Positions 1 through 35,733 of a stretch of 35,733 nt of DNA are shown here, in pieces. Position 1 is the first letter of the stretch. Each line of letters opens with the position of its first letter. Origin of the DNA: Chitinophagaceae bacterium (lineage in GTDB: Bacteria; Bacteroidota; Bacteroidia; Chitinophagales; UBA10324); the NCBI GenBank assembly GCA_947474435.1, contig CANJII010000032.1, positions 1 through 35,733 on the forward strand, given 5' to 3'. The position numbers and the translations under genes were made by a program. The notes beneath the pieces are model-generated. The model was not told the origin of the DNA, ran no database searches, and worked only from the letters and a program-made list of their open reading frames with translations.

Positions 1-1
1 C

Positions 2-133
2 AACAGTTCAGTGAATCAGAAAACAGATTTCTCTGCGCCTGCAAACGGATTAACACTAACCACAGTAAAATATCCCGAAGGTTATTTTCCTGAACCATTG
101 ATTGAAACCATTCGCTACTCGGAAAATAATTAG
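2..133 (+). CDS. C-terminal end of an unidentified protein (partial)
   Basis: An open frame runs in from the left edge and ends at a TAG at 131-133, giving the last 43 residues of a protein. The tail is polar, with Asn, Thr and Glu, and holds a short stretch resembling KYPEGYFPEPLIETIRYSE. No domain can be recognised from so little. The frame has no internal stop and the composition looks coding, but the fragment is short enough that an open frame by chance is possible. Confidence 0.5.
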   Translation, partial: NSSVNQKTDFSAPANGLTLTTVKYPEGYFPEPLIETIRYSENN

Positions 134-185
134 AAGAAAATAGTAGGAATTCAAAACAGTAATTATATTGTGACCGCTATGTTAA

Positions 186-269
186 CACTCACTCACTCAC
201 TCACTCACTCACTCACTCACTCACTCACTCACTCACTCACTCACTCACTCACTCACTCACTCACTCACT
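186..269. repeat. (CACT)21 tetranucleotide microsatellite
   Basis: There are 21 perfect, uninterrupted copies of CACT (84 bp). The tract lies in the non-coding gap about 50 bp after the stop of the partial gene and 440 bp before the next gene. Perfect tetranucleotide tracts of this length mutate readily by slipped-strand mispairing. It is outside any supported reading frame, so any effect would be on transcription or RNA rather than on protein frame. Positions 270-412, between this tract and the phased array, show nothing clear beyond AT-rich sequence. Confidence 0.97.
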
Positions 270-412
270 ATATGTAACTCTGTAAGTTACACTTTATCTT
301 TTTCCAACTTTACTTTTTCTTCCAACACTTTTATTGATATTAATTTTTTCGGTGCAACCGAAAAAATTATTCATGCGCATGATGCCGTAAACAATGCGGC
401 TGAAAAAAATAT

Positions 413-662
413 CCGCACCGTTCAGTCAGTCAGCCACACGGTTGAACAATTCAACCGCATGGATGAATGTTCATCCACATGGTTGGTTCAATCATCCGCA
501 TGGTTCGGTCAGCTAACCGCACGGTTGGAAGTTTCAACCGCATGGATGGGCTATCATCCACACGGACGGATGAATGAACCGCACGGTTCACCCGCTCAAC
601 CACATGGCTATCGCCTGCAACCGCACGGTTCAGATATGAAACCGCGCATTTTATTGAAAAAA
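413..662. repeat. Helically phased array of twelve CCRCAYGG repeats
   Basis: Twelve copies of a degenerate unit start at 413, 434, 455, 475, 496, 517, 538, 558, 579, 600, 621 and 642. The steps are 21 bp except two of 20 (mean 20.8), which is two turns of B-DNA. The core is CCRCAYGG, usually followed by TT or AT and preceded by AA or AT. Many cores form the dyad AACC-GCAC-GGTT. Several linkers also form dyads such as GGTTGAA/TTCAACC (440-456) and GGATGAA/TTCATCC (461-476). The first (413) and last (642) units are degenerate. The 20 bp steps break any continuous reading frame, so short open frames crossing the array are unlikely to be genes. It ends about 50 bp before the gene at 707. Confidence 0.85.
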
Positions 663-706
663 TCAACAAATAATCATTTTACAACCCTAAAAACCCCATA
701 AACAAA

Positions 707-1300
707 ATGGCAAAAAAAGATTATGTCCCCGGACAGATTGCACAAAAAAGCCCTTGGGCTACCACACTGAAGGCAAGAATTGTAACAGATGGACCTACAA
801 TCGGACTAAGTCCGAGTGACATTACAGAAGTACAAGGTGCTTGCGATAATGTAGTGTCAGGAGTGAATGATATTGATGCAGCAAACACAGCAAAGGAAGC
901 AGCAATGGGCACGGCAAACCATAAAATTCATGACGCTGAAACAATTATTCGTAAACATATTAAGCGCGGAAAAACTCACAGTGCTTATACAAACGACATC
1001 GGACAGCATCTTGGTGTGGTGGGTGACGAAAACAGTATTGACCCTGTAACAAGTTCTCCTGAATTAAAAGGCAGAAAAGACCCCGCAGGATGGCGGCTTG
1101 ATTTTAACTTGAAAGATTTTTTTGAAGGAGTAAATATTTATCGTCAAATGGAAGGTGAAGCAGGATTTACTAAAAAAGCATTCGACAACTCAAATCCTTA
1201 TCTTGATACTGACACTGTAAAACCAGGCACTCGATATTTTGCCGTGTATGTGCTTAACGATAAAGAAGTTGGTGTGAAGAGTAATGAAGTGGTTATATAA
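707..1300 (+). CDS. Two-domain protein of unknown function, helical N-terminus plus fibronectin-III-like C-terminus
   Basis: A 197-residue protein with no signal peptide or membrane segment. Residues about 1-110 look helical and end in a basic stretch (IIRKHIKRGKTHS) followed by NDIGQHLGV. The last 80 residues look like a beta-sandwich: a hydrophobic-alternating segment, then GTRYFAVYV and a final strand with EVGVKSNEVVI, as in Fn3-like domains. This resembles a family common in Bacteroidota that pairs a small helical bundle with an Fn3-like domain; I know of no assigned function. It stands alone, preceded by the phased repeat array and followed by a strong hairpin terminator, so it is probably monocistronic. 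The start has an A-rich leader, normal for this phylum. Confidence 0.85.
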   Translation: MAKKDYVPGQIAQKSPWATTLKARIVTDGPTIGLSPSDITEVQGACDNVVSGVNDIDAANTAKEAAMGTANHKIHDAETIIRKHIKRGKTHSAYTNDIGQHLGVVGDENSIDPVTSSPELKGRKDPAGWRLDFNLKDFFEGVNIYRQMEGEAGFTKKAFDNSNPYLDTDTVKPGTRYFAVYVLNDKEVGVKSNEVVI

Positions 1301-1322
1301 ATGAAAATGAAAAAATGAAAAT

Positions 1323-1360
1323 AAAAAAAAGAGAAGTGAGTAATTGCTTCTCTTTTTTTT
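1323..1360. terminator. Hairpin terminator after the gene ending at 1300
   Basis: A perfect 14 bp inverted repeat: eight A then GAGAAG at 1323-1336, a 10 nt loop, and CTTCTC then eight T at 1347-1360. The A-tract/T-tract flanks allow it to work in both directions. Confidence 0.85.
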
Positions 1361-1393
1361 CTTCAAAAAAAATAAAAACAAAAAATTAATACA

Positions 1394-1711
1394 ATGAAAA
1401 CAAAAATTTTAACACTAACATTTACTGTAATTGCCATGATTGCATTTACAATCTCATTTACTCATAGTAACCCAACGGAGAGAACAGGAAGAATGAGGCA
1501 AACTGATGGAATGTATATGTTCTATCAGTGCGACCCTGTTGATGATTACACTTATTTAGGGACTTTAAAAACTACCGTTTCTTGGAGTGGTAAACCCGAA
1601 GAATTATTCGGTGATATGAAAAAGAAAGCAAAGAAAAAATATCCAACTGCTGATGCAATCATTATTAAGACCGATGCATTGGATGAATATGATGTTGTTC
1701 AATTCAAATAA
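1394..1711 (+). CDS. Small secreted protein of unknown function
   Basis: A 105-residue protein with a clear N-terminal signal sequence (lysines, then a hydrophobic run to about residue 24). The mature part starts with a basic linker, then a compact domain containing DDYTYLGTLKTTVSW, a Lys-rich helix (DMKKKAKKKYP) and the ending TADAIIIKTDALDEYDVVQFK. That last pattern, 'ADAII..' then 'D...V.FK', recurs in small exported Bacteroidota proteins. I know no function for it. It lies after a terminator and probably has its own promoter in the A-rich leader. It is the first of four neighbouring exported proteins on the same strand that share no sequence family. Confidence 0.85.
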   Translation: MKTKILTLTFTVIAMIAFTISFTHSNPTERTGRMRQTDGMYMFYQCDPVDDYTYLGTLKTTVSWSGKPEELFGDMKKKAKKKYPTADAIIIKTDALDEYDVVQFK

Positions 1712-1758
1712 AAATATCAACAAAAATTTTTAATAAAAAATAAACAAAAACAAACCCT

Positions 1759-2364
1759 ATGAAAAATCTTTTAATGTTAATGACCATTTGCTATCTGTTC
1801 TCTTCTTGCTCATCTGAAAAATTAGTTTCTTCTTATAATGGAGGAAGCTATGAACAAGGTAAACTGATTGAACAAGGCAATAGAAAAACTGTGAACAGTT
1901 CAAGTAATAGCTTTTCTATTGTTAAGAATAATTCATCAAATGATAATGTTGTTGCAAGTCAAATAATAAATTATGTATCTACAACAAATCAATCAGTATC
2001 AAAACAAGTTAATCAAACTCAGGAAGAGAAAACAGCAATTAAAAAAACAGTTAAAACAAATTCTGTTAAAGTTTCTGTTCCAGAAAAATTGATCATAAAA
2101 ATTGATAACAGCATTGCAAAGAATTTTGTGAAAAAAGAAAATGCAAAAAAAACTGTACCGCCAGCGGGTGATAAAAGTTGGATAGTTGCTTTATTATTAT
2201 GTTTTTTCTTAGGTGGCTTAGGTATTCATAGATTTTATTTAGGCTATACTGGAATGGGAGTGTTTGAATTATTAACAGGCGGGGGATTTGGTATTTTTTG
2301 GTTTATAGATTTCATACGAATTCTTGTGAAAAATTTAAAACCGAAGGGAGGCGATTATAAATAA
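1759..2364 (+). CDS. Lipoprotein with C-terminal TM2 domain
   Basis: A 201-residue protein. Residues 1-18 form a lipoprotein signal with the lipobox ending FSSC, so Cys17 is the probable lipidated residue. A Ser/Asn/Lys-rich, probably unstructured linker covers about 20-133. The end is a TM2 domain: two hydrophobic helices with the family signature GGLGIHRFYLGYTGMG between them. TM2 domains are inner-membrane hairpins of unknown biochemical role. A lipidated N-terminus and an inner-membrane C-terminus suggest a protein tethered twice to the inner membrane with a periplasmic linker; this is inference. It is spaced 47 bp from the previous gene with an A-rich leader. Confidence 0.88.
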   Translation: MKNLLMLMTICYLFSSCSSEKLVSSYNGGSYEQGKLIEQGNRKTVNSSSNSFSIVKNNSSNDNVVASQIINYVSTTNQSVSKQVNQTQEEKTAIKKTVKTNSVKVSVPEKLIIKIDNSIAKNFVKKENAKKTVPPAGDKSWIVALLLCFFLGGLGIHRFYLGYTGMGVFELLTGGGFGIFWFIDFIRILVKNLKPKGGDYK

Positions 2365-2415
2365 TCTGGTTATCTAAAATAAAAACAAAAAATAAATTTT
2401 TAAACCAAATACAAA

Positions 2416-2898
2416 ATGAAAACAAAATTCTTATTCATTATTCTAATCTCAATTTTTGCATTTACAAATCAATCATGTCAAAAGATTGAGGGATGTACTG
2501 ACCCAAGTGCTTTCAATTACAATCCAAATGCAAATAAAAATACAGGGTGTATTGCGAAAGTAAATGGATGTACTGATCCATCTGCGACAAATTATAATTC
2601 TTCTGCAAACACATCTGATGGAAGTTGTGTTTATACGGGGGATATTGTCTTTTATCAAATGGTTGGCGGTGGATTTGGTACAACCACTGTAAATATTTTA
2701 GATGCAAGCAGTCATTTTGCATCTGCGACAATAACTTCTGACATGACAGGTACACCAAGTTGTGGTCAAAGTGGTTGTGCAAATTTTTCCAACCTTGCAG
2801 TAGGAGTTGGGAGTTACAGCGCTACTGATGGATTTACAAATTGGAGTGGGTATTTTACAATTACTTCTAATGGATGTGTTAAGTTTTATCTCTATTAG
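2416..2898 (+). CDS. Lipoprotein with two CTDPxAxNYNxxA repeats
   Basis: A 160-residue protein with a lipoprotein signal (lipobox about FTNQSC, Cys20). Two tandem Cys-containing repeats follow: GCTDPSAFNYNPNAN with a CIA ending, and GCTDPSATNYNSSAN with GSC. This Cys-Thr-Asp-Pro motif recurs in secreted Bacteroidota proteins and probably forms small disulfide-linked modules. The rest (about 75-160) is Gly/Ser/Thr-rich with four more Cys and looks like a small beta-domain; I cannot assign it. Likely outer-membrane or surface attached. Role unknown. Confidence 0.85.
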   Translation: MKTKFLFIILISIFAFTNQSCQKIEGCTDPSAFNYNPNANKNTGCIAKVNGCTDPSATNYNSSANTSDGSCVYTGDIVFYQMVGGGFGTTTVNILDASSHFASATITSDMTGTPSCGQSGCANFSNLAVGVGSYSATDGFTNWSGYFTITSNGCVKFYLY

Positions 2899-2934
2899 TT
2901 CTTAAAAAATCAATACACTTTAAAAACAAATCAC

Positions 2935-3747
2935 ATGAAAGCAAATCTTTTTATAAAACTGAATTTGGGAATAGTAATTTTATTATTCCTTCTATCATCT
3001 TGTAATAGATCTATTGATGGTATTCAAATAGTTCGAGAAAAAAAAACTAAACAAACTGAAACAATAGTTGTTGGAAAATCAAAACATCAAATCAAAGAAT
3101 CAAAAATTGAAACTCAATTCGATTCTCTCATTGCTGATAAAAAAAGTAAAGAAGAAACTTTAACCGCATCAACTGAAATATCTAACCCTGAATTAAAAAA
3201 TGAAATACCATCAATAACGAAAAATAATTCTGATGATTTTAAAATTGATTGGTCAGCAAACAATTTAGAAGAGTGTGATATAATTGTTTTGAAAACAGGG
3301 GAAGAAGTAAGCGCTAAAGTTACAGAGATAGGACAGGATGAAATAAAATATAAGAAGTGTGACAACTTAAGTGGACCTACTTATTCTATGAATAAATCCT
3401 TAGTCTTTATGATTAAATATTCCAACGGAACAAAGGATATTATATCATCAGATAATTCAACTCAAAATAATTCTTCACCCCAAAAATCACCCACACCAAA
3501 TAACGATAATTCAAAAAACGATTTAGATGATTCGAATGGAAATTCAGTATGGGGAATTATTTCTTTTGTTGTAGGACTAGTTGGTTTGATAGTATTACCA
3601 ATTCCTTTTGGCGTTGTAGCAATGATTTTTGGTGGAATTGGAGTGAATAAAAAACTTAAAGGTTTAGCAATAACAGGACTTATACTTGGTTTTATTGATT
3701 TAATTGTAGGATTAATATTGCTTGCTTTAGCACTCTCTTATTATTAG
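2935..3747 (+). CDS. Lipoprotein with DUF4190-like membrane C-terminus
   Basis: A 270-residue protein. It has a signal with lipobox LSSC (Cys near residue 23), a charged Lys/Glu/Ser linker to about residue 105, and a small domain around 112-165 with the pattern DIIVLKTGEEVSAKVTEIG...KYKKCDNLSGP...IKYSNGTK. That pattern recurs in Bacteroidota proteins that respond to nothing I can name. An Asn/Ser-rich spacer follows, then two hydrophobic segments (about 200-268) with the GIISFVVGLVG...GIGVNKKLKGLAITGLILG pattern of DUF4190. The layout (lipobox, linker, membrane hairpin) parallels the TM2 lipoprotein two genes upstream. It is closed by a strong terminator. Confidence 0.87.
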   Translation: MKANLFIKLNLGIVILLFLLSSCNRSIDGIQIVREKKTKQTETIVVGKSKHQIKESKIETQFDSLIADKKSKEETLTASTEISNPELKNEIPSITKNNSDDFKIDWSANNLEECDIIVLKTGEEVSAKVTEIGQDEIKYKKCDNLSGPTYSMNKSLVFMIKYSNGTKDIISSDNSTQNNSSPQKSPTPNNDNSKNDLDDSNGNSVWGIISFVVGLVGLIVLPIPFGVVAMIFGGIGVNKKLKGLAITGLILGFIDLIVGLILLALALSYY

Positions 3748-3796
3748 GTCATACCAGTTGTGCTCCATTTATAATCGAGCACCAAAAAATAAAAAC

Positions 3797-3830
3797 AAAA
3801 AAGCCGCACTCTGTCGAGTGCGGCTTTTTT
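3797..3830. terminator. Strong GC-rich hairpin terminator
   Basis: Stem GCCGCACTC (3803-3811), loop TGTC, stem GAGTGCGGC (3816-3824), flanked by six A and six T. This is a classic intrinsic terminator, usable in both directions. It separates the lipoprotein group from the ABC exporter segment. Confidence 0.95.
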
Positions 3831-3851
3831 GTTTAGTGTAACACTTCCATT

Positions 3852-3968
3852 TATAGCGCAGACCAAAACCTACTGCCGCAAGGCAGATGCAGCGAAGACA
3901 AACCCGCGTTCCGACAAACCCGCGAAGACAAACCAACCCCATTTGTATTCTTTTCCCCTAAAAAAACT
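3852..3968. repeat. Left copy of a ~115 bp interspersed repeat (inverted relative to 5892-6001)
   Basis: Runs from about TATAGCGCAGACC through AAAACCTACTGCCGC and GAAGACAAACCAACC to TTCCCCTAAAAAAA. Read on the other strand, 5892-6001 matches almost throughout, with scattered substitutions and a few short indels. It contains three AGACAAACC/GACAAACC sub-repeats. Just downstream (about 3970-3989) is CTTCGACAAGCTCAGAGTGA, which resembles another intergenic repeat seen widely in Bacteroidota. No transposase is present. Confidence 0.8.
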
Positions 3969-4044
3969 CTTCGACAAGCTCAGAGTGACAATTAATTGTA
4001 TCGAAGTAATATTGCTTCCGCATAAACAAAGCAGCAACTTGTAG

Positions 4045-5808
4045 TTGAAAAGAATTTTAAATAAGGTTATTGATTTCAGTTTGCTGATGCGCGTGTTGCG
4101 CCTTGCGGCGGCTCACAAAACAAAATTTTATACTGCTGTTTTTATTGCCGTGTTGATGGCGGGCTTAAGCATTCTGAACCCGTACATCATTCAAATCACA
4201 CTCGATAAATATATTCTGCAAGGCAATTATCAAATGCTGGTGACCATGAGTACGGTGCTGCTCATTTCGCTTTTCGTGCAGGGATTTCTTTCGTACCAAT
4301 TCACTTTCACCACTGCACTGCTCGGGCAAAATATTATTCAGCGGCTGCGCGTAAAAGTTTTCGCGCACCTGTTACACATGAATGTCCGCTTCTTCGATAA
4401 AACTCCCATCGGCATTTCCACCACCCGAACAGTGAACGATGTGGAAACCATCAACGATATTTTTTCGGAAGGCATTATCACCATCCTCAGCGACCTGCTC
4501 ACCATTATTGTGGTGTTGATTTTCATGTTCAGCATGTCGTGGAAACTCACGCTGGTGGCAATGTCCATTCTGCCGCTGCTCATTTTATCGGCATGGATTT
4601 TTAAAGAAGGAATAAAAAAATCATTCACCGAAGTGCGCAACCAGGTGGCGCGCCTCAACACTTTTGTGCAGGAACATTTAACCGGCATGAGCGTGGTGCA
4701 ACTCTTCACTGCCGAAGAACGGGAGATGGCGAAATTCAAAATCATTAACCGCGACCACCGCAATGCACACATCAGCAGCAACTGGTACTACAGCATATTT
4801 TTTCCGATGGTCGAAATCATTTCCGCCCTCTCCATCTCGCTGCTCGTATGGTATTGGTCTGGAAAATATTTGGAGAATGAAGTCACTGTCGGGATGTTAA
4901 GTTCATTCATTATTTGCATCAACTTATTGTTTCGACCCATCCGCATGCTCGCCGATAAATTCAACACCCTGCAAATGGGCATGGTGGCAGCCGACCGTGT
5001 TTTCAAATTAATTGACAGCGACGACCGCATTCAAAACACCGGAAAAATAAGCGCCGGAAAACTCAAGGGCGAAATCGCTTTCGAAAATGTGTGGTTCGCT
5101 TACGACGATGAGTACTATGTGCTCAAAGATGTTTCGTTCAAAGTAAAAGCAGGCGAGTCGCTCGCCATTGTGGGCGCCACCGGCAGCGGAAAAACCACCA
5201 TGATCAATTTGCTCATGCGCTTTTACGATGTGCATCGTGGGCGCATCACCATTGATGGTGTTGACATCCGCGACTACGATGTGTACTCGCTGCGCAAAAA
5301 TCTCGGAATGGTTTTGCAGGATGTGTTTTTGTTTTCAGGTTCCGTTCTCGATAATATCCGCCTGCGCAACCAAAGCATTTCGCGAGAGCAGGTAATTAGT
5401 GCATCAAAACTTTGCGGCGTCAATGAGTTTGTCGAACAACTGCCCGGCGGTTACGATTACCTTGTTAAAGAACGCGGCGCCACACTATCCATGGGGCAGC
5501 GGCAACTCATCTCGTTTGTGCGCGCGCTCGTTCACGACCCCGCCATACTCATACTCGACGAAGCCACATCCAGCATTGATACCGAGAGCGAACAAATCAT
5601 ACAGCGCGCCATCCAAAAAATGGTGAGCAACCGCACCTCCATCATCATTGCGCACCGGCTCAGCACCATACAAAATTCAAACACCATCCTCGTGCTCGAC
5701 CACGCCGAAGTAAAAGAATGCGGCACCCACGAACAGCTCATTGCACTCAATGGCTTCTATAAAAAATTATATGAGATGCAGTTCAGAAAAGAGAAGTTGT
5801 TGGTGTAA
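4045..5808 (+). CDS. ABC exporter half-transporter (membrane domain fused to ATPase)
   Basis: A 587-residue type IV ABC exporter. The six-helix membrane domain spans about 15-320. The nucleotide-binding domain has Walker A GATGSGKT (377-384), signature LSMGQ (481-485), Walker B ILILDEATS (501-509) and the H-loop His537. It should work as a homo- or heterodimer exporting lipids, peptides or drugs (MsbA/LmrA-like); the substrate cannot be told. The start given is a TTG directly after an in-frame TAG at 4042-4044, so the native N-terminus may have been trimmed. ATG at 4087 is an alternative but would cut into a conserved N-terminal segment. By eye it is clearly richer in GC than its neighbours, and it is flanked by inverted repeats. 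Confidence 0.93.
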   Translation: MKRILNKVIDFSLLMRVLRLAAAHKTKFYTAVFIAVLMAGLSILNPYIIQITLDKYILQGNYQMLVTMSTVLLISLFVQGFLSYQFTFTTALLGQNIIQRLRVKVFAHLLHMNVRFFDKTPIGISTTRTVNDVETINDIFSEGIITILSDLLTIIVVLIFMFSMSWKLTLVAMSILPLLILSAWIFKEGIKKSFTEVRNQVARLNTFVQEHLTGMSVVQLFTAEEREMAKFKIINRDHRNAHISSNWYYSIFFPMVEIISALSISLLVWYWSGKYLENEVTVGMLSSFIICINLLFRPIRMLADKFNTLQMGMVAADRVFKLIDSDDRIQNTGKISAGKLKGEIAFENVWFAYDDEYYVLKDVSFKVKAGESLAIVGATGSGKTTMINLLMRFYDVHRGRITIDGVDIRDYDVYSLRKNLGMVLQDVFLFSGSVLDNIRLRNQSISREQVISASKLCGVNEFVEQLPGGYDYLVKERGATLSMGQRQLISFVRALVHDPAILILDEATSSIDTESEQIIQRAIQKMVSNRTSIIIAHRLSTIQNSNTILVLDHAEVKECGTHEQLIALNGFYKKLYEMQFRKEKLLV

Positions 5809-5820
5809 TAGTAAATAGTC

Positions 5821-5887
5821 GTTGTCATTCCGACGAAGGAGGAATCTGTCAGTCTTTGAGAGATGCTTCGTTCCTCAGCATGACAAC
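5821..5887. repeat. 67 bp imperfect palindromic element (MITE-like)
   Basis: The left arm 5821-5849 and the reverse complement of the right arm 5859-5887 match at 22 of 29 positions, both beginning GTTGTCAT, with a 9 nt centre. The sequence type (GAAGGAGGAATCTGT and GCTTCGTTCCTCAGCATGAC) resembles palindromic intergenic repeats common in Bacteroidota genomes. It lies 12 bp after the ABC gene stop and could also act as an RNA hairpin at the transcript end. Confidence 0.8.
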
Positions 5888-5891
5888 TTTA

Positions 5892-6001
5892 TTTTTTTTT
5901 GGGGAAAAAATACAGACAAGGTTGGTTTGTCTTCACGGGTTTGTCAGAACGCGGGTTTGTCTTTGCTGTAGCTGCCCAGCGGCAGTAGGTTTTGCGTTAT
6001 A
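5892..6001. repeat. Right copy of the ~115 bp interspersed repeat
   Basis: Reverse-complement counterpart of 3852-3968. Shared blocks include GGTTGGTTTGTCTTC, GCGGGTTTGTCTTTGC and GGCAGTAGGTTTTG. Together the two copies bracket the ABC exporter gene and the 67 bp palindrome. Confidence 0.8.
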
Positions 6002-6049
6002 TCGTTTCAACAAACAAATTCTGAGCAAAGAATCTTGTTAAAATAATAA

Positions 6050-6880
6050 TTATCTAAATTGTGTAGTAAAAGCTAAAGCGATACCATTTTCCGAATAAAT
6101 TAGTTTGCCTTCACTCGTAACTTTTAATTGCATTGAAGATGCACTATCATCAACGCAATTGACAACAATTACATTTCCATACATAATATCGTAAGTTAAA
6201 GAATAACCATTAGCAACTTTTTTTTGTATCAAATTATGGTTCTCATCACTATATGTTATTAAATAGGAACCAGAGCCTCCTGTAAAAGTGTAAACAACTT
6301 TATTTGATTTTTTTTTGGATAAAATTTTAAGAGCATCAATAGTTTTATTTATATCAATATTGTCATTGTCAAATGTTTGATAATTTTCGTAAATGCTTAA
6401 CGCATCTGAATAATTTTCTTTAACCATATAATAATCTGCAATGTATCGATATGCTTCTTTAATTTCCTTTAAATATTTAGAGGTTGGAATTGCCTTTTCA
6501 ATCATTTCAAAATAAAATGGAACTGCCAATCCTTTTGCAGTAGTATCCCTTGTATCTAAATTCAAATTGCACCTTGCACGCCATTGGAATGCGATAGGCC
6601 ATTCAGGATTAATTTCATTTATATGTTTAAAGGCAGTATCAGCTAATGCAAATGAAGAATCAAAATAATATGAGCGTCCTAATGAAAACCAATCTTGAAT
6701 AATTGGTTTGTTTGAATTTTTAATTTTCAAATCATAATAGAATGCAGCGTTATCATACATTTTATTATCATAATAAGCTTTTGCTGTTTTTTCTAAAACT
6801 TGCAATGAATCTGTAGTTACTTGAGCAAATGTTTTAAGACTAACTGATAAAACTATTAACGACAATATTATTCTACTCAT
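6050..6880 (-). CDS. Secreted tetratricopeptide-like repeat protein
   Basis: A 276-residue protein. A signal peptide covers about residues 1-20 (hydrophobic core, then FAQ as cleavage site). Residues about 25-190 contain TPR-like helical pairs with YYDNKMYDNAAFYYDLKI, LGRSYYFDSSFALADTAF and IADYYMVKENYSDALSIYENY. The last 80 residues look like a beta-rich domain (VVYTFTGGSGSYLITYSDENH). Likely periplasmic, acting as a protein-protein scaffold; partner unknown. Very AT-rich compared with the ABC gene to its left. Nothing around it points to a pathway. Confidence 0.85.
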   Translation of the reverse strand: MSRIILSLIVLSVSLKTFAQVTTDSLQVLEKTAKAYYDNKMYDNAAFYYDLKIKNSNKPIIQDWFSLGRSYYFDSSFALADTAFKHINEINPEWPIAFQWRARCNLNLDTRDTTAKGLAVPFYFEMIEKAIPTSKYLKEIKEAYRYIADYYMVKENYSDALSIYENYQTFDNDNIDINKTIDALKILSKKKSNKVVYTFTGGSGSYLITYSDENHNLIQKKVANGYSLTYDIMYGNVIVVNCVDDSASSMQLKVTSEGKLIYSENGIALAFTTQFR

Positions 6881-7041
6881 TATCTTTTTTTAATTATAGT
6901 GCAAGATAGTTTTTTAATTATAAATTTTTATTGTGTGTTTAGTTTCGATCGATTCTCATTTTGCCTAAGTGTTACTGTAATCAGAACGATACATGTGTTT
7001 AAACCAGCAGGAATTTTAAATATTCATTTTTGCTTTACCAA

Positions 7042-7776
7042 TTAAGGCCATTTTTTAATCTCTTCCAATCTGCTATAAAAAGAAATAAAAATATCATCAA
7101 TCAAAATTATCAAGTCATCAAAATCATTACTTAAGATCTTTTTTGCCTCATCAAAATATTCAGGATTTGTCTTTATTAATTCATTAATTTTTGACCATCG
7201 CTTTACTTTTTCAAGCTTTTCCCTTTTAATTATTAAAGGATTATTTTTTTCAAATCCGAATAAATCAAAAGAAGGGATATGCGTATAGTAATTTCGATAT
7301 TCTCTCAGCTTTTTTGATTTGTTTTTATATTCAATCATATCTTTTTTAGTTATTAAAAGAGGTAAAAAATTAAAATATTTTGAAATTAAAAATATTGGGT
7401 CAGTTCTTTCAAGTTTATTTTCGAACCGCAAAGCATAAATCAATTCTGAGATTGCTCTTATGCATTCAAAAACAAGCACATTATGGTATTGGATATTTTT
7501 AAATCTTTGTTCAGGGTCACCTATACAAATTTTATCTTTATTTATACGAATGAAGTTTATGCTTTTTACGATACCAAAACATGCAATTCCTAAAGACTCC
7601 TTCTTATCATCTAAATTGTTTTTCCATGAACTCCTTATTGTAGGTCCCCTTTGATCTACTAAAGGATCAATAAAGTCAAAACGAAATTTACAAAAATTAG
7701 GTGCCTTATCTTCGAATAATGAAACGCAATCATCTTCTATTGGATGAAGTTTATATAACCCATTTGAATACTTCAT
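7042..7776 (-). CDS. Hypothetical protein with an Rx4H (HEPN-like) motif
   Basis: A 244-residue protein from ATG at 7776. An upstream ATG at 7851 would add 25 residues from a GC-rich, less coding-like stretch, so the shorter start with its A/T-rich leader is preferred. No signal peptide or membrane segment. The centre is helical and contains LREYRNYYTHIP, where R-N-Y-Y-T-H matches the Rx4-6H catalytic pattern of HEPN ribonuclease domains. The C-terminus is an acidic/basic helix ending SRLEEIKKWP. The family is not recognised and the HEPN link rests on one short motif. Very AT-rich, with no partner gene (no nucleotidyltransferase) beside it. Possible recent acquisition. Confidence 0.75.
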   Translation of the reverse strand: MKYSNGLYKLHPIEDDCVSLFEDKAPNFCKFRFDFIDPLVDQRGPTIRSSWKNNLDDKKESLGIACFGIVKSINFIRINKDKICIGDPEQRFKNIQYHNVLVFECIRAISELIYALRFENKLERTDPIFLISKYFNFLPLLITKKDMIEYKNKSKKLREYRNYYTHIPSFDLFGFEKNNPLIIKREKLEKVKRWSKINELIKTNPEYFDEAKKILSNDFDDLIILIDDIFISFYSRLEEIKKWP

Positions 7777-7971
7777 TATTTTTTTAGTTATTGTTGTTTC
7801 CCCTCTCGCGCCCTGTCTATGTGTTTTCACTAGCAGGTTTTTATCGCACACAAAATAATTTAATTCTCAAACAAAAGGCAACTTGTCAGCACTGTAATTT
7901 TTTTCACTGTGCCTTTGAGACTTGCTGTTAATTTTAAATTGATTATTAATATCTTTCAAAAAAATAATTTC

Positions 7972-8313
7972 ATGGAGATTCCGAATGATGCAATAAAAAC
8001 GCAGGCGCAACAAATCATCAGCAGAAATTTTAATCTACCTGAATTATCCATCGGCGATTTCGAAAAATTCCGTGAAGCATTAAAAGATAAAATCGAAGAT
8101 CTGTTACACCACGATTTCGAAAAACTATTGTGGGTGCTGTATCGTGTGGATGTAAGTGAAAGCCGCGCCAATCAATTGTTAGCTGAGCATCCCGATAAAC
8201 CTGCAGAAGTGTTAGCCGACCTTGTGATTGAAAGACAAATTCAGAAATATCATTCACGAATAAATTACAAAAGCAATCCGAACGACGACCGAGATAAAGA
8301 CCTGTTGATGTGA
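7972..8313 (+). CDS. Small conserved-looking cytoplasmic protein
   Basis: A 113-residue soluble protein from ATG 7972. The longer open frame from 7909 adds 21 residues of AT-rich leader and is not preferred. It is mostly helical and charged, with FEKFREALKDKIEDLLHHDFEKLLWVLYRVDVSE in the middle and a basic tail. The phrase 'LLWVLYRVDVSESRANQLL' suggests a small helical module seen in Bacteroidota hypothetical proteins. It sits 34 bp before the fumarylacetoacetate hydrolase-family gene on the same strand and is probably cotranscribed with it. Function unknown. Confidence 0.8.
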   Translation: MEIPNDAIKTQAQQIISRNFNLPELSIGDFEKFREALKDKIEDLLHHDFEKLLWVLYRVDVSESRANQLLAEHPDKPAEVLADLVIERQIQKYHSRINYKSNPNDDRDKDLLM

Positions 8314-8347
8314 GATTATATTTACCGCCACTTATTCAAAACACACA

Positions 8348-9361
8348 ATGAAACTCGTTTCCTACTGGAGCCCAACTGAAGAACAAGATCGCCTCGGACT
8401 GTTAAATAACGACCTGGTGTATGACATGCGCGACCTCGACTGGCAATTCCCCGACAACATGCAACTCTTTTTATATGCCTGGGAAGATGTGATTGACATG
8501 GCAAAAGAATTTAATCAGCGCGTGATAGATGGAAAAATAAAAACGGCCAAGCCAAAACAATTGGCTGATTTAACAATCATGGCGCCTGTTCCGCATCCTT
8601 CTTCGTGTCGCGATGGTTATGCTTTTCGTCAGCATGTAGCTGCTGCGCGCCGTAACAGAAAAGTGGAGATGATTCCTGAGTTCGATCAGTATCCGATTTT
8701 TTATTTTACCAATCACCAGGCGATACAAGGTGGTGGAGATATTATTTGTATGCCCGATCATTTTAAGAAACTGGATTTTGAATTGGAGAGCGCAATTGTC
8801 GTTTGCAAGCAGGGAAGAAATATTACTGCTGAAGAAGCCGACAGTTATATCGGCGGATACATGATTATGAATGACATCAGTGCACGCACATTACAGATGG
8901 AAGAAATGCTGTTGAATCTCGGTCCTGCAAAGGGAAAAGATTTTTGTACTGTTATTGGTCCCATGCTTGTGACTGCTGATGAATTGGAACAATATAAAAT
9001 CCCTGCAAAGCCAAATCATGTCGGCAATAATTTTAATCTCGACATGAAATGTTGGGTGAACGGAAAATTAGTATCGCAGGGAAACATGGGTGACATGGAT
9101 TGGACTTACGCTGAAATATTAGAGCGCTGCGCTTACGGAGTTGACATTCATCCAGGCGATGTCATTGGCAGCGGAACAGTCGGCACCGGATGTTTTCTTG
9201 AACTCAATGGCACAGGAAAACTCAATGATCCGAACTATCAGGAACAATGGTTACAGGAAGGCGATGTAGTGGAAATGGAAATAACAGGACTCGGAAAAAT
9301 TTCAAACACAATTGTAAAAGCCGATTCTGATTTTTCAATTCTCGACCGAAAAAAAACTTAA
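8348..9361 (+). CDS. Fumarylacetoacetate hydrolase-family enzyme
   Basis: A 337-residue protein of the FAH fold. Expected active-site pieces are visible: the DGYAFRQH segment (residues 89-96), where His96 matches the catalytic His of fumarylacetoacetase; the metal ligands in D-F-E-L-E (Glu145, Glu147); and MNDISAR with Asp176. FAH enzymes cleave or isomerise acylpyruvate-type compounds with Mg/Ca, the last step of tyrosine breakdown being the classic case. This protein is shorter than eukaryotic FAH (about 420) and longer than the one-domain isomerases (about 220-280), so fumarylacetoacetase or a related acylpyruvate hydrolase are both possible. No other tyrosine catabolism gene lies in the window. 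Followed by a 19 bp perfect inverted repeat. Confidence 0.9.
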   Translation: MKLVSYWSPTEEQDRLGLLNNDLVYDMRDLDWQFPDNMQLFLYAWEDVIDMAKEFNQRVIDGKIKTAKPKQLADLTIMAPVPHPSSCRDGYAFRQHVAAARRNRKVEMIPEFDQYPIFYFTNHQAIQGGGDIICMPDHFKKLDFELESAIVVCKQGRNITAEEADSYIGGYMIMNDISARTLQMEEMLLNLGPAKGKDFCTVIGPMLVTADELEQYKIPAKPNHVGNNFNLDMKCWVNGKLVSQGNMGDMDWTYAEILERCAYGVDIHPGDVIGSGTVGTGCFLELNGTGKLNDPNYQEQWLQEGDVVEMEITGLGKISNTIVKADSDFSILDRKKT

Positions 9362-9378
9362 CCGCAATAAAAAAATAA

Positions 9379-9456
9379 CCGCAGAGAAACAGAGGCGCAG
9401 AGAAAAAAATTCTTTTGTTACAATCAAAAAACTCTGCGCCTCTGTTTCTCGGCGGT
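9379..9456. repeat. Long inverted repeat between two genes
   Basis: A 19 bp perfect arm (9384-9402, GAGAAACAGAGGCGCAGAG) pairs with 9432-9450, and outer CCGC/GCGG blocks extend it. The ~29 nt centre is AT-rich. It lies wholly in the 108 bp gap between the FAH-family gene and the flavin reductase-like gene, ending 14 bp before the latter's start. It can form a stable RNA hairpin and so may end or attenuate transcription. The sequence resembles dispersed 'ctctgcgcctctg' intergenic repeats of Bacteroidota. Confidence 0.85.
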
Positions 9457-9469
9457 AAAACTTGAAATT

Positions 9470-10387
9470 ATGATTCGAATTGACCCGAAAGAAATTGCAA
9501 CAGCAAAACTTCATGCCTTCATGCTCGGGAGTATTGCTCCGCGACCAATTGCATTCGCAAGCACAATAGATAAAAACGGAGTTCCCAATTTATCGCCGTT
9601 CAGTTTCTTCAATGCATTTGGTTCCAATCCTGCCACACTTATTTTTTCACCGGCGCGAAGAGTGCGCGACAATTCCATCAAGCACACACTAGAAAATGTT
9701 TATGACATAAAAGAAGTAGTGATCAATGTGGTGAATTACGATATGGTGCACCAGATGTCACTGTCGAGTGTCGAGTTTCCGAAAGGAGTAAACGAATTTG
9801 AGAAATCTGGATTAACACCAATTGCATCTGAAATTGTAAAACCATTTCGCGTAAAAGAATCTCCCGTGCAAATGGAATGCAAAGTGGTGGAGGTAAAAGA
9901 AATGGGACACGAAGGCGGCGCTGCCAATCTCATCATCTGCGAAATTCTATTGATGCATGTGAGTGAAAATGTATTGGATGCAAACGGAAGAATTGATCCG
10001 AACAAAATAGATCTGGTGGCGCGCATGGGAAATGATTATTACTGTCGTGCAAGTGGTGCTGCAATTTTTGAAGTTCCAAAGCCGAATACTAAACCTGCCA
10101 TCGGTTACGATTCAATTCCAGAGAGAATTCGATTGAGTAAAGTATTAACCGGAAACGATCTCGGTCAGTTAGGTCATGTGGAAGTATTGCCATCGTGGGA
10201 TGAAGTTTCACTCATCCGTAAAGATGGTCGCATGCAGGAAGTGTTCGAGCGCTTTCAGTTAGATGAAGAAAGTATGGAGTATCATCTTCATTTGCTTGCT
10301 AAAGAATTTTTGGAAGAAGGAAGAATTATGGATGCATGGAAAGTTTTATTGCTTCCGGATTTTCATGAGTGGGAGAATAAAGAATAG
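9470..10387 (+). CDS. Flavin reductase-like (FMN-binding split barrel) protein
   Basis: A 305-residue soluble protein. Residues about 10-200 match flavin reductase-like split-barrel proteins: GSIAPRPIAFASTIDKNGVPNLSPFSFFNAFGSNPATLIFSP is the typical FMN-site opening, and a C-VVEVKEMG...NLIICEILLMHV strand pair follows. The last ~100 residues are an extra helical region not found in the shortest family members. Such proteins bind FMN and reduce it or act as oxidoreductase partners; the true substrate cannot be told. Position after a FAH-family enzyme suggests aromatic-acid metabolism, but the strong inverted repeat between them may separate the transcripts. Confidence 0.88.
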   Translation: MIRIDPKEIATAKLHAFMLGSIAPRPIAFASTIDKNGVPNLSPFSFFNAFGSNPATLIFSPARRVRDNSIKHTLENVYDIKEVVINVVNYDMVHQMSLSSVEFPKGVNEFEKSGLTPIASEIVKPFRVKESPVQMECKVVEVKEMGHEGGAANLIICEILLMHVSENVLDANGRIDPNKIDLVARMGNDYYCRASGAAIFEVPKPNTKPAIGYDSIPERIRLSKVLTGNDLGQLGHVEVLPSWDEVSLIRKDGRMQEVFERFQLDEESMEYHLHLLAKEFLEEGRIMDAWKVLLLPDFHEWENKE

Positions 10388-10810
10388 CAGTTTGAAATAA
10401 CTGTTACACCATAAATTATTTTTCAATTTCCCGTTCATTCGATAATTGGTATGAAAGTTTAAGATATGTAACTCCATTTTATTTCTGTTTAAGAATATTG
10501 TTTATTAAAATCTATAATTACTTAAACATAATTTTTTTTAGAAAATTGATGAATTATTATTTCAGATCATTTCAACGCAAGCAATTCATATAAATATGGA
10601 ACTTATTAACTGGATATTAATACATTTAATTTATTGATCCATGCAACAATATTTTTCTTTATTCTCATTGGTGTTTTATTATAGAACAGGCATTTAAGTT
10701 AAAATTAAATTAGTTCAAAAATTCTTCGTTGTGTTGTTGCCTGTTTCAAATAATTAATTGAACAAAAAATTACTCACTGATTTTCAATAGGTTATAATCG
10801 TTATTTTATT
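10388..10810. other. AT-rich gene-free stretch upstream of the DUF4397 protein
   Basis: A non-coding gap of 535 bp in total (10388-10922). This first part has no supported reading frame, RNA gene or clear repeat. It contains scattered GTTTAA and TTAAAC words (for example 10457, 10487, 10522) but not with the 22 bp spacing of the operator at 10811. Its AT bias is strong even for this window. Confidence 0.6.
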
Positions 10811-10842
10811 TTGTTTAACATTTTATTGTTTTTGTTAAACAA
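10811..10842. promoter_or_regulatory. Putative CarH-type operator TTGTTTAA-N16-TTAAACAA (site 1)
   Basis: TTGTTTAA at 10811-10818 and TTAAACAA at 10835-10842, 16 bp apart. The dyad extends to 11 bp per arm (TTTTGTTTAAC / GTTAAACAAAA). Half-sites repeat at 22 bp, the same as the two sites by crtI and the regulator gene. It overlaps the -33 region of the likely promoter of the gene at 10923. Confidence 0.75.
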
Positions 10843-10857
10843 AACATATTTAATTTG
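10826..10857 (+). promoter_or_regulatory. Candidate promoter of the DUF4397 gene
   Basis: TTG at 10826-10828 and a -7-like TTAATTTG at 10850-10857 (consensus TAnnTTTG, one mismatch) with 21 bp between. Leader about 60 nt. The -33 word lies inside operator site 1. Low-to-moderate confidence because the -7 match is imperfect. Confidence 0.45.
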
Positions 10858-10922
10858 CACTCACTAAAGCATGCTAGCAATAAAAACAATCATTAAAAAA
10901 ATTAAAACACAAAACAAAAAAA

Positions 10923-13319
10923 ATGAAAAAACTAAAAACCATTACGCTAGCCACATTAGCTTTTTTAAGCTCTATTGGCTATGCATCGGCTCAAACCGCC
11001 GAACTGCAGGTGATTCACAACTCAGCTGATCCTGCTGCAACACAAGTTGATGTTTATGTAAACGGAACACTAACATTAGACAATTTTGCGTTTCGCACTG
11101 CTACTCCGTTTGTAACACTTCCGGCTGGTAGCACGGTAAATATTGGAATCGCTGCATCAAACAGCACTTCAGTAAATGACACTTTGAAAAACTTCTCATT
11201 GGTACTTACTTCCGGCCAACGATATGTTGCCATTGCAAACGGAGTTTTGAATCCTTCAAACTTTGCTGTAAATCCTGATGGAGCTTCAACTGGTTTTACA
11301 TTGTTTCTTCAAAACAATATTCAAACTGCTGCTTCCATGATGGGTAATGTTGATTTCCGTGTAGTGCATGGAGCATCTGATGCACCTATTGTTGATGTCA
11401 TTGCACGCAATGTTGCAACACTGGTTAATGATGCACCTTACAGTGCTATTACACCTTACATTTCTGTACCGGCTGCAAATTATTTATTGGATGTAACACC
11501 TGCTGCGGGTTCTCCGATTGTTGCTACATTTCAAGCAGACCTGAGTGGATTAGGTGGCGGATCAGCAATTGTTTTTGCTTCCGGTTTCTTAACTCCTTCA
11601 GCAAATCAAAACGGACCTGCATTTGGTTTGTTTGCTGCTTTGGCAAACGGAACGGTAGTTACTCTTCCACAAACCAGCATAGCAACACTTCAGGTAATAC
11701 ACAATGCTGCAGATCCTGCGGCTGCATCAGTAGATATATATGTGAACGGCACATTGACACTTGACAATTTTGCGTTTCGCACTGCTACTCCATTTATTGA
11801 AGTTCCTGCTGATGTTCAGTTAAACATTGGTGTTGCTCCTCCAACAAGTATGTCAGTAAACGATACTTTAAAAAACTTCCAGGTGACACTAACTAATGGA
11901 GGTTCGTATGTAGCTATTGCAAACGGAGTATTAAATCCTTCAAACTTTGCATCAAATCCTGGGGGCGCCTCAACAAGTTTTACTTTGTTTCTTCAAAACA
12001 ATATTCAGACTGCTGCTACCATGATGGGTAATGTTGATTTCCGTGTAGTACATGGAGCAACTGATGCACCGACTGTTGATGTCATTGCGCGCAATGTTGC
12101 AACACTGGTTAATGATGCACCCTACAGTGCTATTACACCTTACATTTCTGTACCGGCTGCAAATTATTTATTGGATGTAACACCTGCTGCGGGTTCTCCG
12201 ATTGTTGCTACATTTCAGGCAGACCTGAGTGGATTAGGTGGCGGATCAGCAATTGTTTTTGCTTCCGGTTTCTTAACTCCTTCAGCTAACCAAAACGGAC
12301 CTGCATTTGGTTTGTTTGCTGCTTTGGCAAATGGAACTGTTGTTGCTTTGCCTCAGACGAGTATTGCAACACTTCAGGTAATACACAATGCTGCAGATCC
12401 CGCGGCTGCATCAGTAGATATATATGTGAACGGCACATTGACACTTGACAATTTTGCGTTTCGCACTGCTACCCCATTCATTGAAGTGCCTGCCGGAGTT
12501 CAGTTAAACATTGGTGTTGCTCCTCCAACCAGTATGTCAGTAAGTGATACTTTAAAAAATTTCCAAGTGACCCTTGCTAATGGCGGTTCGTATGTAGCCA
12601 TTGCAAATGGAGTGTTGAATCCTTCAAGCTTTGCTGTAAATCCTGATGCAGCTTCTACCGGGTTTACTTTATTTCTTCAGAACAATATGCGTCAGTCTTC
12701 CATTAATGCAAATGAAGTTGATTTCCGTGTAGTACATGGAGCAACTGATGCACCTACAGTTGATGTCATTGCACAAGGTGTTGCCACAATAGTTAATGAT
12801 GCACCTTATAGTGCAATCACTAATTACATAAGCGTTCCTGCTGCATCATATACATTAAATGTTACTCCTGGAAATGACAATACAACAATAGTTGCAAGTT
12901 TTAATGCACCACTTTCAACTGCAGCTGGTGCTTCAGCGGTAGTTCTTGCATCAGGTTTTTTAAATCCTGCTACAAACCAAACCGGTGAAGCCTTTGCTTT
13001 AATAGTTGTACTTGCTGATGGAACTGTTTTAACTCTTAATAATACCATTACAGGAATTGATGAAAAAAATATTTCTGATAAAGTTGAATTGTATCCTAAT
13101 CCGGCAAGTGCATCAACAACCATTTCTTTTGCCAATACAAATGATCGGATTAATGCAATAGAAATAACCGATATCACCGGAAAAATCGTGAAAAATATTT
13201 TACCTCAATCAAATCAGAATTTGATTCAAATAAATATTGATTCATTTTCTTCAGGTTTGTATCTGGTAAAATTGATTGGTGAAAATTCTGTAATGACAAA
13301 AAAATTAATAGTGCGTTAA
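10923..13319 (+). CDS. T9SS-exported protein with three DUF4397 double repeats
   Basis: A 798-residue secreted protein. A signal peptide covers about 1-24 (YASAQ). Three ~228-residue repeats follow (about 26-253, 254-481, 482-710). Each has two related halves, one beginning LQVIHNAADPAAASVDIYV and one FRVVHGATDAPTVDVIA, the hallmark of DUF4397. The C-terminal ~80 residues are a T9SS sorting domain (VELYPNPASASTTISF ... SGLYLVKLIGENSVMTKKL), so export is to the cell surface or medium. DUF4397 function is unknown; a surface or matrix role is inference. The gene has its own long upstream region with the operator shared with the carotenoid system, and a strong terminator. Repeats 1-2 and 2-3 are nearly identical in different halves, indicating recent homogenisation. 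Confidence 0.93.
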   Translation: MKKLKTITLATLAFLSSIGYASAQTAELQVIHNSADPAATQVDVYVNGTLTLDNFAFRTATPFVTLPAGSTVNIGIAASNSTSVNDTLKNFSLVLTSGQRYVAIANGVLNPSNFAVNPDGASTGFTLFLQNNIQTAASMMGNVDFRVVHGASDAPIVDVIARNVATLVNDAPYSAITPYISVPAANYLLDVTPAAGSPIVATFQADLSGLGGGSAIVFASGFLTPSANQNGPAFGLFAALANGTVVTLPQTSIATLQVIHNAADPAAASVDIYVNGTLTLDNFAFRTATPFIEVPADVQLNIGVAPPTSMSVNDTLKNFQVTLTNGGSYVAIANGVLNPSNFASNPGGASTSFTLFLQNNIQTAATMMGNVDFRVVHGATDAPTVDVIARNVATLVNDAPYSAITPYISVPAANYLLDVTPAAGSPIVATFQADLSGLGGGSAIVFASGFLTPSANQNGPAFGLFAALANGTVVALPQTSIATLQVIHNAADPAAASVDIYVNGTLTLDNFAFRTATPFIEVPAGVQLNIGVAPPTSMSVSDTLKNFQVTLANGGSYVAIANGVLNPSSFAVNPDAASTGFTLFLQNNMRQSSINANEVDFRVVHGATDAPTVDVIAQGVATIVNDAPYSAITNYISVPAASYTLNVTPGNDNTTIVASFNAPLSTAAGASAVVLASGFLNPATNQTGEAFALIVVLADGTVLTLNNTITGIDEKNISDKVELYPNPASASTTISFANTNDRINAIEITDITGKIVKNILPQSNQNLIQINIDSFSSGLYLVKLIGENSVMTKKLIVR
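10998..13049 (+). repeat. Three in-frame 684 bp tandem repeats within the DUF4397 gene
   Basis: Units begin at about 10998, 11682 and 12366 (period 684 bp = 228 codons). The second half of unit 1 is almost identical to that of unit 2, and the first half of unit 2 is almost identical to that of unit 3. The start of unit 1 and the end of unit 3 are the diverged parts. This pattern fits unequal crossing-over or gene conversion within the array. Confidence 0.9.
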
Positions 13320-13340
13320 TATTTCTGGTTTTGATTTTGA

Positions 13341-13371
13341 AAAGAGGGAGCATTTTTAATGCTCCCTCTTT
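13341..13371. terminator. Intrinsic terminator of the DUF4397 gene
   Basis: A 14 bp perfect stem (AAAGAGGGAGCATT at 13341-13354; AATGCTCCCTCTTT at 13358-13371), a 3 nt loop and a following T-run. It lies 22 bp after the stop codon. Confidence 0.93.
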
Positions 13372-13511
13372 TTTTATTTTATTTGTTTAATAACAAATGA
13401 TGAATTCAGCATTTGTTAAACTTTCATTTATAAGCGCAGAGAATAATTCATCATTTTTTATTTAGGTTTCTTTTTCAATTATAAGCATCATAAAATTCTT
13501 CACTCTCCTGT

Positions 13512-13519
13512 TACATTTG
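13512..13519 (+). promoter_or_regulatory. -7 promoter element before lysS
   Basis: TACATTTG matches the Bacteroidota -7 consensus TAnnTTTG exactly and lies 20 bp before the lysS ATG, implying a leader of about 15 nt. No clear TTG -33 word is visible at the usual distance. Confidence 0.5.
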
Positions 13520-13539
13520 CAAAAAATTTTTACAAACAA

Positions 13540-15054
13540 ATGCAATTGAGCGAGCACGAAGTTTTACGCCGACAAGCTTTAGAAGAATTAATTAATCTCG
13601 GCATTAATCCCTATCCCGCCGATTTAGTGGAAGTGAACGATAACTCGGTTCGCATAAAAACTGAATTTGAAAAAAATGCTGCGCAGTATGAAGGCAAAAC
13701 GATTTCGCTTGCCGGACGAATTATGAGCCGCCGCGATATGGGCAAAGCAGCATTTGTGGTGATACAGGATTCGGTGGGCAAAATTCAACTCTACATTAAG
13801 CGCGATGATATTTGTCCTGGTGAAGACAAGCAACTGTATGATGTGCTGTTTAAAAAACTGCTGGACCTCGGCGATTTTATATGTGTAACAGGTTATGTGT
13901 TCCGCACGAAGACGGGAGAAATATCGCTGCATGTGCAGCAACTTAAACTGCTGTCGAAGGCGCTGAAGCCGCTGCCAGTGGTGAAGGAAAAGGAGGGCGA
14001 GGTGTTTGATGCGGTGAGTGATGTGGAGTTGCGCTATCGTCAGCGGTATGTGGACCTGAACATTAATCCGCATTCGAAGGAAGTGTTTATGCAGCGCAGT
14101 CAGTTGATGATGAGCATGCGCAATTTTCTGAACTCGAAGCAGTATGTGGAAGTGGAAACTCCGATTCTGCAACCGTTGTATGGCGGTGCGGCGGCGCGCC
14201 CTTTTAAAACGCACCATAACACGCTCGACATGACTTTGTACCTGCGCATTGCTAACGAACTTTATCTGAAGCGCCTGATTGTTGGTGGCTTTGACGGCGT
14301 GTTTGAGTTTGCAAAAGATTTTCGCAACGAGGGAATGGATCGCTTTCATAATCCGGAGTTCACGCAAATGGAATTGTATGTGGCGTATAAAGATTATTAC
14401 TGGATGATGGATCTGGTGGAAGAGATGGTGGAGAAAATTTGTATTGACCTATATGAAAAAACAGAAGTGCATGTGGGGGAACATGTCATCAACTTTGCGC
14501 GCCCGTGGAAACGGTTCACGATGTTTGAAGCGATACAGCATTTTACCGGAATAGATATTTCGGCAATGGATGAAGAGGCTTTGCGCGCCACTGCAAAAGA
14601 ATTGCATGTGCCTATTGACAACACAATGGGAAAGGGAAAACTGATTGATGAAATTTTTGGTGAGAAGTGCGAAGCGCAACTGATACAGCCAACTTTTATT
14701 ACTGATTACCCGGTGGAGATGAGTCCGCTTGCAAAGAAGCATCGCAGCAAGGATGGTTTGGTGGAACGGTTTGAAGCTATCTGTAACGGAAAGGAAATAT
14801 GTAATGCTTTCTCGGAGTTGAACGACCCGATTGACCAACGAAAAAGATTTGAAGAGCAACTGGAACTCGGCAAGCGTGGTGATGAAGAAGCGATGATGCT
14901 GGATGAAGATTTTCTGCGCGCACTGGAATACGGTATGCCTCCAACAGCAGGATTGGGAATGGGAATAGACCGCTTGTGTATGATTCTGACGAACTCACAT
15001 TCTATTCAGGATGTGTTGTTGTTTCCGCAAATGAGGCAAGAGCAAATGGATTGA
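13540..15054 (+). CDS. lysS: Lysyl-tRNA synthetase, class II
   Basis: A 504-residue protein of normal length for the family. An OB-fold anticodon-binding domain covers about 50-155 (SLAGRIMSRRDMGKAAFVVIQD, GDFICVTGYVFRTKTGEISLHV), followed by the class II core. Motif 2 is FRNEGMDRFHNPEFTQME (about 261) and motif 3 is GLGMGIDRL (about 472). It charges tRNA-Lys with lysine using ATP in the cytoplasm. Single gene with its own promoter element, separated from the DUF4397 gene by a terminator. The stretch about 13900-14350 is GC-richer than its flanks. Highly confident. Confidence 0.98.
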   Translation: MQLSEHEVLRRQALEELINLGINPYPADLVEVNDNSVRIKTEFEKNAAQYEGKTISLAGRIMSRRDMGKAAFVVIQDSVGKIQLYIKRDDICPGEDKQLYDVLFKKLLDLGDFICVTGYVFRTKTGEISLHVQQLKLLSKALKPLPVVKEKEGEVFDAVSDVELRYRQRYVDLNINPHSKEVFMQRSQLMMSMRNFLNSKQYVEVETPILQPLYGGAAARPFKTHHNTLDMTLYLRIANELYLKRLIVGGFDGVFEFAKDFRNEGMDRFHNPEFTQMELYVAYKDYYWMMDLVEEMVEKICIDLYEKTEVHVGEHVINFARPWKRFTMFEAIQHFTGIDISAMDEEALRATAKELHVPIDNTMGKGKLIDEIFGEKCEAQLIQPTFITDYPVEMSPLAKKHRSKDGLVERFEAICNGKEICNAFSELNDPIDQRKRFEEQLELGKRGDEEAMMLDEDFLRALEYGMPPTAGLGMGIDRLCMILTNSHSIQDVLLFPQMRQEQMD

Positions 15055-15153
15055 AGCAGTGCGCCGAATTCGTGAATGCCATTGAAAAAAATAATTCAAT
15101 GAACAAATGAGGGCGGAGAAAATTGAGATGTAAATATTTACTTCGAAAATTTT

Positions 15154-15196
15154 TAACCACGGAGACACTGAGAACAAGGAGAAACACAGAGGTTAT
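15154..15196. repeat. Interspersed intergenic repeat fragment
   Basis: Begins TTAACCACGGAGACACTGAG and ends CACAGAGGTTA. The outer TAACC/GGTTA are inverted. It resembles the 'cacggagacactgag' type of short repeat scattered between genes in Bacteroidota. It sits in the gap between the convergent lysS and carotenoid operon, where a shared terminator would be expected; no better hairpin was found there. Confidence 0.55.
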
Positions 15197-15205
15197 TAAT
15201 TTGAA

Positions 15206-15895
15206 TTATTTTTTCCTGAGAAGTATCCGCTCATAAATTGTTGCATTCAATAATATCAGCAACAGCCCGTAAAAAAAATCTTCGATGGGAATGGTGAGAA
15301 TTCTGATTCCAAGATTCTGATTGTTGTTGTACCACACAACAGGAGATGCTAATCCTGTTCCAGTTAGAATTCCATTGCAGATAAAAAACGGAATTAGTAA
15401 AATGAGGTAAGCAAGAAAGAATTTCCCCAATGAAAAATTTAAATTGAATTGTGCAGTAATGAAAAGATAAATTGCCAGCGCAATAAAAGTGGTTGAAGTA
15501 TAAAGGTGATTGAAATAAATAATTCCGACGATGAACAGAACAACACTTGCGATTTTTGAAATCAATCGGGTCGTGTTTTCATCAGGAGATTGCTGTAACA
15601 GTATTTTAAAACAGTGATAAGTAAAAATGCACGCGTATGGTATGCAGAAAAAGAAAAGATATTCTTCAATGGGTAAATTGAAAAAATAAATTCCTGTTAA
15701 ATAATCAGGATTGAAACCCCAAACTCCAATGCGTGTGAATCGAATATCAGCAACAATAAAAATGATTGCTGAAATAATCATTGCAGGAAAAAATGCAACC
15801 CATGTTTTATGAAATTTCAGTTTCGGATGAAAACTGAAAATGAATGGAAATAGAATTGCGCCAATATCAACTGCGAGATAAGTGAAGCGAATCAT
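15206..15895 (-). CDS. Lycopene beta-cyclase, CrtYcd type
   Basis: A 229-residue integral membrane protein with about six to seven hydrophobic segments and no soluble domain. Two tandem cyclase half-domains are visible. The first has GVWGFNPDYLTGIYFFNLPIEEYLFF, the second LGIRILTIPIEDFFYGLL; the PIEE/PIED motifs carry the acidic residues typical of the heterodimeric CrtYc/CrtYd family fused in one chain. It should close the ends of lycopene to give beta-carotene. Last gene of the operon; its ATG directly follows the crtZ stop with no gap. Confidence 0.9.
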   Translation of the reverse strand: MIRFTYLAVDIGAILFPFIFSFHPKLKFHKTWVAFFPAMIISAIIFIVADIRFTRIGVWGFNPDYLTGIYFFNLPIEEYLFFFCIPYACIFTYHCFKILLQQSPDENTTRLISKIASVVLFIVGIIYFNHLYTSTTFIALAIYLFITAQFNLNFSLGKFFLAYLILLIPFFICNGILTGTGLASPVVWYNNNQNLGIRILTIPIEDFFYGLLLILLNATIYERILLRKK

Positions 15896-16378
15896 TTAAC
15901 TCCAGAGTTCGCTTTTTGATTTCTTCGCTTCCTCATAATACCTGCGTGGAATAAAAAGCATTCCGAAACATTCGCCTTCTTCTTTGTTTAAATGTTTGTG
16001 ATGAACTTTATGTGCTTTGCGCAGTGCGCGGAAATAAGTTGAGTTCAGTTGCTTAAGTACCGGAAAGCGCTGATGAATAAAAATATCGTGTACGAAAAAA
16101 TATGCTGCGCCATACAATGTAATTCCGGCTCCCATCCAGAAACGAAAATCAGAATAAGAATGTGTCAATCCATACGACATCAAAAAAATTCCTGGTACAG
16201 CGAATAGCAAAAAGAAGAAATCATTACGCTCAAAAAAACCTCCATGCTCTTTTAAATGATGATCGTGATGCAGCGACCACAAAAATCCATGCATGATGTA
16301 CTTGTGTGTGAACCACGCGACTCCTTCCATTAAAACGAAGAAAGAAATGAGCACTAATAAGTTAAACAAAATGGTCAT
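15896..16378 (-). CDS. crtZ: Beta-carotene hydroxylase
   Basis: A 160-residue membrane protein of the fatty-acid-hydroxylase superfamily. Histidine boxes for a di-iron site are visible: HKYIMH (about 25-30), HHDHH (about 37-41), HDIFIH (about 97-102) and HKVHHKH (about 122-128). Length and motifs match CrtZ, which hydroxylates the beta-rings of beta-carotene to give cryptoxanthin and zeaxanthin. No crtW ketolase was seen in the window, so zeaxanthin or a derivative is the expected end product. It lies 25 bp after idi and directly before the cyclase. Confidence 0.93.
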   Translation of the reverse strand: MTILFNLLVLISFFVLMEGVAWFTHKYIMHGFLWSLHHDHHLKEHGGFFERNDFFFLLFAVPGIFLMSYGLTHSYSDFRFWMGAGITLYGAAYFFVHDIFIHQRFPVLKQLNSTYFRALRKAHKVHHKHLNKEEGECFGMLFIPRRYYEEAKKSKSELWS

Positions 16379-16403
16379 GATTGAAATTCGATTAAGTTAA
16401 TTT

Positions 16404-16955
16404 TTACGCAGTGGATTTAGTCAAATATTTTTCTGTTACACTAAAAAAATCAAAGGCCTTTTCATAAATAATTTTGAACCATTCGGTAAATGTATCAGGT
16501 ACATCATTCATTTCATCTTTTAATTCTTCTAAAGAAACATAACGATACGCTGAAACTTCGTGTTCATTAATTTCCGGTAACTCATTGCTGATTCCGAAAA
16601 ACACATGGTCCACTTCGTGTTCAGTTAAGTGGTTTCCTACATTTTCTTTATACAAAAATTTGAAACCGAACTTTAAATCGCAGAGCATTCCCATTTCTTC
16701 GTTCAATCTTTTTGAAGCAGCGCTTGTAATTACTTCACCCGGACTCGGATGACCGCAACAAGTGTTAGTCCACAACCCACCTGAATGGTATTTTTCATCG
16801 GCGCGTTTTTGCAAGAGCAATTCGCCATCCGAATTAAAAATGAAAATTGAAAAGGCGCGATGCAATTCACCTCTGATATGCGCTTCGAGCTTTTCCATTT
16901 TTCCGAGAGCCACATCGTGCTCATTCACGAGCACTACATTTTGAATTGTTTTCAT
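16404..16955 (-). CDS. idi: Isopentenyl-diphosphate delta-isomerase, type I
   Basis: A 183-residue Nudix-fold enzyme. It has the catalytic TNTCCGHP motif (residues 63-70, Cys66/67 and His69), conserved His26/His32, and a Nudix-like segment from about residue 70 (GEVITSAASKRLNEEMG). It interconverts IPP and DMAPP, feeding prenyl chain synthesis for carotenoids. Its start overlaps the photolyase stop by 4 bp (ATGA type), showing translational coupling in the operon. Confidence 0.95.
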   Translation of the reverse strand: MKTIQNVVLVNEHDVALGKMEKLEAHIRGELHRAFSIFIFNSDGELLLQKRADEKYHSGGLWTNTCCGHPSPGEVITSAASKRLNEEMGMLCDLKFGFKFLYKENVGNHLTEHEVDHVFFGISNELPEINEHEVSAYRYVSLEELKDEMNDVPDTFTEWFKIIYEKAFDFFSVTEKYLTKSTA

Positions 16956-18262
16956 TGCAAAGAATTTTTAAAAACTGTTAAAGCGCGATTTCTCGCAAAG
17001 CGATGTTCAACTATTGGTTTACAATATTCAGCTGAAGAAAATTCCTTCACCCACCTGTTGATGTATATATTTTCCGGGTCAAATCTTTTTGTTTGTTCCT
17101 CTGGGTTGAAAATTCTGAAATAAGGCGCAGCATCGCAACCACACCCTGCGCTCCATTGCCAGTTGCCGTTGTTGGATGAGAGTTCGTAGTCGAGCAATTT
17201 TTCTGCAAAGTAAGATTCGCCCCAGCGCCAGTCAATGAGCAAGTGCTTGGTGAGAAAACTTGCAACCACCATGCGCACACGATTGTGCATCAATCCTGTT
17301 TCATTCAACTCACGCATGCCTGCATCCACAATCGGAAATCCGGTTGCACCATTGCACCATTTCAAAAATTCCTCTTCATCATTTCTCCACGCAATGTTGT
17401 CGTATTTCTTTTTAAAACTTTTCGTAACAACCTCAGGAAAATGAAAAAGTATCATCATAAAAAACTCTCTCCATATTAATTCATTCAGCCATTGGTCGTT
17501 CAGTGCTGCCGCCATTTGCGCGAGCTTGCGCACACTTACTGTTCCGAAACGGAAATGAACGCTGAGCTTGCTGGTGCCATCAACAGAAGGTAAGTTTCTG
17601 GTTTCGTGATAATTCCTGATAATGGTTTTGTCAACTTCAAGCGAAGGAACTGTAACAGTTGTTTCTTCAAAACCAATTTCTTTTAGCGAGGGAAAATAAA
17701 TTGGTTTTGTTTTTAAGTAATTTGATTTGAAAACTTCGCTCGGAAAAAGCTGCTGACTTTCATTTCTGAATTTTTCTTTCCAGAGTTTAGAATACGGAGT
17801 GAAAATGGTGTAAGGTGTTCCATCACTTTTCATCACTTCGGATTTTTCAAAAATCACCTGGTCTTTAAAAGTTTGGAATGGAATATTTTTCTTGTTGAAG
17901 TATGCAGTCAGTTCCTCATCGCGTTGAATCGCGTAAGGTTCGTAATCGTGATTGGTGAAAACTGCTTTTACATCAAAAGTTTTGCAAATTGTTTTGAATG
18001 CTTCAAGCGGTTCATCATAAAGTACATAAAGAGATGAACCAACTTTTAATAATTCATCATTCAGATTTTTCAATGTTTGATGAATGAATGAAACGCGCTT
18101 GTCTTTTTTATTCTCAAGTGCATCCAATATATTTTTATCGAAAATGAAAACAGGAAGCACTGCATCCGAACTTTTCAATGCTTCGTACAATCCATGATTA
18201 TCGCTCAGCCGCAAATCGCGGCGAAACCAGAAGAGTGTAACAGATTGTTTTTCGTTTTTCAA
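16952..18262 (-). CDS. phrB: Deoxyribodipyrimidine photolyase
   Basis: A 436-residue flavoprotein. The N-terminal alpha/beta antenna domain starts TLFWFRRDLRLSDNHGL. The FAD-binding C-terminal domain contains ELIWREFF, GFPIVDAGMRELNETGLMHNRVRMVVASFL and NWQWSAGCGCDAAPYFRIFNP, which holds the terminal Trp residues of the electron-transfer chain. Matches class I CPD photolyases, which use blue light to split UV-made pyrimidine dimers. A cryptochrome role cannot be excluded but there is no C-terminal extension. Overlaps the lipocalin by 4 bp and idi by 4 bp, so light-driven repair is co-expressed with carotenoid synthesis. Confidence 0.95.
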   Translation of the reverse strand: MKNEKQSVTLFWFRRDLRLSDNHGLYEALKSSDAVLPVFIFDKNILDALENKKDKRVSFIHQTLKNLNDELLKVGSSLYVLYDEPLEAFKTICKTFDVKAVFTNHDYEPYAIQRDEELTAYFNKKNIPFQTFKDQVIFEKSEVMKSDGTPYTIFTPYSKLWKEKFRNESQQLFPSEVFKSNYLKTKPIYFPSLKEIGFEETTVTVPSLEVDKTIIRNYHETRNLPSVDGTSKLSVHFRFGTVSVRKLAQMAAALNDQWLNELIWREFFMMILFHFPEVVTKSFKKKYDNIAWRNDEEEFLKWCNGATGFPIVDAGMRELNETGLMHNRVRMVVASFLTKHLLIDWRWGESYFAEKLLDYELSSNNGNWQWSAGCGCDAAPYFRIFNPEEQTKRFDPENIYINRWVKEFSSAEYCKPIVEHRFARNRALTVFKNSLQ

Positions 18263-18831
18263 ATTTGCTCGGTAATTTGAAGTTTACTTACATCCAATCC
18301 TTTTTCAACCAGTCGAGAAATAATCTGCTGATAAATTGCATTATCCATTTTCGAAGTTCTTGAAAGAATCCATAAATATTTTCTGTTCGGATGACTGACT
18401 ACTGCGTAACTGTAATCATTTGCCAAATCTATTATCCAGTACTTGCCTCTGAAAGGCCAGAAGAATTGAACTTTAAGTTTTGCATTATTAGTTCCGGCCT
18501 CTATAAATGCTTTTCCTTTTATGTATGATTCTTTACCTGTTACACTTCCTTTATTGCATCTGTTCTCAACGATTACATATCCTTTTTCACTGATGGTATA
18601 AGTTGCCGTTGTGCAATGACAACCCTTTTGAAATCGTTGCGGGAATGATGCAATCTCGAACCACTTCCCTTCATACTTTTTTAAGTCAACATGTTGAACT
18701 GATTGTAATGGTTGTGCACTTGTATTGTTCATGGCAATAAAATTTAGCAGAAATGAAAATTGTATAATGAATAATAACTGAAATTGTTTAAGCATAATTC
18801 CTCTTTCTGATTTTTTATTTGACCAAGTCAT
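18259..18831 (-). CDS. Blc-type lipocalin
   Basis: A 190-residue protein from ATG 18831, which overlaps the upstream stop as TAATG. ATG 18795, directly before the hydrophobic signal (residues 13-39) and preceded by AGAGGA, is an equally good start. The mature part is a bacterial lipocalin: KYEGKWFEIASFPQRFQKGC (the G-x-W motif), then beta strands with VENRCNKG, and NRKYLWILSRT near the end. Lipocalins bind small hydrophobic molecules such as lipids or pigments in the envelope. Location within a carotenoid operon suggests carrying or shielding pigment or membrane lipid; this is inference. Confidence 0.88.
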   Translation of the reverse strand: MTWSNKKSERGIMLKQFQLLFIIQFSFLLNFIAMNNTSAQPLQSVQHVDLKKYEGKWFEIASFPQRFQKGCHCTTATYTISEKGYVIVENRCNKGSVTGKESYIKGKAFIEAGTNNAKLKVQFFWPFRGKYWIIDLANDYSYAVVSHPNRKYLWILSRTSKMDNAIYQQIISRLVEKGLDVSKLQITEQI

Positions 18832-19310
18832 TAATTATTTTCAGAAGAAATGAATTTAACCATTCTATTGTACAAATCGCTGTCAGCAGTTTTGAATTGC
18901 TGATCAGCAATTTTCTTTGTCATCAGCTGTTTGTCTTCAACCAAATTCGAACTATATCCTAAAAAGGAAGGAACATTTTTTTGAATAGTATATCGTAAAA
19001 ATCTAAGCTCGATATTATCACTACTCATCGTAATTGCTTTGTCCAATAAATTTTTTCCTTCATTGAAATATTTCAATTTATTGTATGGATTGTATGAATA
19101 ATTGCAAAGCATGAATGAAGACATTCCTTTATATCCAATCATTATGGAAGAAGCATTTGCAGTAACACTTTGCATTTTTGTATAAAACGAGTCAGCAGAT
19201 TCTTCATTAACCTCCGCTCTGTAAAACTGATCTCTGATTTGAATCAGCGATTGCGATTTAGTAAAGAATGAAAAACTCATTACAAAAAATAGAATGAAAA
19301 ATATTTTCAT
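18831..19310 (-). CDS. Small secreted protein of unknown function in the carotenoid operon
   Basis: A 159-residue protein with a signal peptide over about 1-19 (FFILFFVMSFSFFTKSQ). The mature part is mainly helical with many Tyr/Ser/Asn: an aromatic stretch IMIGYKGMSSFMLCNYSYNPYNKLKYFNEG, then ELRFLRYTIQKNVPSFLGYSSN. This could be a degenerate TPR-like helical fold. Not recognised. It overlaps crtB by 4 bp and the lipocalin by 1 bp, so it is translated with the pathway and is probably periplasmic. A role in handling carotenoid or membrane stress is only inferred from position. Confidence 0.85.
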   Translation of the reverse strand: MKIFFILFFVMSFSFFTKSQSLIQIRDQFYRAEVNEESADSFYTKMQSVTANASSIMIGYKGMSSFMLCNYSYNPYNKLKYFNEGKNLLDKAITMSSDNIELRFLRYTIQKNVPSFLGYSSNLVEDKQLMTKKIADQQFKTADSDLYNRMVKFISSENN

Positions 19311-20146
19311 AACATATTGAATTGATGACGAATGACAGAGTTAATCAGCAACCCGAATTTCTGATTGTTCGGAACACGAATTCGTTCGCGCATTACTCTT
19401 TCCGCAGGAACGGATTTGATTTTTGCAAACAATGCTTTGTAATAAACAAATGCAACATATACACCCAGTCGAGCGCCTTTCGGCAGGTTTCTTATTCCAT
19501 TTAATGCCAATGTAAAATCAGATTCAATGTCCGATTCAATTTTTATTTTCTGTGCGTAATCAAAATTATCTAGATCAATTCCGGGGAAATAAGCTCTACC
19601 TAATTGCTTGTAATCCTGTTTCAAATCGCGCAGGAAATTTACTTTCTGAAATGCTGCACCAAGATACATAGCAGCTGGTTTCAGTTTTTCATACAGTTCA
19701 TTATTTCCCTCCGCAAAAACGCGAAGACACATTAAGCCCACCACTTCAGCTGAACCAAGAATATAATTGTCGAATGAATTTTTATTATGAAACGATTGTG
19801 TTAAATCCATTTCCATACTGTGAAGAAATGTATCAATCAATTCCTGTTCAATTTTATATTGATGAACGCATTTCTGAAAACTATTCAGTATCGGATTTAA
19901 ACTGATTCTTTCGTCAAGAGCCAATTGTGTATCTGCACGAAAACGCTTTAACAATTCTGCTTTATTAAAATCATGAAAGCTGTCAACGATTTCATCAGCC
20001 AACCGAACGAAACCATAAATTCCATAAATGGGTTCATGAAATTTTCCGCTGAGAAAATAAATGCCCAGAGAAAAACTTGTGCTGTAAGTTCTTGTGACCA
20101 TTTTGCTGCTTCGTGCAGAAATTCTGTCAAATAAATTTTTCATCAA
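19307..20146 (-). CDS. crtB: Phytoene synthase
   Basis: A 279-residue squalene/phytoene synthase family enzyme. Both Asp-rich motifs for binding the diphosphates are present: DEIVD (51-55) and DLKQD (174-178) inside FQKVNFLRDLKQDYKQLGRAYFP. It condenses two geranylgeranyl diphosphates to 15-cis-phytoene. Start overlaps the crtI stop by 4 bp (ATGA type). Phytoene synthase is favoured over squalene synthase because of the crtI neighbour. Confidence 0.96.
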   Translation of the reverse strand: MMKNLFDRISARSSKMVTRTYSTSFSLGIYFLSGKFHEPIYGIYGFVRLADEIVDSFHDFNKAELLKRFRADTQLALDERISLNPILNSFQKCVHQYKIEQELIDTFLHSMEMDLTQSFHNKNSFDNYILGSAEVVGLMCLRVFAEGNNELYEKLKPAAMYLGAAFQKVNFLRDLKQDYKQLGRAYFPGIDLDNFDYAQKIKIESDIESDFTLALNGIRNLPKGARLGVYVAFVYYKALFAKIKSVPAERVMRERIRVPNNQKFGLLINSVIRHQFNML

Positions 20147-21639
20147 TTAAGATTGAGTTGTTTAATTACTTCTTTAGCTACTATTTGTCCTGATATTAAA
20201 GCCGGCGGAACACCAGGGCCAGGAACTGTTAATTGTCCGGTGTAAAAAAGATTTTTCAATTTTTTATTTCGGATTGATGGCTTCAGCACCGCAGTCTGAC
20301 GAAGCGTGTTTGCTAAACCATAAGCATTTCCTTTGAATGCATTGTAGTCCGATTGAAAATCATTAATCGCATAACTTCTCTTGTGAATAATGTGTTCGCG
20401 AATATTCTCTCCGGTTTTCTTTTCCAATCTTGATATAACGATATCAAAATATTTTTCCCGTGTTGCATCATCATCGTTCAATCCGGCTGCAATAGGAATC
20501 AGGATAAATAAGTTTTCCATTCCAATTGGTGCAACTGCATCATCAGTCTTAGAAGGACAACACACATAAAACAATGGCCGCGCCGGGTACTTAGGAGTCT
20601 CGTAAATTTCTTTTGCGTGTTGTTCCAGATCTTCATCGAAAAACAAATTGTGATGCTCCAGATTTTTAATTTTCTTTTTTAAACCGAGATAAAATATGAT
20701 TGACGAAGGAGCCATAGTTCGCTTGCTCCAATATTCGCCTGAATAATTTCTGAATTCTTTAGCGAGTAATTTCTCCTCTGTAAAATGATAATCAGAAGAT
20801 GCGATGACTGAATCAGCTTCGAAGAATATTTCATTTGAATAAACTCCGGTTACCTTTTTATCAGCGACTGAAATTTTTGTTACAGGAGTATTCGTGATGA
20901 TTTTAACATTGAGCGATAGCGCTAAATTTTCCATTGCATCAATAATCTTTTTCATTCCACCCATCGGATACCAGGTGCCGAGTGAGAGTCCTGCATAATT
21001 CATCAGACTATAAAGCGCCGGAGTATCTTTTGGTTGCGCACCTAAAAACAAAACAGGAAATTCCAGAATGCTGATGAGTCGTTTGTCTTTGAAATAACGG
21101 CGAACATATTTTTGAAACGATTGAAGAATGTGCAGGCGCGTTAAACCCCCAAGTACTCTTCTGTCGGCAAACTCCATCCATGAAAGCGCTGGTTTGTAAA
21201 CCAGTTCCTTCATTCCGACTTCATACTTATACTTTCCTTCTTTCAGAAATTTTCGCAGTTGAAGTGCGCTTCCCTTTTCGATTGATTCAAAAAGATTTTC
21301 CAAATCTTTTTCCGATTCAGGGATATTTATTTTTTCATCACCATTAAAAAAAACAGAGAACGACGGCGACAATAATTTCAACACATAATAGTCAGCCACA
21401 TTTTTTCCGAAGAGCTGAAAGAAATTTTCAAACACATCAGGCATCCAGTACCAACTTGGTCCCATGTCGAACAGAAAACCATCTGCTTCATAACTGCGTG
21501 CACGACCTCCTGTCTGTTCATTCTTTTCGAGTACAGTTACATCAGCACCAGCCTTCGCCAGACAACATGCAGCCGCTAGACCCGAAAACCCTGAACCGAT
21601 AATGACAATTTTCTTTTTGAGCGTCATGAAATTTACCAT
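20143..21639 (-). CDS. crtI: Phytoene desaturase
   Basis: A 498-residue FAD-dependent CrtI-type desaturase. The N-terminal dinucleotide-binding motif is IVIIGSGFSGLAAA (11-24), followed by VLEKNEQTGGRARSYEADGF. The C-terminus is TGQLTVPGPGVPPALISGQIVA, the typical CrtI end. It introduces double bonds into phytoene to make lycopene. ATG 21639 is used; ATG 21627 (four codons in) is also possible. First gene of the operon, with operator site 2 and a matching promoter 40-80 bp upstream. Confidence 0.96.
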   Translation of the reverse strand: MVNFMTLKKKIVIIGSGFSGLAAACCLAKAGADVTVLEKNEQTGGRARSYEADGFLFDMGPSWYWMPDVFENFFQLFGKNVADYYVLKLLSPSFSVFFNGDEKINIPESEKDLENLFESIEKGSALQLRKFLKEGKYKYEVGMKELVYKPALSWMEFADRRVLGGLTRLHILQSFQKYVRRYFKDKRLISILEFPVLFLGAQPKDTPALYSLMNYAGLSLGTWYPMGGMKKIIDAMENLALSLNVKIITNTPVTKISVADKKVTGVYSNEIFFEADSVIASSDYHFTEEKLLAKEFRNYSGEYWSKRTMAPSSIIFYLGLKKKIKNLEHHNLFFDEDLEQHAKEIYETPKYPARPLFYVCCPSKTDDAVAPIGMENLFILIPIAAGLNDDDATREKYFDIVISRLEKKTGENIREHIIHKRSYAINDFQSDYNAFKGNAYGLANTLRQTAVLKPSIRNKKLKNLFYTGQLTVPGPGVPPALISGQIVAKEVIKQLNLN

Positions 21640-21674
21640 TGTAACTAAAACAGATTTGAAATTTCTGATTTATT

Positions 21675-21706
21675 TTGTTTAAACATTATACAAATATATT
21701 AAACAA
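21675..21706. promoter_or_regulatory. Putative CarH-type operator over the crtI promoter (site 2)
   Basis: TTGTTTAA at 21675-21682 and TTAAACAA at 21699-21706, 16 bp apart; arms extend to TTTTGTTTAA/TTAAACAAAA. The -7 element of the crt promoter (21691-21698) lies between the two half-sites, so protein bound here would block RNA polymerase. Confidence 0.8.
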
Positions 21707-21720
21707 AAACAAATTTCCAA
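21691..21720 (-). promoter_or_regulatory. Promoter of the crt operon
   Basis: On the minus strand, TTG (21720-21718), 19 bp spacer, then TATATTTG (21698-21691), an exact TAnnTTTG -7 match. Predicted start near 21684, leaving a leader of about 45 nt to ATG 21639. It lies in the 95 bp gap between the regulator stop and crtI. Confidence 0.7.
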
Positions 21721-21734
21721 TACCCCAGAAATAT

Positions 21735-22619
21735 TTATTTTATCAATTTTAAATCTTCCGGGCTTTTTAATCGAACGAAATTTGAAGCGAGTTTTACTTT
21801 ATCAAGCAATTTATTGTTGCCACTCAAATATATATGGGAATTATTGCAACCAACAGAAAGTTTTTGAAGGTAAGCTGCAATTTCCTTTTGATGACTTGGT
21901 GTGATAATGAAAAGCAACAAATTTTTTGCATTGGTTGCTTTGTAAGTCGCAATTACATTATCAAGCGGCACACTTTGCCCCAGAAAAATGGTGTGTTTTC
22001 CCATTGAACGAAGCAGGTAATTCGTGAGAAGCAATCCGATTTCGTGCATTTCACCTTCAGGAAGAAATAAAATGAATGTATCTTGTTTATCGGTGTTCAA
22101 CAATAGAGAATCAGTAGCGGATAAAATTTTTTGCTTTACGAGATTGGAAATAAAATGCTCTTGTGCCGGAAAAATTTCACCACTATTCCATAGAAACCCT
22201 ATTTTATTAAGTATAGGATATAATACTTTAATTAGCGCATCAACAAATCCAAGTTTTAATACTGCAAGTGAGAATGCTTTATTGAAACTCTCTTCATCAA
22301 ACTCGAATAAAGCAAACATCAGTGCGTTTTGAGCTGTAGGAAGAAAATTTTCAATCGGTGATTCAATATTTTGCTCAATGGCAATTTCCTCTTGAATTTG
22401 TTTTGATGAAAGTTTGCTGATGTTTGAAATTTTCATCCCCTTATTAATGAGGGAAGAAACATTCAGCAGTTTCCTCAAATCGTCATTAGAGTAATGTCGG
22501 ATATTCGTATCGGTGCGCGAAGGAGTGAGCAAGCCATATCGCAATTCCCAGATTCGAATGGTGTGTGCCTTTATGCCTGAAAGTTTTTCTAAATCGCGAA
22601 TTGAGTATTTTCCTGTCAT
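21735..22619 (-). CDS. CarH/LitR-like B12-dependent light-sensing MerR regulator
   Basis: A 294-residue protein from ATG 22619 (a TTG at 22628 would add three residues). Residues 1-75 are a MerR winged helix (YSIRDLEKLSGIKAHTIRIWELRYGLL). A helical bundle follows with W144-x9-E154-H155, the Wx9EH motif that caps the upper face of adenosylcobalamin in CarH. The C-terminal Rossmann-like domain has E190-M-H192-E-I-G195, the ExHxxG lower-ligand motif of B12 binding. In CarH/LitR the dark, AdoCbl-bound tetramer represses carotenoid genes and light breaks it apart. Motifs plus position before crtI strongly support the same role. Likely autoregulated through site 3. Confidence 0.92.
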   Translation of the reverse strand: MTGKYSIRDLEKLSGIKAHTIRIWELRYGLLTPSRTDTNIRHYSNDDLRKLLNVSSLINKGMKISNISKLSSKQIQEEIAIEQNIESPIENFLPTAQNALMFALFEFDEESFNKAFSLAVLKLGFVDALIKVLYPILNKIGFLWNSGEIFPAQEHFISNLVKQKILSATDSLLLNTDKQDTFILFLPEGEMHEIGLLLTNYLLRSMGKHTIFLGQSVPLDNVIATYKATNAKNLLLFIITPSHQKEIAAYLQKLSVGCNNSHIYLSGNNKLLDKVKLASNFVRLKSPEDLKLIK

Positions 22620-22625
22620 GGTTTG

Positions 22626-22633
22626 CAAAAGTA
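22626..22633 (-). promoter_or_regulatory. -7 element of the CarH-like gene, predicting a leaderless mRNA
   Basis: TACTTTTG on the minus strand matches TAnnTTTG exactly and is only 6 bp from ATG 22619. Transcription would start at or next to the start codon. The -33 position falls inside operator site 3 and is only a T-run. Confidence 0.55.
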
Positions 22634-22634
22634 A

Positions 22635-22666
22635 TTGTTTAATGAATATATAAAAGAATTAAACAA
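22635..22666. promoter_or_regulatory. Putative CarH-type operator, autoregulatory (site 3)
   Basis: TTGTTTAA at 22635-22642 and TTAAACAA at 22659-22666, 16 bp apart; arms extend to ATTGTTTAAT/ATTAAACAAT. It directly abuts the -7 element of the regulator gene, so its product probably represses itself. Confidence 0.78.
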
Positions 22667-22842
22667 TAAAAATTATTTCTTCAGCCAATGTTTTGAAGGA
22701 TTTACCGAATCAAATATTAAATCACAAAATTTTAAAAGGCATTTTTGAATTTGGAGTCAACTGAATTAATTATTGGAGTTTTATATTTTATAAGTGTGGT
22801 TAATTGAAATCATCATTGAATAAATCAAAATATTGCTTGCTC

Positions 22843-22850
22843 TATATTTG
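22843..22850 (+). promoter_or_regulatory. -7 promoter element before sucA
   Basis: TATATTTG is an exact TAnnTTTG match, 17 bp before the sucA ATG. A -33 TTG lies at 22816-22818, further away than usual. The gap 22667-22842 shows no gene and no other clear signal. Confidence 0.45.
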
Positions 22851-22867
22851 CCGGTGCAAAAAACACA

Positions 22868-25648
22868 ATGGATAAATTTTCATATATCAGCAATGCTCAT
22901 CCCAATGTGATAGAATCACTTTACAATGAATTCAAAAAAAATCCGGATTCAATTGAATTGGAATGGAAGAAATTTTTTGAAGGATTTGATTTTGCTGTTT
23001 CAGCCAATGCAGTTAACGGTGGTTCCACAATTGAAAAGGCAGGCGCAGAAATAAAATCAATTGCGGAACCTGAAACTGTTAGAGCAGCAACTGATGTCGC
23101 AAAGGAGTTGAAAGTTTATCATCTCATAAAAGCATATCGTGCAAAGGGGCATCTCGAAGCCAAAACAAATCCAATTCGTAAGCGGAAAAACCGATTCGCA
23201 AACCTGGATTTGAAATTTTTTGGACTCACTGAAAATGATTTGAATGAAAATTTTTCAATTGGAAATATTCTCGGTCTTGGAAAAACTTCGCTGAAAAATA
23301 TTATTGACCAACTGAAAAAAATTTATTGTCGCAGCATCGGTGCTGAATTTATTTATCTGAATGATGATGAACAGTATGAATGGATGCTTGGCAAAATGGA
23401 AAAAGATTTCGCACGGCTTTCGTTTCCCATTGAAAAGAAAAAACACATTCTGCAAAAACTGAATGATGCAGTGGTGTTCGAAAAATTTCTGAGCACCAAG
23501 TATGTCGGACAAAAAAGATTTTCGCTGGAAGGTGGCGAAACAACTATTCCGGCTCTCGATGCAATTATAAATTCAGCGGCAAAAAGCGGGGTAGAAGAAG
23601 TAGTGATGGGCATGGCTCACAGAGGGCGATTAAATATTCTCGCCAACACACTCGGAAAAACTTACGAGCAGATTTTTAATGAGTTCGAAGGTAATGCAGT
23701 TGCCGATACCACAATGGGCGATGGCGATGTGAAGTATCATCTCGGTTACGCATCGCAGGTAAAAACTTTTGATGGAAAAGAAATGATGCTGAAGCTTTCA
23801 CCGAATCCATCGCACCTCGAAGCGGTGAATCCGGTTGTGGAAGGTTACACCCGAGCGAAAGCAGATTTGTTGTACGATGGAAATTTAAAGCGCATTCTTC
23901 CCATTCTGATTCATGGTGATTCTGCAGTTGCAGGCCAAGGTGTTGTTTACGAAGTGTTACAGATGTCACAGTTAGAGGGATATTTAACAGGAGGCACCAT
24001 TCATTTCATCATCAACAATCAAATTGGATTCACAACTGATTTTGATGATGCGCGCTCTTCTGATTATTGCACATCATTGGCTGCAATGGTGGAAGCACCG
24101 GTATTACATGTGAACGGCGATGATCCGGAAGCAGTGGTGTTCGCAGTTGAATTGGCAACCGAATGGCGACAAAAATTTCAGCGCGACATTTTTGTTGACA
24201 TGGTTTGTTATCGTCGTCATGGTCACAACGAAGGCGATGATCCGAAATTTACACAGCCGGGTTTGTACAAACTCATTGGCGAACATGTAAATCCGCGTGA
24301 AATTTACAGTCAGCAATTAATCAGTCGCGGAGATATTGATTCGGAGTTGGCGAAGGAAATGGATAAAGATTTCTGGAAACAATTGCAGGACCGGTTGGAT
24401 TTTGTGAAGCAGCATCCGCTTCCATATAATTATCAGTTGCCTGAACTGGAATGGAAAAAATTAAGAAGAGCAAATGCTCAAGAAGATTTTGATACATCAC
24501 CTGAAACTGCTGTCAGCAAAGAGTTAGCCGACAGAGTGATAAAAGGGCTGATGAATTATCCGGAGAATTTTAATCCACTTAACAAAATTGAAACGATGCT
24601 GAGTCAGCGTCGCAAAAATTATTTTGATGACGGGCGAATTGATTGGGGAATGGCGGAGTTGCTTGCTTATGGAACACTTTTGCTCGAAGGTCACGATGTG
24701 CGCATGAGCGGACAGGATGTGAAGCGCGGAACTTTCAGCCATCGTCATGCAGTAATTTATGATGAAGACAACAACAACGAATACAATCGTCTCGACCATT
24801 TAGAAAAAGAGCAGAAAGGAAAATTTTTGATTTATAATTCATTGCTTTCTGAATTTGCGGTACTTGGATTTGAATATGGTTACTCGCTTGCTTCACCAAA
24901 TTCACTCACCATATGGGAAGCACAGTTCGGTGATTTTGCCAATGGAGCGCAAACAATTATTGATCAGTTTATCACTGCGGGTGAAAGCAAGTGGCAGCGC
25001 ATGAGTGGTGTCACACTTTTGTTGCCGCATGGCTACGAAGGGCAAGGACCTGAACACAGCAGCGCACGACTCGAACGATTTTTACAGGCAAGCGCTGAAT
25101 ACAATATCACCGTTGCGAATGTGACTTCACCTGCAAATTATTTTCACTTGCTGAGAAGACAATTGTATCGCCCGTTCAGAAAACCATTGGTGGTGATGAG
25201 TCCGAAATCATTGCTGCGCCATTCACGATGTATCAGCAATGTGAATGAAATTGTTGCCGGAGGATTTCAGGAATTACTGGATGATGCAAGTGTAACAGAT
25301 GAATCGAAGATTCGGAAAGTGTTGGTGTGCAGCGGGAAAATTTATTATGATTTATTGGAAAGAAAAATCGCGAATAAGAAGGAGGATGTTGCAATCGTTC
25401 GCCTCGAACAATTATATCCGTTACCAATAAAACAATTAGATGCACTGACAAAAAAATATCGCGCCGCAGTTTTTGTATGGGTGCAAGAAGAACCCGCCAA
25501 CATGGGCGCATGGAGTTTCATTCAACTCAACTATTCAAAAATCAAGTGGGGAATGATTTCACGAAAAGCGAGTGCCTCACCTGCCACCGGATTTCAGAAA
25601 GTTCACAATCAGGAACAGGAGGAAATAGTTGGAAAAGCGATGGAATAA
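22868..25648 (+). CDS. sucA: 2-oxoglutarate dehydrogenase E1 component
   Basis: A 926-residue thiamine-diphosphate enzyme of full family length. The N-terminal E2-binding segment starts SYISNAHPNVIESLYNEFKKNPDSIE. The core has GMAHRGRLNILANTLGK, HGDSAVAGQGVVYEVLQMSQL, TIHFIINNQIGFTT and YRRHGHNEGDDPKFTQP, all characteristic of SucA. Near the C-terminus are EAQFGDFANGAQ and LLLPHGYEGQGPEHSSARLERF. It decarboxylates 2-oxoglutarate in the TCA cycle and passes succinyl to the E2 subunit. The usual E2 gene (sucB) is not next to it; an M13 peptidase follows after 72 bp. It indicates an aerobic TCA cycle. Confidence 0.97.
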   Translation: MDKFSYISNAHPNVIESLYNEFKKNPDSIELEWKKFFEGFDFAVSANAVNGGSTIEKAGAEIKSIAEPETVRAATDVAKELKVYHLIKAYRAKGHLEAKTNPIRKRKNRFANLDLKFFGLTENDLNENFSIGNILGLGKTSLKNIIDQLKKIYCRSIGAEFIYLNDDEQYEWMLGKMEKDFARLSFPIEKKKHILQKLNDAVVFEKFLSTKYVGQKRFSLEGGETTIPALDAIINSAAKSGVEEVVMGMAHRGRLNILANTLGKTYEQIFNEFEGNAVADTTMGDGDVKYHLGYASQVKTFDGKEMMLKLSPNPSHLEAVNPVVEGYTRAKADLLYDGNLKRILPILIHGDSAVAGQGVVYEVLQMSQLEGYLTGGTIHFIINNQIGFTTDFDDARSSDYCTSLAAMVEAPVLHVNGDDPEAVVFAVELATEWRQKFQRDIFVDMVCYRRHGHNEGDDPKFTQPGLYKLIGEHVNPREIYSQQLISRGDIDSELAKEMDKDFWKQLQDRLDFVKQHPLPYNYQLPELEWKKLRRANAQEDFDTSPETAVSKELADRVIKGLMNYPENFNPLNKIETMLSQRRKNYFDDGRIDWGMAELLAYGTLLLEGHDVRMSGQDVKRGTFSHRHAVIYDEDNNNEYNRLDHLEKEQKGKFLIYNSLLSEFAVLGFEYGYSLASPNSLTIWEAQFGDFANGAQTIIDQFITAGESKWQRMSGVTLLLPHGYEGQGPEHSSARLERFLQASAEYNITVANVTSPANYFHLLRRQLYRPFRKPLVVMSPKSLLRHSRCISNVNEIVAGGFQELLDDASVTDESKIRKVLVCSGKIYYDLLERKIANKKEDVAIVRLEQLYPLPIKQLDALTKKYRAAVFVWVQEEPANMGAWSFIQLNYSKIKWGMISRKASASPATGFQKVHNQEQEEIVGKAME

Positions 25649-25720
25649 TAAAACCAGAATTCATTTATCTCACTTTCTTTTTCACCTTTCCCTCCTACAT
25701 TCGTGGCATCAAATTAAAAC

Positions 25721-27775
25721 ATGAAAACAATTTCAGCCCCACTCATCCTCATTACTATTCTTACAGTTATTTATTTTTCTGCCTGCAATAACACTTCGCA
25801 GCCAACCGAAAAAACGCCCGACTTAATTGCGAGCTATCGCGATACAACGGTGAAGCCCGGCGACGATTTTTTTCATTTTGCAGTTGGTACATGGATAAAA
25901 AACAATCCTATTCCTGCGTCGGAAAACAGTTGGGGAATATGGAGTCTGGTGAATGAAGAATCTTTTACCCGTTTGAAATTAATTAACAATGAATCGGCTG
26001 CACAAAAAGATGCTGCCAAGGGAAGCAATGCGCAAAAGATCGGTGACTTCTGGTTTACCGGAATGGATTCAGCAACGATTGAGCAACAAGGGCTCACTAA
26101 AATTCAACCTGAAATCGATTTGATTTCAGCCGTTAAGGACAAACAAACTTTGTTAGATGAACTGGCGCATTTGCAGTTGATTGGTGCAGGAGCATTAATC
26201 CAGGCCGATGTTTATCAGGATGAAATGAACAGCGAAAAAGTGGTACTTCATTTTTCGCAAGGCGGAATTGGTTTGCCAAACCGCGATTATTATTTTGATA
26301 TGGGTGAACGCTTTGTAAAAATCCGTGCAGAATATTTAGTGCATGTTGCAAAGATGTTGCAGCTGATGGGAGAAGATTCGATTGCCGCTGCTAAGAATGC
26401 AGCAGCCATGATGAAACTGGAAACTGCGCTTGCTAAAGCATCAAGAAAATTAGAAGACCTGCGCGACCCGTATGCGAACTACAATAAAATGAGTGTTGAT
26501 GCTTTTACAAAAGTTACTCCATCGCTCAACTGGAAAATGATGCTCGACAAAATGAACATCAAAAATATTGACTCAGTAATTATTGGTCAGCCTGAATATT
26601 ACAAACAGGTTGAAGCAAGTTTAAAATCAGTTTCAATTGCCGACTGGCAAACCTATCTCCGTTACAATTTAATTTCATCTTTTGCTCCTTACATCAGCAG
26701 CAATTTCGATAAAGAAAATTTTCATTTTTACCGCACCGTTTTAAATGGTGTGAAAGAACAGCGACCACGATGGAAGCGTGTGTTGAATGCCGAAGAAGGA
26801 TTGTTGGGAGAAGCACTCGGACAATTATATGTTCAGAAATATTTCTCTGAAAAAACAAAGCACAGGTACGAAAAATTAGTGGATGATATTTTTGAAGTTT
26901 ATAAAGAACGCATTCAGGGTTTGAGTTGGATGAGTGATTCGACCAAAGAAAAAGCAATTCATAAGTTAAGTACTGTTGTTAAAAAAGTAGGTTATCCTGA
27001 AAAGTGGAAAGATTATTCTGCAATGGAAATTGGCCGCAGTTCGTATGTTGAAAATATTATTGCAGGAAATATCTGGAACTACAATGATGCTGTTTCTAAA
27101 TTATACAAACCAGTTGACCGGACTCTGTGGGAAATGACTCCGCAAACATGGAATGCATATTACAACCCATCGAACAACGAAATTGTTTTACCTGCTGCCA
27201 TATTTATTATTCCGGGATTGGAAGATTCGTTGGTGGATGATGCAATTGTTTATGGTTACGGTGGTGCAAGTACCATTGGCCACGAAATAACTCACGGCTT
27301 TGATGATCAGGGAAGACAGTTTGATTCAAAAGGAAATTTGCGTGATTGGTGGAGCAAGGAAGATGGTGATGAGTTTAATAACCGGGCGCATCAATTAGTA
27401 ACGCAGTTCAGTGGTTACACTGTTCTTGACAGCATGCACATTAACGGAGAAGCAACCTTGGGTGAAAACATTGCTGACCTTGGTGGAGTGGTTTTGGGTT
27501 ACGAAGCATTTAAGAAAACCGAGCAATACAAAAAAGGTGAACTGATAAGTGGAATGACTCCGAGTCAACGGTATTTTCTTGGATATGCTTTAAGCTGGAT
27601 GGGACATGCGCGCGAAGAATCCTTGGCGCAACAAATTAAAACAGATGTTCACTCTCCGAACTTCCTGCGTGTGAACGGACCTTTCTGCGATGTGGATGAA
27701 TTTTATAAAGCATTCAGTGTAAAGCAAGGCGATAAAATGTTTTTACCTGATAGTTTACGGGTGAAGATTTGGTAA
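25721..27775 (+). CDS. M13-family zinc metallopeptidase lipoprotein
   Basis: A 684-residue neprilysin-like peptidase. The lipoprotein signal ends in FSAC (Cys about 22). The M13 N-terminal domain starts KPGDDFFHFAVGTWIKNNPIPASENSWG. The zinc site HEITH is in TIGHEITHGFDDQGRQFD, with ENIADLGG supplying the third ligand Glu and the conserved Asp. The C-terminus ends in LRVKIW; M13 enzymes usually end in a short W-containing tail. It cleaves peptides, most likely in the periplasm or at the outer membrane. It follows sucA by 72 bp on the same strand but has no metabolic link to it. Confidence 0.95.
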   Translation: MKTISAPLILITILTVIYFSACNNTSQPTEKTPDLIASYRDTTVKPGDDFFHFAVGTWIKNNPIPASENSWGIWSLVNEESFTRLKLINNESAAQKDAAKGSNAQKIGDFWFTGMDSATIEQQGLTKIQPEIDLISAVKDKQTLLDELAHLQLIGAGALIQADVYQDEMNSEKVVLHFSQGGIGLPNRDYYFDMGERFVKIRAEYLVHVAKMLQLMGEDSIAAAKNAAAMMKLETALAKASRKLEDLRDPYANYNKMSVDAFTKVTPSLNWKMMLDKMNIKNIDSVIIGQPEYYKQVEASLKSVSIADWQTYLRYNLISSFAPYISSNFDKENFHFYRTVLNGVKEQRPRWKRVLNAEEGLLGEALGQLYVQKYFSEKTKHRYEKLVDDIFEVYKERIQGLSWMSDSTKEKAIHKLSTVVKKVGYPEKWKDYSAMEIGRSSYVENIIAGNIWNYNDAVSKLYKPVDRTLWEMTPQTWNAYYNPSNNEIVLPAAIFIIPGLEDSLVDDAIVYGYGGASTIGHEITHGFDDQGRQFDSKGNLRDWWSKEDGDEFNNRAHQLVTQFSGYTVLDSMHINGEATLGENIADLGGVVLGYEAFKKTEQYKKGELISGMTPSQRYFLGYALSWMGHAREESLAQQIKTDVHSPNFLRVNGPFCDVDEFYKAFSVKQGDKMFLPDSLRVKIW

Positions 27776-27833
27776 ATAGTGAACTTATAAGTTGATTGGT
27801 TATTTGTAATACAGATAACATTTAAAATAATTT

Positions 27834-27862
27834 AAAACCGTTTCGATTTCCGGAACGGTTTT
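27834..27862. terminator. Bidirectional terminator between convergent genes
   Basis: Stem AAAACCGTTTCG (27834-27845), 5 nt loop, CGGAACGGTTTT (27851-27862) with one G-T wobble, then more T. It serves both the M13 peptidase and the convergent sulfotransferase gene, which ends at 27864. Confidence 0.88.
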
Positions 27863-27863
27863 T

Positions 27864-28781
27864 TTATTCTGCTTTCAACAGCCAATCAGGTAAATTTTTA
27901 AACCCTGATTTTAATAACAGATTTTTTAATTCACTATTGTATTTTAAATAATAAGAATCTACAAAATTGCGATCCTCATTACTGAGTTTATTTTGTTTGG
28001 AACTTGCATTTATAAATTTATACATAGAACGGAGTACTCTTTTGAGTCTTACATTTTTTCTCCAGAATGATTCCATGCGGTTATACAATTTAAAAACAAA
28101 ATGATGGAGACCACCTGCTTTATAAGTTGTTGTTTTATTATCAATTTTAAAATCGTCCGGTTTGTAAATTGAAAAATCAATGTTCAGCCATTCACATATT
28201 TCTTTCATAAATAATGGAGTATCTTTTTTCAGATCTTCGAAAAAAAGTATTTTCAGATTGGTTGAATTAAATGAATTTAACCAATAAGGAATATAGTTGA
28301 GGTAAATACCTTCTTCCACTCCACGCAAATAAAATTCGTTGTCGATTGTTTTCGGTAAATCTTTTTGTCCGGTGAAGGAAATGGATTGCTCAACAAAATT
28401 TCTGAACGAATCATTTCCCGGCAGCATTCCATTGATCATCACACTTTCATAAAACGAATACAAACGCTCGGTAGGATTGCGCAGAATCACTATCAATTTT
28501 ACACCGGGCAATTTTTCTTGCAATACATCTCCAATTTTTTCATTTCCATATAAATAACTCGGACTTGCTTCGAGAATATATTTTTTACTGTTGTTGCAAT
28601 GGTTAAAATATGCAGCGTATTCTTTCAAATCAGGAATGGGCTGATTGAATTTCAGCGGCATAAAAAATCCGATTTCTTTTTTTGAGGAAGCACAAACTTC
28701 AGGATGCCCTGACAAATAAGTGAAAACAGATGAGGTTCCTGCTTTATGTACTCCTGCAATTATGAGGTTTGGTAGAATCAA
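27864..28781 (-). CDS. PAPS-dependent sulfotransferase family protein
   Basis: A 305-residue protein with the sulfotransferase fold. The 5'-phosphosulfate loop is near the N-terminus (LIIAGVHKAGTSSVFTYLSGHP) and the 3'-phosphate motif is VILRNPTERLYSFYES (about 95-110), resembling heparan-sulfate-type sulfotransferases. It would transfer sulfate from PAPS to a sugar or other acceptor, perhaps a surface polysaccharide. No glycosyltransferase lies nearby to name the acceptor. It starts 18 bp after the HlyD-family gene on the same strand and may be cotranscribed with the export pair. Confidence 0.88.
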   Translation of the reverse strand: MILPNLIIAGVHKAGTSSVFTYLSGHPEVCASSKKEIGFFMPLKFNQPIPDLKEYAAYFNHCNNSKKYILEASPSYLYGNEKIGDVLQEKLPGVKLIVILRNPTERLYSFYESVMINGMLPGNDSFRNFVEQSISFTGQKDLPKTIDNEFYLRGVEEGIYLNYIPYWLNSFNSTNLKILFFEDLKKDTPLFMKEICEWLNIDFSIYKPDDFKIDNKTTTYKAGGLHHFVFKLYNRMESFWRKNVRLKRVLRSMYKFINASSKQNKLSNEDRNFVDSYYLKYNSELKNLLLKSGFKNLPDWLLKAE

Positions 28782-28799
28782 TGCTGAATTTGAAATTTT

Positions 28800-30152
28800 C
28801 TAATCCACTTCTACTGAAACCTCTGCACCACCTTTTTTATCTTTATATAATTCCTTCTTATCAACCTTGGTCACTTTCATTTTGTCTTTCAGGCGGCGAC
28901 TGATGGCACTGTAAGGTGCGGTAATAATTTCTTCATCACCCTTCAATCCTGATTTTATTTCAATGTATTCATCATCCTGAATGCCGGTTGTAACCACCAC
29001 TTTTTTTGCTTCGCCATTTTCATAAATAAAAACAATTTCTTTCAACTTATCCTTCGTGGCTTTTTTCTTATTCGAATCAGCTTTATCAGTTGAGTCTTCA
29101 CGCGTTGTTACAGATTGTATAGGTACTGTACTGATTCCATACACATGATTGGTTAAAATATTTACAGAAGCAGTCATACCCGGAAGAAACGGAAATTTCT
29201 TTTTCTTCACATCAATCATATCAGTGAATGAACTTTGATCCAATAAAATTTTCACCGTGAAATTAGTTACACTTTCGGTGCTCACTAAAGCACTTGAAGA
29301 ACTTGCGGAATTGGCTACTTGGTAAACCACTCCCTTAAAAACTTTATCGGGATATGCATCCACTTCAATTTCACAGGTATCGCCAACTGAAACTTTCAGT
29401 ACATCATTTTCACTTACATCCACCCTGGCCTCCATTTGGTACAAGTTGGCAATGCGCATAATTTCTGTTCCTGCAAATTGAGATGTACCAACCACGCGCT
29501 CACCTTTTTCAATATTTAATGCAGAAACAATTCCACTCATTGGCGCATAAATTGAAGTTTTATACAACTGATCTTTCGCTTCTTTATAGGATGCCTCAGC
29601 ACTATTTACCATAAACTTGGCCGCATCTACTGCCTGCTGTGTTCCTTCCTTGCTTGCTCGTGCAGATTTGTAAGCAGCATCATACACATCAAACTCCGAT
29701 TGGCTGATTACTTTTTTATCGTACAAATCTTTATTGCGGTTGTAATCCTTTTCTGATTTTTCAAACTGCACCACAATTTGTGTGAGTTGCGATTGTGCAT
29801 TCAGGTAATTTGCTTTCGCATTGTTCACCGCTGCAACTGACCGATCAACCTGAGCCACATAAATATCCGGTTTTATTTTCGCGAGCAACTGACCTTGTAT
29901 CACACTGTCGCCTTCTTCAATGGGTAATTCAATAATTTCTCCTGACACATCGGGACTGATTTTTACTTCTGTTACCGGATATATTTTTCCTGATGCAGAA
30001 ACTTTTTCAACGATGTCGCGCTTGCTTACTTTTTCAACGCTCACCTTTTCAGCATTGTCATTTGAAATCCATCCGGCTTTTTTCCCGATGATTGCAAACA
30101 GCAGCAGCACACCTACTGCCACTCCCAGCCATATCATTAATTTCTTTGTCAT
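28800..30152 (-). CDS. HlyD/MacA-type periplasmic adaptor protein
   Basis: A 450-residue membrane-fusion protein. One N-terminal membrane helix (about 5-22), a lipoyl-like half starting SGKIYPVTEVKISPDVSGEIIELPIEEGDSV, a coiled-coil hairpin about 90-190 (AAVNNAKANYLNAQSQL... and SEFDVYDAAYKSARASKEG), the second lipoyl half (YAPMSGIVSALNIEKGERVVG), then beta-barrel and membrane-proximal domains. It would link an inner-membrane pump to TolC. It directly follows the TolC-family gene with no gap. The expected MacB-type ABC ATPase/permease is missing here. Confidence 0.93.
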   Translation of the reverse strand: MTKKLMIWLGVAVGVLLLFAIIGKKAGWISNDNAEKVSVEKVSKRDIVEKVSASGKIYPVTEVKISPDVSGEIIELPIEEGDSVIQGQLLAKIKPDIYVAQVDRSVAAVNNAKANYLNAQSQLTQIVVQFEKSEKDYNRNKDLYDKKVISQSEFDVYDAAYKSARASKEGTQQAVDAAKFMVNSAEASYKEAKDQLYKTSIYAPMSGIVSALNIEKGERVVGTSQFAGTEIMRIANLYQMEARVDVSENDVLKVSVGDTCEIEVDAYPDKVFKGVVYQVANSASSSSALVSTESVTNFTVKILLDQSSFTDMIDVKKKKFPFLPGMTASVNILTNHVYGISTVPIQSVTTREDSTDKADSNKKKATKDKLKEIVFIYENGEAKKVVVTTGIQDDEYIEIKSGLKGDEEIITAPYSAISRRLKDKMKVTKVDKKELYKDKKGGAEVSVEVD

Positions 30153-31583
30153 CTACTGAAGGTTTAATGGTTTGCCTTGATAATAATCGAGCACTTTTAA
30201 TTTAAAGATGTATTCAAACTTGGCTTGCAGGGTTTCACTTCTTGCCTTACTCAAACTGTTTTGAGCAGTTACATAATCAAATGAAGTAAGTAATCCCGCA
30301 TCAAATTTCTGCTTGGTATAATTAAAACTTAATTCAAATGAAGATTCACTTTTTAATGCTGCCGAATACCGGTCCTTACCTGCAACTGCATCGTTAAAAG
30401 CGGTCTCCACGCTTTTTTTCAATTGCTGTTTTTGCAAATCCAGATTGTACTGCTCATTCAATAAATTGATTTTACTGCGGCTCACATTGGTATGAGTCAT
30501 CCAACCGTTAAATAGCGGAAAGTTTAAAGAGATACCGAATGCCTGTCCGAAATTATCGTTTATCTGATCGCCGAGTGGTGTGTTTTCAAATTGATAGTTT
30601 GGTTGTAAAGTATATACCGGCGCCAAAGTCATTGAATCAAACCCAATTAAAAAAGGTTCGTAGGTGGTAGAACCATCCTTTATTTTTTTTACTGCATTTG
30701 AATATTGTGAAGATAAACTTCCGAACAACGAAAGCGATGGAGAGTATGCGCCTCTCGCTGCATTTAATCCTTTTTCAGCACCTTTCAATTTCAGTTCCGC
30801 ACTTTTAATTCCGGGTTGAATGTTTAATGCTGTTTCATAAATGGTTCCTGCATTCATTTCCTGAAAAGCCATGCCCACTGGAATTTTCAATGTTGGAATC
30901 ACAATATCAACCTGATGATCCATGTTCAGCAATTGTTGCAGATTCAATTTCGCAAGCGACAATTGATTTTTTGCATTCACTGTATTCAGTTCTTCCAATG
31001 CCTGTTGCGATTGAATTTGCAACAGAGAACCTTGCGCCAAAACTCCGGCATCCACTAATTGTTTGGTGCGGTCAACCTGATCCTGCATTAATTGTTCTTG
31101 TGCAGTTGCATTGGCAAATTGTTCCTGAGCAAAAAGAATTTGCAGGTAAGCAGTAGCAACACTCAGCGAAATATCATTTGTCAATTGTTCAGTACTGTAC
31201 TTCGAGGCCATGAAATCGAAATACGCTTTTCGCATTTCATTTATTTTAGAAAAGCCGCTGAACAAAGTGACATTAGATGCCAATGAAAAATTTCCGGAGC
31301 GAATGGTTTGATTCACAAACAGGTTACTCGTTGGGTCAATATTTTTTCCGGTATTGATTCCGTAACTCGATGAAGCATTCAGATTCGGAAGCAATCCTAA
31401 TTTCGATTGCAGGTACGAATCCTGACTCAACTCAGTACTCAAGGCTGCTTGTTTGAGCTGAATATTATTTTGTTGTGCAAAGGTGATGCATTGTTCCAAC
31501 GACCACGATTCCTGAGCGTGGGAAAAAGTAATGCAACAGATAAAAGCTAAAGAGAGAGAGAAGCGGATAAAAATGTGTGACAA
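30153..31583 (-). CDS. TolC-family outer-membrane efflux protein
   Basis: A 476-residue protein with a signal peptide to about residue 23 (TFSHAQ). TolC-family repeats form long helices: WSLEQCITFAQQNNIQLKQAAL at the mature N-terminus and TAYLQILFAQEQFANATAQEQLMQDQVDRTKQLVDAG in the first repeat, matched later by DLQKQQLKKSVETAFNDAVAG and YTKQKFDAGLLTSFDYVTAQNSL. It forms the outer-membrane exit duct of an efflux or type I secretion system. The start is a TTG at 31583, since no ATG precedes the signal peptide. First gene of the pair with HlyD. Confidence 0.92.
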   Translation of the reverse strand: MSHIFIRFSLSLAFICCITFSHAQESWSLEQCITFAQQNNIQLKQAALSTELSQDSYLQSKLGLLPNLNASSSYGINTGKNIDPTSNLFVNQTIRSGNFSLASNVTLFSGFSKINEMRKAYFDFMASKYSTEQLTNDISLSVATAYLQILFAQEQFANATAQEQLMQDQVDRTKQLVDAGVLAQGSLLQIQSQQALEELNTVNAKNQLSLAKLNLQQLLNMDHQVDIVIPTLKIPVGMAFQEMNAGTIYETALNIQPGIKSAELKLKGAEKGLNAARGAYSPSLSLFGSLSSQYSNAVKKIKDGSTTYEPFLIGFDSMTLAPVYTLQPNYQFENTPLGDQINDNFGQAFGISLNFPLFNGWMTHTNVSRSKINLLNEQYNLDLQKQQLKKSVETAFNDAVAGKDRYSAALKSESSFELSFNYTKQKFDAGLLTSFDYVTAQNSLSKARSETLQAKFEYIFKLKVLDYYQGKPLNLQ

Positions 31584-31606
31584 GAACTGATTGAATTAAG
31601 AAGCGC

Positions 31607-31614
31607 CAAACCTA
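31607..31614 (-). promoter_or_regulatory. -7 promoter element before the TolC-family gene
   Basis: TAGGTTTG on the minus strand matches TAnnTTTG and lies 23 bp before the TTG start. No clear -33 word at the usual spacing. Confidence 0.4.
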
Positions 31615-31710
31615 AAGTTTTATAAGTAAATCTCACAGATGATTTTAAAATATAAACAAGGCTGTGTTTTCCGAAAGTTCAGATTCATTTTTGCGCGCTC
31701 ATAATCACCC

Positions 31711-32166
31711 ATGAACGAACCCACTCAACTATTACCCGACGAACATTTTATGCGCGAAGCATTAAAGGAAGCAAGGTATGCTTTGGCAAAAGATGAAGTG
31801 CCCATTGGTGCGGTAATCGTGAGCAACAACAAAATAATTGCACGCGGACACAATCAGGTGGAGTTATTGAAAGATGTAACCGCGCATGCTGAGATGATTG
31901 CAATAACCGCCGCCGCCAATCATTTCGGAAGTAAGTATTTAACTGATTGTACTTTGTATGTAACACTTGAACCATGCATGATGTGCGCTACCGCAATCGG
32001 ATGGGCGCAGATTTCACGATTGGTTTATGGAGCTGATGACGAAAAAAAAGGATTCACCTTAATCAGCAAAAAAGTTTTGCATCCGAAGTGTGAGGTAAAA
32101 ACCGGAGTGTTGGCAGAAGAATCTTCAATAATGGTGAAAGAATTTTTCAGAAGTAAAAGGAAGTAA
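31711..32166 (+). CDS. tadA: tRNA adenosine(34) deaminase
   Basis: A 151-residue zinc deaminase of the usual length. The catalytic motif HAE is at His59-Glu61 (TAHAEMIAI) and the zinc Cys pair is in PCMMC (Cys89, Cys92). The opening FMREALKEARYALAKDEVPIGAVIV is typical of TadA. It converts A34 to inosine in tRNA-Arg(ACG). A guanine deaminase is an alternative for this fold, but the TadA length and opening fit better. Divergent from the TolC gene; 98 bp before sod. Confidence 0.93.
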   Translation: MNEPTQLLPDEHFMREALKEARYALAKDEVPIGAVIVSNNKIIARGHNQVELLKDVTAHAEMIAITAAANHFGSKYLTDCTLYVTLEPCMMCATAIGWAQISRLVYGADDEKKGFTLISKKVLHPKCEVKTGVLAEESSIMVKEFFRSKRK

Positions 32167-32264
32167 AATTTATATGAAATTTATTTCCATATGAACCAAA
32201 GCTTATCAGGATAAGTTTAATTTAGCAATCTAAAAAAAATTCATAAACAAAAAACACAAATAAT

Positions 32265-32876
32265 ATGGCTTTCACATTACCCGCGTTGCCTTATGCTGTT
32301 GAAGCTTTGGAACCACACATTGATGCAATGACCATGACCATTCATCACACTAAGCACCACGCAGCTTATGTAACCAACCTGAATGCTGCGCTCGCCGGCA
32401 AACCCGAAGAGAACTGGAGCATTGATGAAATTGTAAAAAATGTTTCGAAATTCCCAATGCCTGTTCGCAACAATGGTGGCGGACATTACAATCACTCCAT
32501 GTTCTGGACCCTGATGAAAGCTAATGGCGGCGGCGCTCCTACTGGTGCGGTTGCTGATGCCATTAACAGTGCATTTGAAAGCTTTGATAAGTTCAAAGAA
32601 AAATTTTCGCAGGCAGGCATCACCCGCTTTGGTTCGGGTTGGGCATGGCTGGGTGTTGGTGCCGATAAAAAATTATGTGTTTGCTCCACACCCAACCAGG
32701 ATAACCCTTTGATGGATGTAGCAGAAACCAAGTGCACTCCCATACTTGGTATGGATGTGTGGGAACATGCTTATTATTTAAAATACCAGAACCGCCGCCC
32801 CGATTACATTGCCGCTTTCTTTAATGTAATTAACTGGGATGAAGTGAACCGCAGGTTTGCTGAGGCGAGTAAGTAA
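32265..32876 (+). CDS. Fe/Mn superoxide dismutase
   Basis: A 203-residue enzyme. Metal ligands are visible as His27 (MTIHHTKHH), His77 ([11 protein letters not shown]), Asp164 and His168 ([16 protein letters not shown]). It removes superoxide in the cytoplasm. Whether it uses Fe or Mn cannot be settled by eye. It stands alone with an A-rich leader and its own terminator, and fits the aerobic, light-exposed lifestyle suggested by the carotenoid operon. Confidence 0.96.
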
Positions 32877-32896
32877 TTTTTAATTTTTTATCAATG

Positions 32897-32928
32897 AAAA
32901 AGAGAAGTGGTTTTCTGCTTCTCTTTTT
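32897..32928. terminator. Terminator after the superoxide dismutase gene
   Basis: Stem AAAAAGAGAAG (32897-32907), 10 nt loop, CTTCTCTTTTT (32918-32928), followed by more T. The stem core GAGAAG/CTTCTC and 10 nt loop match the terminator at 1323-1360. Confidence 0.88.
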
Positions 32929-32977
32929 TTATTTAGTTGAAGTATGAATTGTGGTTGTTAGATTTGGTGAAGAGAAT

Positions 32978-35194
32978 ATGAAGAAGATAATTTTAATAGT
33001 TGCTGTTTCGCTTTTTAGTAATTTATGTTTTGCTCAGGCCCCTGAATGGGAATGGGCGAAAGGGTTTGGCGGCATAAACGAAGAATATTCTTCATCCATT
33101 ACTATAGATGATTCTAATAATATTTACACGATTGGTTCATTCAATGGAACAGTTGATTTTGATCCAGGGTTGGGAATTTTCAATTTAACTTCTATTGGAA
33201 GTTGGGATGCATACATTTCCAAATTTGATAGTTCTTGTAATTTAATTTGGGTAAAATCTATAGGGGGAATAGCTGATGACTGTGTTGCCCGTTCAATAAA
33301 AAATGATAGTGATGGGAACATTTATGTTATAGGAAGCTATGAAGGATCTATTGATTTTGATTCAGATTCTACAAGTAATTTTATATTAAATTCTTTAGGT
33401 GGATCTTGGGATATTTTTATTTTAAAATTGGACAGTGATGGTAATTTTGCTTGGGTGAAAACAATGGGGGGGCAAAATAATGATGGCGGCAATTCAATTT
33501 CACTTGATGCTTTTGGTAATGTATTGACAACAGGTAATTTTTATGGTCAAGGAGATTTTGACCCAGATTCACTGGTAATTTATAATGTATCAACTACTAA
33601 TGGTATAGGTATGGGTGTTTTTATTTCAAAATTAGACACCTCTGGTAATTTTGTTTGGGCAAAAGCAATTGGAGGAGGATATTCTAATGGAAGATCAATA
33701 GCAGTGGGTACTATTGGCAATATTTATACAACAGGAAGTTTTCAGGGCGGTGCAGACTTTGATCCCGGATCAGGGACATATTATTTAAATTCGGGAATAA
33801 GTCAATCTGTTTTTATTTCTAATTTGGATAGTTTGGGAAATTTTGTGTGGGCAAAATCTTTTGGATCCGATTCATATGGAAATTCAATAGCTGTTGATGA
33901 TTCAGAAAATGTTTATACAACTGGAAATTTTTCCGGGACTGTTGATTTTGACCCTGGAACAGATGTGTTTAATTTATCTTCTTCTGCAAATGGCCTTATT
34001 TTTATTTCGAAATTAAACAACAATGGAAGTTTTGTTTGGGCCAAAGCAATAGGCGGTAGCACAGTTGAACAGGGACAAAATATAATGATTGATGCAGCTA
34101 AAAATATTTATATATCAGGAGTATTTTCAGATACTGTAGATTTTAATCCTGATGGAGGAGTTTTCAATTTAATTGCGACACCTTTTTCGGGTTATATTTC
34201 GAAATTAAATAAATTCGGAAATTTTGTTTGGGCAAAAACTGTTGGAAAACCCGATTGGTGGGGAGAGGTGGGCGGCTCAATAGATTTCGATAGTGAAGAA
34301 AATCTTTTTGTCACAGGTAATTTTATAGGGGAAAATTGCACTTTTGATTCTACTCTTTTGATAAATACAGATAGCACGGGTCAATTTGCTGATATATTTA
34401 TTTCAAAACTTTCATCATGTCCTACTTCAAAAAATATTACTGCATATACATGCAATAGTTATGCTTCACCAAGTGGTAATTATACATGGAGCACTTCAGG
34501 AGTTTATCAAGATTATATTCAGGGCACAAATGGATGTGATACAATTATCGTTATTAATCTTGTCGTCAATACATCAATTGCAACAATATACCCCACTGCC
34601 TGCCATAATTATATTTCTCCGAGTGGAACATATAACTGGACAACTTCAGGAACATATTACGACACAATACCAAACATTGCAGGCTGCGATAGTTTTATCA
34701 CAATACAACTTACCGTAAATTTTAATGATACTTCAATGGTGCAAAACGGTACTACATTAACTGTATCGCCGGATGGACCAACTTTCTGTCAATGGTTAGA
34801 TTGCAATAATGGATTTTCTCCAATCATTGGAGAAAATAATTATACTTTCTATGCAACTGTCAATGGAAGTTATGCAGTTGCAATGTCTATATTCGGTTGT
34901 CCGGATACTTCAGCATGTTATTCAATAACCGGAGCTGGTATAAATGAAATCACCACTTCAAGCAACTTTCAACTATCCCCGAACCCAACTGCTGATATTG
35001 TAACTGTTCAGCTCCATTCACCTTGCAGTAATTGCACAATAGAAATTTCAAATGTGCTTGGAGAGATTTTATTTACTGACGAACTCAATCAGAAATCAAA
35101 AATCTGCAGTCTGCAATCGTTCCCATCCGGCATTTATTTTATCAAAGTTAAAAGCGATAAATGGAGCGAGGTGAAAAGGGTGGTGAAGGAGTAA
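32978..35194 (+). CDS. T9SS-exported beta-propeller (SBBP-like) protein
   Basis: A 738-residue protein from ATG 32978; the open frame reaches back to a GTG at 32951, but the ATG directly precedes the signal peptide (KKIILIVAVSLFSNLCFAQ). Seven repeats follow with the pattern GNIYTTGSFxGxxDFDPG and FISKLDxxGNFVWAKxxGG, typical of SBBP beta-propeller repeats, about one blade each (to about residue 470). Two Cys-containing segments with SPSGNYTWSTSG and SPSGTYNWTTSG come next, then a T9SS sorting domain (FQLSPNPTADIVTVQL ... FPSGIYFIKVKSDKW). It is probably anchored or released at the surface, with an unknown binding role. Its stop codon is the first base triplet of the 259 bp tandem repeat. Confidence 0.9.
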   Translation: MKKIILIVAVSLFSNLCFAQAPEWEWAKGFGGINEEYSSSITIDDSNNIYTIGSFNGTVDFDPGLGIFNLTSIGSWDAYISKFDSSCNLIWVKSIGGIADDCVARSIKNDSDGNIYVIGSYEGSIDFDSDSTSNFILNSLGGSWDIFILKLDSDGNFAWVKTMGGQNNDGGNSISLDAFGNVLTTGNFYGQGDFDPDSLVIYNVSTTNGIGMGVFISKLDTSGNFVWAKAIGGGYSNGRSIAVGTIGNIYTTGSFQGGADFDPGSGTYYLNSGISQSVFISNLDSLGNFVWAKSFGSDSYGNSIAVDDSENVYTTGNFSGTVDFDPGTDVFNLSSSANGLIFISKLNNNGSFVWAKAIGGSTVEQGQNIMIDAAKNIYISGVFSDTVDFNPDGGVFNLIATPFSGYISKLNKFGNFVWAKTVGKPDWWGEVGGSIDFDSEENLFVTGNFIGENCTFDSTLLINTDSTGQFADIFISKLSSCPTSKNITAYTCNSYASPSGNYTWSTSGVYQDYIQGTNGCDTIIVINLVVNTSIATIYPTACHNYISPSGTYNWTTSGTYYDTIPNIAGCDSFITIQLTVNFNDTSMVQNGTTLTVSPDGPTFCQWLDCNNGFSPIIGENNYTFYATVNGSYAVAMSIFGCPDTSACYSITGAGINEITTSSNFQLSPNPTADIVTVQLHSPCSNCTIEISNVLGEILFTDELNQKSKICSLQSFPSGIYFIKVKSDKWSEVKRVVKE

Positions 35195-35709
35195 AGCCTT
35201 GCAGACTCACCCGCGCTCAACTAACAGTCAGCGTTTACTATTTCCACCCTCTCTGTTTTCGGAGTTATAAAATCATTCAGAGTTATTCAGGAAAACAAAG
35301 AGGGAGTTTGAAAGACAGTTGAGAAAATAAACTCTGAATTATATTTTTCTCCCTCTCATTTTTCCATCGATAACTTTTTGTTCTGCTTTAAGTTTGAAAA
35401 AAGAGAGGGTGTGTTTAGATGAGGCAAATGAAATAGTTGGCGTGGGTGAGTAAAACCTTGAAGACTCACGCGCGCTCAACTAACAGTCAGCGTTTACTAT
35501 TTCCACCCTCTCTGTTTTCGGAGTTATAAAATCATTCGGAGTTTGATAAGAAAACAAAGAGGGAGTTTGTAAAAACAAGTGAGAAAACAACTCTGAATTA
35601 TATTTTTCTCTCGCTCATTTTTCCATCGTTAACTTTTTGTTCTGCTTTAAGTTTGAAAAAAGAGAGGGTGTGTTTAGATGAGGCAAATGAAATAGTTGGC
35701 GTGGGTGAG
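35192..35709. repeat. Two tandem copies of a 259 bp non-coding repeat
   Basis: Copies at 35192-35450 and 35451-35709 are almost identical and equal in length. Each has CCCTCTCTGTTTTC facing GAAAACAAAGAGGG (35247-35260 and 35291-35304 in copy 1, one mismatch), and CCCTCTCATTTTT facing AAAAAAGAGAGGG (35351-35363 and 35397-35409, one mismatch). ATTCAGAGTT (35275-35284) in the first loop also pairs with AACTCTGAAT (35330-35339). No reading frame of note exists in 35195-35733. A third copy may begin or degrade at 35710, but the window ends 24 bp later. Confidence 0.9.
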
Positions 35710-35733
35710 TTAAAGCAATTAAGTTTAGAAGCA

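Follow-up and report, generated by a model that had tools for sequence, protein, structure and literature searches.

Organization of the array locus

The window, by which we mean the whole 35.7-kb stretch analysed here, carries near its left end a tandem array that is followed by a protein-coding gene on the forward strand. The features at this locus are as follows.

186 to 269, no strand: (CACT)21 microsatellite 5' of the array, found by TRF
About 361 to 652, no strand: the 21-bp array as fitted by a looser chain fit, 14 units with two 20-bp steps, weaker at both ends
413 to 649, no strand: core of the array by motif scan, ten exact CCRCAYGG copies (434 to 628) and degenerate copies at 413 and 642
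653 to 706, plus strand: AT-rich leader from the array to the start codon, read from the sequence
707 to 1300, plus strand: array-family gene of 197 aa, an ORF whose product has a predicted helical hairpin and FN3-fold C-terminus

The ten exact cores start at 434, 455, 475, 496, 517, 538, 558, 579, 600 and 621, with steps of 21, 20, 21, 21, 21, 20, 21, 21 and 21 bp. The mean of 20.8 bp bears out the helical phasing that an earlier note had described for this array. That note had counted twelve CCRCAYGG cores; ten are exact, while the one at 413 (CCGCACCG) carries one mismatch and the one at 642 is degenerate (CCGCGC). Elsewhere in the 35.7 kb the exact motif occurs once per strand, at 25025 (+) and 28073 (-), where base composition predicts 0.63 per strand. 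The chain fit scores 219 for the window array versus at most 51 in four shuffles. A DNA search with positions 300 to 706 revealed no second array in the window's own genome (best non-self match E 0.015). As far as seen, the CCRCAYGG motif is private to this locus, and the part shared with other arrays is the geometry.

The window array is dyad-symmetric (p 0.01, the floor of the test) about two sets of axes lying 10.5 bp apart. The two competing dyad patterns proposed earlier thus exist as axis sets, but they are not independent, because a 21-bp periodicity combined with one reflection axis forces a second. Likewise, every core and every linker had been taken as a dyad; dyads are indeed present, though some cores and linkers are poor ones. 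The T-A to A-T change that had been called compensatory is seen in the first two linkers, yet array-wide the pairing is no better than with swapped halves, both for linkers (41 of 54 partner-half pairs versus 38.2 expected; permutation p 0.13) and for cores (43 of 60 versus 42.5; p 0.47). At the far end of the window, two 259-bp tandem copies with 92% matches occupy 35189-35714, beside the end of a 747-aa ORF.

The gene at 707 and its protein family

The product of the gene at 707 was modelled by AlphaFold2 from 30 sequences with a pLDDT of 94. The model comprises a short helix (residues 11-28), a long helix (36-89) and a C-terminal domain (about 111-197) that is predicted to adopt the FN3 beta-sandwich fold. 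A first model matched 3mpc_A in Foldseek with an E value of 2.8e-4, and a second gave VIA-align Z scores of about 10 against FN3 domains, most matches having an rmsd of 2-3 over 78-87 aligned residues at about 111-197. The structure search list was filled by FN3 domains, and the N-terminal helices were thus barely probed.

Searches of 30 family members against Pfam, NCBIfam and PADLOC returned only scattered, weak and inconsistent matches, each in one or two members. The window protein had no match in PHROGs, and its best hit in a PDB profile search was a keratin at E 0.076. No relatives were found in plasmid and phage records with the window protein as query, or in viral contigs with alignment A2 as query, searches that distant members could escape. 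The family is not notably basic, with a median pI of 6.2 (8.0 for the N-terminal 95 residues).

The five named relatives come from one Chitinophagales metagenome assembly (two loci), one Chitinophagaceae metagenome assembly and two uncultured bacteria. Family members are present in 25 of 396 genomes of an order sample, 26 of 395 of a class sample and 7 of 395 of a phylum sample, each of which contains the window's genome and G047. Some genomes hold several copies; at most eight candidates were scored per genome in most genomes. Besides the family itself, no protein cluster occurs in more than 4 of 20 neighbourhood pieces. In one genome (G136), the C-terminal parts of the gene copies on contigs C26, C32 and C38 are identical, two of these contigs ending inside the gene, and gene conversion among paralogues may be responsible. 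At another locus (L027), two like inverted repeats with 24-nt arms lie near the gene, at 422-482 and 1064-1124.

Arrays precede most family genes

Among the 97 homologues with 420 nt on both sides, an array is found upstream in 67 and downstream in 2 (Fisher p 2e-25). The array is of general occurrence, not a single-locus case. The earlier note had proposed checking whether the array always precedes homologues of the 707 protein; the outcome is positive but not without exception, as 30 of the 97 have none upstream. The two members with a downstream array (L056 and L171) are without an upstream one. Seven of the 67 upstream arrays have their best window inside a mechanical ORF of at least 150 aa, so the upstream non-coding count may be as low as 60. 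One of the seven, at L065, belongs to the repetitive coding sequence of the gene before it, and it is included in the 67 of 97 and in the 44 of 62 given below. Two others of the seven are L041 and L085, where the ORF is in the frame of the family gene itself.

The 21-bp period stands out in each homologue set. In the first set, 44 of 62 upstream regions gave a periodicity statistic above 6, while a 435.7-kb control (the window plus 400 kb of other pieces) gave such values at three places besides the window array. For a second set, collected by searching across the class and the phylum, the strongest lag was 21 or 42 with z >4 in 29 of 43 regions. Averaged over 105 upstream regions, leaving out L065, the autocorrelation z was 6.7, 6.6, 5.3, 5.2 and 4.5 at lags 21, 42, 63, 84 and 105, about 0.3 at lags 20 and 22, and 0.76 at the next best lag.

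The arrays at homologues carry sequences other than that of the window. Their median length is 11.5 units of 21 bp. The median distance from array end to ATG is 66 nt, and for 33 of 50 arrays it falls between 30 and 90 nt. Four array-less paralogues of one genome (G316; L054, L058, L060 and L064) have a GAACGGCCGTTC-like palindrome and a CCGGTTAYTGCGCA-like element at the array's place, as judged by eye and by pairwise matches.

Strict spacing and alternately inverted half-sites

Array fitting was applied to 63 upstream regions, of which 52 passed a score of 80, and 50 were kept after removal by hand of L065 and of a 22-bp array (L069); two further loci on the removal list, L047 and L051, had scores under 80. 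Some of the 50 arrays are weak (L077, L082 and L093). Among their 525 steps, 506 are exactly 21 bp, 9 are 22, 5 are 20, 4 are 42 and 1 is 41. Neighbouring units are on average 57% identical, with a range of 26-96%. Indels therefore seem to be selected against far more than substitutions. The earlier note had staked its reading on spacing being conserved in related arrays, and it is. The window array with its 20-bp steps and two arrays with alternating 21- and 22-bp steps (L055 and L092) remain close to two helical turns per unit while interrupting any reading frame.

Dyad symmetry exceeded that of column-permuted controls in 33 of the 50 arrays (p<=0.05), and for 20 of these the p value was the lowest that the test allows. 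Cross-validated complementarity by position was 0.37-0.62 versus 0.26. Held-out family arrays (28; z 5.7) and dispersed arrays (29; z 4.0) showed the symmetry as well. One axis together with a 21-bp period implies a second axis 10.5 bp off, so that each helical turn contains one half-site, inverted relative to the next.

Codon signature, curvature and, by cross-validation, dyad symmetry were tested on the 43 arrays in which all steps are multiples of 21. Predicted curvature, computed with a set of wedge values, was 0.606 versus 0.610 in column-permuted units (2 of 43 arrays at p<0.05), and A/T phasing at 10.5 bp rose above permuted units in 3 of 43. Phased curved DNA was rejected on these grounds.

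Array sequences turn over

Paralogous loci show what changes and what stays. In one pair (L094/L096, genome G136), the proteins are 92% identical, both being cut at contig ends, and a 192-bp flank is shared at 88%, yet the arrays between flank and gene are unrelated. A second pair (L073/L091, G234), with proteins 30% identical, has a common microsatellite and 65-bp flank and different arrays. In a third (L182/L180, G983; proteins 97% identical), flank and leader are common and the middle is unrelated and array-less. Against complete turnover, L161 and L164 (79% protein identity) both retain a poly-C flank and match at 70% across 88 bp within the array region, and partial similarity is seen in a few further pairs.

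The similarity between family arrays is 0.41 within a genome versus 0.38 between genomes, and over arrays generally 0.38-0.41 versus 0.37-0.38, a slight excess. Since same-genome similarity is barely above that between genomes, no single sequence-specific protein can read all arrays. The exception is G047, in which three arrays, one of them at a family gene, are 75-81% alike.

Dispersed arrays co-occur with the family

Away from family genes, we found 29 intergenic 21-bp arrays in 60 pieces (1.197 Mb) from 19 family-bearing genomes, versus a single weak one (L260, in G013, of the window's taxonomic family) in 0.683 Mb from 29 family-lacking genomes. Counted by genome, 13 of 19 family-bearing versus 1 of 29 lacking genomes have a dispersed array (Fisher p 1.7e-6, uncorrected for phylogeny, with hand-chosen rather than random pieces of unequal sampled length). 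Lacking means no family match at E 0.001, L137 (G374) being counted in this set, and an HMM search found no family ORF in the control pieces.

The dispersed arrays lie in 12 tandem, 11 divergent and 4 convergent gaps and at 2 piece edges, near what gap length predicts and without preference for gene starts. Nine of the 29 come from G661 alone, within 40 kb; in two pieces of this genome (L247 and L248) many intergenic gaps hold arrays whose units differ by eye. No dispersed array was found in the window's genus (100 kb of G003 and G005, and 54 kb of G000 loci) or in the pieces examined from G158, G375, G493 and G1103. Random pieces of family-bearing genomes also contain 14-bp periodic intergenic arrays (6 in 1.2 Mb) and heptanucleotide microsatellites.

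A proposed DNA-level lattice and its rivals

The best reading of these data, to which we give a probability of about 0.45, is a DNA-level lattice: a row of alternately inverted half-sites on one helical face, forming a candidate protein-binding row. In this best-fitting reading the spacing is under strong selection and the sequence turns over. Because the spacing is strict, the letters are free, the dyads are real and net covariation is absent, the double helix appears to be the functional form. The half-sites would be roughly 10 bp long and alternate in orientation, one per helical turn, all facing the same side of the helix, with a two-fold axis relating each to both its neighbours. Such a row is what a cooperatively bound protein lattice with two interfaces would need. 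A protein would bind the array; at FN3-family genes the array may set expression from the upstream side, where at some loci a nearby microsatellite suggests a variable promoter region, and the dispersed arrays may serve a chromosomal role. Candidates for the binder or builder are the FN3-family product and co-inherited factors, purely on the strength of co-occurrence with the arrays. Against this reading stand the family members without an upstream array (30 of 97), array sequences too unlike one another for a single sequence-specific reader, a family that is not notably basic, and the lack of dispersed arrays in the pieces from the window's genus; no DNA-binding protein was identified.

A wider proposal would make these arrays a new class of chromosomal element that is inherited as geometry, with helically phased half-sites that alternate in orientation and whose letters vary freely and are exchanged as a block, dispersed in Bacteroidota and served by a dedicated FN3-fold family that sits beside its own copy. 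We put it forward tentatively, as possible and on balance doubtful.

The main rival to the DNA lattice is a REP/BIME-like writing process with a 21-bp ruler. The arrays would then be by-products without host function, left behind by an amplifying enzyme, which could be a Y1 or RAYT-like transposase or else a different nuclease or polymerase working to a 21-bp ruler, and the FN3-family gene would be cargo or a neighbour. Alternating inverted units, intergenic dispersal and the tie between gene and array do resemble REP/BIME elements with RAYT, as far as the part of PMC2817692 drawn on here describes them. In addition, a comparison of presence alone over 14 chosen genomes gave Y1_Tnp matches in 7 of 7 with the family versus 2 of 7 without, and G047 has its three similar arrays. 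One of these (L207:9780-10260), related to the arrays at L209 and L048, carries MITE-like flanks, with ACACGCGAGGGC and its complement forming an inverted repeat around the array (by eye). However, Y1_Tnp (Pfam) matched none of 30 family members at E 0.1, and indels would be expected to have smeared the 21-bp register if selection were absent. Moreover, REPs within one genome have a common sequence, and the 21-bp arrays mostly do not. We regard a by-product as unlikely, though it is the rival that survives best.

The arrays could alternatively act as RNA, being transcribed as part of a 5' UTR, folding into a row of hairpins and controlling expression of the gene. Their position shortly before the ATG is consistent with this, as are runs of at least five T between array and ATG in 37 of 50 arrays (20% in shuffles). 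RNA folding is also predicted to be stronger than after column permutation (median z -2, with 21 of 43 arrays below -2), which is what the dyads alone would give. Compensatory change, however, is absent on balance, both in the window alone and in 45 of the 50 arrays pooled (L059, L077, L082, L041 and L093 left out): +97 pairs on the chosen axis are offset by -88 on the other. An apparent signal in a first pass (z 4.6 on the best axis, -4.1 on the other) is read as axis selection, not pairing. Nor would a hairpin row explain a unit of exactly 21 nt. The share of dispersed arrays in convergent gaps is close to that predicted from gap length; some, by eye, stand between terminator-like hairpins, and at L089 a promoter-like sequence (by eye) separates array and gene. 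The hairpin reading offered in the earlier note is thus unsupported, and we consider a 5'-UTR element improbable.

An equally improbable account is a contingency locus, in which microsatellite and minisatellite would make the promoter of a multi-copy family hypermutable, the array being a mutational substrate with a geometry produced by slippage. It draws on the several gene copies of some genomes, on array regions that differ between a conserved flank and the gene, and on an enrichment of microsatellites upstream of the family: nine with units of 2-8 nt plus three poly-C/G tracts in 115 regions (63.5 kb), versus 8 in 374 kb of neighbourhood sequence and 0 in the 400 kb taken from other pieces. 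Such a tract is present, however, in just 11 of the 115 upstream regions, and slippage predicts near-identical units of varied lengths, in contrast to the 57% identity, single length and dyads observed.

Finally, a coding heptad repeat (21 nt being seven codons) can be practically discarded: at least one of six frames is open in 36 of 50 arrays (70 frames versus about 56 expected, a slight excess), and at L041 and L085 the family gene's own mechanical ORF continues through the array, but all six frames are closed in 14 of 50 arrays, period-3 variability reaches p<0.05 in only 2 of 43, and 20- and 22-bp steps occur. The non-coding nature first proposed is supported, with no sign of a longer gene varying in a frame-preserving way.

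Comparison with known systems

In the openly licensed literature we found neither the gene family nor 21-bp arrays of locus-specific sequence described. REP/BIME elements with RAYT are among the nearest parallels. In the portion of PMC2817692 on which we rely, they share with the present arrays intergenic palindromic units of alternating orientation, a tied gene family, and a gene presence that tracks the dispersed copies. They differ, on the same partial account (PMC2817692), in that the 21-bp arrays change their unit sequence from array to array and have a period of 21 bp, and in that the array-tied gene encodes a predicted helical-hairpin and FN3 protein instead of a Y1 (RAYT) transposase. 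Membership in this class was rejected on two counts, namely the same-genome similarity given above, with G047 as exception, and the lack of a Y1_Tnp match in the 30 members.

BrickBuilt is presented, in the section of PMC4596501 used here, as a minisatellite MITE of Porphyromonas gingivalis with a 23-nt unit, one sequence family and terminal inverted repeats. Like the 21-bp arrays it belongs to Bacteroidota and consists of intergenic, dyad-prone direct repeats of similar length; unlike it, the arrays are mostly without a common sequence, and a flanking inverted repeat was seen, by eye, at one array (L207). The RptR operator, in the excerpt of PMC12255303 considered, consists of three 9-bp repeats with one conserved motif. 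There too a helical-protein gene is preceded by short repeated palindromes in its promoter, whereas the family arrays have a median of 11.5 units of 21 bp and no common motif.

Other candidates were set aside on inspection. A CRISPR-like array is disfavoured, as no division into repeat and spacer is visible by eye in arrays aligned in register. A structured RNA element was rejected because no Rfam family reached its gathering score in the window and net covariation is about zero in 45 arrays. Plasmid iterons and parC-type centromeres are likewise helically spaced repeats just upstream of a gene; the present arrays differ in lying on ordinary genome contigs, several per genome and each private, with no recognisable Rep or Par gene adjacent. 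An iteron origin was rejected, as none of 30 members matched a Rep initiator (Pfam, NCBIfam) and the window protein had no match in plasmid records.

Overall, about a hundred arrays of one phylum (71 at family genes and 29 dispersed) have in common a 21-bp helical register and dyads and, for the most part, no sequence. If they are functional, something would have to read the geometry or self-similarity of DNA and not a motif; if they are mutational, some enzyme would write DNA with a 21-bp ruler. Neither such a reader nor such a writer was found described in the openly licensed literature. To our knowledge, the known bacterial repeats (REPs, iterons, CRISPRs and MITEs) are recognised by sequence, and motif-based annotation would miss the 21-bp arrays, which by comparison look like an element whose identity lies in geometry rather than in sequence.
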